Shown: piece by piece, positions 1-64,000 of the stretch
Numbering within the stretch: position 1 is the stretch's first letter
Layout: each line of letters starts with the position of its first letter
Translations under genes and position numbers: made by a program
Source: Chromatium okenii
GTDB taxonomy: Bacteria > Pseudomonadota > Gammaproteobacteria > Chromatiales > Chromatiaceae
DNA length: 64,000 nucleotides
Assembly: GCF_002958735.1 (NCBI RefSeq)
Contig: NZ_PPGH01000037.1
Coordinates: 884,001 to 948,000 of the forward strand
Reading direction: 5' to 3'
The notes under the pieces: generated by a model
Database searches by the model: none
What the model saw: the letters and a program-made list of their open reading frames with translations, nothing else
Told to the model about the DNA's origin: nothing

Positions 1-122
1 ATAGTCCAGAGCGTGGATTTGTAGAACGCACTTCAGCGGCAATTATCGTTTTATTAGCCTTTCTCTTTTTAATGAATCTCGCCGCTGTGTTATTACGGCG
101 CAAATTCGAGCGGCGCTGGTAG
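1..122 (+). CDS. pstA: PstA, phosphate ABC transporter permease (C-terminal 39 residues)
   Basis: The first 122 bases encode, from base 3, the end of a membrane protein: a hydrophobic segment with the pattern LLAFLFLMNLAAV followed by a basic tail ending RRKFERRW and a TAG stop at 120-122. PstA permeases usually end with a last transmembrane helix and a basic tail of this sort. PstA and PstC form the inner-membrane channel of the high-affinity phosphate importer. It is followed after 22 bases by pstB in the same direction, which supports the call. The rest of the gene is outside the window. Confidence 0.85.
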   Translation, partial: SPERGFVERTSAAIIVLLAFLFLMNLAAVLLRRKFERRW

Positions 123-144
123 CGCAATTGAGGCTTAAATCACA

Positions 145-1026
145 ATGAATAGCACAGTGGAAACAATGGATAAAGCAATGAGCGTCATGAGTTCCGTTGA
201 ATTAGCCAGTGCGCAGCATTCACGGGAAACAGTTGGCGATTTTACTGCCGATGATCCGCGTATGACCTGCCGCAATGTCGATGTTTGGTATGGCAGCAAA
301 CAGGCAATTAAGGGTGTCAATTTAGATATCGGCAAAAATGAAGTCGTATCAATGATTGGACCATCTGGCTGCGGCAAATCTACTTTTTTACGCAGTCTTA
401 ATCGTATGAATGACACCATTCCGGGCTGTCGTGTCAGCGGTTCAATTAAATTGGATGGTGAAGAAATCTACGATAAAGGGCTTGATCCTGTGCCGTTACG
501 TGCTCGCGTTGGTATGGTGTTTCAAAAACCCAATCCTTTTCCCAAATCCATTTATGAAAACGTCGCCTATGGTCCGCGTATTCATGGCTTAACCAATAAC
601 AAAGCAGAACTTGATGAATTGATTGAATCGAGTTTGCAAAAAGCCGGACTTTGGAATGAAGTCAAGGATCGTTTAGATCAACCCGGCACAGGATTGTCTG
701 GTGGTCAACAGCAACGGTTGTGTATTGCGCGAACGATTGCCGTTTCTCCTGAAGTTATTTTAATGGATGAGCCTTGCTCGGCACTCGATCCAATCGCTAC
801 GGCAATTATTGAAGAATTGATTGATGAATTGCGCCAAAACTACAGCATTGCAATTGTCACACATTCGATGCAGCAAGCTGCTCGTGTATCCCAACGCACG
901 GCTTATTTTCATCTCGGCGATCTGATTGAAGTTGGTGAAACCAATCATATTTTCACTAACCCGCAGCATAAACTCACCGAAGATTATATTACCGGTCGTT
1001 TGGTTAGTTTTTGCCAATCCACATGA
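145..1026 (+). CDS. pstB: PstB, phosphate ABC transporter ATP-binding subunit
   Basis: ATPase subunit of the PstSCAB phosphate importer; it binds the cytoplasmic face of PstA/PstC and couples ATP hydrolysis to phosphate uptake. The 293-residue product has Walker [10 protein letters not shown] (residues 72-80), signature LSGGQQQR (184-191), Walker B VILMDEP (204-210), and an H-loop in VTHSMQQA. The PstB-typical stretches [10 protein letters not shown] and SALDPIAT are present. The roughly 35-residue N-terminal lead before the ABC fold is longer than in many PstB proteins, so an internal start at Met40 is possible. It lies between pstA and phoU, the usual pst order, and is likely co-transcribed with them under PhoB control, although I did not identify a Pho box. 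Confidence 0.97.
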
Positions 1027-1062
1027 TTACTTCATGCGCATTTCATTAGGCTGTAAATTCAA

Positions 1063-1824
1063 ATGCTAGACCCTAAACTTTCCAAATCTCCTGTTGACAT
1101 CGCCAGCGGTCACACCGTGCGCCGCTATGATGAAGAACTCGCTAAATTGCGGGGCATTATTTTGGAAATGGGTGAGCGCGTGGTTGAGCAAACGCAATCA
1201 GCGGTGGTTGCGTTGGTTGAGCGAATAGAATGCCAAGCCTATCGGGTGTTGGATCGTGAGCCGCTCATTGATTATTTATCGCTGGATGCAGATGAAGAAG
1301 TCTTTTGTATGATTGCGCGGCGACAACCAGCAGCAATTGATTTGCGGATTGTATTAGCGTTATCAAAAATTGCGGGTGAAGTAGAACGTGCTGGTGATAA
1401 AGCGGCGCGAATTGCGCGGCAGGCTTTAGAAACACTGACTTTATTAAATCCGGGTGCTGAATTGCCTTCTGATGATTTAAAAGAGCAATTACAGCAATTG
1501 AATGATAAAGCGTGCTGCATGTTTGAGCGCAGTATTCGTGCAGTTGCAACTTTTGATGTGAAGTTGGCGCTCGGTATTTTTGAAGATGAACCGAATTTAT
1601 ATCATGCTTCTAATGAAGTGCGTAAAATTCTAGGCGAATCGAATCAAGAGAGTTTAACGCCGCGTCAGGTCGTCTGTTTATTAACGACAGCTCATGCGCT
1701 TGAACGCATTGGTAATCATGCCAGCACCATTGCTGAACAAGTGATTTATGTTGCGTTGGGTCAAGATGTGCGTTATCGCAACCGCGAGATTTTAATTGAT
1801 ACGCTGCGCCATTATGGTTATTGA
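1063..1824 (+). CDS. phoU: PhoU, phosphate signalling protein
   Basis: PhoU is a helical-bundle protein that links the Pst transporter to the PhoR/PhoB two-component system and represses the Pho regulon when phosphate is plentiful. The 253-residue product shows the two-fold PhoU repeat, with the metal-site motif region DREPLIDYLSLDADEE in the first half and the LTTAHALERIGNHASTIAEQ block in the second. Length fits the family (about 235-245). It begins 36 bases after pstB and is probably the last gene of the pst operon; the next gene converges on it. Confidence 0.95.
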   Translation: MLDPKLSKSPVDIASGHTVRRYDEELAKLRGIILEMGERVVEQTQSAVVALVERIECQAYRVLDREPLIDYLSLDADEEVFCMIARRQPAAIDLRIVLALSKIAGEVERAGDKAARIARQALETLTLLNPGAELPSDDLKEQLQQLNDKACCMFERSIRAVATFDVKLALGIFEDEPNLYHASNEVRKILGESNQESLTPRQVVCLLTTAHALERIGNHASTIAEQVIYVALGQDVRYRNREILIDTLRHYGY

Positions 1825-1839
1825 GCGCAGCAGTATTTT

Positions 1840-2649
1840 TTAATGCGAAATGCGGGCATGAAAAAACATATCGTAAAGCGTTAATGCAATTTCAACCACA
1901 ATTAAAACCACGATATACCACTCGACACGAATACTGCGTTTGCTTTGCAATAAATCAAGTAAGGTGCCCGCAGTATCGTTAATTAAGGCTAATTTGCGTT
2001 CTAATGCAACCTGACGTTCACGAATTTCGTATTCAGCTTCTAAATTGAGATAAAGCCGCTCTAAGTCGCTGCGTTCCCAAATCACCTCTGGTTTATCACC
2101 CACTTCTCCGCGCCCGACCATTTCTTGTTGAATAGCTAAGGCTTCGCCAATTTGTCGAATGAGGGTTTTCGCATCGCTATTGCCGCGCCCATGACGGCGC
2201 AGGCGATTGGCGAGTGGTTCAATACGATCAAACGCACTTGCAACGCGGGATTCTTGTTCGGCAAGCAATACGCTTTTACCAAGAATATCGGCAATCACTT
2301 GTAACCGTGCAATTTCGGTATTTAATAATACGACGCGATCGCGTTCAACGCCTTCAGTGCGTTTAGGATCAATGGTGAGTAGCAGGTCTTCGTGTTCAGT
2401 GCGTTCCAGTGGTTCTTTCACAAAAGCGCGAAGTTGTGCAACAAAAGTGATTTCATCAGCTGGCGCGACGCCAAATAAAACTACTGCGCCAGAACGCAAT
2501 AATACGGCATGACCACCATTTGCTACTGCAACCACCAATGGGTTGATGGCTAATGGCTCGAATTGGTCAAGGCGACGGGGATCAAGATAGCGACCTAATA
2601 ATAGTGCGCGGGCTTTTAATTCAAAATGCGGATGTTCTGTTGTTGACAC
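1840..2649 (-). CDS. RMD1/DUF155 family membrane protein
   Basis: A 269-residue protein of the RMD1 (DUF155, YagE) family, known from yeast Rmd1/Rmd8 and many bacteria; the bacterial function is not established. Recognisable features are the N-terminal alpha/beta part with AVLLRSGAVVLFGVAP, the middle region SVLLAEQESRVASAFDRIEPLA, a helical stretch rich in Glu and Arg, and a single C-terminal transmembrane helix (WYIVVLIVVEIALTLYDMF, about residues 244-262) that would anchor it in the inner membrane. It converges on phoU with 15 bases between the stop codons and has no obvious operon partner. Family assignment is from the conserved central block and C-terminal anchor. Confidence 0.85.
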   Translation of the reverse strand: MSTTEHPHFELKARALLLGRYLDPRRLDQFEPLAINPLVVAVANGGHAVLLRSGAVVLFGVAPADEITFVAQLRAFVKEPLERTEHEDLLLTIDPKRTEGVERDRVVLLNTEIARLQVIADILGKSVLLAEQESRVASAFDRIEPLANRLRRHGRGNSDAKTLIRQIGEALAIQQEMVGRGEVGDKPEVIWERSDLERLYLNLEAEYEIRERQVALERKLALINDTAGTLLDLLQSKRSIRVEWYIVVLIVVEIALTLYDMFFHARISH

Positions 2650-2745
2650 GGGATTTGTGCTGCTGCAATTACATGAGTAATTTAATCTAACACCAACACA
2701 AAATCGGATGTGTGAATTTTATAAGACCAATTGCGTTTCGCTTTT

Positions 2746-5700
2746 TCAGGTTTCAAGCAACTTTACGCGAAACCATAGTGAATATAACGCAGGCAGAAAT
2801 AGCAAGGTAATTGCGGTTCCTACAATAATTCCGCCAATTAACACATACGCCAATGGTCCCCAAAAAGTATCAGTTGCTAATGGCATAAACGCGAATACCG
2901 CAGCCGCTGCGGTTAAAATAACTGGACGTGCGCGGGCGACTGTTGCTTCCACCACTGCGGCGGAGATTTCCATTCCTTGACGCCGATTTTCAATAATTTG
3001 CTGCGTTAAAATCAGCGTATTGCGCATTAAAATTCCCGCCAATCCAATCAAGCCGAGCAGCGCCACAAAGCCAAACGGTTGATGACCAATGAGCAGCGCC
3101 AGCACTGCGCCAATCACGCCCAGCGGCGCTGTGGCGACGACCATCACCGTGCCAGCAAAACTGCGCATTTGCAGCATGATGAGCGTCAACATCAGCGCCA
3201 GCATGATCGGTTGCACCCGCTGAATCGACACATCGGCCTTGCCCGATTGCTCCACTGCGCCGCCGATGTCGATCCGATACCCGGGCGGCAATTGCGCCCG
3301 CAAGGTTTCCAGTTGCGCCCAAATTGCGGCGGTCACATCCGGCGGTTGCGCGTGTTGCACCTCGGCATTGACGCCGATGAACGGCTCACGGTTGTAGCGT
3401 TTCAACACAGGGTCTTCAAACGCGACGGTCAGTAATCCTGCCTGCGCCAGCGTCAAGGTGCGTCCATCCGGCGTTTTCACTGTTAAATCAGCGAGATTGC
3501 CCGCACGATCTGCCTGCCCGGGCAGTCCGCGCACCACCAATTGCACGGCGCGAATATCCTCACGAATTTCGGTGGCGACCACGCCCGACAACTGATGTTG
3601 CAACTGCGCCGCCAATTCTCGCGGCGTCAAGCCGATCAAACGCAATCGCTCTGGATCAAGCGCCAGCCGCGCTACTGCGACACGCTCGCTCCATTCCAGA
3701 TGCGCATCCAGCGTATTGGGATGTGCGGCAACTTGCTGGCGCACCTGCTCGGCAATATCGCGCAGCTTGACGGGATCAGTGCCGATCACACGAAAACTCA
3801 CCGGCCAAATCACCGGCGGGCCATACAGCAACTTTTGCACTCGGACTCGCGCTTCGGGAAATTCACCAGCGTCAATGTGCGTTTGCAGCCGTGCCATCAG
3901 CGCATCTCGCGCCGCTGGGTTGTCGGCAACGGCGATCAATTTGGCAAAAGCGGGATTGGGCAATTCAGGATTGAGCGCGAGGAAAAAGCGCGGTGCACCT
4001 GCGCCGATGTAGGTTGACAACGAACGCACTCCGGGCGCGTGTTGCAAAATCGCTTCGACACGATCCGCGACCGTGGTCGTCAGGCGAATGCTGCTGCCTT
4101 CCGGCAGATAGATGTCAACGAGCACTTCTGGGCGGTCGGAGCTGGGAAAAAACTGTTTTTCCACTGGGCCGGCGAGTCCGGTAATTGCCAGCGCCAGCAC
4201 GCCAAAAGTCGCTGCGACGACCAGCACTTTGTGCCGCACACAGCCGCGAATCAGTTGGCGCAGGCGGCGATACATGGGCGTGTCGTATAAATCGCCCCAG
4301 CCCGGTTTTGATAAATCCCCCCCACCCCCCTTTTTCAAAGGGGGGCTTTCTGATTCTCCCCCCTTTGGAAAAGGGGGGCGGGGGGAATTTGATGCGGACG
4401 CAGCAGCAGCGTTCCCAAATACGGCGTAAATGTCACCGCCACCACCCACGAAATCAGCAGCGCAAATGCCAACACCCAAAAGATGTTGCCGGCATATTCG
4501 CCGACGCCAGACTGCGCAAAGCCAATCGGCACAAAACCCACCACCGTAATCAGCGTTCCGCTCAACATCGGCGCTGCCGTCACCGTCCACGCATGAGCAG
4601 CAGCGCGGAGCCGATCCCAGCCTTCTTCCATTTTGACCAGCATCATTTCAATCGCAATGATCGCGTCATCGACCAGCAGGCCCAGCGCGATAATCAACGC
4701 GCCGAGTGACACGCGATCCAAATTGACGCCGCGAATCAGCATCAGCAAAAAGGTCAGCCCCAACGTCAGTGGAATCGCAATGCCGACGACCAGCCCAGCT
4801 CGCCAACCCAGCGCGAGAAAACTCACCAGCATCACCACGCCGACTGCAACCATGAATTTGATTTGAAACAGATTCACGGCGTGGACAATCGCGTCGGCTT
4901 GATTGGTCAACTGCACCAATTCAAATCCCAGCGGCAAATCGGTTTCCAGCTGGCTGATGAATGCGGTCAAGCGTTGGCCGAGATTCAAGCCGTTTTCGCC
5001 GAGCCGCATCACCACGCCGAGCAGCACTGCATCCTGACCGCCGGAACGCACGATGTAGCCGGGCGGGTCTTCATAACCGCGTTTCACTTCGGCGATTTCC
5101 CCAAGTAAAACAAGCTGCTCGCCAACGCGCAGCGGCACTCGTTTGATCGCTTCGACATCGGTCAACGTGTTATCCGGGCGCAAATACAGCCGAGGCGCAG
5201 CAGTCTCAATCACGCCCGCTGGCAGCAACCGATTTTGGGCATCCAACGCATCGCGCACTGCTTCCGGCGTGATGCCGAGCGTCGCCAGCCGCGCTGGATC
5301 AAGTTCCACAAAAAACCGCTGCGGACGTTCGCCCAGCACCCGCACTTTTTGCACTCCTTCCACTCGCGCCAGCCGATCACGAATCTGCTCGGCCTCGCGC
5401 ACCAGCAAACGCGGCGGCAATTTCGGCGCAGACAGCGCATACAGCGCGAAATACACATCAGAAAATTCATCATTCACAAAAGGGCCGCGCACTCCGCTGG
5501 GCAAATTGCCCGCCTCGTCGCTCATGCGTTTACGCACCTGATAAAACAAATCCGGCACTCGCGCTGCTGGCGTGTAATCCTGAAATTCCACCAATAAATC
5601 AACGCGCCCGGGTCGCGCCGTCGTTTCCACGCGGTAAAAATAATCGACTTCAGAAATGCGTTTTTCCAACGGCTCGGCGACCAATTCCTGCATCTGCGCC

Positions 5701-5888
5701 GCGCTCGCGCCCGGCCAGTGCGCCGTCACCACCAGCACCCGCATGACAAATGCTGGGTCTTCGGCTCGCCCCAAATTGAGAAACGCCAGCGTTCCGGCAA
5801 CCGCCGTGACAAGAATAAAAAACAGCGTCACTGACCGCTCGCGTACCGCCAGCGCGGAGAGATTGAAGCCCGTAGGGTGCTGATTCAT
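2746..5888 (-). pseudogene. RND (HAE1-type) efflux transporter permease, split at an inserted palindromic repeat
   Basis: AcrB-like proton-driven inner-membrane efflux permease, read as two halves. The first (5888 to about 4395) has the first transmembrane helix after ALAVRERSVTLFFILV, the porter-domain start, and helices 2-6 with LIIALGLLVDDAIIAIE, the segment that holds the proton-relay aspartates. The second (about 4310 to 2746) runs from YDTPMYRRLRQLIRG through the second porter half and helices 8-12. The frame changes inside a palindromic repeat at 4313-4390, which lies in the cytoplasmic linker between the halves; adding one base in its G/C runs would give one protein of about 1,045 residues, normal for the family. 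The start is 5 bases after the rdgB stop. No membrane-fusion partner is adjacent, so substrate and partners are unknown. Confidence 0.85.
4313..4390. repeat. GC-rich interspersed palindromic repeat inside the RND gene
   Basis: Two 21-bp hairpin units, each nine bases CCCCCCTTT, three spacer bases and AAAGGGGGG, lie at 4325-4345 and 4358-4378. They are separated by 12 bases and bordered by further C runs on the left and G runs on the right, so that the whole block is itself an inverted repeat. On the minus strand it translates as short PPFPKGG and PPLKKGG repeats, a type of element I know as an interspersed repeat in cyanobacteria and some gammaproteobacteria. Only this copy is seen in the window. 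Confidence 0.8.
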
Positions 5889-5893
5889 TTGAA

Positions 5894-6497
5894 TTATTCC
5901 AACGCGGCGCGTAATTGCCGCAACGCCTGTCCACGATGACTGAGTTCATTTTTGATCGCTGGATCCAATTCGGCGAGCTGCAACCGTGGTCGGCACAAAG
6001 AAAATTGGATCGTAGCCAAACCCGTGAGCGCCACGCGGCGCAGTGAGAATTTGCCCTTCCCAAGTTCCCTGACAAATCAACGGCATCGGATCGGCAGCGT
6101 GACGCAAATACACCAGCACACATTGAAACCGCGCCGAGCGTTCGGCGTCGGGCAGTCCGTCTAAATCCGCCAACAGCTTGATTAAGTTGGCTTCATCAGA
6201 TGCGCCAGCACCCGCGTAACGCGCCGAATAAATGCCCGGCGCTCCGCGCAGCGCGTCTACTTCAATGCCCGAATCGTCGGCGATGGCGGCTAAACCGCTG
6301 ATTTGCGCGGCGTGACGGGCTTTGATGATCGCGTTTTCGACGAAACTCAAACCGGTTTCTTCCACTTCGCCAACGCCGTATTCACGCTGCGGCACGACCT
6401 GAATTCGCGCTCCGGCGAGCAGTTGCCCGATTTCGCGCACCTTGCCGGCGTTGTTGCTGGCTAACACGATCACTTCGCCGTTATGTGTTTGTTTCAT
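5894..6497 (-). CDS. rdgB: RdgB, XTP/dITP pyrophosphatase (C-terminal frameshifts)
   Basis: House-cleaning nucleotide pyrophosphatase that hydrolyses dITP, XTP and related non-canonical purine nucleotides to the monophosphates. The sequence has the family N-terminus [17 protein letters not shown], the central [24 protein letters not shown], and [11 protein letters not shown]. After FFVP near 5975 the frame is lost twice within about 20 bases; the continuation in the shifted frame reads [19 protein letters not shown] and ends at a TAA at 5894-5896, giving the usual length of about 200 residues. Both shifts look like single missing bases. The gene follows rph by 17 bases, a common gammaproteobacterial arrangement, and is followed at once by the RND gene. 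Confidence 0.9.
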
Positions 6498-6514
6498 CGC
6501 AATAAACCTGTCAG

Positions 6515-7234
6515 TTATTCAGCAGCCAGCGCCGCACGTTGCGCGGTCTGAAGTTGCGCAATGCCCGCCGTGCCCAGCGCCAGCAGCGCGTCCAATTCCT
6601 CGCGGCTAAAGGCCACGCCCTCGGCAGTGCCCTGAACTTCGATAAAACGCCCGTTGCCGTCCATGACCAAATTCATGTCCGTTTCGGCAGTGCTGTCTTC
6701 GGTGTAATCGAGATCAAGCACTGGAATTCCTTGAACAATTCCGACGGAGACTGCCGCGATTTGCGTTTGGATCGGATCAAACGCCAGCTCGCCCCGCGCC
6801 AGCAATTGGTCAATCGCATCGCGCAGCGCCAGCCATGCGCCGGTAATCGACGCGGTGCGTGTGCCGCCGTCGGCCTGCAACACGTCGCAATCCAAGGTAA
6901 TTGTCCGTTCGCCAAGCGCCCGCAAATCCACGGCTGCCCGCAGCGAGCGTCCGATCAAGCGTTGAATTTCTAGTGTGCGTCCGCTTTGTTTCCCTTTTGC
7001 TGCTTCGCGGGCGGTGCGTTGATTGGTGGCGCGGGGCAACATGCCATATTCCGCCGTGATCCAGCCTTTCCCCTGACCGCGCAAAAACGGCGGGACTTGA
7101 TTTTCGACGCTGGCGGTGCACAGAACGCGAGTGTCGCCGCATTCGATCAATACCGAACCTTCGGCATGGCGAGTGAAACTGCGGGTGAAACGCAATGGGC
7201 GTAATTCATCAGGACGGCGTTGGGAAGGTCGCAT
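6515..7234 (-). CDS. rph: RNase PH
   Basis: Phosphate-dependent 3'-5' exoribonuclease that trims tRNA precursors and takes part in RNA turnover; the active form is a ring of six. The 239-residue product has the family pattern: [20 protein letters not shown] at the start, [17 protein letters not shown], the phosphate-binding [14 protein letters not shown], and the conserved [19 protein letters not shown]. Length is typical (about 238). It is the first gene of an rph-rdgB pair on the minus strand, with the kinase gene ending 32 bases upstream. Confidence 0.97.
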
Positions 7235-7266
7235 GGGTTTTTATTTTCTAATCAATCGGTTGAGAA

Positions 7267-8229
7267 TTAGGGTTCGTGGCGTTGCGACGACGAATCGTTT
7301 GGACGCGGACGGTATAAATCGGCGGCATGTTGCGTTAGCACGTTCAATAATTCGGCGGCATCTTGCGGACGCTGATCGGGTTCCATTTTTAGCGCCCAAT
7401 CCACTGCCTCCAGTAAAAATGTTGGATAACGTCCTTTGAGCGCAACGACAGTAGGAACAAGCATGTCGAGCTTTTGGCGCTCGGTCGCAGGAATCGGAGT
7501 GCGTCCTTCCATGCAGGCACGAATGCTCGCGCCGACTGCGTAAACATCGGTCCACGGGCCAATGCGCCCCGCTTGAAAATACTGTTCTACCGGTGAAAAC
7601 CCGGCGGTGATGACCTGACCGCCGCGTGGTCGTTCTCGATTGAGCGGATGCACCGCGCCGAGATCGAGCAGCAGCGGCTGATGTCCGTGACGCAGATGAA
7701 TGTTTCCGGGTTTCACATCGAGATGCACCATTGCGTTGCGATGCAGCAGCGCCAGCGCGTCCAGAATCGGAATAAACACTTCTAAAATAAAGGTGGTGCT
7801 TAATCCGCCTTTGCGTTCCTGCAAATAGGTTCCGAGATTGCGCCCGCGCTCGTTGGGCATGACCAAATAGCCGGTGTCATACGCCAGAATGAACGACAAC
7901 ACCCGCACGATATTGGGATGCCGCAACATCGCCAACGCTTTAACCTCTTGAAAAAATAGCTTTTTGCCATAATAGAGGCTTTCGGTATAGTCAAACCGAA
8001 TCGGCACCACCCGCAACAAATGATCGCGGCGAGCGATACGATTCGGCATGTATTCTTTGATGACCACTTCCTCGCCGCTTTCTTCATCGGCTGCCAGATA
8101 AATCAAACTAAAACCGCCTTTCGCAATGGACTTGATGACGCGATAAGCGCCGACGGGAGTGCCGGGGGAAGGGTCTCGCGGGCATTGGCCATAATGAAGG
8201 GCGTGGTTTTCCGATAAACGCTGATTCAA
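7267..8229 (-). CDS. Hanks-type Ser/Thr protein kinase
   Basis: A cytoplasmic eukaryote-like kinase of 320 residues consisting of the catalytic domain alone, with no transmembrane or sensor segment. Visible kinase elements are the glycine-rich loop IAKGGFSLIY (about residues 35-44), the ATP-anchoring lysine in VVIKEY (Lys58), a helix-C Glu95, the catalytic loop HLDVKPGN (Asp171, in place of HRD), DLG (189-191, in place of DFG), and WTDVYAVGA in the activation-lobe helix. These substitutions are common in bacterial kinases of this group and all catalytic residues are kept, so it is probably active. It lies upstream of rph-rdgB on the same strand; substrates are unknown and no partner phosphatase is seen in the window. 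Confidence 0.92.
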   Translation of the reverse strand: MNQRLSENHALHYGQCPRDPSPGTPVGAYRVIKSIAKGGFSLIYLAADEESGEEVVIKEYMPNRIARRDHLLRVVPIRFDYTESLYYGKKLFFQEVKALAMLRHPNIVRVLSFILAYDTGYLVMPNERGRNLGTYLQERKGGLSTTFILEVFIPILDALALLHRNAMVHLDVKPGNIHLRHGHQPLLLDLGAVHPLNRERPRGGQVITAGFSPVEQYFQAGRIGPWTDVYAVGASIRACMEGRTPIPATERQKLDMLVPTVVALKGRYPTFLLEAVDWALKMEPDQRPQDAAELLNVLTQHAADLYRPRPNDSSSQRHEP

Positions 8230-8317
8230 TTCGCCCCGTATAATAACGCGATCGTGCGCTTAGATAACCACGCTGTATTCACGCCGTTTACACGGCTTTA
8301 AGAGAAGTTTATTCACC

Positions 8318-9184
8318 ATGATTAAAAGCATGACTGCCTTCGCCCGTGAGTCCCGCAGTGACGAGTTTGGCGAACTGACTTGGGAATTGCGCACCGTCAA
8401 CCATCGGTATTTGGAGCCGCATCTGCGCCTGCCCGAAGAGCTGCGTTCACTGGATGTTGCAGTGCGCACCCGTCTTGCTGCGCGTTTGCAACGCGGCAAA
8501 GTGGATTGCAATTTGCGCTATGTTCCCGCAATCGGCACGGTCGGCAGTTTGCGAATTAACCGCCCATTTGTGGAACAACTGCTGCTCGCCGGACACGAAA
8601 TCGGGCAGATGATCGGGCGCGGCGTGGAGCCGTCGCCGTTTGAACTGCTGCGCTGGCCGGGCGTGTTGCAAGAAAAAGATACTGACCCCAATCAACTGAT
8701 GACGGCAGCACTGGAACTGCTGGAAGTTGCCATTGACACGCTGCTGGCAACCCGCGAGCGCGAAGGTGCGCGATTGGAAGTGCTGCTGCGTGACCGCTGC
8801 GACCGCTTGGAGGAAAGTGTGACGCGAGTGCGGGCGCAGATGCCCAACGTGCTGGGCAACGTCCGGCAGCGGCTGGCGGAGCGGCTGGCGGAATTGCGGG
8901 CAGAACTTGATCCGCAACGGCTGGAGTTGGAAATGTCGCTGCTGGCAGCCAAGCTCGATGTCGATGAAGAAATGGATCGGTTGGAAGCCCACGCTGCCGA
9001 AGTCCGCGAAGTGTTGACGCGCAATGAACCGGTCGGTCGCCGTTTGGATTTTCTGATGCAGGAACTCAACCGCGAGGCCAATACGCTCGGCTCGAAATCC
9101 GCTGATGTCGCCGTGACGCGGGAAGCAGTGGAAATGAAAGTGTTGATCGAACAGATGCGCGAGCAGATTCAAAATCTGGAATAA
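8318..9184 (+). CDS. yicC: YicC family endoribonuclease/stress protein
   Basis: YicC-family protein (288 residues) with the N-terminal block MIKSMTAFARES, the segment TWELRTVNHRYLEPHLRLPEE, and the C-terminal DUF1732 block with RLDFLMQELNREANTLGSKS. Members are oligomeric endoribonucleases linked to RNA decay in E. coli. Length is typical. It precedes gmk by 6 bases; the yicC-gmk-rpoZ-spoT order is conserved in this part of the Gammaproteobacteria. The divergent kinase starts 88 bases away, so the promoters of both units must lie in 8230-8317. Confidence 0.95.
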   Translation: MIKSMTAFARESRSDEFGELTWELRTVNHRYLEPHLRLPEELRSLDVAVRTRLAARLQRGKVDCNLRYVPAIGTVGSLRINRPFVEQLLLAGHEIGQMIGRGVEPSPFELLRWPGVLQEKDTDPNQLMTAALELLEVAIDTLLATREREGARLEVLLRDRCDRLEESVTRVRAQMPNVLGNVRQRLAERLAELRAELDPQRLELEMSLLAAKLDVDEEMDRLEAHAAEVREVLTRNEPVGRRLDFLMQELNREANTLGSKSADVAVTREAVEMKVLIEQMREQIQNLE

Positions 9185-9190
9185 ATTCCC

Positions 9191-9802
9191 ATGAACGACG
9201 GTCTACTTTTCATCATTTCTGCGCCATCTGGCGCAGGCAAAACCAGTTTAATCAAAGCGTTAATCACTCGTGACGCGAGCTTGTCGCTGTCGATTTCGTG
9301 CACCACGCGAACGCAGCGCGAAGGTGAAATCGACGGCGTGCATTATCACTTTCTCGATCACACTGGCTTTGCGCAGGCAGTCACCGCTGGCGCATTTTTG
9401 GAACACGCCGAGGTGTTCGGCAACCATTACGGCACTCGGGAAGCGGATGTTCGCGCCTGTTTAGCGGCTGGGCGCGAGCTGATTTTGGAAATTGATTGGC
9501 AAGGTGCGCAGCAGGTGCGGGCGCGATTTCCGGCAGCGATCAGCATTTTCGTCGCGCCGCCGAGCATTGCCGAATTAGAACGGCGATTGAATGGGCGTGG
9601 CACTGACAATGCGGACGTGATTGCTCGACGCATGGCGCAGGCGCATTCCGATTTGACGCATTACACAGAATACGATTATGTCGTCATCAATGATGATTTC
9701 GATGCAGCATTAAATGCGCTGGCAGCAATTATTAGCGCCGAACGGTTGCGGCTGGCGCGGCAGCAATCCTCTTTAACCGAGTTATTCAGTCATTTGAATT
9801 GA
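9191..9802 (+). CDS. gmk: Guanylate kinase
   Basis: Transfers phosphate from ATP to GMP to give GDP, an essential step of guanine nucleotide synthesis. The 203-residue protein has the P-loop [10 protein letters not shown] (residues 11-20), the GMP-binding region [19 protein letters not shown], and the lid/core part [13 protein letters not shown]. Length matches the family (about 205). The start is fixed by the P-loop position and by its spacing from yicC. It is in the yicC-gmk-rpoZ-spoT operon. Confidence 0.98.
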
Positions 9803-9821
9803 GTTTTTAGGAGTATTTGAG

Positions 9822-10109
9822 ATGGCACGTATTACCGTTGAAGACTGTTTGAAGCATGTCGATAACCGCTTTAATTTGGTGTTATTAGCGACGAAACGAG
9901 CGCGGCAATTGTCGCATCGTGTGGAACCGCTATTGCCGTGGGCGAATGATAAACCGACGGTGATGGCACTGCGGGAAATTGCAGCGGGTTACATTTCTGA
10001 TGCGATGGTAACGGCAGCGCAGCGTGAAATTGATGAAACCGCCGCAGCATTACAACAAGCCATCGCAGCGGGATTTGTCAATCGCGCAAACGATGATGCA
10101 ACCAGTTAA
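9822..10109 (+). CDS. rpoZ: RNA polymerase omega subunit
   Basis: Small subunit that helps assemble RNA polymerase and in proteobacteria contributes a ppGpp binding site. The 95-residue product has the conserved start [30 protein letters not shown] with the motif RARQL. An AGGAG ribosome-binding site lies about 10 bases before the ATG. It stands between gmk and spoT, its usual place. Confidence 0.98.
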
Positions 10110-10150
10110 GCTGTTGATTTGCTAAACTTTTAGAATAGGTTTTATCACCG

Positions 10151-12364
10151 ATGTCAGCGGTTACAGGGTCTACTACCGATACCACTTCGACGCTGATATC
10201 AGAGAGCGTGTCCGGTCTCACTGCGCCAGCGTTGGCGCAACGTTATCTCATCAGCGATTTCTGTAGTTATCTCGATACTTATTTGCCATCAGAGCAGGTG
10301 CGCGAGTGTTATCGCGCTTATCTATTTGGTGCAGAAGCGCATCTCGGTCAAAAGCGTAAATCGGGTGAACCGTATATTTATCATCCGCTTGCAGTTGCGC
10401 GTATCTTGGCAGAAATGCGCATGGATTATCGCTGTTTAATTGCCGCTTTTTTGCATGATGTATTAGAAGACACGGCGATTGCAAAAGAGCAAATGGCAGC
10501 ACTATTCGGAGAAGATGTTGCGGAATTAGTTGATGGCGTGAGCAAGCTCAATCGCATTGATTTTCAATCCCGCGCTGAGGCGCAGGCAGCGAGTTTGCGC
10601 AAAATGCTGCTGGCAATGACGCGGGATATTCGCGTCATTCTCATCAAACTCGCCGACCGTTTGCACAACATGCGCACGTTGGATGCGATGAGTCCCGAAG
10701 CCTGTCGGCGCATTTCCCGCGAGACGCTGGATATTTTTGCGCCGATTGCCAATCGGTTAGGCATTAATTGGGTGCGGGTGGAGCTGGAAGAGCTGGGTTT
10801 TGCGCATTATTGGCCGTGGCGGCAACGGGTATTGCGTCATGCGCTGCACAAGGCAGTTGGAGTACGCAGCGAGATGATTGGCACGGTGGAAACCGCGCTG
10901 AAACGGGCGTTGCAACAGGAAGATATTGCTGGGCGCGTGGAAGGACGACGTAAACATCTCTACGGCATTTACAACAAAATGCGCAATAAAACCTGCCATT
11001 TTGCCGATGTTGTCGATGTGTTTGGATTTCGCGTGACGGTGGATCGAGTCGATACCTGTTATCGGGTGCTGGGACTGGTGCATAACCTCTACAAGCCCGT
11101 TCCCGGACGCTTTAAGGATTACATCGCCATTCCCAAAGCGAACGGTTATCAGGCGCTGCACACCGTGCTCGTCGGCCCGCAAGGTATTCAGATTGAAATT
11201 CAAATCCGCACCGAAGACATGCAGCGCATCGCTGAATCCGGTATTGCTGCGCATTGGCTGTATAAAACTGGCGGTCAGGCAGCGACTAATCCCACCGCAC
11301 TGGCAGCAGATTGGCTGCAAAATCTGCTGGAGATGCAGCGCGAAGCGGGCAATTCGGTCGAATTTCTGGAACATGTCAAAGTCGATTTATTTCCGGGCGA
11401 GGTTTACGTCTTTACGCCGAAAGGAAAGATTCTCAGTTTGAAACGCGGCGCAACCGTGGTTGATTTTGCGTATGCCATTCATTCTGACGTAGGCAATCGC
11501 TGCGTTCATGCGCTTATTGATCGACGCATGGTCAATCTCAATACCGTATTACGCAATGGACAGACTATAGAAATCATTACTGCGCCGGGGACGCGCCCTA
11601 ATCCCGGCTGGCTCAATTTCGTGGTGACCGCAAAAGCACGAATGAACATTCGCGGTTATCTTAAAAACATTCGCCAGCGTGAAGCGCAGACTTTTGGGCA
11701 GCGTCTATTGAATGCAGAACTCACTGCATTTAAGACTGACATTGAACATCTTAATCCACTCCGCATTGCAACTTACTTAGAAGAAACGCAATTAACGAGT
11801 ATTAATGATCTATTCAATGAAATCGGTTTAGGTAATCGGTTGGCGGCGTTGGTGGTACGGCGACTACTGACAATTGAAGGCGAAGAAGTTGTCCATTCGG
11901 CACAAAACCATCATCCGCATCAATTAGCGATTCAAGGTACTGAGGGCATGGTGGTTAATTTTGCCCGCTGCTGTCGTCCCATTCCCGGCGATGACATTAC
12001 CGCGTTGTTCAACCCCGGACGTGGAATCGTGGTGCACCGTGCCGAGTGCCGTAATCTCAACGGGCGTGATAATAAGCAAGGAAAACAGTTGGATGTGCGC
12101 TGGTCGGAGGACGCGCAGGGCGAATATCCGACGGAAATCCGCGTTGAAATCGGCAATCGGCGCGGGGCGCTGGCGGTGGTTGCTGGTGCGATTGCAGAGC
12201 AGGGGTCGAACATTGAAAACGTGGTTTCCCGCGAAAAAGACGGAATGACCACTGATCTTGAGTTTCAGTTATTGGTGAAAAGTCGTCAGCATCTGGCGCG
12301 TATCATGCGTCGCCTGCGCCAAATTCCACTCATTACCCGCATCGTCCGCATCACACGATCCTAG
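10151..12364 (+). CDS. spoT: Bifunctional (p)ppGpp synthetase/hydrolase SpoT
   Basis: Makes and degrades the alarmone (p)ppGpp. The 737-residue protein has, in order, an HD hydrolase domain with its metal site intact (HDVLEDT, His102-Asp103), a synthetase domain containing YKPVPGRFKDYIAIPKANGYQALHT, a TGS domain around VYVFTPKGKILSLKRGATVVDFAYAIHSD-type sequence, and C-terminal ZFD and ACT domains. The intact HD residues argue for SpoT rather than RelA. The N-terminal extension of about 30 Ser/Thr-rich residues is a little longer than usual. It closes the yicC-gmk-rpoZ-spoT operon; the common downstream partners (ridA, recG, trmH) are absent here and the nrd locus follows. Confidence 0.96.
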   Translation: MSAVTGSTTDTTSTLISESVSGLTAPALAQRYLISDFCSYLDTYLPSEQVRECYRAYLFGAEAHLGQKRKSGEPYIYHPLAVARILAEMRMDYRCLIAAFLHDVLEDTAIAKEQMAALFGEDVAELVDGVSKLNRIDFQSRAEAQAASLRKMLLAMTRDIRVILIKLADRLHNMRTLDAMSPEACRRISRETLDIFAPIANRLGINWVRVELEELGFAHYWPWRQRVLRHALHKAVGVRSEMIGTVETALKRALQQEDIAGRVEGRRKHLYGIYNKMRNKTCHFADVVDVFGFRVTVDRVDTCYRVLGLVHNLYKPVPGRFKDYIAIPKANGYQALHTVLVGPQGIQIEIQIRTEDMQRIAESGIAAHWLYKTGGQAATNPTALAADWLQNLLEMQREAGNSVEFLEHVKVDLFPGEVYVFTPKGKILSLKRGATVVDFAYAIHSDVGNRCVHALIDRRMVNLNTVLRNGQTIEIITAPGTRPNPGWLNFVVTAKARMNIRGYLKNIRQREAQTFGQRLLNAELTAFKTDIEHLNPLRIATYLEETQLTSINDLFNEIGLGNRLAALVVRRLLTIEGEEVVHSAQNHHPHQLAIQGTEGMVVNFARCCRPIPGDDITALFNPGRGIVVHRAECRNLNGRDNKQGKQLDVRWSEDAQGEYPTEIRVEIGNRRGALAVVAGAIAEQGSNIENVVSREKDGMTTDLEFQLLVKSRQHLARIMRRLRQIPLITRIVRITRS

Positions 12365-12411
12365 CCCTAAAAAGTCAAAATCACAAAAAGCAACTTCTTT
12401 TTGCGGATGAA

Positions 12412-12425
12412 CTGACTTCGATCAA
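12412..12425. promoter_or_regulatory. Candidate FNR/Anr box upstream of nrdD
   Basis: The sequence CTGAC-TTCG-ATCAA matches the FNR consensus TTGAT-N4-ATCAA perfectly in the right half and in three of five positions in the left. An oxygen-responsive site would suit an anaerobic ribonucleotide reductase, but it is 330 bases from the start codon, which weakens the case. Confidence 0.3.
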
Positions 12426-12607
12426 TAAAAATGCGTTTCGTGTCTCGCACTGCAATAGTGCAATTTGCGCTAAATAAATCAAATCAGCCGTTTAAGGTTT
12501 TTCTGCATCCTAACGGTTGCGGCGCAGGTCACGATCAAGTCTTTGAAATTTTCTGCTCTCAGTTTGCTTTTACACGGGAAATTTAGCGCCGCCGTTTGCG
12601 TCTATCC

Positions 12608-12653
12608 ACACTATCTAGTTAGAGCTAAACTCTTAAACCCCAATATGTAGTGG
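12608..12653. promoter_or_regulatory. Tandem NrdR-box pair upstream of nrdD
   Basis: Two sites resembling the 16-base NrdR box (acaCwATATAtwGtgt) lie at 12608-12623 (core ACACTATCTAG) and 12638-12653 (core CAATATGTAGTG). The second matches about 12 of 16 positions, the first about 11. Their starts are 30 bases apart, close to the three helical turns typical of NrdR-box pairs, and they lie about 100 bases before nrdD. NrdR is the nucleotide-sensing repressor of bacterial nrd genes. Confidence 0.55.
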
Positions 12654-12755
12654 TTGAGGTCGATTTTGCGCATATTGCCCGCTATCTGAAATCGACCTGA
12701 CTGACCGCAAAAATCCGCCCACTCACCACGATCAAAATGCTTTATAGGACTCACG

Positions 12756-15700
12756 ATGGGAACCCAAACTCACTTTTCGGCGTTACCTGCGCGTGTTCTC
12801 AAACGCGATGGAGCCGAAGTGCCCTTTGACGCTGCTCGAATTGAGTCCGCTATTCTCCGCGCTGGTCAGGTCACTGGTGAATTTGGCGCAGTGGAAGCAA
12901 CCGCACTGACCGCTCAAGTCATTAAAGTACTTATTCATCGTTTTATTGATGAGCGACTGCCTGATGTAGAAAACATTCAAGATGTTGTTGAGCAAACATT
13001 AATTAGCGCCAATTACTTTAATACTGCACGTGCTTATATTGTGTATCGGGAACAGCGCCATAAACTTCGCGTCGATCAACGCACTCTCGTTGATGTCAGC
13101 AGCTCTATTGATGAATATCTTGATCGTTCTGATTGGCGTGTTGCTGCGAATGCAAATCAAGGTTATTCACTTGGCGGTTTAATTCTCAATACTTCCGGCA
13201 AAATGATTGCCAATTATTGGCTCAATCATGTGTATCCACCTGAAATTGGTGAAGCGCATCGTGAAGGTGATTTTCATATCCACGATTTGGATATGCTGGC
13301 GGGCTATTGTTTCACCGGCGATACTCGCATTGCCTTGCTTGATGGCACAACGCCAACGCTCAAAGAACTTGCTTTAACTAAAGTAAATGAATCTTTTTGG
13401 GTTTACAGCCGAGATAATCAAGGAAATGTTGTTCCCGGCAAGGCGCATAGTCCGCGCTTGACGCGTAAAAATGTTGATGTAGTCGCTGTTATGATTTCGG
13501 GTGGGCATACTATTAAATGCACTCCTGATCACGAGTTTATGTTGCGCGATGGCACTTATAAAAAAGCCAGTGCTTTGCGTCAGGATGATTCACTCTCTCC
13601 GCTTTATGTTAGCCAGATTGGTTCTGGTTATTTACGACTGTCAGATGCAAAACTAAAGTTACGCGAGTACGTTCATCGCATTATTGCATCCAGTTATTAC
13701 GGCGATTTAACTGGAAAATCTATTCATCATATCAATGGCAATAAAACAGATAATCGTCCTGAAAATTTGCGTGTAATGGATGACGCTGATCATCGGCGTA
13801 TGGAACTGTGCGCAACAACAAGCGGTCAGGTTTGGCGTGAGGCGCAAACCGCTCGACTCAATGAATACAACCGCAGCGATAGTAAAAGAGAAACGATTTC
13901 TCAGTTTGCTAAAACCCGCGAAAGAGATTCTGACGGACGTTTTTATAATCATACCGTCCGCTGCGCTCCGCAATTCGTTGGGCAAGAAGATGTGTATTGT
14001 TTGACTGTTGATGACTACGAAAACTTTGCTTTAGCGGATGGGGTGTTCGTTCATAATTGCGCAGGTTGGTCATTACGCACGTTATTAAATGAAGGTCTCA
14101 ATGGAGTACCCGGCAAAGTCGAAGCCGGACCACCAAAACACATGTCTTCAGCGATTGGACAAATCGTTAATTTTCTCGGCACATTGCAAAATGAATGGGC
14201 TGGGGCGCAGGCATTTTCCAGTTTTGATACGTATATGGCGCCTTTTGTACGTGTTGATGGATTGGATTATTTACAGGTTAAACAGGCAATTCAGGAATTA
14301 ATTTATAATTTGAATGTTCCCTCGCGCTGGGGGTGTCAATGCGTTGATGAAGAGACTGAATGTTTAACTGAAAATGGTTGGAAACGCTATGACCAGATCA
14401 TAGCAGGTGAGCGTATTGCAACCTTTAATTGGCATAACAATTGTTTGGAATATCTCGAACCACTTGCATTAAATGCTTATGATTTCGATGGTGAGATGTA
14501 TGTGCTACGCAATCGCACACAAGAGCAATGGATTACGCCGGGTCACAAGTATTGCGCAAAGTTTTTAATTCGGAAAATCGTTGGATTTTAGAAGACATTG
14601 AAACTGTCGCGCAATTAAAATCGCCAGTCATTATTCCGAATGCTTGGGAAACTGCGGCGACACATGAGATTGACGATAATCTTGTGATGCTCATCGCTTG
14701 GATTGTTGCTGAGGGCGACTTTGATTTTAGCGCAGGTCGGCGTCGCGTTAGTCTTTATCAATCAACGGGAAATAAAGAAAATACTGCCGAAATTGAATGG
14801 TTGTTACAGGCACTTAATTTAAGTTGGCATGAATACGAGCACACCGGAACCTATGCGAATTACCCAGTCTGCCGTTACCGCTTAAATAAAGATGCCAGCG
14901 ATTTTATTCTTGGTTATCTGGAACGCAAATGCGTTCCTGCAATCATTCGTACTTTGTCTGCACGGCAGATTCGGTTGTTCTTAGATACTTATATCAAGGG
15001 CGATGGTCATATCGAAGAAAATGGTCGTGTTCGTATTTATACCAACGATCAAGAAAATCTCGATGTATTACAAGAATTATGCGTTCTTGCAGGTTATGGC
15101 AGTACAGTGTATACGCGCAAAGACTCCGGCGTACATGTGCTTAATATCATTCGCAACCATGAAACTTATATTCAGTTAATTGAGCGGCGTTCTTATCAAG
15201 GAAAAGTATGGTGTCCAACAACGCGCAATGGCACTTTTGTAGCGCGGCGGCACGGTAAAACCTTTATTACAGGCAATACCCCCTTTACTAATTTAACGTT
15301 TGATTGGGTGTGCCCCGAAGATTTGCGCGAGCAGATACCAACAATTGCTGGCGTAGAGCAGCCATTTACTTATGGCGATCTTCAAACCGAAATGGATTTA
15401 ATCAATCGCGCCTATATTGAAGTGATGACCGAAGGCGATGCAAAAGGTCGTATTTTTACCTTTCCTATTCCGACTTATAACATCACTACAGATTTTCCTT
15501 GGGATAGTGATAATGCGTCACATCTCTTTGAAATGACTGCAAAATATGGATTGCCGTATTTCCAAAATTTTATTAACTCCGAACTGTCACCGAATATGGT
15601 GCGTTCGATGTGCTGCCGGTTGCAATTAGATTTGCGTGAACTTCTTAAACGCGGTAACGGCTTATTCGGTTCGGCAGAACAAACTGGATCGCTTGGCGTG

Positions 15701-16541
15701 GTGACAATTAACTGCGCTCGATTGGGTTATACGCATCGTGGCGATGAAAAGGGATTGATAGCACGGCTGGATGAATTATTAAATCTCGCTCGCAATAGCC
15801 TAGAAATTAAGCGGAAGATTATTCAGCGTCACATGGATTCTGGACTATTTCCGTATACCAAACGCTATCTCGGAACGCTGCGCAATCATTTCTCGACGAT
15901 TGGTGTGAATGGCGTCAACGAAATGATTCGCAATTTCACGCAGGATGCAGAAGACATTACGACACGCGAGGTCATCAATTGGCATGTCGGCTGCTCGATC
16001 ATGTGCGGATGCGGATGATTGAATTTCAGGAAACAACCGGTCGCATGTACAACCTTGAGGCGACGCCAGCGGAGGGCACGACCTATCGTTTTGCGCGTGA
16101 GGATCAAAAGCGTTTTCCGGCGATACTGCAAGCCGGAACCAAAGAAACTCCTTATTATACAAATAGTTCTCAGTTACCAGTGGGCTACACGGATGATCCG
16201 TTTGAGGCGCTCGCCATGCAGGAAGTGTTACAGAGTAAGTACACCGGCGGCACGGTGCTGCATCTTTATATGAGCGAGCAATTGTCTTCGGCGGATGCGT
16301 GCAAACGACTGGTGCGGCGGTCATTGGAGAATTTTCGTTTGCCTTACGTCACGTGACGCCCGTATTTTCGATTTGTCCGAAACACGGCTATCTCGCTGGT
16401 GAACATCCTTTTTGCCCGATTTGCGATCAAGAACTGCTCGCTCGCAAACAGGCAGAACACAATCGCGTTGTCACGCGGTTTGACCATACGATGCCAAGCA
16501 GCATCGAATCACATTCAACATCTCATGGAGATAAAAAATGA
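12756..16541 (+). CDS. nrdD: NrdD, anaerobic (class III) ribonucleotide reductase, with two inteins and three apparent frameshifts
   Basis: Oxygen-sensitive enzyme that reduces ribonucleoside triphosphates to deoxy forms with a glycyl radical. The N-terminal ATP-cone (RVLKRDGAEVPFDAARIESAIL) is followed by the catalytic barrel with GYSLGGLILNTSGKMIANYW and HREGDFHIHDLDMLAGY, then CAGWSLRTLLNEGLNGVPGKVEA and NVPSRWGCQ, TPFTNLTFDW, and MVRSMCCRLQLD. It ends with a zinc-ribbon-like CPKHG...CPIC. Intein 1 sits between GY and CAGW, intein 2 between GCQ and TPFT. The frame is lost near 14550 (inside intein 2), near 15975 and near 16350; each break is bridged by clear family sequence. The glycyl-radical motif is missing from this ORF and is found in the next one, which overlaps its stop codon. 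Without inteins the chain would be about 690 residues. Confidence 0.92.
13308..14057 (+). other. Intein 1 of NrdD, with HNH homing endonuclease
   Basis: A 250-residue in-frame insert between GY and CAGW of NrdD. It begins with Cys (CFTGDTRIALLDG, block A), has a block-B-like GHTIKCTPDHEFML with the expected Thr and His, and ends with DVYCLTVDDYENFALADGVFVHN (blocks F and G, His-Asn end), followed by extein Cys. In the middle an HNH-type nuclease is seen in KSIHHINGNKTDNRPENLRV. All residues needed for splicing appear present, so it is probably active. The reading frame through it is unbroken. Confidence 0.93.
14340..15277 (+). other. Intein 2 of NrdD, with LAGLIDADG homing endonuclease
   Basis: Second insert, between GCQ and TPFTN of NrdD, about 313 residues if one missing base near 14550 is restored. 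It starts with Cys (CVDEETECLTENGWKRYDQI), has a block-B-like QWITPGHKY with His, and ends with NGTFVARRHGKTFITGN, with Asn as last residue and Thr as first extein residue. Two dodecapeptide motifs of a LAGLIDADG nuclease are visible: LIAWIVAEGDF and FLDTYIKGDGH, about 100 residues apart. The penultimate residue is Gly rather than His, as in some other ribonucleotide reductase inteins. Confidence 0.92.
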
Positions 16542-16726
16542 ATAAAATCAACATGGAAATTAAAAACGAAGAGCGTACTGCCTGCGAAGTTTGGACGCGA
16601 GTCATGGGCTATCACCGTCCGGTTTCCGCATTTAACAACGGTAAACGCGCTGAACATGCCGAGCGTTGCTACTTTTCTGAGCAACCACAACGCGCTCGGC
16701 AAAACATTGAACAGTTAGCCGCTTGA
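16538..16726 (+). CDS. Separate glycyl-radical domain of class III ribonucleotide reductase
   Basis: A 62-residue ORF whose core ACEVWTRVMGYHRPVSAFNNGKR is the C-terminal glycyl-radical segment of NrdD; the Gly in VMGY would carry the radical. It starts with its own ATG, 8 bases after a GGAG ribosome-binding site, and overlaps the stop of the zinc-ribbon ORF as ATGA, which suggests translational coupling. Alternatively, one missing A in the six-A run at 16532-16537 would fuse it to NrdD; given the number of such breaks around it, both readings remain open. NrdG, encoded next, would be the enzyme that generates the radical. Confidence 0.8.
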   Translation: MNKINMEIKNEERTACEVWTRVMGYHRPVSAFNNGKRAEHAERCYFSEQPQRARQNIEQLAA

Positions 16727-16808
16727 CGCGACTGCGTTTCATCGGATCGCGCTACATCATGTCATGCACGCCACCACCGCTCACGCACTGCTGGGTTTAA
16801 CCACACCA

Positions 16809-17506
16809 ATGACCGCCGCCGCATTGCTGCGGATCGGCGGGTTGACGCGACTACTTCAATTGATTATCCGGGCGAACTTGCTGCCGTGATTTTTTGTCAG
16901 GGCTGCGCGTGGCGTTGTCGTTATTGTCATAACCAAGATTTGCTCGATCCTGATGCCGAGTCGATGATTTCGTGGACGGAAATCATGGATTTTTTGAGTC
17001 AGCGCGGGGAGTTGCTGGATGCCGTCGTGTTCAGCGGTGGTGAGCCAACCACCCAACAAGCACTCGCTGCCGCCATGTCTGAAGTGCGCAGCCTCGGTTT
17101 CAAAATTGGATTGCATACGAACGGCGCTTATCCCGAACGGCTGCAACGCTTGTTGCCGCTGCTCGATTGGGTTGGTTTAGACATCAAAGCATTCCCGACC
17201 GATTATCCAGACATTACCGCTGTCACCGATTCAGGTCGCGCTGCATGGCAAAGCCTGTCGGTATTGCTCAACAGCAATGTGGCGTTAGAAGTGCGCACGA
17301 CGCTGATGCCTCACTGGACACCAGAGCAGATTGCGACGCTGGCACACCATCTTGCAGACCTCGGCGTCATCAACTACAGCCTGCAAGCCTGCGATACCAC
17401 CCACGCCTTTGATCCGCATTTACCCCGCAGTGCACATTCCTTAACCACGCTCACCGCGCAGATTGAAACCACGCGCTTTATCCGTTTTACAACCAGAGGC
17501 GTTTAA
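16809..17506 (+). CDS. nrdG: NrdG, radical-SAM activase of anaerobic ribonucleotide reductase (one N-terminal frameshift)
   Basis: Radical-SAM enzyme that uses S-adenosylmethionine and a 4Fe-4S cluster to install the glycyl radical on NrdD. The cluster motif is seen in FCQGCAWRCRYCHN (CxxxCxxC), followed by VVFSGGEPTTQ and LGFKIGLHTNGAYP, typical of the NrdG/PflA group. Upstream, LLRIGGLTR and TSIDYPGELAAVIFCQ lie in different frames, so one base is probably missing near 16852. The best start is ATG 16809 (in-frame alternative 16764). The 3' end overlaps the last 4 bases of the convergent L,D-transpeptidase gene. Confidence 0.92.
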
Positions 17507-19269
17507 TTTTCCATTTGCGTTAAACGCACCGGCTCTTGCGGAGCTGGCAGCGGCGATGGCGGTTTTTTATTCACTTCTTGCAATTGTTCTTCATCCGCTG
17601 CGTCATCCGTTCCATCGTCTTCTGCTGGCATGATTACTGGTGCTGGTGGCGCAACCAACGGCAACATTTTGGCATCTGGAAATGCGATGCGAGCACTCAA
17701 AACGGGCGCAGCAAATAATTCTTTAACCCGCTGATCGCGCTGATACATGTCAGGTCTAAAACTCACTTTTCCCGGCGCATTGGCATAGGCAGTGAGGTAA
17801 TACAGCAACACCGGCAAACCCTGCTGTAAATTGACGTAGCGTGTTTTGCTGCCGTCGAGTACTTGATCGATTCGCGCCCGATCCCAGTCCGATTCGTGCA
17901 GCAAAATCTCGGCGAGCTTCACTGGATTTTCTACCCGCACACAGCCATGACTGAGCGCCCGACTGGATCGCGCAAACAGGCTCTTATTCGGTGTGTCGTG
18001 CAAATAAACCGAATGCCGATTCGGAAACATGAACTTCACGCGCCCCAGCGCATTTTTAGGTCCCGGCGGCTGAATCACACTATAACGGCGGTAATTACTC
18101 ACATTACCGCCGTTGGATTTCCGGCCGGTTTGGCGATCAACCACCATGTAATTTGCAGACACCTGCCCCATCGTTTTCTGAATCGAAATCGGCACGGTCC
18201 ACGTTGGATTGAGCACCAGATGATTCATGGTGTCGCGGAACATCGGCGTTTGCGAATCGGTTTGACCAACAATGACACGAGTACTCCACGCAATCGCACC
18301 ATCGCGCACCACGTGCGCTTGATAATTAGCGACATCGACAAACACGTAATCAGACGCTAAATCATTGAATAGCCAGCGCATTCGTTCCAAATTGATGCGA
18401 ATGCGGTCAGCTTTTTCAACATCCACTGGCTGATTAAGCGTGGCGATGGTGGTCGGACCAATCACACCATCGGGAAATAAACCAAACCGCCGCTGAAACG
18501 CCACCACTTCAGCGTAAAGCTGCGCATCAAACAGATCGGCATCCGGCAACGTAAACGCAGTGGATTTGTGACCGTTGAGAATGCGTAACCGCTCGCGCAA
18601 CAAAGGAATACGCGGGTCACGGCTGCCTTTAACCAGATTCGCGCCAGAAGCCAGCGGCGGTAAATCAGCGATGTCTGCCTGCGGAATAAACTGGGTTAGC
18701 GCCTCTTTCAGTGCGTTGTACCAAAATGGATGCTGCTGGCGCGTTGCCAGAAAACCTTGCATATCAACAGCATCGACTGCACCAAGCATATCTTTGAGCA
18801 ACAGGCTTGCTGGCACTGGATCGCGGTCGTTGTATTGGGGATCGACCTCTAGCGGATCGAGTTTGCCGAAGCGGGTGTGGTGGACATAACGCAACAGCGC
18901 GTCGCTGAGTTTCAGATCAGCGGCGATGCGTGCTGGCTCCGCTAGACTGTTCAGCGCATCAGGCGCACTCAAAGCGCGTAATGTGGCGACATGAAAATCC
19001 TCCGGAGCGAAGCCTTCCGTCTGACTTTCGTGTGTCAAGTGCAGCAATTCTGCAACTCGCGCTGGCGTTGTCCACACCAAAGCATTGCCTCGACGGGCAT
19101 AGAATTCTGCCAACAGCCGTCCCGATAACAGCGGCACTCCATCGAATGCGACCGTTTTAGTTTCGCGCAGTGATTCTAAGGTGCTATTCAATAATGTTGA
19201 TGAATGCCCCAATTGAGGCAACAGCGCCAACCAAAATAAGGTAAGACTTCGATAGAAATACAACTTCAT
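17503..19269 (-). CDS. Periplasmic L,D-transpeptidase (LdtD/YcbB-like)
   Basis: Cell-wall cross-linking enzyme that joins peptidoglycan stem peptides through 3-3 bonds and is insensitive to most beta-lactams. The 588-residue product has a signal peptide (residues 1-23, cleavage after GHS), a scaffold region, a peptidoglycan-binding domain (about 220-282, FQRRFGLFPDGVIGPTTIATLN), and a YkuD domain (about 308-460) with the catalytic SHGCVRVENP (Cys443). A Pro- and acid-rich tail ends the protein. It is a single-gene unit divergent from grxD. Confidence 0.93.
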   Translation of the reverse strand: MKLYFYRSLTLFWLALLPQLGHSSTLLNSTLESLRETKTVAFDGVPLLSGRLLAEFYARRGNALVWTTPARVAELLHLTHESQTEGFAPEDFHVATLRALSAPDALNSLAEPARIAADLKLSDALLRYVHHTRFGKLDPLEVDPQYNDRDPVPASLLLKDMLGAVDAVDMQGFLATRQQHPFWYNALKEALTQFIPQADIADLPPLASGANLVKGSRDPRIPLLRERLRILNGHKSTAFTLPDADLFDAQLYAEVVAFQRRFGLFPDGVIGPTTIATLNQPVDVEKADRIRINLERMRWLFNDLASDYVFVDVANYQAHVVRDGAIAWSTRVIVGQTDSQTPMFRDTMNHLVLNPTWTVPISIQKTMGQVSANYMVVDRQTGRKSNGGNVSNYRRYSVIQPPGPKNALGRVKFMFPNRHSVYLHDTPNKSLFARSSRALSHGCVRVENPVKLAEILLHESDWDRARIDQVLDGSKTRYVNLQQGLPVLLYYLTAYANAPGKVSFRPDMYQRDQRVKELFAAPVLSARIAFPDAKMLPLVAPPAPVIMPAEDDGTDDAADEEQLQEVNKKPPSPLPAPQEPVRLTQMEN

Positions 19270-19422
19270 TATTCGGCCTCATTAAAAGTCAAGTCATTAA
19301 AAAATAATCGTTGCTCTATTTTTCTTACCAGAATGCGGTGCAGGATCACACTGCAACAAACCGCCATTTGTGTCAGCAGTAGCAGTAAAATAACGCTTTC
19401 ATCAACAGAATGAGGTCGCAAA

Positions 19423-19749
19423 GTGGATGTATTAGAGCGAATTCGAGCGCAGGTTACAGGCAATCCGGTTGTGATTTATATGAAGGGCACTCCGCAATTT
19501 CCCCAGTGCGGATTTTCGTCGCGGGCTGCGGCAGCGCTTCAGGATACCGGCGTACCTTTTTCCTATATCAACGTCCTACAAGACCCTGATATTTTTGAAA
19601 ATTTACCGCGTTTTGCCGATTGGCCAACGTTTCCGCAGATTTACATCAGTGGCGAACTGGTGGGCGGCTGTGACATCGTGTTGGAATTACACGCCAGCGG
19701 TGAACTCAAGTCGATGATGGAAAAAGCGGTCGCCAACGCAGCAGCGTAA
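19423..19749 (+). CDS. grxD: Monothiol glutaredoxin GrxD
   Basis: Monothiol glutaredoxin that binds and delivers 2Fe-2S clusters. The 108-residue protein has the thioredoxin-fold pattern VVIYMKGTPQFPQCGFSSRA with the CGFS active site, WPTFPQIYISGELVGGCDI with the TP/GG glutathione contacts. The start is a GTG at 19423, 8 bases after a GAGGT ribosome-binding site; no in-frame ATG precedes the conserved N-terminus. It is monocistronic, divergent from the transpeptidase gene. Confidence 0.96.
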   Translation: MDVLERIRAQVTGNPVVIYMKGTPQFPQCGFSSRAAAALQDTGVPFSYINVLQDPDIFENLPRFADWPTFPQIYISGELVGGCDIVLELHASGELKSMMEKAVANAAA

Positions 19750-19784
19750 AAAATAGGCGGCATTCTCGCTGATGAGATGCCGCC
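19748..19784 (-). terminator. Rho-independent terminator of rnt
   Basis: GGCGGCAT at 19756-19763 pairs with ATGCCGCC at 19777-19784. On the minus strand the hairpin is followed by a TATTTTTTA tail, which fits termination of rnt reading toward grxD. The plus side has no T run. Confidence 0.7.
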
Positions 19785-19815
19785 CATTGGCGTAACGCAT
19801 TGTGGTTACTAAAGT

Positions 19816-20490
19816 TCAATCCGCATCTGCCGATGATACTGCGTCGTTTTGCTGTTTCCAAAAATGTACCGGATCAAGCGTGTGCCAGCGGTTAACGATG
19901 GTACAAAACAGTCGCGCCGTTTGTTCTGCGTCATATAGCGCCGAATGCGCTTCGCTGTGTTGCCAATACAAACCGGCCGCCATAGCAGTTTGCGCCAGCA
20001 CCGTTTGCCCAAACATCAAGCCGCCGAGCGTGACGGTATCAAACACGCTAAAGGCATGAAAAGGATTATGTTTAAAGCCGGTGCGTTCCACCGCTGCCTT
20101 CACAAAACCAAGATCAAAATGCGCATTGTGTCCCACCAAAATGGCGCGGTTGCAACCGGTCGATTTCACCGCTTTACGAATTGGCGTCAGAATGCGCTGA
20201 AGCGCGTCTTGCTCGGAAATCGCATCTCGCAGCGGATGATCCGGGTCGATGCGATTAAATGCCAACGCTCGCGGGTCGATTTCCGAACCGACAAAGGGCA
20301 GCACATGGCAAGCCAACGGCGCGGCTGGTTCTAAATGCCCATCTGGTGTCATGCGAATGACTACTGCCGCAATTTCAAGCAGCGCGTGACGTTGTGCGTC
20401 AAAGCCTGCAGTTTCGACATCAACGACAACCGGCAAAAAGCCGCGGAAGCGTTGTGCAATACCTTCTGGAATCTGTGGTTCACGTTTCAT
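19816..20490 (-). CDS. rnt: RNase T
   Basis: DEDDh 3'-5' exoribonuclease that trims the ends of tRNA and other stable RNAs. Exo motifs are visible as [11 protein letters not shown] (Exo I Asp and Glu), [13 protein letters not shown] (Exo II) and [11 protein letters not shown] (Exo III, His and Asp). The ATG at 20488-20490 ([11 protein letters not shown]) was chosen over one 20 codons upstream because it gives 224 residues, the usual length. It is followed by a terminator. Confidence 0.95.
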
Positions 20491-20587
20491 GTGGACAGGA
20501 TACGGAGCGAGCGATGGAAATACCAAACATTGTGCGCCGTCTATTGGCAACGCCGATCAGGAATCACTGCTTTTCACAACTGACAGT

Positions 20588-21366
20588 TTAATGTTGCGTT
20601 GCCGCAGGCGTCGGTTTATCTGGTTTTTTATCTTCAAAATCAATATCTTTCCAAACATCATCCTTGTTTTCTGTCAGCGGTGGATTGCCGTCATGCACCA
20701 GACTGAGGCGACGTTGGAGATAAGCATCACGGAGGAAACTGTAGGTGTCGATCGCGGCGTCATCCATGATGTCACCTGCGGCGAGATAGTCCGCACGACG
20801 GTCAGTTGTTTGCAACGCCAGCAAACTAACATGCGCTGTCGTGTCATCAATGCGCGTAAGCGGGTCAGTCATAATGTCGCCAGCCCAGCCAAAGGTGTCG
20901 CGCATACTGCTGGGACCTAACAGCGGCAACATCACATAAGCGCCCGATTCTATTCCCCAATAACCGAGCGTCTGTCCAAAATCTTCTTTATAACTGGGCA
21001 AACCGACATTGGTCGCAACATCAAGAAACCCAGCACACCAACGGTAGAATTAATGAGGACACGCCCAACATCGCTGCCAGCGCGGGACATTTTGAATTGC
21101 AATAATTATTCACTGCTGAAGTACATCCGCAAAATTATAAAAAAGTTACTAATGCTGCGATCAACCGGTTCAGGCGTAATCGCCGATAACCTTTCGCCAG
21201 CGGCTTTAGAAAAGCCCTGTCAAAATCGGAATTAAACGAAATACGGCCGATTAAATGGCTCTAAGGGATCACGTGGGTCTTTCGTCTGCACCGCAGTGCT
21301 GGCGCAACCGCCTATCAGTAATGCCGCACTCAACACACCCAATCCGCTTAGACGGAATACATCCAT
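20588..21366 (-). pseudogene. mlaA: MlaA (VacJ) outer-membrane lipoprotein, several frameshifts
   Basis: Outer-membrane lipoprotein that removes misplaced phospholipids from the outer leaflet and passes them to MlaC. The N-terminus has a signal peptide and lipobox (VLSAALLIGGCAS), then DPRDPLEPFNRP. The C-terminal part reads YKEDFGQTLGYWGIESGAYVMLPLLGPSSMRDTFG, typical of MlaA. Between 21000 and 21235 the frame is lost repeatedly; recognisable pieces such as ITPEPVDRSISNFF and LINSTVGVLG lie in different frames, with at least four breaks. The start ATG at 21364-21366 has a GGGGAT site upstream. The other Mla genes of the window are at 55-56.5 kb. Confidence 0.88.
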
Positions 21367-21560
21367 TTCGATCCCCGTTGTCTTTACATGTTCAAATCCT
21401 ACCACAGGGTCTTCTGCTCCTACTTTGCAAAAAACCGTCCTCGCGCCAGCATTCTTGCTTTTACTAAAACGACAACCACCTTGCCCACAACATCCGATCT
21501 TACAAGCAGATATGGATGCCACCAGATCAATTCCATGCGGCGGAGCGGGTGCGTGACATC

Positions 21561-21751
21561 ATGTTAAAACTCAGTGATATTTTAATTGCTAATCAGAACT
21601 TGAGTCTTTTGAGGAACTTTTTCCGCTGATTCAGGACGTGGCGCGATCTGGCGAGCGGTTTTTCCGCATGGACGTCAAACCGCCTTATCCAGACACGCCG
21701 GACAACTGGGAAGATCAATTGGAGGCAGCCTTCAGTGGACGCATTCGCTAA
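21561..21751 (+). CDS. Small protein of unknown function, one apparent frameshift
   Basis: From ATG 21561 a reading frame gives MLKLSDILIANQNL and then, after a one-base slip near 21600, continues ESFEELFPLIQDVARSGERF and ends with DNWEDQLEAAFSGRIR before TAA at 21749-21751. The acidic and aromatic composition and the open continuation favour a real gene of about 64 residues, but I do not recognise the family. It is divergent from mlaA and precedes another unknown gene in the same direction. Confidence 0.45.
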
Positions 21752-21770
21752 CGTCAGTGAGCACCGCCTG

Positions 21771-22485
21771 ATGAATCAATTTGAACAGTTGGCAACCCGT
21801 TTTGTCGATCAAGCTGCTAATTCAGTGGGTAATTCTGGATTAGCGACTGCGGCACTTGAAGCACATTTGCAGACGTTGACTGAGCAGATGGCGCATCTCA
21901 AACGAATCGCTGCGCCAGCAGAGCGCCGTGCTGATTTGCAATTACAAATTGCGCGACGTTGGTTAATTTGGAGCGCGGCGCAGAAGCCTGGCCACTCGGT
22001 CGCGCTGCGTTTGATACTTTTATCGACGGCGATCAATTCGAGTTGGCGGCGGATGTGTGTGATGTGCTGTTTCAGGCAGAACAACCGCAGTCGCTGGCAG
22101 CACTCGGTCAGGGCATTTGGCTGGCAGTAACCTGTCCGATTGACCCAGAATTGACGATTGAATTGCTCAGTCACGTGATCGACGATACGCCCGACGATGC
22201 GGATGGAGCGGCGTCGCGGCAACTACTGCGCTGTTTATTGCGGATGTGCGAGCGCAGGGACGGCAGCGCGAGGATTTGATGTTTTTTGCGACGCAGTTGC
22301 TGGGCAATGTCGCTCGCCGTCACAGCGGAGTTGACAGTCAAGCGCAACTCGATGCGTGGATGGAGCGGTTGGAATTAAAAGAACCGGAGAAGTTTTTAAT
22401 CCGCCTGCGCAACGTCGTTGATGTATTGGTGCAGGATGACTGGTGGTTTGAGCGGGAGGCGCTGCAAGAGCGGCTACCTTTCTAA
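21771..22485 (+). pseudogene. Protein of unknown function, two frameshifts
   Basis: Three overlapping frames together give one protein of about 238 residues: MNQFEQLATRFVDQAANSV to IARR, then RGAEAWPLGRAAFDTFIDGD through DDTPDDADGAA, and finally RQREDLMFFATQLLGNVARR to ALQERLPF. The breaks near 21960 and 22230 are each repaired by adding one base. It is helical, acidic and without membrane segments; I do not recognise the family. It lies between a small unknown gene and the Cmx6-like gene, all reading the same way toward the DsrC-family gene, which suggests one transcription unit. Confidence 0.55.
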
Positions 22486-22517
22486 AGTGGCAGTTTTCCC
22501 AATCGGCGAGATAACGC

Positions 22518-23198
22518 ATGTTTTGGCACGAAGATAAAAATCCCGACGAGGTGCAGATTCCTGATGACATCGTTGATCTGCTATTTACCATTGATTGCAA
22601 AAGCATTCCGTCGATCACGCGCATCTGTTATCAACCGCATTGCAAGCTGCGCTGCCGTGGTTAGCGACGGAATCGCAGATCGGTCTGCATACGATTCACG
22701 TTGCTGGCTCGCAAAACGGCTGGCAGCGTCCGGCGCATGGCGCGAAACCGAGCTGCTGCTGTCGCGCCGCACCAAGCTGATTATTCGCGCTCCCAAATGG
22801 CGGGTTGCCGATTTGTTGCAGCAATTGCCCGGCGTGACGCTTGATCTCGCTGGTCATGCGTTGACGATTGGCGCAGGCAAAATCAGGCTGTTAACCAAAG
22901 ATGCGACGTTGTTTTCTCGTTATGTCGTGACGCAACACGGCGGATAACGCTGATGAGCAGGAATTTCTCGCTACTGCTGCGCAGTTTGGCAGCGATGGGA
23001 ATTCACATTCGCAAGGCGCTGTGCGGTAAAGCGACCGCATTGGCAACGCCAAGGTTTATTGCACACGCGCAGTTTGTGCTGGCGGCGCTCACGGCTGAGG
23101 AATCAATTCAACTGCAACAGCATGGTCTCGGCACATCGGCTGCTGGGCTGCGGCATTTTCATCCGCACAAGGGCATCGACTCCGTGAAAAATGGCTGA
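22518..23198 (+). pseudogene. Cas6/Cmx6-like RAMP protein (type I-MYXAN class), several frameshifts
   Basis: Pieces in different frames assemble to a protein resembling the MYXAN-type Cas6/Cmx6 family of CRISPR RNA endonucleases. They are MFWHEDKNPDEVQIPDDIVD, DHAHLLSTALQAALPWLATE with GLHTIHVAGS, ETELLLSRRTKLIIRAP, DLAGHALTIGAGKIR, LTAEESIQLQQHGLG, and HRLLGCGIFI with PHKGIDSVK. The glycine-rich GCGIFIP segment near the end is the RAMP hallmark. Breaks lie near 22605, 22735, 22950 and twice near 23140. No CRISPR array or other cas gene is seen in the window. The next gene in the same direction is the DsrC-family gene. Family call is from recall of the pattern and should be tested by profile search. 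Confidence 0.6.
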
Positions 23199-23220
23199 CC
23201 ACACTGCGATAAAACCATAG

Positions 23221-23238
23221 AATTAACGCGCTTTAATT
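23221..23238. promoter_or_regulatory. Inverted repeat upstream of the DsrC-family gene
   Basis: AATTAA and TTAATT flank a six-base GC-rich spacer (CGCGCT), 49 bases before the start codon. A GCCC-AACC-GGGC hairpin follows at 23241-23252. Either could be an operator or part of a promoter region; no regulator is known to me for this pattern. Confidence 0.25.
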
Positions 23239-23286
23239 CCGCCCAACCGGGCTGTAACGGATAATAACGACGAGGAAATAAAACAG

Positions 23287-23625
23287 ATGGCTATTGAAGT
23301 GAACGGTAAAACCATTGCTACTACTGCGGCTGGGTATTTGGAAAACTACGCCGATTGGGATGAAGATGTCGCGCAGGCATTGGCAGCAATTGAGAGCATC
23401 GAACTGACTGAAAAACATTGGGATGTCATCAAGTATCTGCGCAGCGAATACATTGATAATGGTCAGAATCAGCCAATGGAACGGGCAGTGCTTAAAGACA
23501 TGGGCAAGCTGTGGGGCACGAAACCAACCAGCAAAGATTTGTATACGCTATTCCCGCTGGCACCGACCAAACAGGGCACGAAAATCGCCGGTTTACCTGC
23601 CGTGATGCGCAAAGGCGGTTATTAA
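23287..23625 (+). CDS. DsrC/TusE-family protein lacking both conserved cysteines (RspA type)
   Basis: A 112-residue protein with the DsrC/TusE fold signature: MAIEVNGKTIATTAAGYLENYADWDEDVAQALA, HWDVIKYLRSEY and LPAVMRKGGY at the end. DsrC carries sulfur on two cysteines near and at the C-terminus, and TusE keeps the penultimate-arm one; here the arm reads TKQGTKIAGLPAVMRKGGY with no cysteine at all. Such members have been named RspA and are thought to be regulatory rather than sulfur carriers. A GAGGAA ribosome-binding site is present and a strong terminator follows. It occurs mainly in sulfur-metabolising bacteria, which guides the organism guess. Confidence 0.88.
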   Translation: MAIEVNGKTIATTAAGYLENYADWDEDVAQALAAIESIELTEKHWDVIKYLRSEYIDNGQNQPMERAVLKDMGKLWGTKPTSKDLYTLFPLAPTKQGTKIAGLPAVMRKGGY

Positions 23626-23644
23626 CCGCTGGCGCGATTGAATG

Positions 23645-23673
23645 AAAAAAGCCAGCGTAATGCTGGCTTTTTT
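23645..23673. terminator. Bidirectional rho-independent terminator
   Basis: GCCAGC (23651-23656) and GCTGGC (23662-23667) form a hairpin with a five-base loop, with AAAAAA before and TTTTTT after, so it can end both the DsrC-family gene and the convergent miaA. Confidence 0.9.
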
Positions 23674-23714
23674 GTTGGTAATTGATTCAGTCTTATTCGC
23701 TACGATAAACATCA

Positions 23715-24658
23715 CTATACTTTTGAATCAAGCGTCTGCGCAATTATCCGCAATGCCGATTCCAATGGATCGGCATCATCAAATAACCATTCACAATTCA
23801 ATTCAGCGCGTAACCAAGTGAGCTGGCGTTTTGCCAATTGGCGCGATGCAAAAATACCGCGTTGCAGCAATTCATTGCGGTCGTAATCACCACGCAGATA
23901 TTCAAGCACTTGTCGATAACCCACGCAGCGCATCGCTGGCAATTCCGCAGTTAAATCGCCCCGCGCCAGCAATTGCTGCACTTCATCAATTAACCCCTGC
24001 TCCAACATGGCAGCAAACCGTTGTTCAATCCGCGCATGTAATTCGCGCGATCTCGCGGAGCGCGGGCAAATTTCAATAGACGATACGGCAGCGGTTCGGC
24101 AGCCGCAGCAAATCAATTCGCTCATCGGACGCCCGTCAGCGCCTGAACTTCTAATGCCCGTTGAATACGTTGCGGATCATTGGGATGAATGTGCGCGGCA
24201 GTGACGGGATCAAGCGTAGTTAAACGGGCATGAAGTGCCGCCCAGCCATTGACCGCTGCTTCTTCAGCCAACGTTTGGCGCAATTCAGGATCGGCGCTCG
24301 GCAACACCGCCAAACCTTGCTGCAAGGCGCGGAAATACAGCATTGTACCGCCCACCAACAACGGAATTCGTCCCGCTGCCGTGATGTTCGCCATCTCCGC
24401 CAGCGCATCGTGACGAAACCGCGCAGTCGAATACGCATCAATTGGCTCAACAATATCAATTAAGCGATGTGGCGCAGTCGCTAATTGCTCAAGATTTGGT
24501 TTCGCAGTGCCAATATCCATGCCACGATAGACCATTGCTGAATCGACGCTAATGATGTCGCACGGCAACCGGCGCACCAATTCCAGCGCCAGCGCAGTTT
24601 TTCCAGCAGCAGTTGGTCCCATCAATACAATTGCCCACGGCTTTGGAGCACTATTCAT
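23715..24658 (-). CDS. miaA: MiaA, tRNA dimethylallyltransferase (frameshifted near 24060-24125)
   Basis: Adds a dimethylallyl group to A37 of tRNAs that read codons starting with U. The N-terminal part has the P-loop [46 protein letters not shown], and [14 protein letters not shown]. The C-terminal part has [14 protein letters not shown] and [14 protein letters not shown]. Between them a stretch of about 25 residues ([21 protein letters not shown]) is in a third frame, so three single-base breaks are inferred. Total length of about 313 residues is normal. Its ATG overlaps the start codon of the divergent small gene by two bases. Confidence 0.92.
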
Positions 24659-24970
24659 GTCCGCACTTACCGATTTAATTCACGAATTAACGATTGCCAC
24701 CGGGCAAATGAAACAAGCAGCACTTACTGATGATTGGATCATGGTCGAAAGAATTCAAAAACGCCGAGGACGATTACTTGATCAAATCGCTGGCAATTCA
24801 ACCGTATTGAATGCGCAGAAATAGCGGAATTACGCGCCGTGCATGAGCAAGAAGCAGCAATTGCGGCTCGCGCTGGAGCGCATCATCAAGCATTGCGTGA
24901 GGCGCTCGCTGCCGATCCGCAACATCCCAAAAAGCCCGGCCGAATGCGCAAAGCCTATGGCGACCAATGA
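24657..24970 (+). CDS. Small helical protein, possibly FliT-like, one frameshift
   Basis: Starts at ATG 24657 with a TTGGAG ribosome-binding site 10 bases upstream, reads [20 protein letters not shown] and [18 protein letters not shown], slips one base near 24815, and continues [21 protein letters not shown] to [11 protein letters not shown] and TGA 24968-24970. The roughly 104-residue all-helical protein with Gln/Arg-rich middle resembles flagellar chaperones of the FliT type in general character, but no diagnostic motif is visible and there are no flagellar genes nearby, so function stays open. Confidence 0.5.
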
Positions 24971-25000
24971 GCCAATACGCCGGCTCCAGCATCAAGTAAA

Positions 25001-25032
25001 CGGCAATTTCCGTCCGCAGACGGAAACTGCCG
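25001..25032. terminator. Hairpin between convergent genes
   Basis: CGGCA-A-TTTCCGT pairs with ACGGAAA-C-TGCCG around a six-base loop, one mismatch. It lies between the FliT-like gene and lpdA, which converge. No clear T run on either side, so a terminator role is tentative. Confidence 0.4.
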
Positions 25033-25084
25033 CGCCATAAAATTTGCAGTGGATGCTGGTGTAAAAACTCCGCCTAAATCAGTG

Positions 25085-26800
25085 CTAACGCTTTTTCGGC
25101 GGCAACAAATCGGTGATGAGCCGTGCGCCATTTCTGCTGCTAAACCAATGGTTTCGCACAGCGTCGGATGCGGATGAATGGTCAAACCGAGGTCTTCCAT
25201 ATCCGCGCCCATTTCGAGCGCCAGCACCGCTTCACCAATCAATTCGCCCGCATTCGGGCCGGCAATGCCCGCGCCTAAAATGCGTTTGGTTTCAGGATCA
25301 AACAGCAATTTGGTCATGCCTTCGTCGCGGTGAATGCCGAGCGCCCGCCCTGGCTGCCCACGGAAACACGCCCTTTTCATAGGGAATGCCGTCGGCCTTC
25401 GCCTTGGTTTCGGTCAAACCCATCCACGCTACTTCGGGATCGGTGTAGGCGACCGACGGAATCGTCAGCGGATCAAACAGCGCGGGCAATCCAGCGATCA
25501 CTTCGGCAGCTACTTTCGCCTCGTGGGTCGCTTTATGCGCCAGCATCGGCCGCCGACGACATCGCCAATGGCGAAAATGTTGGGAATGTTGGTGCGCTGG
25601 TGTTGATCGACCTTGATGAAACCGTGTTGATCGACGTTGACGCCTGCTGCTTCGCGTTAATCAGCTTGCCATTTGGCAGCCGCCCGACCGCCACCAGCAC
25701 CTTGTCGTACAGCTCTTCGCCGGGATGTTTGCCTTCAAACACAGCGGTAATGCCCGCTTCACTCGTCGTCAAACTGGCGACCTTGGTTTCCAAGCGGATC
25801 GTCTCGTAGCGTTTCTTGATGATCTTCTCGACGCAGCGCACCAGATCGGGATCGCAGCCGGGCATCAATTGATCTTTGAATTCCACCACGTCAATCCGCG
25901 TTCCCAAGGCGCTATAAACGCTCGCCATTTCCAAGCCGATGATGCCGCCGCCGACAATCAACATTCGCGCTGGACATCCGCCAGCGCCAGCGCGTCGGTG
26001 GAATCCATCACTCGCGGATCGTCGTGCGGAAAGCTGGGGATTTTGATCGACGCCGAACCGCAGGCAATGATTGCGTGGTCAAACTGAATGCGGACGTGCC
26101 CTTCGGTGTTCGTATCAACGCCGATGCGATTGGGTGATTCAAACTGTCCAACACCATGAATAACCTTCACTTTACGCTGCTTCGCCATCGCCGCCAGCCC
26201 GCCGGTAAGTTTGGCGACAACTTCCTCTTTACCTTTGCGCATCTGGTCGAGATCAACTTCCGGCGCAGCGTAAGTCACGCCCATCACGTTGAGCGTTTTC
26301 ACTTCTTCCATGATCAGCGCGGTATGCAGCAACGCTTTTGACGGAATGCAGCCGACGTTGAGACAGACGCCGCCGAGCGTTTCGTACCGCTCAATCAGCG
26401 TGACCTGTTTACCGAGATCGGCAGCGCGAAACGCAGCGGTATAACCACCGGGACCGCCGCCGAGCACCACTACTTCTGTAATGAAATCGGCAGGTTCTTG
26501 ATCGGCTTTGATTTTATCGGCGCTGGCGCTGCGAGCACGCATCCGCGCTGCCGAGGCGCTGTCGACTTCCAACGTCAAAATCACGTCATCCTGCGCCACT
26601 TTGTCGCCGACTTTGACGCGCACGCTTTTGACCACGCCCAAACTCGGCGCAGGAATATCCAGCGTGGTTTTGTCGCTCTCCAGCGTGATGAGAGGTTCCT
26701 CTTCAATGACGGCAGTGCCGGGCGCGACCAACACGGCAATCACTTCTAAATCTTTGAAGTCGCCGATATTCGGCACGGTAATTTCAATCGTTTCGTTCAT
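25085..26800 (-). pseudogene. lpdA: Dihydrolipoamide dehydrogenase with N-terminal lipoyl domain, five frameshifts
   Basis: E3 flavoprotein of 2-oxoacid dehydrogenase complexes that reoxidises dihydrolipoyl groups with NAD. An N-terminal lipoyl domain carries the attachment lysine in ESDKTTLDIPAP (Lys44); after a linker the flavin domain has VVVLGGGPGGYTAAFRAADLG and the redox disulfide GGVCLNVGCIPSK. Further pieces are MLIVGGGIIGLEMASVYSALG (NAD fold), YTDPEVAWMGLTE, and HPHPTLCETIGLAAEMAHG (catalytic His). Frame breaks lie near 25965, 25650, 25545, 25360 and 25130; the end ITDLLPPKKR stops at 25085-25087. Lipoyl-E3 fusions are known in beta- and gammaproteobacteria. No aceE or aceF is seen upstream within the window. 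Confidence 0.88.
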
Positions 26801-26948
26801 GGGGGAAAAATCTCGATGCGCCGAAAATGGCGCGAATGAAGCATTGAGTGTGATGGATGGAATGCTAAACGATTCGTTGGAGCAGTGGCGACGTAAAGCA
26901 CAACGACGACCGCGAGTGCCGTCGTGATGTTTTAATCAAATGAGTGGA

Positions 26949-28564
26949 CTAAACGCGGAAATGACCCACTAAATCTTGAAGTTCAGTGGCGAGACGAGCG
27001 AGTTGTTCAGAGGCATCTGTGGTTTGTCGTGCGCCGTGCGCGTTGTCCTCAGCAGCATCAGAAATACTGGTGACATTGCGATTCATTTCTTCAGCGACTG
27101 CGCTTTGCTCCTCGGCAGCACTGGCCACTTGGGTATTAACATCGTTGATGGTAGTCACGGCAATAGTGATGTCATTCAATGAATGTTCTGCTTCAATCGC
27201 GCTGACGCGACTCGATTCCGCATACTGCCGACTGTCTTCCATCACCGTGACGGCGCGACGGCTGGCATTTTGTAAACGCTCAATCATCGCGTGAATTTCC
27301 TGCGTGGAGCTTTGGGTGCGATTGGCCAGCGACCGTACTTCATCGGCAACCACCGCAAATCCACGTCCAGCTTCACCAGCGCGAGCGGCTTCAATCGCCG
27401 CATTGAGCGCCAGCAAATTGGTTTGTTCGGCGATGCTGCGAATCACATCCAGCACCTTGCCAATTTCCTGACTGTCTTTACCTAAATCACGAATCACTTC
27501 AGCGGCTTTTTGTACTTCCAACACCAGTTGTTCAATCCGCGTCATGGTTCCAGAAACGACCTGTTTACCAGATTGCGCAGCGCGTTGCGCAGCACTGGTG
27601 GCATCCGCACCTTGCTGGGCGTTATGCGCGACTTCTTGCGCAGTGGCGCTCATTTCGTGCATGGCAGAAGCGAGTTGATCGACTTCATTGCGCTGACGAC
27701 TCACGCCAGCATTGGTGCGCTCAGTGATCTTGGCTAAATCACCCGCTGCCTGCGCGAGTTGGAAGTAGAAGCGAGAATGCGCTGAATCAGATCACGGAAA
27801 TTGTCCATCATCGAATTGAAGGCGATGGAAGCGCGACCGATTTCATCATTGCCGGTAATTGGCAATCGGTGGGTTAAATCGCCGTCACCATGCGCAATGC
27901 CTTCCAAACCCAGCGTCATCTGTTGCAGCGGACGCGTCACGAAACGCGAGGTAAAGAAATATAAAAACAACAACACCGGCAAACTCAACGCTGCGGCAAA
28001 AATGAAGATTTTTAGCGCGAACGCCTGCACATCGGCGTTCACTTGATCCAGATTGATTTCCATGCTTACGAGACCGAGTACGCCATCGACCGGCGCGAGC
28101 GCGTGGCAGGAAGTGCAATCTTTGCCGAGGTAATTTTTACGGGCAAAAGCTGGCGCGACTGCGCGTAACACATTGCCGTTTTCGGTTAATGCCAAATAGG
28201 GCTGACCGGTTTCGAGTACGGCGCGTTCAATATCATCACGGGGTTTTTCGCTGTCTTTGCCGGAACCGAATTGCTTAATCACATTTTCGCCGCGCACGAC
28301 CCGCAAATCCTTGACGTTTTGTAATTCGATAATCTGGTCAAGAAACGCGGCACGTTGCGAAATCGTGCCGGTGATCATCATGGTGGTGAGTCCGGCAAGG
28401 GTCATTTCGTGCAGGGTATTGGTGAAGGCTTCAGCCTGATCGATGGCGGTTTGTCGTTGTTCCTGTGCCGCCCAAAAAATCAAACCCGTCCATGCTGGCA
28501 GCAAAATCAGCCACATTGCCCCAATCAAGCGCACCCAGATTGGCAGGTCATTAATCCGTCGCAT
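26949..28564 (-). CDS. Methyl-accepting chemotaxis protein with periplasmic CxxCH haem motif (one frameshift)
   Basis: Chemoreceptor with transmembrane helix 1 (about residues 10-32), a periplasmic sensor domain of about 150 residues, helix 2 (184-206), a HAMP domain ([22 protein letters not shown]) and a signalling domain with the conserved hairpin tip [24 protein letters not shown]. The sensor contains CTSCH (residues 150-154), a typical covalent haem c attachment motif, suggesting a redox or gas sensor; Geobacter has receptors of this type. One base is missing near 27750 (the correct frame reads [19 protein letters not shown]). No chemotaxis operon is adjacent. Confidence 0.92.
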
Positions 28565-28872
28565 CGCCGTTCTCGTGTATGGTCGCCATTAAAAATGTAC
28601 CGATTATTGTGACAATCTGACTATATCGCTATTAAAAGCCAATGAATATCTCAAAGGTTTGTATGTGCTATCTCTTGTAAAGTCATCACTAATCAGACAA
28701 AAGTTGTTGTTTTGATACACTGTGTATGAATTTACACTGCTACAGCCCGCAGTGCGGGTTATCATAAGCACTGGCGCGTTGCGGCGGCAGTTGCCCACTT
28801 CACTTTCTCCCAACTGACCAGACTTGATGACGCTCGGCACGTTTGTAGCATCACCTGAAAAGAGCATCCGAG
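28565..28872. other. Intergenic region between divergent MCP and SPOR genes
   Basis: 308 bases without a credible gene. It holds a 13-base palindrome ATACAC-T-GTGTAT at 28715-28727 and a hairpin AGCCCGC-AGT-GCGGGTT at 28744-28760. Both could be regulatory for either divergent gene. Nothing else is recognised. Confidence 0.5.
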
Positions 28873-30714
28873 ATGCTTGAATATAAAAGTGAAATCATGT
28901 CATTAACGCCTGATTGTCTCGCTCAACTTAAATTGCGGCAGGCGCCGTTCGAGGCAATGCCCGACGAAACCTTTTTGTATACAGACCCGTTGCTGGAGAG
29001 TCTGGTCGAAACGGCAATTCGAGCGTTGGCGGTATCGGGTGCAATTGTCATTTTGGCGGGCGCAGACGGTGCGGGGCGCAGCATTCAATTGATGCGTTTG
29101 CTCGGCGGGTTGGGTGAGCAGTTTGAAATCATTGCGTTTCGCGGACGCGCCAGCATTCCTTTTGCGGCAGTGGAAGCGACGATTCGTCATCACTTTGACA
29201 CGCTCGGTTTGGATCATCCTGAACGAACAGTGCGGGAACTGTTGACAGAGCGCGGGCGCAGTGGCGTGGCGGTGGTGCTGGCGGTCGATGATGCACATTT
29301 ACTGGGCACGGAAAGCATTGATCGTTTGCTGCGTCTGCGCAGTGAAGTTTTAGAAACGAGCGGACAGGGTTTGCGGCTGGTGTTGGTTGGCGATCCTACG
29401 CTCAATCGCAACCGCTTGCCGCTGCCGGATGTCGCAGATGCCAATCAAGTGGTGCGCTTGAATCTGCGCCCATTTAATCTCGAACAAGCTGGCGCGTATT
29501 TGCGACATCGGCTGCGGGTTGCTGGCGCTGATGATCCGATGACTTTTCTCAGTTCGGGTGATATTGCTGCGCTGCAATCAAGCGGTCAGGGTATTCCAGC
29601 GGCGTTGAATGCTCAGGCGAATGCGTGGCTGTTGCGCCGTTGCCGCAGTGCGCACGGAGTACGTCAATCCATCGTGGGCAAAATTAGTCATCTGATGATG
29701 CCAACCAGTGCAGCGGCGGCACCAGCCGAAGTAGCATTAACGCCAAGTCGTTTAGCGACTGCGGACTCGCCCGCAGCACCCGAACCGCCACCTGCGCCAC
29801 CGCTTGCGCCACCACCATCATTTGCACCAGAAACGTTTGCGCCGCGCCAGCCGCCACCCCATTTGGCAGGAATGCTAGATTTGGAAGAACGGGTGACGTT
29901 GTCACAAGCTCCGCCACAAAATCCTGAATTGTCACGGTTTTTGGTGCAGGAAGAAAAACTCAGTGAACTCTCTGATTTTGATCGCGTTCTCAGCCAAATT
30001 CGCAACAGCCAATTACCGCCGCTGCCCACTTCATCAACGCCTAAACCCACGCCCAAACCGTCGCTCACCACTGCGGCGCAGATGATTAATCGCTCGTGGT
30101 TTATTCCGGCAGTGCTGGGCGTGGTGATCGTGATGATCGTGGTGCCAGTGGTATGGCAGCTTCACAGCGCCAAACCGACTGCGCCAGCGCCGGTTGCTCC
30201 GGTGACGCCGGTGATGCCAATACCGCCACGGTTGCCGCCGCGCACGACCGATGCTGCGCCGCTGCATCCCGTGCCGCTCAATGCTGACGATCAAACGAAT
30301 CCTGTTGCAGTGAATCAGCAACCGCTGCCTGCGACCACGCCGGAAGAGCCTCCACGTCAATTTGGAACGCTCGGCGCTGAGGAACCGCGCCAGCCACTAC
30401 CGGTTGCCGCGCCAACTGTGCCGGTTAAAATTGATGTGGCTGCCGATCAAGATTGGTTGAAAAGACAAGACCTTGGGCGTTTTACCGTGCAAGTCATCGC
30501 AGCGCGTACCCAAGCGATTGCCACTGATTTTATTGAGACAAATCAATTAGAAGGCTTTCATGTCGTTAAAACGCGGGCATTTTTGGTGGTGATCGTCGGC
30601 AGCTATCCAAATCGGGCGACAGCGGAAAATGCTATTCGCGCCTTGCCTGCCGCAGTGCGAGCAGGTGGTCCGTGGGTGCGTACCATTGGCTCGGTGTTGG
30701 AGTCACAGCGTTAA
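28873..30714 (+). CDS. DamX-like protein: AAA ATPase-type domain, membrane helix, SPOR domain
   Basis: A 613-residue protein with an N-terminal ExeA-like AAA domain (about 1-280), a Pro/Ala-rich cytoplasmic linker, one transmembrane helix (about 405-428, FIPAVLGVVIVMIVVPVVW), a Pro-rich periplasmic linker and a C-terminal SPOR domain (about 530-613, FTVQVIAARTQAIATDFIE to VIVGSYPNRATAENAI). SPOR domains bind denuded glycan at the septum, so a cell-division role like that of DamX is likely. The P-loop is degenerate (GADGAGRS, Arg instead of Lys), although the Walker B-like VVLAVDDAH is kept, so ATP hydrolysis is doubtful. The start could also be Met9. Confidence 0.82.
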   Translation: MLEYKSEIMSLTPDCLAQLKLRQAPFEAMPDETFLYTDPLLESLVETAIRALAVSGAIVILAGADGAGRSIQLMRLLGGLGEQFEIIAFRGRASIPFAAVEATIRHHFDTLGLDHPERTVRELLTERGRSGVAVVLAVDDAHLLGTESIDRLLRLRSEVLETSGQGLRLVLVGDPTLNRNRLPLPDVADANQVVRLNLRPFNLEQAGAYLRHRLRVAGADDPMTFLSSGDIAALQSSGQGIPAALNAQANAWLLRRCRSAHGVRQSIVGKISHLMMPTSAAAAPAEVALTPSRLATADSPAAPEPPPAPPLAPPPSFAPETFAPRQPPPHLAGMLDLEERVTLSQAPPQNPELSRFLVQEEKLSELSDFDRVLSQIRNSQLPPLPTSSTPKPTPKPSLTTAAQMINRSWFIPAVLGVVIVMIVVPVVWQLHSAKPTAPAPVAPVTPVMPIPPRLPPRTTDAAPLHPVPLNADDQTNPVAVNQQPLPATTPEEPPRQFGTLGAEEPRQPLPVAAPTVPVKIDVAADQDWLKRQDLGRFTVQVIAARTQAIATDFIETNQLEGFHVVKTRAFLVVIVGSYPNRATAENAIRALPAAVRAGGPWVRTIGSVLESQR

Positions 30715-30762
30715 TTTGCTGCAATAAGCTATGCTTGACTAAGCACCGCGAGGATTTGGCGC

Positions 30763-31467
30763 ATGGACATTCATTCTGCAATCCCTTCAATTCCAAGCCG
30801 TTTTGTGCCGCAGACGACGACCAGCACTGCGCCTGTAAAACCAACGGCAAACGATGCAGCAGCGTCCTCAACTTCTGCGCCTTCAACCACAACGGAAGCT
30901 CGTGCTGCGGCTCGCACCACTGCAACTGCGGCAGTGAAAACCCTAACGCCGGATGAGCTGGCGGCGCTGCAATTTTTAAAACAACGCGATACCGAAGTTC
31001 GCGCCCATGAGCAGGCACACATGGCAGTGGGCGGACGCTACATCACCAGCGGCGCGAATTACAGTTATCAAACTGGCGCAGATGGAGTGCGTTACGCGAT
31101 TGGCGGTGAAGTCGGCATTGACACCTCGCCGGTGGATGGCGATCCGGCAGCGACACTTGATAAAGCGCGAATCGTGCGGCAAGCGGCGCTGGCTCCGGCT
31201 GAACCGTCAGGGCAGGATTTGCAGGTCGCCGCTGCCGCAACCACGATGGAAACCAACGCTGCACAGGATTTGCGCACCTTGACGCAGTTGCAGCAGAAAA
31301 AGCAGGAAACGGAATTGGCACAATCGCGGGCGCAAATGTCAACCGAACGTGACGCTGCATCAACGACTGCGCCGAATGCTGATTTGACTGCGCGTGACCA
31401 ACTGACGCAGCGTATTTCTGCTTTTTTCACTGGTGCAGCATTTGGCAATTTCAATCAGTTCGCTTAA
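30763..31467 (+). CDS. SprA-related family protein, putative metalloprotease
   Basis: A 234-residue protein with a low-complexity Thr/Ala-rich N-terminal third and the SprA-related core: LKQRDTEVRAHEQAHMAVGG, YSYQTGADGVRYAIGGEVGIDTSPV and KARIVRQAALAPAEPSGQD. HEQAH resembles an HExxH zinc site, from which the proposed protease function derives; it has not been shown to my knowledge. No signal peptide is visible. It follows the SPOR gene by 48 bases in the same direction and may be co-transcribed. Confidence 0.82.
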   Translation: MDIHSAIPSIPSRFVPQTTTSTAPVKPTANDAAASSTSAPSTTTEARAAARTTATAAVKTLTPDELAALQFLKQRDTEVRAHEQAHMAVGGRYITSGANYSYQTGADGVRYAIGGEVGIDTSPVDGDPAATLDKARIVRQAALAPAEPSGQDLQVAAAATTMETNAAQDLRTLTQLQQKKQETELAQSRAQMSTERDAASTTAPNADLTARDQLTQRISAFFTGAAFGNFNQFA

Positions 31468-31551
31468 ACATCAACGCTCGCGCCAGCAGCCATACGCTCA
31501 AGTTCCCAGCCCGGTCGCCGTTACGACGGCTGATAACAACCGGAGGAACCG

Positions 31552-31869
31552 ATGATGTTCAAACAGGAAGTGGTTGCTTCACCCAGCACCCAAACGCCGA
31601 CGTCCATCAGGCGATTTTCTCCTGCGCTGATTTTGGGATTCATGCCAGCTTTTCGGCATCGGGACAGCGGTGAAGTGCGGTTATGCCGAGGCGCTGATGG
31701 GCAGTTGGCGAATCAACACCTATTCGATGCGTTGCCCGCATACTGGATCGCCGAACGCGATGAGGATGGATGTTCAATCGCATTGGTCGCAGCGGTGGAG
31801 GCAGGTTATTGGCGCAGCGATGGGTTTTGGCGTCTGATTGATCTTCTGCATCCGAATTTAGATAGCTGA
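31552..31869 (+). CDS. Small hypothetical protein
   Basis: A 105-residue ORF with a strong GGAGG ribosome-binding site 6 bases before the ATG at 31552 (a second in-frame ATG follows directly). The sequence (SIRRFSPALILGFMPAFRHR, CRGADGQLANQHLFDALPAYW) has no motif I recognise. It lies 20 bases before pfkA in the same direction, so it is probably translated with it. Confidence 0.6.
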   Translation: MMFKQEVVASPSTQTPTSIRRFSPALILGFMPAFRHRDSGEVRLCRGADGQLANQHLFDALPAYWIAERDEDGCSIALVAAVEAGYWRSDGFWRLIDLLHPNLDS

Positions 31870-31889
31870 ATCGCAATGGAGAACACGAA

Positions 31890-32873
31890 TTGAATAATCA
31901 ACGTTTGCATCGAATTGGCGTATTAACCAGCGGTGGTGATGCGCCCGGTATGAATGCTTGTTTACGCGCCATTGTGCGCACAGCGGTGTATCACAATTTA
32001 GAAGTGATTGGTTTTCAACACGGTTATCGCGGCGTATTACTGGGCGAATATCAAGTGCTTGATGCGCGGTCAGTTGCCAACATTATTCAACGCGGCGGAA
32101 CGATTCTCGGCAGCGCCCGTTGCCCGGAAATGCACCACGCAGAAGGTGTAGAACGAGCCGCTAAAAACTTAAAAGGATTGGGAATTGATGCGCTGCTGGT
32201 GATTGGTGGCAATGGTTCAATGCAAGGTGCAGTGTCATTATCAGAACATTGGTCTGGGCAAATCATTGGTTTGCCGGGCACAATTGATAATGATCTCGGT
32301 GGCACCGATTGGACAATTGGTTTTTTCACTGCGTTGGATACCGCATTAGATGCAGTGGATCGACTGCGTGACACTGCCGATGCGTTCGACCGTATTTTTT
32401 TATTAGAAGTGATGGGGCGTCATGCTGGGTGGATTGCATTATTTACTGGTATTGGCGGCGGCGCTGAAGAGATTTTAATTCCCGAACAGGCTTATGATCC
32501 TGAAACCATTATTACGCGCATTAAAGAATATCGCGCTCGCGGTAAAAAGAGTTTGGTTGTCGTCGTCGCAGAAGGTGCTTGTAACGGCGGAGTGCAGCAA
32601 GTCGCTGTAGATATTGAAGGTCATGGTTTTGAAACGCGCACCTGCGTTCTCGGTCACGTGCAACGCGGCGGTTCTCCAGTGGCATTAGATCGTTATCTCG
32701 CTACTGAATTAGGCGTTTTTGCAGTGCAATCATTGCTGGCTGGCGAAACGCAAATGCTGGCGGGCAAATTAGGACAAGCCAATCAACTCGTGCCCTTGCG
32801 TGAGGCGCTGGCAGATCGCAATCATCAACCACCCACGCATTTATTAAAAATCAATCGTTTTTTAGCGACCTAA
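31890..32873 (+). CDS. pfkA: 6-phosphofructokinase (ATP type)
   Basis: Phosphorylates fructose 6-phosphate in glycolysis. The 327-residue protein has GVLTSGGDAPGMNACLRAIVR, the catalytic PGTIDNDLGGTDWTIGF and EVMGRHAGWIALFTG. PGTIDND (Gly, not Lys) and the Gly in GGNGS point to ATP rather than pyrophosphate as donor. In GGNGS the usual Asp that helps bind magnesium is Asn. The start is a TTG at 31890 behind a GGAGA site; no suitable ATG exists. A strong terminator follows. Confidence 0.93.
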   Translation: MNNQRLHRIGVLTSGGDAPGMNACLRAIVRTAVYHNLEVIGFQHGYRGVLLGEYQVLDARSVANIIQRGGTILGSARCPEMHHAEGVERAAKNLKGLGIDALLVIGGNGSMQGAVSLSEHWSGQIIGLPGTIDNDLGGTDWTIGFFTALDTALDAVDRLRDTADAFDRIFLLEVMGRHAGWIALFTGIGGGAEEILIPEQAYDPETIITRIKEYRARGKKSLVVVVAEGACNGGVQQVAVDIEGHGFETRTCVLGHVQRGGSPVALDRYLATELGVFAVQSLLAGETQMLAGKLGQANQLVPLREALADRNHQPPTHLLKINRFLAT

Positions 32874-32890
32874 ACGCTGCGTGATTCACC

Positions 32891-32930
32891 AAAAAAGCCG
32901 CGTTTTTTGAATTAAAATGGCGGCTTTTTT
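32891..32930. terminator. Bidirectional rho-independent terminator
   Basis: AAAAAAGCCGC at 32891-32901 pairs with GCGGCTTTTTT at 32920-32930. The symmetry, with A and T runs, lets it end both pfkA and the convergent mtaD. Confidence 0.85.
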
Positions 32931-32936
32931 AATGGC

Positions 32937-34256
32937 TTAAACCGCGCTATCAATAATTCGTTTACCCCACGCCCGCGCTGCCGCAATCACTTCAGCGGAA
33001 TCAAGCGAAGTCGGCACACCATCGCGCACCACCTGATGCCCACGAATCCACACTTGTCGCACCTGCTGCCGACTCGCCGCATAAACCAATTGCGAGCCGG
33101 GATGATAGACCGGCTGCGTGTGTAAATCGTTGAAATCCAACGCAACAATATCCGCCGACTTGCCCACTTCCAGCGAACCAATTTCATCTGCCAAACCCAG
33201 CGCCAGCGCTCCATTGATCGTCGCCATCCGCAGCGCGGCAGTGGCAGACACAGCAGTCGCAGAACCGGCAACGCCTTTGCCGAGCAGCGCCGCCGTGCGC
33301 ATTTCTCCCAATATATTCAAATCGTTATTGCTCGCTGCGCCATCGGTGCCGAGCGCGACATTCACGCCCGCTGCCAGCAATTTCTCCACCGGACAAAACC
33401 CGCTCGCCAACTTGAGATTGGATTCTGGGCAATGCACGACGTGCGCACCAGTCTCCGCCAGCCGCGCAATTTCCGCATCGTTAAGCTGCGTCATGTGAAT
33501 GGCGAGCAGCCGCGAGTTGATTAGCCCGAGCTGATCGAGGCGCTGGAACGGGCGCTGCCCGTGATCGCGTTCTGATTGCACAATTTCATCATGCGTTTCA
33601 TGCAGATGCAGATGAATCGGCACGTCAAGCTGCGCGGCCAGCGCGTTGATCCGCTGCAACGGCGCATCCGATACGGCATAGGGCGAATGTGGCGCAAAGG
33701 CGACGCGAATCAGCGGGTGGTCACGATACGCAGCGTGAAGCGCCAGCCCTTTGCTCAAATACTCGTCGGCGTTGGCGGCATAACCGGTCGGAAAATCCAC
33801 CACAATCATGCCAATCACCGCTCGCATTCCCGCATCTGCCGTCACCTGCGCGGTGACTTCGGGATGAAAATACATGTCGTGATAACAGGTGACGCCGCCG
33901 CACAACATCTCCAGCACCGCCAGCCGCGTCCCGTCGCGCACAAACTCCGCATCCACCCAGCGTTGCTCGGTCGGCCAGATGTAATCGTGCAGCCACGTCA
34001 TCAGCGGCAAATCGTCCGCCAATCCGCGCAGCAGCGTCATCGCCGCGTGGGTGTGCGCATTGACCAAGCCGGGAATCAGCACATGTTCTGGCAATTCAAG
34101 CACTTGCTGCGCGTGAATTGACTGCCGCGCTTCCGCTGCCGGCACAATCGCCACAATCCGCCCGTCGGCGATGGCGAGCGCGTGGTTGGTCAATTGGCGA
34201 TTGTCCCGATCAACGGGAAGTATCCACTGCGGATAGATGACGAGTTCAGCCTGCAT
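32937..34256 (-). CDS. mtaD: TRZ/ATZ amidohydrolase, 5'-methylthioadenosine/S-adenosylhomocysteine deaminase
   Basis: Zinc amidohydrolase of 439 residues with the metal motif [27 protein letters not shown], the His of [14 protein letters not shown] and [17 protein letters not shown] with the catalytic Asp. The group deaminates methylthioadenosine or S-adenosylhomocysteine in purine and methionine salvage. It is divergent from mtnA with 65 bases between the starts, which supports a role in methylthioadenosine metabolism. Confidence 0.92.
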
Positions 34257-34321
34257 CGGTGCGTCCTTTGGTTATAACGGGGAATCAGCGAGAATGCGCG
34301 GCAACATGCCACATGGAGCGA

Positions 34322-35380
34322 ATGATGAAAACCACTGCACCAACCATTCCCACGCCTGACGATGCCGCGCTGTGGCACGACGGGCATTTGTATTTAGCCG
34401 ATCAGCGGATTTTGCCGCAGCGGGCAGAATTTCTCGTTTACGATCAAGCCGCTGCCGTCGCCGACGCGATTCGCGCAATGGTCGTGCGCGGTGCGCCAGC
34501 GATTGGGATTGCTGCTGCCTATGGCGTGGTGTTAGCCGGACGCGCTGCGTTTACCGCTGCTGGCGCGGGCTGGAAAACGGCAATCACGGCGGATTTAGCC
34601 CGGCTCGCGGCATCGCGCCCGACGGCGGTCAATCTATTTTGGGCGCTGCGGCGGATGGAGGCGTTGATCGCGCAGCTCGCTGACGGCGATCCGACTGGCG
34701 CGTTGTTAAACGAGGCGTTGGCGATTCATCAAGAAGATCGGGATGCGAATCGGCGCATCGGTGAGTTGGGCGCGGCGCTGATAACGCAACCGACTGACAT
34801 CATTACACATTGCAACGCTGGCGCATTGGCGACTGGCGGTTATGGCACGGCGCTGGGCGTGGTACGCAGCGCGTTTGCGGCGGGTAAGATCGGGCGCGTG
34901 TTTGCGGATGAAACCCGCCCATGGCTGCAAGGTGCGCGGCTGACGGCGTGGGAATTGATGCACGACGGGATTCCGGTCACGTTGCAGGCGGACTGCGCGG
35001 CAGCGAGTTTGATGGCGACGGGAACGGTGGGCTGGGTGATTGTCGGCTCGGATCGGATCGCGGCGAATGGCGATGTGGCGAACAAAATCGGCACTTATGG
35101 TTTAGCGGTGCTGGCGAGGCATCACGGAATCAAGGTGATGGTCGCTGCGCCGACGTCGACGGTGGATATGAGCATCGCCAGCGGCGCGGAAATTCCAATT
35201 GAAGAGCGCGATCCAGCGGAATTGCTGGGCTGTGGCGGGCAACAATTAGCGCCGGTGGGCTGCGTGGCGCGAAATCCGGTGTTTGATGTGACGCCGGCGG
35301 CGCTGGTGGATGCCATCGTCACTGAGCGCGGGGTGGTTTTGAATCCGACAACTGAAAAGATGCGGGGGCTGATGGGGTGA
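34322..35380 (+). CDS. mtnA: S-methyl-5-thioribose-1-phosphate isomerase
   Basis: Isomerises methylthioribose 1-phosphate to methylthioribulose 1-phosphate in the methionine salvage pathway. The protein has [49 protein letters not shown]-type sequence, [20 protein letters not shown], and [19 protein letters not shown] (active-site Asp). The start ATG 34322 was chosen because it follows a GGAGC site and gives 352 residues, the family length; an upstream GTG at 34259 would add 21 atypical residues. It pairs divergently with mtaD; other salvage genes are not seen. Confidence 0.94.
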
Positions 35381-35481
35381 AGTTTGATAACCGCATCATG
35401 CTGGGGTGATGCGGTTGATGGCGCTCAATATCTATTTACCTGTTGATAGACTCCAGCTCAAACCATCCTTGTTAAATGTGA

Positions 35482-36243
35482 TTAAAATTTACAAAAAATA
35501 CCATCACTTTTACGAAAAGGGTTTTCCTGAATTAATCGAGGGATTGTAGTTCCATAACAACCAAATTTTTTCCACGCTTTAGAACATATTCCGCGTTTTT
35601 CATCATCAAAGGCTAAAGACAAGCCTTTCACACATGCTTGATTATATGGCGATTCAGGTCCTCTGATTTTCATTCCAACTTTATATTCAATTTTTGTTTC
35701 TGTATCGATTCTCATATTCAGGTCTTTACAAACCATTGTCGCTTGCAACGCATAGCAAAAATCTTTTACTAAATCCTCGTATCTAAGATTTTTTTCTTGA
35801 CTCAAATTCTTGGCGTTGCCGTTTGAATCTGTCCCGACTGAAAAGTCGTAAATAACTAACATTTTTCCTGATTCAATCCCTTTTCCAGAGTATTTGCCAA
35901 GTTCTGCCAGAGTAGATTTATTATGCCAAGCACCATTTAGATATGTAACTATCTCTGCCGTGTAGTTACCAAATAAAGGCAGCGTTTTATTAGTAAAATC
36001 CTTACTAATAAATGATCCATCGCTTTCTACAAAAATATCATAATCTTGGGCTGAATACCCTCCTATTTTAGATGATAGTGTAACCCCTAATTTTGTTCTA
36101 GGAGGAAGATTTGTAATACCTTTTATGAACACTTTTCCATCAATAAGTTCGTGCTCAACAATCAAATTAAGATCAGCAGCAGGAACACTTAGACCAAACA
36201 ACAGGCATAACACAAAAAACATAACTTTAGTAATCGGTAACAT
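35482..36243 (-). CDS. Secreted hypothetical protein, AT-rich
   Basis: The ATG at 36241-36243 has an AAAGGGG ribosome-binding site and begins a signal peptide (TKVMFFVLCLLFGLSVPAAD), giving 253 residues with about 230 exported. Ten or so cysteine residues in the second half (FCYALQATMVCKD, NQACVKGL, GICSKAWKKFGCYG, GIFCKF) suggest disulfide bonds. No family is recognised. Base composition is clearly more AT-rich than the neighbouring mtnA, suggesting acquisition from elsewhere, together with the toxin-antitoxin genes that follow. Confidence 0.7.
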   Translation of the reverse strand: MLPITKVMFFVLCLLFGLSVPAADLNLIVEHELIDGKVFIKGITNLPPRTKLGVTLSSKIGGYSAQDYDIFVESDGSFISKDFTNKTLPLFGNYTAEIVTYLNGAWHNKSTLAELGKYSGKGIESGKMLVIYDFSVGTDSNGNAKNLSQEKNLRYEDLVKDFCYALQATMVCKDLNMRIDTETKIEYKVGMKIRGPESPYNQACVKGLSLAFDDEKRGICSKAWKKFGCYGTTIPRLIQENPFRKSDGIFCKF

Positions 36244-36401
36244 AGATACCCCTTTGTTTTTGCTAACAACACCTAGTAAAATGATTACTGCAACAGAATT
36301 TCGCTTTCTAAGAATCATGTCAAGTACTTTTTGCAGACAAACTACAACTTTTTAAGAATGTTCTCGTATTCTTTGTGAGAACCAATCCAAAACAATATAT
36401 T

Positions 36402-36662
36402 TCAGTGCTTTTTATAGATATCACTATGATGTCCGACAAGAATGACGACGATAAACAGTTCACTATTTTTGATCTCATAAATTACTCGATAATCGCCTAC
36501 TCTAATGCGCCAAGCATCTCTCCCAGATAGTTTTTTACATCCCAGTGGTCTGGGATCGTTCCCTAAATCATGTATTGCTATGATGATTTTTTCTTGATCT
36601 AAACAAGATATTTTTGCCAACGATTTTTGCGCTGATTTCTTTATTTGAATGGAGTAAATCAC
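36402..36662 (-). CDS. RelE/ParE-type toxin
   Basis: An 86-residue basic protein with the RelE pattern: MIYSIQIKKSAQKSLAKI, GNDPRPLGCKKLSG, and WRIRVGDYRVIYEI followed by a strand-rich end. RelE toxins cleave mRNA on the ribosome. It overlaps the upstream antitoxin gene as ATGA, the usual antitoxin-toxin order, so the two form one module. Confidence 0.9.
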   Translation of the reverse strand: MIYSIQIKKSAQKSLAKISCLDQEKIIIAIHDLGNDPRPLGCKKLSGRDAWRIRVGDYRVIYEIKNSELFIVVILVGHHSDIYKKH

Positions 36663-36862
36663 TCAAATTTTCCTGCTTTTATTTCCGCAACCGCTTGATC
36701 AAAATCTATAAAGCTATCATCTTCTTGTTTGGATCGGTCATAAGCACGGATTTCATCTAGTTCTTCCATCTCTTCAATAATTTCTTGCCATTCAGAATAC
36801 GGTATAACGACAGATTTCTTGTTCAAGTTTTCATCGACAATATATTCAGCATGTATGTTCAT
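36659..36862 (-). CDS. RelB/Phd-like antitoxin
   Basis: An acidic 67-residue protein (MNIHAEYIVDENLNKKSVVI, EWQEIIEEMEELDEIRAYD) with a DNA-binding-like N-terminus and an acidic C-terminus, as expected for the antitoxin that binds the RelE toxin encoded next. ATG 36862 was chosen over a TTG one codon upstream; an AGGT site precedes it. Confidence 0.82.
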   Translation of the reverse strand: MNIHAEYIVDENLNKKSVVIPYSEWQEIIEEMEELDEIRAYDRSKQEDDSFIDFDQAVAEIKAGKFE

Positions 36863-36965
36863 CAAGTGTTACCTAGTTAAACCGCTGTGATTTTAGTGGT
36901 ATTTTATTCGGAATCTAAAAACTGTGAGAACCAAATTATCCACTGTTTTTAGCGCAAGCAACTTG

Positions 36966-37205
36966 TCAGGCAACATCTGTCAGTTTTTGCGCAATACCTT
37001 TACCACACGTTGGTGGCGGCAATGGTTTACCCTCTTGTTTCCATAACGCTAACCATTCATCAACAATTGTACAAAGTTCGGTATAAACAGTTATTTCATC
37101 ATTCCCGTGACAGCATGGACCAATAACACCAGGGCATTGACCAACAAAGCATTGATCTTCATCCGACCATTCGACAATTTTTAAATATCTAGTACTATCT
37201 TTCAT
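36966..37205 (-). CDS. hicB: HicB-family antitoxin
   Basis: A 79-residue protein with the HicB-like pattern RYLKIVEWSDEDQCFVGQCPG, CCHGNDEITVYTELC and EWLALWKQEGKPLPPPT, which forms the RNase-H-like fold that sequesters HicA. It follows hicA with a 4-base overlap. Several cysteines are present. Confidence 0.88.
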   Translation of the reverse strand: MKDSTRYLKIVEWSDEDQCFVGQCPGVIGPCCHGNDEITVYTELCTIVDEWLALWKQEGKPLPPPTCGKGIAQKLTDVA

Positions 37206-37396
37206 CGCGTTGTCTCTTCGATTTTTTGTTTAACTTCACGCTCTTGATAAGGTTTTGCATCGTCACTGAGCTTGCCGGAAATCGTGATTCGAGACCCAGA
37301 ATCATGCTCAAAATTCCGGTGGCTTCCTTTTCCACCACGATTTTTAAATCTTGCTTTTTCAAGATCGCGTAACAATGATCTAATTTTACGAGGCAT
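37202..37396 (-). CDS. hicA: HicA-family toxin
   Basis: A 64-residue mRNA interferase with a double-stranded RNA-binding-like fold. The family motif is NRGGKGSHRNFEH with the catalytic His, followed by ITISGKLSDDAKPYQEREVKQ. Toxin-first order with an ATGA overlap into hicB is typical of HicAB. Confidence 0.9.
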   Translation of the reverse strand: MPRKIRSLLRDLEKARFKNRGGKGSHRNFEHDSGSRITISGKLSDDAKPYQEREVKQKIEETTR

Positions 37397-37444
37397 AATT
37401 TTTCTATATTCTGATGCCCTACAATAATTTTGTCGTGTGTGAAA

Positions 37445-37647
37445 TCACAGATCACTCAAATTCAAAGGTTGATATTTTTTCAAAGCTTCACCCGCGAAAC
37501 CTGATAAAAAATCTTCAGATTCAGCAAACAAAAAATCCCACTTTTTTCAACTGACAATTCATCCAATAGCCATCTTGCAATCATATTTTGCTGAATATCA
37601 GGGAGCTTAGAAGCCTCTTGAAATGCCTGTTTAAGTAATTGCGTCAT
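37445..37647 (-). CDS. Small antitoxin-like protein, one frameshift
   Basis: Reads MTQLLKQAFQEASKLPDIQQ, ARWLLDELSVEKKWDFLF, FLSGFAGEALKKYQP and ends NLSDL at TGA, if one A is added in the six-A run near 37543. Proteins of this size and pattern (AFEEASKLP.. AKWL.. ELE.. W) are commonly annotated as antitoxins beside PIN or RelE toxins. No toxin partner lies directly next to it; the upstream neighbour is a diguanylate cyclase. It may be a solitary remnant of a third module. Confidence 0.6.
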
Positions 37648-37751
37648 GTTATTTCTCTTTGTTGCTGTGAACGAAATTTCATAGATGAATTAGAAACACT
37701 TTTTGCGCGGCATTATCAGATTTATTGCGAGGCTTTTAATCAGGATGCTAA

Positions 37752-38849
37752 CTAAAAGAAATCAATCGAACTTTTTGATTGGTTTATGGTTTGTGGTTCA
37801 ATTAAACCCTGCGCTAATAAGTTATCGTAAAAGCAACTTTGATTACGTCCGTGTTCCTTGGCGTAATAAAGCGCCTTATCGGCTTGACCAAGCACTATAG
37901 ATGAACCGGGTTGGCGGGTAATTTCTGCAACGCCTATGCTAATTGTGACTCGCCCAACACCCGGAAAAGAATACTGAGCAATGGTATTGCGGGTGCGTTC
38001 ACAAACCATTTGCGCATCCTCACACGAAAAAGTGCGAAATAACGCGACAAATTCTTCACCACCATAACGAAATAATAAATCTTCTTTACGGAAAATGTTT
38101 TCAAGCTGGCGAGCCAGTAAAATCAAAACTTCATCGCCGTAAAGATGTCCCCATTCGTCATTGATTCGCTTGAAATGATCCACATCAAGCAAACACAACC
38201 ACGCATGAGAACCGTCAAGAGTGCGACGACGTTTTGCTGCTGCATAATCGTGATATTGCGCATTACTCACAATGATTTTAGTGATTTCACTATCGAGAAT
38301 TTCACGATTTAAGAGATTGGTAAGCGTGTCGCGGTGGCTTTCCTCAAGTAAAGAAAGATAGTTAGAATAAATCCGCAATAGACCATAAATCAAACGACGA
38401 GATTCAAAACTCGCTTGTTTACTTTTATGCAGGAGCATCCCATAAATATCATCATGTTTTGTATAAACAGGGTAAAGAATATGGGTTGCAGCATTTTCTG
38501 GATCATGTCTTTCAACTAACGCTTGAGTTTCGACGGCTTGAGTGACTAATTCAAGTAACCACGGTGGCAGCTCATGCTCGTGTATTTGATGCTCAGAGAT
38601 GACAACGCCTTGATTTGCATAAGTCAATAGCGAAAGTCTTAATTCTATTATGCCATCAACATCAACTGTAGTAATGCGATAAAAACGAAATTCATCACTC
38701 AAAAATAATTCTGATAAGGTGACAGCAAGGCTGCGTTCTAATAGTTCACGGTCTTTATAACGGGTGATTTCTGCAAGCGAATCGACAATTTTCAAAGTTG
38801 ATAGTTTGCTGGTGAATCCACAGTTGCTACGCCGATCTTGCATCATCAC
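37752..38849 (-). CDS. Diguanylate cyclase with N-terminal sensor (GAF-like) domain
   Basis: A 365-residue cytoplasmic protein whose C-terminal half is a GGDEF domain: DTLTNLLNREILD, LLDVDHFKRINDEWGHLYGDEVL and RYGGEEFVAL, the intact catalytic signature GGEEF. It should make cyclic di-GMP from two GTP. The N-terminal 170 residues fit a GAF-like sensor but show no diagnostic residues. No RxxD inhibitory site is evident just before the motif (NIFRKEDLLFRYGG). Monocistronic. Confidence 0.9.
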   Translation of the reverse strand: MMMQDRRSNCGFTSKLSTLKIVDSLAEITRYKDRELLERSLAVTLSELFLSDEFRFYRITTVDVDGIIELRLSLLTYANQGVVISEHQIHEHELPPWLLELVTQAVETQALVERHDPENAATHILYPVYTKHDDIYGMLLHKSKQASFESRRLIYGLLRIYSNYLSLLEESHRDTLTNLLNREILDSEITKIIVSNAQYHDYAAAKRRRTLDGSHAWLCLLDVDHFKRINDEWGHLYGDEVLILLARQLENIFRKEDLLFRYGGEEFVALFRTFSCEDAQMVCERTRNTIAQYSFPGVGRVTISIGVAEITRQPGSSIVLGQADKALYYAKEHGRNQSCFYDNLLAQGLIEPQTINQSKSSIDFF

Positions 38850-38989
38850 AAAATTCCTCTAAAAACATCAGTTTTTAATCATTATAAGCGCGATAATGCT
38901 AACCAGCACATCACCGTTTTAATCTTCTAAATTCTATTGAATAATTTAATTTAGCAATTAAAACGATGATGTTTCAAACGTTATTCGTG

Positions 38990-39247
38990 TTAATTCAAAC
39001 CGCACATTCCGCCAGCACAACAGGAACCCGTTGCGCAACTTGGTGCATTGCCGCTACCAAGGTGATGACTAGAAATCACATTGCCGCCAGTGGCTAAACG
39101 ATGCACTGGCGCATCCACAGAGGTGTCACCAGGCTCTAAACCCGCGCAGGCGCACAATTCGCCCCAAGTCGTCAGCGTGTCGCGCATTCGGTGCGAGACT
39201 TCGACCACGCGATCATTGATTTCACAGCGATAATCGTAAGTTGGCAT
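38990..39247 (-). CDS. FmdB-family zinc-ribbon protein
   Basis: An 85-residue protein starting MPTYDYRCEINDRVVEVSHRM, the FmdB-family N-terminus, although the usual CxxC pair is altered to a Cys at position 8 and a later CACAG. The C-terminus is Cys-rich (CATGSCCAGGMCGLN), likely metal binding. The ATG at 39245-39247 was preferred since upstream codons overlap serS. It lies downstream of serS on the same strand. Confidence 0.75.
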   Translation of the reverse strand: MPTYDYRCEINDRVVEVSHRMRDTLTTWGELCACAGLEPGDTSVDAPVHRLATGGNVISSHHLGSGNAPSCATGSCCAGGMCGLN

Positions 39248-39332
39248 AAGCAATAACTCCAAATAAAATAGCCACTTGAGAAGTTTAAGTGCTCTGTCAT
39301 GCGGATCAAGACAGGCAAGTTTTTGTGTGTCA

Positions 39333-41215
<1,883 letters not shown>

Positions 41216-41381
41216 TGATAACTCCTTAGGTGTGATTTAATCATCGTGCTATTTTGCTACAGTACGCAGCGTTTGTTATGGTTAGCAGCTATAGTTATTT
41301 TTGCTTAAATATCGCATTGATTAAATTGAAAATAAAACTTTCATGCTGTTACGTCTCTAATAACATCTCAGGATTTTAACG

Positions 41382-42846
41382 ATGAATCGCATATTAATCT
41401 TTGTTTTTATAACGCTTGTTAGCTTGACAAGCCTTTCAGTGAGTGCAGTAGATGTAGTTTTAACGATGGATCGCTCCCTCAGCATGAAAGGTAATGATCC
41501 AGACCGCGAAAGTATCAAGGGTGCAGAACTATTTACTGAACTTCTTGACAGTAACGATCAACTCGCATTGACAACCTTCGCTCAAAGCAGTGAATGCCTG
41601 TTGCCATTAACGCCGCTAACCGTTCCAAACACACGACAACAGCTTAGTTCTTCGCTTGAAGCGTTGCAAATGAGCGGTATTCGTACCAACTTTGAATCGG
41701 CGCTGCGCGTAGCTTATCAGATGTATCAAGATCAATCGCCACAAACAACGCCCAAGAAACGTGTGATGGTGCTATTTTCCGATGGACAACTCAACCTCGG
41801 TAGTGAAGAAGCAAATCAAGCTGCGCAGCAGGCTATTTTTAATGAAGTAGTGCCTAAATTTCAGTCTGCCGGTATTCGTATTCTTGGTGTTGCTTTTTCA
41901 CCTGAAGCCGATCTTAATTTTTTAAGCCAAATTGCTGATGCAACAGGTGGTCTGGCATTTCGTGCTGAAAAACCCTCTGATATTTATGATGCTTTTGTAC
42001 GATTATTTGAGCAAACCGATCAATCACTGAGTGCACCAATTGTTAACAATGAAGTTAAAGTTGACGCAAAGGTTGACGCATTAAAACTCTTAGTCAAACG
42101 TGACGCTAATAACGGCTTGGTAGAACTGACAAACCCAAGTGGTCATCGTTTTGGTGCTGCTGATAAAGAACTCGGAGTAGAGTGGAAAAGAACACCTTAT
42201 TTTGATCATGTTACAATTCAAAAGCCAGAAATCGGCACTTGGAAAGTTAAAACAGACAATGATAATAAAAGAGCTTATATTGACAGTGATCTTGATTTAC
42301 AAATTAAATTACCAACGCTAGCGCGATTCAGTGATGAAGTAATTATTGCTGCAAAGCTAACATATCACGGGTTGCCAATTAATCCTGAAGTTATTAAAAA
42401 CATAAGTTTTTCTGCGATAGTCTTTGATAACACAGAGACTACCATACAACAGCTTGATTTTAAAGCCAAGTTCTGTTGACTTATTAGCTCAGGATCAACG
42501 TGGCATTCTTAAAGCACCTCATCCTGGCGCATTTGAAGTTCAGGTTATTGCAAATGGTTCTGATTTTCAACGCCAAAAGACTCGATTCATCACGTTAATT
42601 GATGCCAATCATGCACATTTTGCAGTGCCTCCACCAGCAATGAACGGTTATACTTCTGAGCCAGCAGTGATAGAAACACCGCCAACTTTGGATCCTATTA
42701 AAGAACAGGCGACTAAACGTTCAGCTCTATTGGTATTAGCACTTACGAATTTAGTGATTTTTTCTATCATCGGTATTGTGGCAGGTATTTGGTGGTGGCG
42801 AAAGCATCGACAGGTTAAAGTTGATGATAATTTTAACGATTTATAG
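41382..42846 (+). CDS. Exported von Willebrand factor A domain protein with C-terminal membrane anchor (one frameshift)
   Basis: A signal peptide (residues 1-22) leads into a VWA domain with the metal site DRSLS (residues 30-34, the DxSxS of MIDAS), GIRTNFESALRVAYQ and VMVLFSDGQLNLGS. A beta-rich part follows, and after a frame change near 42465 the protein ends with a transmembrane helix (SALLVLALTNLVIFSIIGIVAGIWWW) and a short basic cytoplasmic tail. Together about 487 residues, similar in layout to periplasmic VWA proteins with one anchor. The next gene, a coiled-coil membrane protein, follows closely and may work with it. Confidence 0.8.
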
Positions 42847-42897
42847 CAAGCTAATTTGACGTTCACAGCATATTCAACAACGTATCATATTCTCACT

Positions 42898-43815
42898 ATG
42901 AGCCTAATCTACTACTTTTCAATCTACGGTCTCCTTGAGGCACTGATTGTTAGTCTACTTGCAACTATGTTTTTTGGTTTCAATTGGTGGAAAATGTATC
43001 GTTTGCAAAAACGACAAGTACAAATCGATAACAGCATCGTAGAACAGTTTAAGGCAGAAATTATTAGAATTCACGAATTGCCTGCAACACGACCTGAACT
43101 AAATGATGTACATGTTTTGTTGTTAAAGGCAATTGGAATGCCGTTCAAAAAACATCAAGTTAACCAGATAGATTCATGGAATGAAATTATTCATCAGATG
43201 GAGCGCTATTTTGAGAATTTGACACAAACAACTCAGGCAAATAGCCAATCAAACTCTATCACACTAAAAAATACCGATACTGATGTCTATGCACCTGAAA
43301 AAGAAGTAGTGGAGGATGAATTATCAGCAGAAAGCCTAGACTCGGCTATCACTGATTTGATGTCACATTATCAAGCTGCAAATTCTGCGATTTTGAACAA
43401 TCAGGAAGCAACAGATGAAATGAAAGTAAAGTTTCAAAATTTGCAACTTGTTAATCAAGAGCTCCGCTCCATCATTCAATCAGAAAAAACCAGCGAACTA
43501 TTAGAAAAGTTTGATGCTTATGAGCAAATGAATGCGGTATTTATGCGAACAATTGCAGTTAAAGAACGTAATTATAAATCTCTTGTTAAAGAACACGAAA
43601 TGCTGGAGGTGTATATTCACAATTTACAAGTAACAGTTACTAATTATCGCAAATCAATTCAAAAATTATTAATTAAAGAAAGTAGTTTAGTGGAGGAAAA
43701 TAGATTATTGCTTGAACAGCAAGAAAGTAATAATCGTTTAGTTACACGCTTAAATCGTAACTACAAAACGTTACGTAACGAATATACTAAACTGTTTGAA
43801 ACGACAATACACTAA
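42898..43815 (+). CDS. Membrane-anchored coiled-coil protein of unknown function
   Basis: A 305-residue protein with one N-terminal transmembrane helix (ALIVSLLATMFFGFNWW, about residues 13-29) and a long cytoplasmic part rich in Glu, Gln and Leu that is predicted by eye as coiled coil, especially NYRKSIQKLLIKESSLVEEN. ATG 42898 fits the helix position; a TTG at 42856 is also in frame. I do not recognise a family. It follows the VWA gene by about 50 bases. Confidence 0.7.
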   Translation: MSLIYYFSIYGLLEALIVSLLATMFFGFNWWKMYRLQKRQVQIDNSIVEQFKAEIIRIHELPATRPELNDVHVLLLKAIGMPFKKHQVNQIDSWNEIIHQMERYFENLTQTTQANSQSNSITLKNTDTDVYAPEKEVVEDELSAESLDSAITDLMSHYQAANSAILNNQEATDEMKVKFQNLQLVNQELRSIIQSEKTSELLEKFDAYEQMNAVFMRTIAVKERNYKSLVKEHEMLEVYIHNLQVTVTNYRKSIQKLLIKESSLVEENRLLLEQQESNNRLVTRLNRNYKTLRNEYTKLFETTIH

Positions 43816-43862
43816 AGTTTGGCGTAATTTAATTTTCCCTCGATTGACATTTCACAATGCAC

Positions 43863-43882
43863 AAGCGCACATATGTGCGCTT
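43863..43882. promoter_or_regulatory. Perfect 20-bp palindrome, likely operator of the orp-like operon
   Basis: AAGCGCACAT followed by ATGTGCGCTT, with no spacer, 42 bases before the GTG of the DUF134 gene. A TTGACA-like -35 hexamer lies at 43844-43849, so the palindrome would overlap or follow the promoter. The first gene of the operon encodes a helix-turn-helix protein that could bind it. Confidence 0.6.
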
Positions 43883-43924
43883 TAATTCGTTCTATTCTCT
43901 ACACAAACTTTGTAGGTCATTCCC

Positions 43925-44227
43925 GTGTTAAGCAAACAACGGCGCACTCGCTGTATCGGATTTGATCCGGGCGTTTTGTGTTTTAAGCCGTGTGGACAGC
44001 GAGGACAAACACTGGAAACAGTGGCGCTGCGCAATGACGAATTGGAGGCACTCCGGTTAATGGATTTTGAGGGGTTATATCAGGAAGAGAGCGCCCAGCG
44101 GATGGGGATTTCACGCACCACATTATCGCGGACTTTAGTGACAGCGCGGCATAAAGTGGTCGATGCGTTGCTGAATGGTAAGCGATTGGTGCTTATTAAG
44201 ACCGAATTAACGACAGCTGTTGATTAA
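43925..44227 (+). CDS. DUF134 (UPF0251) DNA-binding protein
   Basis: A 100-residue protein with the family start RRTRCIGFDPGVLCFKPCGQ, including cysteines that may bind a metal or cluster, then LRNDELEALRLMDFEGLYQEESAQRMGISRTTLSRTL, a sigma-70-region-4-like helix-turn-helix. Members sit with NifX-family and MinD-type genes in many anaerobes. The start is a GTG at 43925. It is probably the regulator of this operon. Confidence 0.9.
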   Translation: MLSKQRRTRCIGFDPGVLCFKPCGQRGQTLETVALRNDELEALRLMDFEGLYQEESAQRMGISRTTLSRTLVTARHKVVDALLNGKRLVLIKTELTTAVD

Positions 44228-44266
44228 AAACACCTTATTTACACGCACATTAAAAATCGGAGTGAG

Positions 44267-44641
44267 ATGATGAAAATCGTAATTACCGCTAATGATAACC
44301 AGGGTTTAAATGGTCAATTGGCGCAACATTTTGGACACTGCCCTTTTTTTGCAGTAGCAGAAATTGATGCTAATCATCAGGTGATTTCTGTAACCGTAGA
44401 ACCCAATCCCTATGCTGAAAACCATCAGCCAGGGCAGATTCCGCAATTCGTAAAAACGCTGGGTGCGGATGTGGTGCTTGCAGGCGGTATGGGCGGGCGA
44501 GCAATTGAGTTTTTTCAACAACTTGGAATTGAAGTTGCCAGCGCAGCACATCCTAAAGTTGGCGATGCGTTGAACGCATATCTCGCCGGGCAATTATCTG
44601 GCGTAGTGGAATGCAATCATGATCATGGGCATCATTGCTAA
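44267..44641 (+). CDS. NifX/NifB-type dinitrogenase cofactor-family protein (orp-like), His-rich tail
   Basis: A 124-residue protein of the dinitrogenase iron-molybdenum cofactor biosynthesis family: MKIVITANDNQGLNGQLAQHFGHCPFFAVAE, with Gly/His at the ligand loop, and VLAGGMGGRAIEFFQQLGIEV. The tail CNHDHGHHC could bind metal. Related Desulfovibrio proteins (ORP) carry a Mo-Cu-S cluster. Second gene of the cluster; a terminator-like hairpin follows. Confidence 0.9.
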   Translation: MMKIVITANDNQGLNGQLAQHFGHCPFFAVAEIDANHQVISVTVEPNPYAENHQPGQIPQFVKTLGADVVLAGGMGGRAIEFFQQLGIEVASAAHPKVGDALNAYLAGQLSGVVECNHDHGHHC

Positions 44642-44649
44642 ATCACTTT

Positions 44650-44684
44650 TTAGCACGAGATGATCACGCTCGTGCTAATTTTTT
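44650..44684 (+). terminator. Rho-independent terminator or attenuator within the orp-like cluster
   Basis: TTAGCACGAG (44650-44659) pairs with CTCGTGCTAA (44669-44678) and is followed by TTTTTT. It lies between the two NifX-family genes, so it would reduce expression of the downstream half of the cluster relative to the first two genes. Confidence 0.85.
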
Positions 44685-44709
44685 CATTCTTTACTATTGA
44701 GAATTTCCA

Positions 44710-45021
44710 ATGAAAGTTGTCATCACTTCGAGCGGTTTGGATTTAGATTCCGCAATTGATCCCAAGTTTGGACGCTGCGCTTATTTGGCATTATTTGATA
44801 CTGACTCCAACACTTTTAATGCAACCGCTAATCCATTTCAGGATGCACGCGGCGGCGCAGGGACTCAAACGGCGCAATGGGTACTCAATCAAAACGCCAC
44901 AGTGTTGTTAACTGGACACTGTGGTCCAAAAGCCTCGGCAGTGCTCAACACTGAAAACATTCGCATCGTTGAAGGGATAACTGGGACTGTGCGCGAAGTG
45001 CTGGCGCAGCTTGCTCATTGA
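44710..45021 (+). CDS. NifX-family protein (orp-like)
   Basis: A 103-residue protein of the same family as the gene before: MKVVITSSGLDLDSAIDPKFGRC, FQDARGGAGTQTAQWVLN and LLTGHCGPKASAVLN. It has two cysteines near the ligand region. Its neighbours are ATPases with 4Fe-4S domains, an association seen in the ORP complex genes of sulfate reducers. Confidence 0.9.
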   Translation: MKVVITSSGLDLDSAIDPKFGRCAYLALFDTDSNTFNATANPFQDARGGAGTQTAQWVLNQNATVLLTGHCGPKASAVLNTENIRIVEGITGTVREVLAQLAH

Positions 45022-45040
45022 TTTATAACGGAGAACACGG

Positions 45041-45892
45041 ATGAAACCGCTCACCATCGCCATCGCCAGCGGCAAGGGCGGCACTGGTAAAACCACGATT
45101 GCAGTCAATTTGGCGCTGGCGGTGCCAAATGTTCAATATCTCGACTGCGACGTGGAAGCACCCAATGGACACTTGTTTTTGCACCCAAAAACACTGACTA
45201 CCGTTGCGGTGCGGGTGTTGCTGCCACAGATTGACGACGAGTTGTGCACAGTCTGCGGTGATTGCGCTAAAGCTTGTGAATTCAACGCTTTAGCTGTCAC
45301 TAAACAGCGCGTTTTAGTTTTTGCTGATCTGTGTCATTCCTGCGGCGCGTGTAGTTATGTCTGTCCAATCAGTGGCGCGATTACTGAAATCGAGCGCGAC
45401 ATCGGTACGGTAAGTATTGGTGTTGCAGAAAAGCTACCAACAGTGCAAGGGCTGCTGAATATCGGCGAAAGCAGCGCAGTTCCTGTCATTAAAGCTGTGC
45501 GTGAACAAGCACTTCCTCTCCAACATCGTATCCTTGATGCACCGCCGGGGACAGCCTGTGCGATGGTGGAAACCGTGCGAGGTGCAGATTATTGTTTGCT
45601 GGTAACAGAGCCAACCCCCTTTGGTCTCAATGACTTAGAGCTGGCTGTTGGTGTGACGCGAGCATTAGGCGTTCCCTGTGGATTGGTGCTCAATCGCTGT
45701 GATGTCGGCGATCATACAGTGTTGGATTATTGCCACGAGCAAGGAATTCCAGTGCTGCTGTCGATTCCGTATGAACGGGCATTAGCAGAGGCGTATTCAC
45801 GTGGAATACCCTGGGTGACGGCACAACCAGCGTGGCGCGAGCGGTTTCAAACTTTATGGCAAGCGATTGAAAAACAGGTGATAAGCGCATGA
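45041..45892 (+). CDS. MinD/Mrp-type P-loop ATPase with inserted 2[4Fe-4S] ferredoxin domain (first)
   Basis: A 283-residue protein with the deviant Walker A ASGKGGTGKTTIAVNLA, a ferredoxin insert with two clusters (CTVCGDCAKAC and CHSCGACSYVC), and APPGTACAMVETV as Walker B/switch II region. Proteins of this class occur in pairs in orp-type clusters and are thought to assemble or transfer metal clusters. Stop and start overlap the next gene as ATGA. Confidence 0.93.
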   Translation: MKPLTIAIASGKGGTGKTTIAVNLALAVPNVQYLDCDVEAPNGHLFLHPKTLTTVAVRVLLPQIDDELCTVCGDCAKACEFNALAVTKQRVLVFADLCHSCGACSYVCPISGAITEIERDIGTVSIGVAEKLPTVQGLLNIGESSAVPVIKAVREQALPLQHRILDAPPGTACAMVETVRGADYCLLVTEPTPFGLNDLELAVGVTRALGVPCGLVLNRCDVGDHTVLDYCHEQGIPVLLSIPYERALAEAYSRGIPWVTAQPAWRERFQTLWQAIEKQVISA

Positions 45893-46767
45893 TTTTGAAA
45901 GAGCTCACTATCATCAGCGGTAAAGGCGGCACTGGCAAAACGACGGTCAGTGCGGCATTTGCGGCACTCGCCAACAATAAGATCGTCACCGATTGCGACG
46001 TGGATGCGGCAAATTTACATCTGTTGTTAAATCCACAAATCCGCCAGCGCGAAGATTTTACTGCAATGCGCACACCGCGCATTGATCCTGAACGCTGTAT
46101 TAACTGTGGTGAATGTGAAACATGGTGTCGATTTGATGCAATCAGCCATGATGCGAGCACTTATGTGATTGATGCGCTGGCGTGTGAGCACTGCGCCTTG
46201 TGCGCTCGCGTCTGTCCGAGCGGAGCAATTCAACTAAAAGATACAGTGAGCGGAGAGTGGTTTATTTCTGACACTGCACACGGAACGTTGGTTCATGCGC
46301 GGCTGGGAATTGGCGAAGATAACAGTGGAAAACTGGTGACGCTGGTGCGACGCGAGGCGCGACAATTGGCGACTGAAGAAGGCGCTGCGTTAATCATTAA
46401 TGATGGACCACCGGGAATTGGTTGTCCGGTGACGGCAGCAATTACTGGTGTTAATCAAGTACTTGCAGTGACGGAGCCAACGTTATCGGGCATTCACGAT
46501 TTGCAGCGCGTGGCGGGATTATGCACTCACTTTCGTATTCCGCTGATGGTGTGCATCAATAAATATGATATTAATTCTGACAATACCGCGCAATTGCACG
46601 AATGGTGCACAAATAACGCGATTACTGTAGTTGGACAAATTCCATTTGATCAAGCAGTCAATCGGGCATTGGTAGCGCGGCGCAGCGTGATTGATATTGA
46701 TTGCGGCGCAGTGACAAGCGCAGTGCGGCAATTATGGGAAACAGTACAGGCGCGATTGATAAATTAG
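45889..46767 (+). CDS. MinD/Mrp-type P-loop ATPase with inserted 2[4Fe-4S] ferredoxin domain (second)
   Basis: A 292-residue paralogue of the preceding ATPase: ISGKGGTGKTTVSAAFAAL, CINCGECETWC and CEHCALCARVC clusters, and NDGPPGIGCPVTAAITG. The overlapping stop/start suggests equal production, possibly as a heterodimer, in the manner of the DVU2103/DVU2104 pair of Desulfovibrio. It ends the cluster. Confidence 0.93.
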   Translation: MILKELTIISGKGGTGKTTVSAAFAALANNKIVTDCDVDAANLHLLLNPQIRQREDFTAMRTPRIDPERCINCGECETWCRFDAISHDASTYVIDALACEHCALCARVCPSGAIQLKDTVSGEWFISDTAHGTLVHARLGIGEDNSGKLVTLVRREARQLATEEGAALIINDGPPGIGCPVTAAITGVNQVLAVTEPTLSGIHDLQRVAGLCTHFRIPLMVCINKYDINSDNTAQLHEWCTNNAITVVGQIPFDQAVNRALVARRSVIDIDCGAVTSAVRQLWETVQARLIN

Positions 46768-47116
46768 CAATACACTTTTGACAGCGCCACAATCAATAAT
46801 TTATTCATCAGTGTTTATGCTTTTTACAAACAGTGATGAGGTGTTTATTTTATTGATTATGGCGCTATTTTGTTCGGATTGATCGCTTTTATATTGCGAT
46901 TCAATACCTGCCTATGAACGACAAGACAATCACACATCTTTTTCTGCCTCGCCATAGTTTTAATTCACGTCCATCGTTTTTAATTTCAATCCGTTACCAC
47001 GATGGTCTGCATCAACAAGATTCAAGCAATTGCCGATGAATCTCGCTGCCCTTATGTTGCGTGTTTCCGCGCAATCGCGGAATCTCAGCATCTATCATTT
47101 ATCACGAGATTGACTA
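46768..47116. other. Intergenic region with large nested hairpin
   Basis: 349 bases between the orp-like cluster and the ABC exporter gene. The left quarter is an imperfect palindrome (46783-46866, listed separately). The remainder, with no open frame of note, holds the promoter region of the exporter gene, but I could not settle on hexamers. Confidence 0.5.
46783..46866. repeat. 84-bp nested imperfect inverted repeat
   Basis: The outer arms (AGCGCCACAATCAATAA, 46783-46799, and TTATTGATTATGGCGCT, 46850-46866) pair over 17 positions with one mismatch. Inside, CATCAGTGTTT (46806-46816) pairs with AAACAGTGATG (46828-46838) with one mismatch. The right side is followed by ATTTTGTT. It may be a large terminator for the cluster, a small mobile hairpin, or an RNA. 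Confidence 0.65.
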
Positions 47117-48904
47117 ATGCGCCAAAATTCCACCGATGCGATTAACCGCCCTGCGACCCGCAAACTCGGCCCACTCATGCACCTGTTGCGGTTTACGCGA
47201 CCTTATTTTCGACAAATGGCGGTGGCGGTGGTGGCGTTGCTCATCGCGGCTGGCGCAGTGCTCGCGTTCGGGCAAGTGATTCGCGTCGTGGTCGATTCGG
47301 GTTTGAGCACGGGTTCGGCGACGGCGCTCAACCATTCGCTGCTGCTATTTTTAACCGTCGTGGTGCTGATGGCGGGCGCAGTGACGGTGCGCTCATATTT
47401 GCTCAATTGGATCGGCGAGCGCGTCGTCGCTGACATTCGTAAAGCCGTGTTTAATCAGGTGTTGGCGCTGGATGTCGGTTTTTTCGAGGTCACTCGCGCT
47501 GGTGAAGTGATTTCGCGGTTGACCAGCGATACCGCGCTGCTGCAAGTCGTGGTCGGTTCGACGCTGGCGATGGCATTGCGCACGTCGATGTTGGTGCTCG
47601 GCGGATTGGTCATGCTGGCGTTCACCAGTCCGGGCTTAACCGGTTTGGTGTTGATTGGCATTCCGTTTGTGATTGGGCCGACGTGGTTGCTGGGGCGACG
47701 AGTGCGCAAATTGTCGCGTTCCAGTCAAGACCGGATCGCTGATGTGGGCGCGTATGTGGACGAGGTGATTCACGGCATTCGCACCGTGCAAGCGTTTTGT
47801 CACGAGCCAGTGGATCGGGCGCATTACAGCGATCAAGTTGAATCGGCATTTGACGTGGCGCTCAGTCGGTCGCTCACCAGCGCCGTGCTGTCAGGCGCAG
47901 CGACGATGCTGACGTTTGGCGCAATTGGCGTGGTGCTGTGGATCGGCGGGCATCAGGTGCTCACCGGCGCGTTGAGCGGCGGCGAACTTTCCGCGTTTCT
48001 ATTTTATGCGGTCGTGGTCGCTGGCGCAGTTGGTTCATTGAGCGAATTGATTGGGCAATTGCTGCGCGGCGCTGGCGCGAGCGAGCGCCTGATGGAGCTG
48101 CTCGAAATTCAACCGGCTATTCTGCCGCCGTCCCAGCCGTTAACGCTGCCGTCACCGCCACGCGGACAAATTGCGTTTGATGCAGTGCGGTTCATTTATC
48201 CGGCGCGACCCGATGCGCTGGCGTTGAGCGATTTAACGTTGACCGTTGCGCCGGGCGAACGGCTGGCGCTGGTCGGGCCGTCCGGCGCAGGAAAAACCAC
48301 GTTATTTCAACTGCTGCTGCGGTTTTACGATCCGAGCGCGGGCGCGATTCGGTTTGATGGCGTCGATATTCGCCAACTTGATCCACACGAATTGCGGCAG
48401 CAATTGTCGCTGGTGCCACAAGACCCGGTGATTTTCGGAGCGAATGCGTGGGAAAACATTCGTTACGGCATGGAATCCGCCAGCGATGCCGATGTGCGGC
48501 GAGCTGCCGAAGCTGCTCATGCGTTGGAATTTATTGAACGGCTGCCGCAGGGCTTTGACACCTATCTCGGCGAGCGCGGCGTGCGGTTGTCCGGCGGCGA
48601 GCGCCAGCGCATTGCGATTGCGCGAACCATTTTGCGCAATCCGCGTTTGCTGCTGCTGGACGAGGCGACCAGTGCGCTGGACGCCGAAAGTGAGCGGCTG
48701 GTGCAGGAAGCGTTGGAAACGTTGATGCAGGGGCGCACCAGCATCGTGATTGCGCATCGGCTGGCAACGGTGCGCAACGCCGACCGGATTCTGGTGCTCG
48801 ATCAAGGGCGAATTGTCGCTGCCGGTCGTCACGAGGAATTGATGGCGGAAGGCGGGTTGTATGCGCGGCTGGCGACGCTGCAATTTCAATCGTCAACCGA
48901 CTGA
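47117..48904 (+). CDS. ABC exporter, fused permease and ATPase (MsbA/LmrA-like half transporter)
   Basis: A 595-residue half transporter with six transmembrane helices in the first 320 residues and an ATP-binding domain with ALVGPSGAGKTTLFQLLL, VPQDPVIFGANAWENIRYG, VRLSGGERQRIAIARTIL, LLLDEATSALDAESE and VIAHRLATV. Such homodimers export lipids or hydrophobic compounds; the substrate cannot be told. The last 12 bases overlap the convergent SDR gene. Confidence 0.93.
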   Translation: MRQNSTDAINRPATRKLGPLMHLLRFTRPYFRQMAVAVVALLIAAGAVLAFGQVIRVVVDSGLSTGSATALNHSLLLFLTVVVLMAGAVTVRSYLLNWIGERVVADIRKAVFNQVLALDVGFFEVTRAGEVISRLTSDTALLQVVVGSTLAMALRTSMLVLGGLVMLAFTSPGLTGLVLIGIPFVIGPTWLLGRRVRKLSRSSQDRIADVGAYVDEVIHGIRTVQAFCHEPVDRAHYSDQVESAFDVALSRSLTSAVLSGAATMLTFGAIGVVLWIGGHQVLTGALSGGELSAFLFYAVVVAGAVGSLSELIGQLLRGAGASERLMELLEIQPAILPPSQPLTLPSPPRGQIAFDAVRFIYPARPDALALSDLTLTVAPGERLALVGPSGAGKTTLFQLLLRFYDPSAGAIRFDGVDIRQLDPHELRQQLSLVPQDPVIFGANAWENIRYGMESASDADVRRAAEAAHALEFIERLPQGFDTYLGERGVRLSGGERQRIAIARTILRNPRLLLLDEATSALDAESERLVQEALETLMQGRTSIVIAHRLATVRNADRILVLDQGRIVAAGRHEELMAEGGLYARLATLQFQSSTD

Positions 48905-49768
48905 AATCTCGCGCAATCCGGCGGCGAGATTGGGATAACGCAATTCAACGCCGAGTTCTTCGCGCAGTTTGCGATTGGACAGCCGCCGCGATTCCGCCAT
49001 GTACGAACGCATCCCCGCCGAAAGTTGTTCCATTGCCTCGCTCAACGGCAACAGCGGCGGGTGCGGCAAACCCGCTGCATCGGCAACCGCGAGAAAATAA
49101 TCGGTCATGGTGCTGGGATGACCGTCGCAAACGTTGTACACCGCGCCATTCACGCCGCGCTCCATGGCGGCAAGACAAACAGTCACCAAATCATCAACAT
49201 GAATCCGATTGGTGTAGGGCGCTTCTTCCGCTCGCACTAGCGGAATGCTTTGCTGCAACCGCGCCAGCGGCAATCGTTGTGGATCGTAAATTCCCGCCAC
49301 GCGCAAAATGACCACTTCGCCGCCAGTAGTTTCGCGCCACTGCTGCAACCGTTGTTCGGCATCCCAGCGGCGGCGCGACCGATCAGCTTGCGGCTGCACC
49401 GGATGGGTTTCGTCGATCCACGCGCCCTGACAATCACCGTAAACGCCGGTGGTGCTGATGTAAACGATGCGCTGCGGCTGGCCGGTGCGAGTGAACAGTT
49501 GCAGCAAATTTTGCGTGTGCAAATCAATCACGCCCGATTCTGGCGGCGGCGCGAAGTGAAAAAGATGCGTTCCGGTCGTGATCAACGCTGGTGCTGGCGC
49601 GTCATCAGTCAGCAAATCATGTTGAATACTGGGAATTTCCGCTGCCGCCAGTCGCGCCACACTTGCCGCGCTGCGCACCACGCCTTGCACGGGTTCGCCG
49701 CGCTCGCGCAGTTGTTGTGCCAAGCGCGAGCCCACTTCGCCGCAGCCGATAATGATGTTGTTGGTCAT
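48893..49768 (-). CDS. NAD(P)-dependent epimerase-like SDR protein (YeeZ type)
   Basis: A 291-residue extended-SDR protein with NIIIGCGEVGSRLAQQL (a GxGxxG variant) at the N-terminus, VYISTTGVYGDCQG with the YxxxK region altered, and LRVAGIYDPQRLPL, as in YeeZ-like proteins. Its substrate is unknown. It converges on the ABC exporter gene and is followed upstream by tRNA-Asn on the other strand. Confidence 0.85.
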   Translation of the reverse strand: MTNNIIIGCGEVGSRLAQQLRERGEPVQGVVRSAASVARLAAAEIPSIQHDLLTDDAPAPALITTGTHLFHFAPPPESGVIDLHTQNLLQLFTRTGQPQRIVYISTTGVYGDCQGAWIDETHPVQPQADRSRRRWDAEQRLQQWRETTGGEVVILRVAGIYDPQRLPLARLQQSIPLVRAEEAPYTNRIHVDDLVTVCLAAMERGVNGAVYNVCDGHPSTMTDYFLAVADAAGLPHPPLLPLSEAMEQLSAGMRSYMAESRRLSNRKLREELGVELRYPNLAAGLREISVG

Positions 49769-49897
49769 GGTTTTTCGTTCCGGGTTTGCTTTGAATTGGC
49801 GTTAACGATCAGCGGCGAGAACGAAGATTGCAAGCGATGCGAGCAAAGCGCCTTGACGCTGCCCGTCACAATCTTTAGTATTCGCGCCTCGCAACAT

Positions 49898-49973
49898 TCC
49901 CTGGTAGCTCAGTCGGTAGAGCGGGTGACTGTTAATCACTAGGTCGGCGGTTCGAGCCCGTCCCAGGGAGCCA
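49898..49973 (+). tRNA. tRNA-Asn (anticodon GTT)
   Basis: A 76-base cloverleaf: acceptor TCCCTGG pairs with CCAGGGA, D-arm AGCTCAGTCGGTAGAGC, anticodon arm with GTT at 49931-49933, T-arm GGTTCGAGCC, and encoded CCA. The GTT anticodon reads Asn codons. A perfect terminator follows 9 bases later. Confidence 0.97.
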
Positions 49974-49981
49974 AATTTAAG

Positions 49982-50013
49982 AAAGGGTTAGCTTTACGAG
50001 CTAACCCTTTTTT
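49982..50013 (+). terminator. Rho-independent terminator after tRNA-Asn
   Basis: AAAGGGTTAGCT (49982-49993) pairs with AGCTAACCCTTT (49999-50010), five-base loop, then a T run to 50013. Confidence 0.95.
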
Positions 50014-50090
50014 ATTGTCTAAAGTGCTTCAATTGAATGACCACGCCGCTGCGTTGGCAAGCAAGCGTTGACAGGTTATCTTTTCGGATT

Positions 50091-51008
50091 ATGCAAACAC
50101 TCCTGCGCGTTACCAATCTCAGCCACTCATTTGGCAACCATCCGGTGTTATCGGAGGTCAACTTGTCGCTGGAACGCGGCGAAGTCTTAGGTTTGCTCGG
50201 TCCCAACGGCGCAGGCAAAACCACCTGTCTGCGCCTGATGAGCGGACTATTGACGCCGAATTACGGACAAATTGAAATCCAAGGCATTAATCTTGCGAAA
50301 CATCCGCTGCGAGCCAAACGCCATCTCGGTTATTTACCCGAACGCCCACCGCTGCTTCCCGAATTGCGCGTTGATGAATATCTGCGCTTTTGCGCTCGAC
50401 TGCATCGCCTGCCACGTCGGCGCATCACCATTGCAATTGATGATGCAAAACAACGCTGTGGACTGGAAGACAGCGGAAAACGCTTGATTTCTGCACTATC
50501 AAAAGGCTTTCGGCAACGGCTCGGTATTGCGCAAGCCATTTTGCACCAGCCCCGTTTATTAATTCTCGATGAACCAACTGAAGGACTTGATCCCGTGCAA
50601 ATGCGAGCACTGCGCGGATTGATTCGTGAATTAGCACGCGATAGCGGAATCATTTTAGCCAGCCATTTATTACCCGAAGTGCAAGCCGTCTGTGATCGCG
50701 TCGTTATTCTGCATCAAGGACGCATTTGTTTTAATGATTATCTGAATGACGACAAACCTATTTATGGCTGGCGTGTGCAATTGGGTACTGGTTCAACATT
50801 ACTCAAATTAACTGCCTTACCGTGCATTACTGGCGCAGTTGCTATTGGTGAAGATCGCTATCGCGTATTACTTGAAGATGGCACAGATTCCGCACAATTA
50901 GCGCAGCAAATTATGAATGCAGGATTGCACTTGCGCGAATTAATTCCAGAACGCACCGATTTAGAACGCGCCTTTTTTGATCTGATTGGCGTAGAGGAAG
51001 GACGATGA
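50091..51008 (+). CDS. ABC-2 type transporter ATP-binding protein (GldA-like)
   Basis: A 306-residue ATPase with GLLGPNGAGKTTCLRLMSGLL, SKGFRQRLGIAQAIL as signature (deviant) and LLILDEPTEGLDPVQMRAL. The ATG at 50091 matches the family start; an upstream in-frame ATG at 50037 adds 18 unusual residues. It is the first gene of a four-gene set with an ABC permease, a GldG-like protein and a DUF4340 protein. Confidence 0.9.
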   Translation: MQTLLRVTNLSHSFGNHPVLSEVNLSLERGEVLGLLGPNGAGKTTCLRLMSGLLTPNYGQIEIQGINLAKHPLRAKRHLGYLPERPPLLPELRVDEYLRFCARLHRLPRRRITIAIDDAKQRCGLEDSGKRLISALSKGFRQRLGIAQAILHQPRLLILDEPTEGLDPVQMRALRGLIRELARDSGIILASHLLPEVQAVCDRVVILHQGRICFNDYLNDDKPIYGWRVQLGTGSTLLKLTALPCITGAVAIGEDRYRVLLEDGTDSAQLAQQIMNAGLHLRELIPERTDLERAFFDLIGVEEGR

Positions 51009-51738
51009 TCGGCGTATTCGCTGGGCGCGAAATTCGCAGCGGATTAGTCACCCCGTTACCGTGGATTCTATTCGGCACGGGACAACTTGTGCTGGCGTGG
51101 ATTTTTTTGCAAGTGATTGAACGTTTTAGCGGTTTAGACGCTGCGGCTCGGCAAGTGAGTTTGACGCAAGAATTGACGCTCAATCTATTTGGATTTGCCG
51201 CCGTTATTACCATGCTCACTGCGCCGATATTGGCAATGCGCATGTTCAGCAGTGAATTCCGCGATGGCAGCTTTGATTTAATTGCCGCTGCGCCGTACGA
51301 TTCGGATCGGTCGTGATTGGCAAATTTATCGGCTTAATGCTGTTAATTCTGCCGCTGTGTTTATTACCTGCAATAAATGCACTGATGTTAATCGGCAGCG
51401 CAGAATTGGATTTATGGCAAATTGCCGCAGCAACGTTGGGATTATGTTTAGCAACATTATTATTTGCTGCCATTGGATTGTATGCTTCTAGTTTGACTGC
51501 GCAACCCGGCGCTGCCGTATTGATAGCCTTTGCGATTTTGCTAATTTTTTCAATTATTGGTCGCGCTGAAATCCTGACCATAAAAACGCTATCTTTATTC
51601 GGCTGGCTGTCATGGAATGAACATCTTTTTTGGTTTCTACTCGGCACGGTGCGCATGAGCGATCTTGCATATTTTCTATTATTTACTCTCTTCTTTTTAT
51701 TATTGACCCAGCGTCGCTTGGTCAATCGGCGTTTGTAA
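51005..51738 (+). CDS. ABC-2 permease (GldF-like), one frameshift
   Basis: About 245 residues with six hydrophobic segments: ITMLTAPILAMRMFSSEFRDG in the first part (a conserved GldF/NosY-type motif) and, after a one-base slip near 51310, IGLMLLILPLCLLPAI to the C-terminal FLLFTLFFLLLTQRR. It overlaps the ATPase gene by 4 bases and the next start by 1 (TAATG), so the set is translationally coupled. Confidence 0.88.
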
Positions 51739-53122
51739 TGAGCCGCATCATTCCGCAAGTGTGGAAACAATTCCATCGTTTAGAACGACCATTAGCAGAT
51801 GCAATCTTTGTTACTTTGCTATTGGCAACGGTAATTTGCGCAGGCTGGCTGGCAGCGCGACATGATCGCGCTTGGGATTGGACGCAAACCGCCAGCAATA
51901 GCCTCACGCATGAAAGTTTAGCGATTATTAAACGATTAGATGCGCCGCTGCGTATTACCGTTTTTGCAGCGGCTGATAATCCACTTGGTCTGCGCATTAA
52001 ACGTTTTCTCGCTCGGTATCAGCGGGCGTTGCCGACGTTAGAAATCAATTATGTCGATCCGCAACGTTTCCCAGAACAGGCACGCGATGCTGAAGTATCG
52101 TTGATTGGACAGCTTTTATTGGAATATCGCGGACGGCGGGAAACGCTCAGTGATATTAGTGAACGGGCGATTAGTGCGGCAATTTCGCGGTTGACAGAAA
52201 CGCGCACACCATGGGTAGCGTGATTGAAGGTCACGGTGAACGGGCAATTAACAGCAATACGCCAATTGATTTAGGACGTTTTGGGCGCGAATTAAAAGCG
52301 CAGGGTTATTTAGCCCGTTCACTCGATTTAACGCGCTTAAAAACGATTCCAGATAATACGCGTTTGGTCATATTATCAACACCGCAAATCAGCTTTTTTT
52401 CCGAATGAAGTAGAAAGCCTGACGCGCTATTTAGATCGCGGTGGTAATTTGCTGTGGTTACTTGATCCCGGCACATTAAATGGATTGGAACCGCTATTGG
52501 CGCAATTGGGTTTAACGGTATTGCCGGGCGTGGTAGTCGATGCAGCAGCGGCAAGTGTGGGCGCAGATAATCCGCAGCGGCAGTCATTACTGATTATCCA
52601 AATGATGCGCTCGGCAGCGATTTAACTGCGCCAGCCGTATTGCCCGGTTGTATTGGTTTTGAGCCGACAGTAGCGCCCGGCTGGACGCTGTCTTCATATC
52701 TCGCACGAGCAAACAAAGTTGGAATGAAATCGGAAAATTAGCAATCGTGTTGACCGCGATGAATTGATTGGCGAAATGCCGGGACCTATTCCCGTTGTGC
52801 TGGCATTGACGCGAACTTTACCGAATGACGGCAGCGCCGCAGCGGAACGCGAACAGCGGGTTTAATCGTCGGTGACGGCGATTTTTTGAGCAATGCGTTT
52901 CTCAGTCGCAACGGCAATCGCGCTCTGGGTTTGCGGCTACTGCGCTGGCTCAGTCGGGAAGATGCGCTATTGGAATTGCCACCCATTCCGCCCGCAGCAG
53001 TGCCGTTGACGCTCAATGATCTGCAACGCACGTTGATTGGTTTGGGCGCGTTGGTGGGAGTGCCGGGGCTATTTTTCGGAATGGGCTTGATCGTGCGCTG
53101 GCGGCGCGGGCGGTATCGATGA
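51738..53122 (+). pseudogene. GldG-like ABC-associated protein, at least five frameshifts
   Basis: N-terminal transmembrane helix (ADAIFVTLLLATVICAGWLA), then a periplasmic GldG/DUF7088-type domain (NSLTHESLAIIKRLDAPLRITVF), GRRETLSDISERAISAAISRL, pieces with YLDRGGNLLWLLDPG and LGLTVLPGVVVD in other frames, and a C-terminal part with ALGLRLLRWLSRED and a last membrane helix VGVPGLFFGMGLIVRWRRGR. Breaks lie near 52205, 52400, 52575, 52720 and 52860. Whether it is decayed or only badly read cannot be told here. Confidence 0.75.
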
Positions 53123-54198
53123 GTGGACGTTGGTTGATGAACATCGCGTTGCTGGCGCTGGTGATCGGCTTGATCCTGTTGATTCAGCGCGATTTAACCA
53201 CAGCGCGAACACCGCCGCTGCTAACCGAATTAAACGCAGCGGATTTGCTGGTGATTGAAATTGTCCGCGACGGCGAGCCGACGATCACGCTGGGACGAGC
53301 GCCGACCGGCTGGCGTATGGAAGCGCCCTTGCAGCTTGATGCTGATCCAAATCAAATCAATCGGTTGCTGGCGATTTTGGACACGCCCGTTCAGCGCAGC
53401 TTTCCGGCGCAATCGGCTGACCGCGAGCAACTTAGTTTAACGCCGCCGAAACTGCGTTTGCGCTTGAATACGCTGGAGTTTGCGTTCGGTGGCATTGATC
53501 CAGTCGCATATCATCGTTATGTCGAAAGCGCGGGGCTGGTGCATCTCATTGAAGATCGGATTTATCCGGCGTTGATTGCGCCACCGCTGGCGTATCTGTC
53601 GCGCCAATTGTTGCCGCGTGGATTTACGCCAGTGTTTGGGCGAGTTAACGGAGTAGCGCTGGCGGCAGATACGTTGGCGACGCTGGCAACGATGACTGCG
53701 GAACGGTTGGAATTGGTGGCGGATACGCCGCGTGATGCTGCGGCAACGCTGGTGGAATTGAGCGCAGCGGATGGTGCGCAGTGGCAATTTGCGGTATCGG
53801 AAGATCGGCGGCGCTGGCGCTTGAATTTGCCGACCAATCCAGCAACGCCACATGCCAAACCGTCGCTGCTGTATGTGTTAACAACTGCGCCAGTACTGAC
53901 GCCAGACCCAGAAGCGATTGATCCTACTGGAGATTCAACGACGGCAGCAGCGCCAAACGCGGCGGCGGAGAATACGCTGCCCTCCGATCCCGATGCGCTG
54001 ATACCAAGTGATGCTGCGTTTGAACCGCCAGCGGTGCGCTTAACGCCAGACGGTGAGCAGCCGCTCGATGAAGACGCAGCGCCAGCACCGACACGCAAAC
54101 TTTATGGCGAACCAGATAAGGATGCGCCCAGCGGTTTTGGCGATGATCCGTTTGCACCTGAACCTGCTGCGGCGCCAGATGCAGCGACTTTCCGTTAA
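53119..54198 (+). CDS. DUF4340-type protein of the GldG-like ABC system
   Basis: A 359-residue protein with an N-terminal transmembrane helix (MNIALLALVIGLILLIQ), a DUF4340-like beta-rich domain (TITLGRAPTGWRMEAPLQLDAD, NRLLAILDTPVQRS) and an Ala/Pro/Asp-rich C-terminal third with likely disorder. It overlaps the GldG-like gene as ATGA. DUF4340 proteins usually follow GldG in such sets. Confidence 0.82.
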   Translation: MSGRWLMNIALLALVIGLILLIQRDLTTARTPPLLTELNAADLLVIEIVRDGEPTITLGRAPTGWRMEAPLQLDADPNQINRLLAILDTPVQRSFPAQSADREQLSLTPPKLRLRLNTLEFAFGGIDPVAYHRYVESAGLVHLIEDRIYPALIAPPLAYLSRQLLPRGFTPVFGRVNGVALAADTLATLATMTAERLELVADTPRDAAATLVELSAADGAQWQFAVSEDRRRWRLNLPTNPATPHAKPSLLYVLTTAPVLTPDPEAIDPTGDSTTAAAPNAAAENTLPSDPDALIPSDAAFEPPAVRLTPDGEQPLDEDAAPAPTRKLYGEPDKDAPSGFGDDPFAPEPAAAPDAATFR

Positions 54199-54220
54199 CA
54201 CCACCATAGCGATCACGCTG

Positions 54221-55057
54221 ATGCCTGAATTACCCGAAGTGGAAACTGCGTTGCGCGGCATTCGTCCGCATTTGCAAGATCAGCGCATTACGCACGTTGC
54301 AGTGCGCGAAACGCGGTTGCGCCAGCCGATTCCGCCGGATTTTGCGGCGCAGGTCAGCGGTCAAAAAATCGGCGTACTCAGTCGCCGTGCGAAATACATT
54401 TTGATTGCACTGGAGCGTGGTTGTTTGCTGGTGCATTTGGGAATGACTGGCAGTTTGCGCATCGCCAACGCCAACACACCGCCGGAGCGTCACGATCATC
54501 TGGATTTAACGTTGCACGCTGGCTATCTGCTGCGCTTTCACGATCCACGCCGGTTCGGATTATTTCTGTGGTTGGAAGCAACGCCGGAAGTGGCATTAAC
54601 CACGCATCCGTTGCTCAAAAAGCTCGGTCCAGAACCGTTCGATGCTGCGTTCAGTGGCGAGCATTTACATGCACTTAGTCAGAAACGGCGCGTCGCAGTG
54701 AAGGCGTTCATCATGGATGGTTCGGTAGTGGTTGGCGTCGGCAATATCTACGCCAATGAAGCGTTGTTTATTGCCGGCATTCATCCCGCTTATCCGTGCA
54801 ACCGCATCACTTTGGCGGGTTATCGGTTGCTGGCGCGGGCAATTCGCAACGTGCTGACTGCGGCGATTGAACAAGGCGGAACCACGTTGCGGAATTTTGT
54901 GCGGGAAGATGGTCAGCCCGGTTATTTCACTGCGTCATTGCGGATTTACGGGCGGACGGGCGAACCTTGTTGCAACTGCGGACATCCGGTGCAGCAGATG
55001 CCCATCGCACAACGGATGAGCTTTTTCTGCCCGCAATGTCAAAAAGTCGCCAGTTGA
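54221..55057 (+). CDS. mutM: Formamidopyrimidine-DNA glycosylase
   Basis: Base-excision repair enzyme that removes 8-oxoguanine and formamidopyrimidines. MPELPEVETALRGIRPHL has the catalytic Pro1 and Glu2; SRRAKYILIAL has the conserved Lys; the C-terminal zinc finger reads CCNCGHPVQQ...FFCPQCQK. The ATG at 54221 is required because the N-terminal proline is catalytic. Length 278 is usual (about 270). Confidence 0.97.
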   Translation: MPELPEVETALRGIRPHLQDQRITHVAVRETRLRQPIPPDFAAQVSGQKIGVLSRRAKYILIALERGCLLVHLGMTGSLRIANANTPPERHDHLDLTLHAGYLLRFHDPRRFGLFLWLEATPEVALTTHPLLKKLGPEPFDAAFSGEHLHALSQKRRVAVKAFIMDGSVVVGVGNIYANEALFIAGIHPAYPCNRITLAGYRLLARAIRNVLTAAIEQGGTTLRNFVREDGQPGYFTASLRIYGRTGEPCCNCGHPVQQMPIAQRMSFFCPQCQKVAS

Positions 55058-55060
55058 CGG

Positions 55061-55387
55061 TCAATTTTCTAACAGCGGCAACAAGTTAGAAACGGTGGCG
55101 AGGCGGGTCAGCGCCTCCGGCAATTCACGATAAGTCAGGCGAATGCTGCGCTCGCGGGCGAGTTCCGCACATTCCAACAGCAGCGCCAGCGTTGCGCTAT
55201 TCGCCGATTCCACGCCAGACAAATCAATCTCGACTTGATCCAAACCATTTCGCGCCAGCTCACGCCACAGCAGCACTGCTTCGGCGCTCAACCGCTTAAT
55301 TTCATTGAGTTCAATTGTCCCCACCAGCCGGAAATATCCGGGACTTACAGATACAAATGATGATGAAGATGCTGCCACTGCGCTCAA
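55061..55387 (-). CDS. mlaB: STAS-domain protein, MlaB-like
   Basis: A 108-residue protein with a single STAS domain (VEIDLSGVESANSATLALLLECA, with the DSxxL-like site as ESANSATL). MlaB is the cytoplasmic subunit that activates the MlaFE transporter. It overlaps mlaC by 4 bases, in the usual order D-C-B. Confidence 0.85.
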   Translation of the reverse strand: MSAVAASSSSFVSVSPGYFRLVGTIELNEIKRLSAEAVLLWRELARNGLDQVEIDLSGVESANSATLALLLECAELARERSIRLTYRELPEALTRLATVSNLLPLLEN

Positions 55388-56013
55388 TCTCGTCCTTGCT
55401 GATTCATCTCGTTCAACTTGCTAATCAGCCCATCAATGCCGCTCTGACGAATTTCGTTGGCAAAACTGTTGCGGTAATTGCTGACTAAACTGGCGTCACT
55501 GATGACAACATCGTAAACCCGCCATGCACCGCTGCCGTTGTGCATTCGATAATCCACTGTAATTGGCGCAGTACCCGATTGCTGTACTTCGGTCGAAACG
55601 GTGACAGTGCCCGAACGACCGCCCGGTTTTGATGGTAAATAGCGAATTTCTTCACCCGAATAACTCAGCAATGAACGGGCGTAAGTGCGAATTAACACCT
55701 GTTTGAAACCGGTGACGAGCTGGCGCTGTTGATCGGGCGATGCCTGTCGCCACGCTTGTCCCAATGCGCCCTGCGTAATCCGCTCAAAATCAAAATGCGG
55801 CGCGACGATGTCTTCAACCATTCCGTAAATCAGCGCCGGTTTGCGTTCAACCTCGGCGCGGCGTGCTTCCAACGTTTTGAGGATTTTCTCGGCGGTGCGC
55901 TGAACGAGCGCAGTCGCATCATCTGTGGCGGAAGCCGCAAATAAATTGGCGCTCACCAGCAACGGCAGCACCACTAAAATCCATAAAAACGAACGATGTT
56001 GTTGGAAAATCAT
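55384..56013 (-). CDS. mlaC: MlaC, periplasmic phospholipid-binding protein
   Basis: A 209-residue protein with a signal peptide (RSFLWILVVLPLLVSANLFA) and the MlaC/Ttg2D pattern (FDFERITQGALGQAWRQASPDQQRQLVTGFKQVLIRTYARSL). MlaC shuttles phospholipid between MlaA at the outer membrane and MlaFEDB at the inner membrane. It lies 4 bases after mlaD. Confidence 0.93.
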   Translation of the reverse strand: MIFQQHRSFLWILVVLPLLVSANLFAASATDDATALVQRTAEKILKTLEARRAEVERKPALIYGMVEDIVAPHFDFERITQGALGQAWRQASPDQQRQLVTGFKQVLIRTYARSLLSYSGEEIRYLPSKPGGRSGTVTVSTEVQQSGTAPITVDYRMHNGSGAWRVYDVVISDASLVSNYRNSFANEIRQSGIDGLISKLNEMNQQGRD

Positions 56014-56017
56014 TAAC

Positions 56018-56485
56018 TTAACCGCCTTCTTGAGCTTTTTTGAAAAGGAGTTGTCCGATCATTTGTTCTAACACCAGCGCCGATTGGGTGTTGGAGATTT
56101 CATCGCCGTCGCGCAGATAATCGGGACTGCCGCCCGGCGCTAATGCCAGATATTGTTCACCCAGCAAGCCGGAGGTGAAGATATTGGCGAAGGTATCAGC
56201 GGGAATAGTGTCGATCCCAGCATCAATGCGCAATGTCACAATCGCTTCATAACTGGCTTTGTCAAACTGCACTGCTTCCACTTGCCCAATGCGCACTCCT
56301 GCCATCGTGACCGGCGAACGCACTTTAATACTGCCGATGTTGCTAAACCGCGCTGTGACGCGATAACCCTCGGCGCTGGTGTTCACATTGAAATTGCTGA
56401 CCCGCATTGCCAGAAAAAACAGCGCCAGCACACCGAGCACCATAAAGATGCCGACCATTACCTCAATTCCGTAGCGTTTACTCAT
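56018..56485 (-). CDS. mlaD: MlaD, inner-membrane MCE-domain protein
   Basis: A 155-residue protein with one N-terminal transmembrane helix (VMVGIFMVLGVLALFFLAM) and one MCE domain (YRVTARFSNIGSIKVRSPVTMAGVRIGQVEAV, LALAPGGSPDYLRDGDEI). MlaD is the substrate-binding ring of the Mla transporter. It begins this cluster: mlaF and mlaE, which normally precede it, are absent, and tsaD follows upstream instead. Confidence 0.93.
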   Translation of the reverse strand: MSKRYGIEVMVGIFMVLGVLALFFLAMRVSNFNVNTSAEGYRVTARFSNIGSIKVRSPVTMAGVRIGQVEAVQFDKASYEAIVTLRIDAGIDTIPADTFANIFTSGLLGEQYLALAPGGSPDYLRDGDEISNTQSALVLEQMIGQLLFKKAQEGG

Positions 56486-56552
56486 GCGTAATTCGTCTTA
56501 ATCAGTTGTTAATTATGTTGAAAGTGTGCCACAAAAAACGGCATTTCAAGCA

Positions 56553-57577
56553 TTACAGCGGCGGCAATTCGGTCAGCGCCCAACGTGCTTTTGGCTTAAA
56601 AGTGAGCGGTTCCATTTGCCCAGCCATTAAACGCTGCCAGCCCGCAAACGCAATCATCGCGCCATTATCGGTGCAAAACAGCGGACGCGGATAAAACACC
56701 TTGCCACGTTCCGCAGCAATAGCCGCCGTCAACCGTTCGCGCAGCCGCTGATTGGCGCTAACGCCGCCAGCAACAATCAGCCGCCGATGTCCGGTTTCGC
56801 GCAGCGCCCGCCGACATTTGATCACCAATGTTTCGACGACTGCGTCTTCAAACGCTCGTGCAATATCAGCGCGGGTTTGCGCCGGATTGCTGGCGTTGGG
56901 CAATTCCTGATGTAAAGTGTTGAGGGCAAAAGTTTTTAAGCCGCTGAAACTGAAATCTAAACCCGGACGGTCGGTCATCGGACGCGGAAAGCGGAATCGT
57001 GTCGAATCCCCAGTGCGGCGAGCTTGGCTAACTCTGGCCCGCCCGGATATGGCAAACCGAGGATTTTGGCGGTTTTATCGAACGCTTCGCCCGCTGCATC
57101 ATCAAGCGATTCGCCGAGCAGCCGATAGCGCCCAATTGCTTGCACATCAATTAGTTGCGTGTGTCCGCCGGACACGAGCAGCGCGACAAACGGAAATTCT
57201 GGCGCGGGCGTTTCGAGCAGCGGTGCGAGTAAATGTCCTTCCATGTGATGAATGCCGATGGCTGGCACATTCCAGCCCCACGCGAGACTGCGCCCCAGCG
57301 CTGCGCCGACTAATAACGCGCCAATCAAGCCGGGACCGGCCGTAAACGCCACGCCATCAATTGCGCTGGCAGCAAGTCCAGCTTCATCAAGCACTTGCCG
57401 AATCAATGGCAGCGTTTTGCGAATGTGATCGCGGGATGCCAGCTCCGGCACAACGCCGCCGTATTGCGCATGAATTGCGGTTTGACTGTACACCGCATCC
57501 GCCAGCAATCCGCGTTCGCCGTCATAAATTGCAATTCCTGTTTCGTCACAGGATGTTTCAATTCCCAACACGCGCAT
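56553..57577 (-). CDS. tsaD: TsaD, tRNA N6-threonylcarbamoyladenosine transferase subunit (one frameshift)
   Basis: Essential transferase of the t6A37 tRNA modification. [33 protein letters not shown], the metal-binding [13 protein letters not shown] and [11 protein letters not shown] are seen, then in the second frame [14 protein letters not shown] and [15 protein letters not shown]. One base is missing near 56982, where [12 protein letters not shown] is expected. Start ATG 57575-57577. Full length of about 341 residues is normal; for such an essential gene a sequence error is the likely cause. Confidence 0.94.
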
Positions 57578-57614
57578 GTTTTTTCGTCCAGAATAGAGAA
57601 AGCACACCAATAAA

Positions 57615-57690
57615 CAGTTGTCAGTTGTCAATTGTCAATTATCGGCGACAACGTGCTTTTTACTGACAACCGATAACTGAATACTGAAAA
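57615..57690. repeat. Degenerate heptamer repeats in inverted arrangement
   Basis: Four units CAGTTGT, CAGTTGT, CAATTGT, CAATTAT at 57615-57642, and four units CTGACAA, CCGATAA, CTGAATA, CTGAAAA at 57663-57690. On opposite strands they share the core CAACTG/CAATTG, so the two blocks can fold on each other. The same core recurs in the array at 60859-60914. Confidence 0.65.
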
Positions 57691-57730
57691 CCCGAAAATC
57701 ACTTAAACGCAGCTTACTGGCGAAAATCAG

Positions 57731-60700
57731 ATGAATACAGATAACGAAGATGTCGTGTTCACACCAGATGATGCTGCGCCCACCGCGCCAGCAGAAACAT
57801 CTACATCACCTCAAGAAGACTTTCCGATTGTTGGCATTGGCGCATCCGCTGGAGGATTAGGCGCGTTTGAAGCGTTCTTTTCGGGAATGCCCGCCGATAC
57901 CGATCCCAACATGGCCTTTGTATTGGTGCAACATTTAGCGCCCGATCACAAAAGCATTCTCACCGATTTAATTCGGCGCTATACGCGAATGCAGGTGTTT
58001 GAAGTTGAGGATGGAATGGTAGTGCAGCCCAATTGCGCTTACATCATTCCGCCTAACCGCGACATGCTATTTATCAACGGCGCACTGCAATTAATTGAAC
58101 CCATCGCTCCGCGTGGGCAGCGGCTGCCGATTGATTACTTTTTCCGCTCGCTGGCGCTTGATCAACACAGCAAAGCCATCGGCATCGTGCTGTCTGGCAC
58201 CGGTAGCGATGGCACGTTAGGCGTGCGGGCGATCAAAGGCGAGGGCGGTTTGGTCATGGCGCAGACACCAGATTCCACCGAATACGACGGGATGCCACGC
58301 AGCGCGATTGCGACTGGCTTGGTGGATTACGAGCTGCCGCCAGCGGAAATGCCCGCCCAGCTCATCGCGTATGTGGTTCACGCCTTCAGTCGCCCACATC
58401 ATTCCGGCACGCTTTTGGCTCCGCAGACGGATCACGCGCTGCAAAAAATCTTTGCGCTGCTCCGCGCCCAAACCGGTCACGACTTTTCGCAGTACAAACC
58501 CAGCACCATTCATCGCCGCATTGAGCGGCGAATGGCGGTGCATCAGGTCGATAACCTCTACAGCTACGTCACGCAGTTACAACAGATTCCCGGTGAAGTA
58601 GAGGCGCTATTTCGTGACCTGCTAATCGGCGTGACCAACTTTTTCCGCGATCCTGCTGCGTTCAATTACATTCAAGAAACGGTGATTCCGACGCTCTTTG
58701 TCAACCGTTCAGTCGATACGCCGATCCGCATTTGGGTCGCAGGTTGCTCCACTGGTGAAGAAGCCTATTCGCTCGCCATGTTGCTGGCCGAACAGCAGCA
58801 AACGCTGCGGCAGCGGTTTCGGGTACAGATTTTTGCAACCGACATCGACAGCCAAGCCATCGCGTTTGCTCGCGCCGGCATTTATCCCGCCAGCATCGCG
58901 GTTGATTTGTCGCCGGAACGCATGGCGCGATTTTTCACGCTGGAGCCGGGCGGCGATGCGTATCGGATTCACAAAACCGTCCGCGATCTGCTGATCTTTT
59001 CGCCGCACAGCCTGATTAAAGACCCGCCGTTTTCCAAACTTGACCTGATTAGCTGCCGCAACTTGTTGATTTATCTCGGCGCAGAGTTGCAAAAAAAGCT
59101 GATGCCGCTGTTTCACTACGCGCTCAAGCCCGGCGGAACGCTGGTGCTGGGCACTTCAGAAACAGTGGGCGAATTCAATGACTTGTTTACCGTGACGAAT
59201 CGCAAACAGAAAATTTATCGGCGGCAAAACGATCACTACGGCGCACTGCGCCCGTCGCTGGAGCGATTTTTACCGCCAATGCTGCCCGTCGGCGCGACCG
59301 CGTTGCCACCACTGCCGCCAGCCAAACACATCGCATCCACGCTGCCGTCACTGCGCGAAATGACCGAACAGGCGCTGCTGCAAGCGATGACCGTTGCTGC
59401 CGCATTGATCAATGCGCAGGGCGACATTCTCTATTTGCATGGACGCAGCGGTCAGTATTTGGAACCCGCACCGGGCGAAATCGGCGTCAACAATCTGCTC
59501 AAAATGGCGCGAGAAGGGTTGCGACATGAATTGACGCTGGCGCTGCATCAGGCAGTGGAAACGCGAGAAACGGTACAGCGCAACGGATTACAGGTGAAAA
59601 CCAATGGCGATTTCACTCGCGTTGATTTGAGTATTCGCCAAGTGATGACCGCCGCGACTTTTAGCAATGACGTTGTGTTGTATTTGGTGACGTTAACACC
59701 AACGCCAGCCGTTACGCTGGCGATGGCATCTGAAGATACCACTGCAAATACCGAATTAAATACGAACGTTGATGCGCGAATTGTGGCGCTAAAACAAGAA
59801 TTACGCTCTAAAGAGGAATTTCTCCAGACTTCCAATGAAGAGTTGGAAACCATCAATGAAGAATTGAAATCCTCTAATGAGGAAATGCAATCGGTTAACG
59901 AGGAATTGCAATCCACCAACGAAGAGTTGGAAACGTCCAAAGAGGAATTGCAATCGGTCAATGAAGAATTGGCGACGGTCAATGCTGAATTGCAAAACCG
60001 CGTGGCGGATTTATCACGCGCCAATAACGATATGAATAATTTATTGGCGGGTACGGGCATCGGCACAATTTATGTCGATCATCAATTGCGCATTTTGCGT
60101 TTTACGCCAGCGGCGACGCAGATCATCAATTTAATTCTGAGTGATATTGGGCGACCAGTTGGGCACATTTTGTCCAATCTGGTCGGCTATGACCGGCTGG
60201 TGACGGACACGCAGGCGGTGCTGGACACGCTGATTCCCCGTGAGCTGGAAGTGCAGACCACGACTGGCGTGTGGTACGCGCTGCGGATTCATCCGTATCG
60301 CACGTTGGAAAATGTGATTGAGGGCGCGGTGATTACCTTTGTCGATCTCACTGAAATCGTGCAGGCGCGAGAATCGTTGCGCCAATCCAACGACATGCTG
60401 CGGCTGGCGGTGATTGTGCGCGATGCCCACGATGCCATCACGATGCAGGATTTAGAGGGGCAGATTTTGGCGTGGAATCCCGGCGCGGTGCGGCTGTACG
60501 GCTGGAGCGAAGCTGAGGCGCTGCGGATGAATGCCCGCGAGCGCATTCCAGTTGCACGGCGAGCGGATGATTTGGCGCGGTTGCCGCCGCTGCGTTCGGT
60601 AAACAAATTAGAACCGTTTTGCAGCCAACGTTTAACGAAAGAAGGGTCTATTCTGGAAGTGTGGATTACGGTGAGTGCGCTAATTAACGAAACGGGTCAA

Positions 60701-60742
60701 GTGTACGCACTGGCAACGACGGAATGGACGCGAGAATCTTAG
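57731..60742 (+). CDS. CheB-CheR fusion protein with coiled coil and PAS domains
   Basis: A 1003-residue signalling protein. An N-terminal CheB methylesterase domain (GIGASAGGLGAFEAFF with the catalytic Ser, VQHLAPDHKSILTDLI with His, LSGTGSDGTLG with Asp) is followed by a CheR methyltransferase domain (FFRDPAAFNYI, VAGCSTGEEAYSLAMLLAEQ). A coiled coil of about 60 residues made of near-heptad repeats such as NEELKSSNEEMQSVNEEL comes next, then two PAS domains (about 760-870 and 880-990). No receiver domain is seen on CheB. Such fusions are common near chemosensory or c-di-GMP systems; the next gene is a PAS-GGDEF protein. Confidence 0.95.
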   Translation: MNTDNEDVVFTPDDAAPTAPAETSTSPQEDFPIVGIGASAGGLGAFEAFFSGMPADTDPNMAFVLVQHLAPDHKSILTDLIRRYTRMQVFEVEDGMVVQPNCAYIIPPNRDMLFINGALQLIEPIAPRGQRLPIDYFFRSLALDQHSKAIGIVLSGTGSDGTLGVRAIKGEGGLVMAQTPDSTEYDGMPRSAIATGLVDYELPPAEMPAQLIAYVVHAFSRPHHSGTLLAPQTDHALQKIFALLRAQTGHDFSQYKPSTIHRRIERRMAVHQVDNLYSYVTQLQQIPGEVEALFRDLLIGVTNFFRDPAAFNYIQETVIPTLFVNRSVDTPIRIWVAGCSTGEEAYSLAMLLAEQQQTLRQRFRVQIFATDIDSQAIAFARAGIYPASIAVDLSPERMARFFTLEPGGDAYRIHKTVRDLLIFSPHSLIKDPPFSKLDLISCRNLLIYLGAELQKKLMPLFHYALKPGGTLVLGTSETVGEFNDLFTVTNRKQKIYRRQNDHYGALRPSLERFLPPMLPVGATALPPLPPAKHIASTLPSLREMTEQALLQAMTVAAALINAQGDILYLHGRSGQYLEPAPGEIGVNNLLKMAREGLRHELTLALHQAVETRETVQRNGLQVKTNGDFTRVDLSIRQVMTAATFSNDVVLYLVTLTPTPAVTLAMASEDTTANTELNTNVDARIVALKQELRSKEEFLQTSNEELETINEELKSSNEEMQSVNEELQSTNEELETSKEELQSVNEELATVNAELQNRVADLSRANNDMNNLLAGTGIGTIYVDHQLRILRFTPAATQIINLILSDIGRPVGHILSNLVGYDRLVTDTQAVLDTLIPRELEVQTTTGVWYALRIHPYRTLENVIEGAVITFVDLTEIVQARESLRQSNDMLRLAVIVRDAHDAITMQDLEGQILAWNPGAVRLYGWSEAEALRMNARERIPVARRADDLARLPPLRSVNKLEPFCSQRLTKEGSILEVWITVSALINETGQVYALATTEWTRES

Positions 60743-60858
60743 TAAATCATCGTGATGGAGCTTCAACATGTTGAAAACAATCAGCAATTTGCAAGATGCT
60801 TTATCTCAAAATATCAGTCAATTTCGCTTGCATTTACGGCGATCCCGACAACAATTTT

Positions 60859-60914
60859 CTGCCAACTGCCAACTGCCAACTGCCAACTGCCAACTGCCAA
60901 CTGCCAACTGCCAA
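60859..60914. repeat. Tandem heptamer array, eight CTGCCAA units
   Basis: Eight perfect copies of CTGCCAA in a row, then CTGGTGG. It lies between the CheB-CheR and PAS-GGDEF genes and matches the core of the degenerate arrays at 57615-57690. Short tandem heptamer arrays of this type are known from cyanobacteria and some proteobacteria. Confidence 0.9.
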
Positions 60915-60970
60915 CTGGTGGCTAACATTCTATTTAATCAAAATTTAACCGGTCAGAGCGCACCGGAATT

Positions 60971-62158
60971 ATGTTAATTCCATCATCGAACGCGGAACAG
61001 ACGCTGCGCCAGCAAGCGGAAATGGACATTCGGAATAAGCCAATTGGTTTACTCGCAGCCAGCGCCACAGATGCAAATATCGCTGCGCTCACGCCTGCGG
61101 AGATTTTGCAAGTCATTCACGAATTGCGGGTGCATCAAATCGAACTCATGATGCAAAATGACAATTTGCGTCATGCACACGAAGAATTAGACCTTGTTCG
61201 CGCCCGTTATTTTGATCTTTATGATCGCGCACCAATTGGCTATTGCACACTTTCCGAAACGGGGATTATTTTAGAAATTAATCAGACTGCCGCATTAATG
61301 CTCGGCGTATCCAAAGGTGCGCTGGTGGAACAGTCATTTACTCGCTTTGTGTGTAAAGAAGATCAAGATCGCTTTTATCTATACCGTAAACAATTAGCCA
61401 ATAACGCAGCAACCATTCAATCCGATTTATTTAAGCGGGGTTTGAGTGAAACGCCGCAAAGATGTGAACTGCGTATGGTGAAAGTCGATGGCACTCTTTT
61501 CTGGGTGTGTTTAGAAGCCAGCGTCGATCAATATCCATTGCTCAATCCATGGTTAAATCCCGGTGCATTCGTTCACCGTATCGTATTCAGCGATATTAGT
61601 ATGCTCAAAGAATATCAACATCAACTCGAACACATCGCTTATTACGATTTACTGACTACTTTACCGAATCGCGTTTTGCTGGCGGATCGGCTGGTGCAAG
61701 ACATGGCGCAGACCGAGCGACACGGTCAACGTTTAGCTTTGGCCTATCTCGATCTCGACGGTTTTAAGGCGATTAACGACACTCACGGTCACAACGTTGG
61801 CGATCAGTTTTTAATTGCGATTGCGGCGCGGATGAAACAAATGCTGCGGCAAGGCGACACGCTGGCGCGAATTGGCGGAGATGAATTTGTCGCAGTACTC
61901 GTTGATTTAACAATGGAAAAAGATTGTGTGCCGATGCTGTCGCGGCTGCTGGCCGCAGCTTCGCAGCCCGTGCTGCTTGGCGACGCAGTACTTCAGGTGT
62001 CGGCCAGCATCGGTGTCACCTTTTATCCACAAGCGAAACGCGTCGATGGCGATCAACTGCTGCGCCAAGCCGATCAAGCGATGTATCGCGTTAAATTGAC
62101 TGGAAAAAATCATTACCGATTTTTTAATCCGGCACAAACCGCAACACCTTCCCATTGA
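60971..62158 (+). CDS. PAS-GGDEF diguanylate cyclase
   Basis: A 395-residue protein with a helical N-terminus (ILQVIHELRVHQIELMMQNDNL), a PAS domain (RYFDLYDRAPIGYCTLSETGIILEINQT), and a GGDEF domain with DLLTTLPNRVLLADRL, LDLDGFKAINDTHGHNVGDQ and RIGGDEFVAVLVD. The catalytic site is intact, so it should make c-di-GMP. ATG 60971 has a weak CGGA site; Met18 (MDIRNKP) is an alternative. Confidence 0.93.
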   Translation: MLIPSSNAEQTLRQQAEMDIRNKPIGLLAASATDANIAALTPAEILQVIHELRVHQIELMMQNDNLRHAHEELDLVRARYFDLYDRAPIGYCTLSETGIILEINQTAALMLGVSKGALVEQSFTRFVCKEDQDRFYLYRKQLANNAATIQSDLFKRGLSETPQRCELRMVKVDGTLFWVCLEASVDQYPLLNPWLNPGAFVHRIVFSDISMLKEYQHQLEHIAYYDLLTTLPNRVLLADRLVQDMAQTERHGQRLALAYLDLDGFKAINDTHGHNVGDQFLIAIAARMKQMLRQGDTLARIGGDEFVAVLVDLTMEKDCVPMLSRLLAAASQPVLLGDAVLQVSASIGVTFYPQAKRVDGDQLLRQADQAMYRVKLTGKNHYRFFNPAQTATPSH

Positions 62159-62244
62159 TGCAGTAACGTTTACCGCTGGGCGGCGGACTATTTTTAATTA
62201 ACGAACACAACGCGAGACAAATTAACTGATCGGAGTGAATGAAT

Positions 62245-63315
62245 TTAACGCTCAATTTCGTACCAATTTTTGGTGCGATTGACGACTCGCACCACCAATA
62301 ACATCACTGGCACTTCAATCAATACGCCCACGACCGTTGCCAGTGCTGCGCCCGATTCAAAGCCAAAGAGTGAGATTGCCGCTGCCACTGCTAATTCAAA
62401 AAAATTGGAAGCGCCAATCAATGCTGAGGGACAAGCAATGCTGTGTTTTTCTCCAATTTGGCGATTTAACCAATACGCCAGCGCCGAATTAAAAAATACT
62501 TGAATTAAAATCGGCACTGCCAGCAGTAAAATAATCAATGGGTGTTTGAGAATCACCGCACCTTGAAAAGCAAACAGCAACACCAAAGTCATTAACAGCG
62601 CGATCATTGAAGCGTGACCCAGCAGGTCTAAAGTGGCATCAAAACGTGCTTGCTCATCAGTGAGCAAATAACGCCGCCAGAGTTGCGCAATGATGACCGG
62701 AATGATGATGTATAATAGCACTGAGATTAACAGCGTATTCCAAGGCACAATAATGGATGATAAGCCGAGTAATAAACCAACAATCGGTGCAAAAGCTACA
62801 ATCATAATGGCGTCATTCAATGCCACTTGCGACAGCGTGAAATAAGGATCGCCACCAGTCAAGCGACTCCAGACAAATACCATTGCGGTGCAGGGCGCAG
62901 CCGCCAGCAAAATCAAGCCTGCAATGTAGCTGTCTATTTGTTCTGCTGGCAGCCAGTCAGCGAATAAAACACGAATAAATAACCACGCCAATAGTGCCAT
63001 TGAAAACGGTTTAACCGCCCAATTAACAAATAGCGTGACGCCAATGCCTTTCCAATGCGAACGCACTTGATGCAATGCGCCAAAATCAATTTTCATCAGC
63101 ATCGGAATAATCATCACCCAAATCAATACGCCGACCGGCAGATTGACCTGTGCAATTTCCAATTGTCCTAACCATTGAAATGGTGCAGGAAATATCTGAC
63201 CTAGCCCAATTCCCGCAATGATGCAAAGCGCCACCCACAGCGTGAGCCAGCGTTCAAATAGATTCATTGGTGCACCAGCAGCACGTTTTGCTGTCGTTTC
63301 ACATTGCGTTGACAT
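62245..63315 (-). CDS. ACR3-family arsenite efflux permease
   Basis: A 356-residue inner-membrane protein with ten predicted helices and the ACR3 pattern: MIIPMLMKIDFGALHQV, NWAVKPFSMALLAWLF, LAAAPCTAMVFVWSRLTGGD (with the essential Cys), VALNDAIMIVAFAPIV, and SALIGASNFFELAVA. It extrudes arsenite. No arsR or arsC is seen; upstream lies a broken copy of the CheB-CheR gene, so the operon may have been interrupted there. Confidence 0.95.
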   Translation of the reverse strand: MSTQCETTAKRAAGAPMNLFERWLTLWVALCIIAGIGLGQIFPAPFQWLGQLEIAQVNLPVGVLIWVMIIPMLMKIDFGALHQVRSHWKGIGVTLFVNWAVKPFSMALLAWLFIRVLFADWLPAEQIDSYIAGLILLAAAPCTAMVFVWSRLTGGDPYFTLSQVALNDAIMIVAFAPIVGLLLGLSSIIVPWNTLLISVLLYIIIPVIIAQLWRRYLLTDEQARFDATLDLLGHASMIALLMTLVLLFAFQGAVILKHPLIILLLAVPILIQVFFNSALAYWLNRQIGEKHSIACPSALIGASNFFELAVAAAISLFGFESGAALATVVGVLIEVPVMLLVVRVVNRTKNWYEIER

Positions 63316-63458
63316 TTCATTGATCCTATTAATTCATTTCAAGATTGAGCGCCTGCAACACTGCTGACACCAGTCGATAAAGAATTCCAGTGGCTCGCCG
63401 TGAGGATGGTGAAATGATAAATGAATACGCGGAAAGATCGAGCAATTTCTTTACCATA

Positions 63459-64000
63459 TGATATTGGACGACCAATTGGGCACATTTTATCTAATCTGGT
63501 TGGTTATGACCGGCTGGTGACGGACACGCTAATTCCCCGCGAGTTGGAAGTGCAAACGACGACTGGCGTGTGGTACGCGCTGCGGATTCATCCGTATCGC
63601 ACGTTGGAAAATGTGATTGAGGGCGCAGTGATTACCTTTGTCAATCTCACCGAAATCGTGCAGGCGCGAGAATCGTTGCGCCAATCCAACGACATGCTGC
63701 GGCTGGCGGTGATTGTGCGCGATGCCCACGATGCGATCACGATGCGGTGCGGCTGAATACCTGCGAGCGCATTCCAGTTGAGCGGCGAGCGGATGATTTG
63801 GCGCGGTTGCCGCCGCGGCGTTCGGTTAACAAATTAAAAACCGTTTTGCAGCCAACGTTTAACTAAAAAACGGTCTATTTTAGAGGTGTGGATTACGGTT
63901 AGTGCGCTGATTAACGAGGCGGGGCTGGTGTACGCACTGGCAACGACGGAATGGACGCGGTAATCTCAGTAAATCGTCATGATGTGGAGGTTCAAAATGT
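63459..64000 (+). pseudogene. Decayed partial copy of the CheB-CheR-PAS gene (PAS region)
   Basis: From about 63459 to the window end the sequence repeats 60140-60775 with high identity: DIGRPIGHILSNLVGYDRLV, LEVQTTTGVWYALRIHPYRT and SLRQSNDMLRLAVIVRDAHD. It lacks five codons (QAVLD in the parent) and about 70 bases around the second PAS start, and ends the frame at 63756. The match continues past the parent stop codon into the downstream spacer (AGTAAATC.TCATGATG), so the duplicated unit is larger than the gene end. No upstream CheB or CheR part is present. It lies upstream of and divergent from the ACR3 gene. Confidence 0.85.

Follow-up and report, generated by a model that had tools for sequence, protein, structure and literature searches.

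A Cas6 relative encoded with a cysteine-less DsrC paralogue accompanies reverse dsr in sulfur-oxidising Gammaproteobacteria, without a tie to CRISPR immunity

Introduction

Two described systems stand closest to the locus reported here. The first is the Cas6 of type I-MYXAN/I-B CRISPR systems (Cmx6), whose part in type I crRNA maturation would place cas genes or an array near the gene or make it dependent on those elsewhere in the genome. The second is the reverse dissimilatory sulfite reductase operon of Allochromatium vinosum (dsrABEFHCMKLJOPNRS), together with the DsrC family. DsrC is recognised by its C-terminal cysteines, including the penultimate residue, and the same family holds TusE and the cysteine-less DsrC paralogues, which are called RspA.

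Here we report that a Cas6 relative is a near-universal companion of dsr in sulfur-oxidising Gammaproteobacteria, without a tie to CRISPR immunity. Among the open papers searched, none was found to link Cas6 to dsr, although studies of DsrC paralogues published behind subscription may refer to this gene neighbourhood; the dsr papers searched do not name a divergent cas6 module, and those on dsr evolution contain no CRISPR term.

Results

The locus lies in the window, by which we mean the whole 64-kb stretch of Chromatium okenii DNA that was analysed, and comprises four genes on the forward strand. geneA (21561..21751), located by tblastn with an intact relative from genome G005 (80% identity), encodes a small conserved protein of about 63 aa in a broken frame. 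geneB (21771..22485), also broken in frame, encodes an all-helical TPR-like repeat protein of about 240-250 aa, which may start at the GTG at 21735 and which tblastn aligned with Chromatium weissei in three pieces of 75-99% identity. These are followed by cas6 (22518..23198), an indel-broken frame recognised by profile and tblastn matches, and by dsrC2 (23287..23625), a DsrC-family gene.

The frame of cas6 changes near 22610, 22745, 22945-22990 and 23130-23160, close to the breaks listed in the earlier note on this DNA. The same assembly (88.7% complete, 13.6% contaminated) carries a second copy of the locus on another contig, C7, which is 98-99% identical and free of several of the window's indels, and the cas6 gene of Chromatium weissei DSM 5161 is intact. 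For these reasons the breaks are best read as sequencing or assembly-type errors rather than decay. A pseudogene is disfavoured, given that the two copies do not have the same frame breaks.

The earlier note had assigned the gene to the Cas6/Cmx6 family, and the profile search against Cas6 families that it proposed gave significant matches. Three separate pieces within 22564-23195 match PF09559 (E 5e-7, 3.5e-14 and 4e-9), above the curated cut-off of 26.7 bits; the pieces also match TIGR02807 (cas6_cmx6), below its curated cut-off because each piece is partial. Intact relatives reach 223 bits with PF09559 and 118-130 bits with TIGR02807, for which the cut-off is 98.85. The AlphaFold2 model (pLDDT 87.6) shows the double ferredoxin-like RAMP fold of Cas6, and among solved structures it is best matched by 8fcj_B, a Cas6 from a type I-B CRISPR-associated transposon (Z 24.9, with 199 residues superposed at 2.1 A), with further matches to 5yi6 (Z 16.4) and to Cas6 of P. 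furiosus (Z 14-16).

Of 70 dsr-type proteins, 69 have a histidine at the start of helix 1 (H34 in the reference numbering), as do all eight CRISPR-linked homologues, and from its position this residue is the candidate catalytic histidine of Cas6; asparagine takes its place in the dsr-type protein of locus L106 and in the transposon protein 8fcj_B. The dsr-type proteins also share with Cmx6 the glycine-rich C-terminal segment, G-x-G...GCG-x-F, which is as strictly conserved in them as in the CRISPR-linked forms. However, a tree separates them, with support 100/98, from CRISPR-linked Cmx6, which was sampled from cyanobacterial plasmids and from two Gammaproteobacteria that hold both kinds. In those two genomes (G050 and G064) the CRISPR-linked PF09559 gene, with arrays and cas1, is additional to the dsr-linked copy, and the two are about 32% identical.

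The surroundings of the gene were surveyed by comparing, with tblastn, the regions around PF09559 matches from more than 70 genomes. The earlier note had asked whether the four-gene order recurs, and it does: the usual arrangement on a single strand is geneA (about 63 aa), geneB (about 240-250 aa), cas6 and dsrC2, which in most relatives runs divergently from the reverse dissimilatory sulfite reductase operon, headed by dsrA. The survey took in 80 named loci (from Chromatium, Thiocystis, Thiocapsa, Allochromatium, Marichromatium, Thiosymbion, a Solemya gill symbiont and many metagenome bins) together with three others, and 51 of these loci have all four genes in this order beside dsrA. The gap between dsrA and geneA has a median of 658 bases and often holds a TauD-like gene. 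A shorter version, in which cas6 and then a DsrC-family gene run divergently from dsrA, occurs in three genomes (G544, G571 and G595), and the module lies away from dsr in the window's genome, in Chromatium weissei and in G002. Thus, the relatives adjoin dsr rather than CRISPR loci, and rather than the cas3, cas8, cas7 and cas5 neighbours of type I-MYXAN/I-B Cas6; no relative was found on viral contigs.

Two variants of the dsrA neighbourhood were seen in passing. At L111-L113 the place of geneA and geneB between dsrA and cas6 is taken by a short reading frame of about 70 aa that is similar in all three. Elsewhere in the phylum, four dsr loci of other classes (L221, L223, L224 and L225) have geneA and a TauD-like gene divergent from dsrA, without geneB, cas6, dsrC2 or the palindrome discussed below.

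The sulfur link that the earlier note had suggested is borne out by co-occurrence as well as by position. Among 274 evenly drawn Gammaproteobacteria, 91 had PF09559 and 92 had dsrA: 86 genomes hold both, five PF09559 alone, six dsrA alone and 177 neither (phi 0.91). Against Cas1, in contrast, the same 274 genomes gave 22 with both, 69 with PF09559 alone, 38 with Cas1 alone and 145 with neither (phi 0.04). Since Fisher p-values ignore kinship, a set of 44 genomes, each from another family, is the better guide, and in it the same 12 hold both PF09559 and dsrA. PF09559 was absent from about 48 dsrA-bearing genomes of other classes in the phylum, and the association is therefore a trait of Gammaproteobacteria and not a requirement of Dsr itself. 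No CRISPR array was found in the window, as had been noted earlier, or in the four relatives examined, and no Cas1 was found in the window's assembly at its stated completeness.

geneA, 58-66 aa long in most relatives, and geneB gave no significant match to Pfam or NCBIfam. The predicted structure of geneB (pLDDT 87.9) has 11 helices, and its best solved matches are TPR domains with a Z of 14.1, although the fold is so common that a Z of about 14 is a guide only. dsrC2 belongs to the DsrC family (PF04358, E 1e-32; TIGR03342, E 7e-28) and, unlike DsrC, has neither redox cysteine and ends in RKGGY, in agreement with its first description as a cysteine-less relative. RKGGY closes 58/58 of the linked copies and likewise 8/8 of those that the assembly does not place with cas6, and 55 of the 58 linked copies are entirely free of cysteine. 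Given that dsrC2 lacks the C-terminal cysteines of DsrC, including the penultimate one, and has an invariant RKGGY end, it cannot carry sulfur as DsrC does; it may instead be regulatory.

DsrC paralogues near dsr, or expressed with it, have been reported before. In Thiodictyon the paralogue THSYN_22565 is close to dsr (PMC5944118). When A. vinosum was on pyrite, the paralogue Alvin_1508 went down 7- to 8-fold with dsrA and dsrB, and three other paralogues went up (PMC11267869). In the genus Allochromatium dsrC2 is located away from cas6, and Alvin_1508 may accordingly be the dsrC2 of A. vinosum.

Discussion

On balance, we lean towards reading the window's four genes as a displaced copy of a reverse Dsr accessory operon, geneA-geneB-cas6-dsrC2, whose Cas6 has a non-CRISPR role on cellular RNA, by processing or binding, in the service of Dsr sulfur oxidation. 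Directly in evidence are the Cas6 family and fold, the conserved histidine at the candidate catalytic position, the shared gene order, and a distribution that follows dsrA and is independent of Cas1.

We propose the following model. A Cas6-type relative of type I-B/MYXAN Cmx6 would have been recruited from CRISPR, or have diverged from it, and would now be inherited with dsr. Like Cas6, it would bind and probably cleave cellular RNA at a hairpin, with dsr mRNA or a small RNA as the possible target. The TPR-like product of geneB would serve as a scaffold, while the DsrC paralogue without cysteines would be a sensor or a competitor, coupling Cas6 activity to the state of DsrC/DsrAB. The module and dsr would probably be regulated together, by way of one operator in the region that separates the two operons. 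In its most specific form, the model makes the protein an endoribonuclease exapted from CRISPR, a sulfur-responsive RNA-processing factor of reverse Dsr that is controlled by the cysteine-less DsrC paralogue and conserved throughout dsr-bearing Gammaproteobacteria, including purple sulfur bacteria and sulfur-oxidising symbionts; this we put forward tentatively, and hold to be somewhat less probable than the general role.

The strongest competitor is that the Cas6 fold has been repurposed without catalysis, as an RNA-binding or purely protein-binding accessory that acts, for example, in the assembly or regulation of DsrAB/DsrC, its conserved residues being structural or partner-binding. With a median pI of 6.2 and a net charge of -3, the dsr-type proteins are acidic, whereas their CRISPR-linked homologues are basic (pI 9.3-10.7), which argues against strong RNA binding and calls for caution over the metal-independent endoribonuclease activity expected of a Cas6. 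A dsr-type motif, N67-G68-W69-x-R71, is nearly invariant, and its W and R are missing from the CRISPR-type proteins. Furthermore, a TPR-like protein and a DsrC paralogue, its operon partners, both have folds typical of protein binding. However, H34 and the C-terminal glycine-rich segment are kept as strictly as in the CRISPR-linked forms, and we regard loss of catalysis as unlikely, though a serious contender.

Considerably less probable, in our estimate, is that Cas6 acts on a palindrome upstream of dsrA, CTATCCC-N4-GGGATAG, as an RNA hairpin in the dsr leader. The palindrome is present in 83 of 110 regions upstream of dsrA (1 of 1100 shuffles), and an exact genome-wide scan of 63 genomes placed 19 of its 22 sites at dsrA. 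Its loop of 4 nt and stem of 6-7 bp resemble Cas6 hairpins, it remains with dsrA where the module sits elsewhere, and no copy turned up at four Cas6-less dsr loci from other classes. Nevertheless, it is present in some other Cas6-less dsr loci (L231 and L232), and substitutions that would leave a G-U pair on one strand but a mismatch on the other are about as frequent in either direction (10 and 10 at pair 6-13), as expected for a two-fold DNA operator. Given these half-site-symmetric changes, and given that the palindrome sits upstream of a conserved promoter-like TANATTAG block, a DNA operator is likelier than a Cas6 hairpin. We therefore regard the palindrome as the likely shared operator of the divergent dsr and cas6 operons. 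As DsrC of A. vinosum has been reported to bind DNA upstream of dsr (PMC5944118), a protein of the DsrC family would be a natural candidate for its binder. The element stands upstream of dsrA in most dsr-bearing Gammaproteobacteria; at L037-L110 its distance from the gene is about 100-200 bases, a genome usually has a single copy, and a run of G lies about 22 bases from it. No copy at 12/14 or better was found at the unlinked dsrC2 genes.

If the dsr-type Cas6 does act on RNA, as we favour, its substrate was not found among the dsrC-dsrM hairpin, the cas6-dsrC2 spacer and the Rfam families. A strong hairpin of variable sequence lies in the dsrC-dsrM spacer, just 3' of dsrC, in most dsr operons (for example at L106, L066 and L105). 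Its median z in PF09559 genomes is -2.6, and it is also present in several Cas6-less dsr loci, on which ground we rejected it as the substrate; it may be a stabiliser of dsrC mRNA or an attenuator of dsrM. A search for hairpins in the cas6-dsrC2 spacer gave no common element, and in seven loci the Rfam families yielded tRNA only.

An orphan CRISPR Cas6 that processes pre-crRNA from arrays elsewhere in the genome, as the family name and the arrays and cas1 of G050 and G064 might suggest, is scarcely credible, since the CRISPR-linked copies in those genomes are second, divergent genes on the opposite side of the tree, no array lies near the gene in the window or in four relatives, and PF09559 follows dsrA without correlation with Cas1. 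The separate CRISPR-linked copies and the missing correlation with Cas1 are the grounds on which we rejected a CRISPR role in trans.

The near-universal pairing of this Cas6 with dsr, apart from CRISPR immunity, suggests that the oxidation of stored sulfur includes a control or processing step not yet described. Under the CRISPR label given to them in public annotation, these genes are hard to recognise as a conserved companion of a major biological pathway of sulfur oxidation. If the protein is an active RNase, it represents a Cas6 lineage that works outside immunity and raises the question of how dsr expression is tuned. As Allochromatium is a cultured genus with the module beside dsr, the question is directly testable.

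Two minor observations concern other sequences. The window holds a tandem repeat of the heptamer CTGCCAA at 60859-60914, and a similar short heptamer array lies at 6298-6367 of L037. On plasmid pGMOR1 of Gloeobacter morelensis (L245), a Cmx6-type Cas6 at 3974-4765, near which neither cas3 nor any other cas gene is annotated, lies in an operon with unknown genes and a PAPS-reductase-family gene and is possibly another non-CRISPR Cas6.
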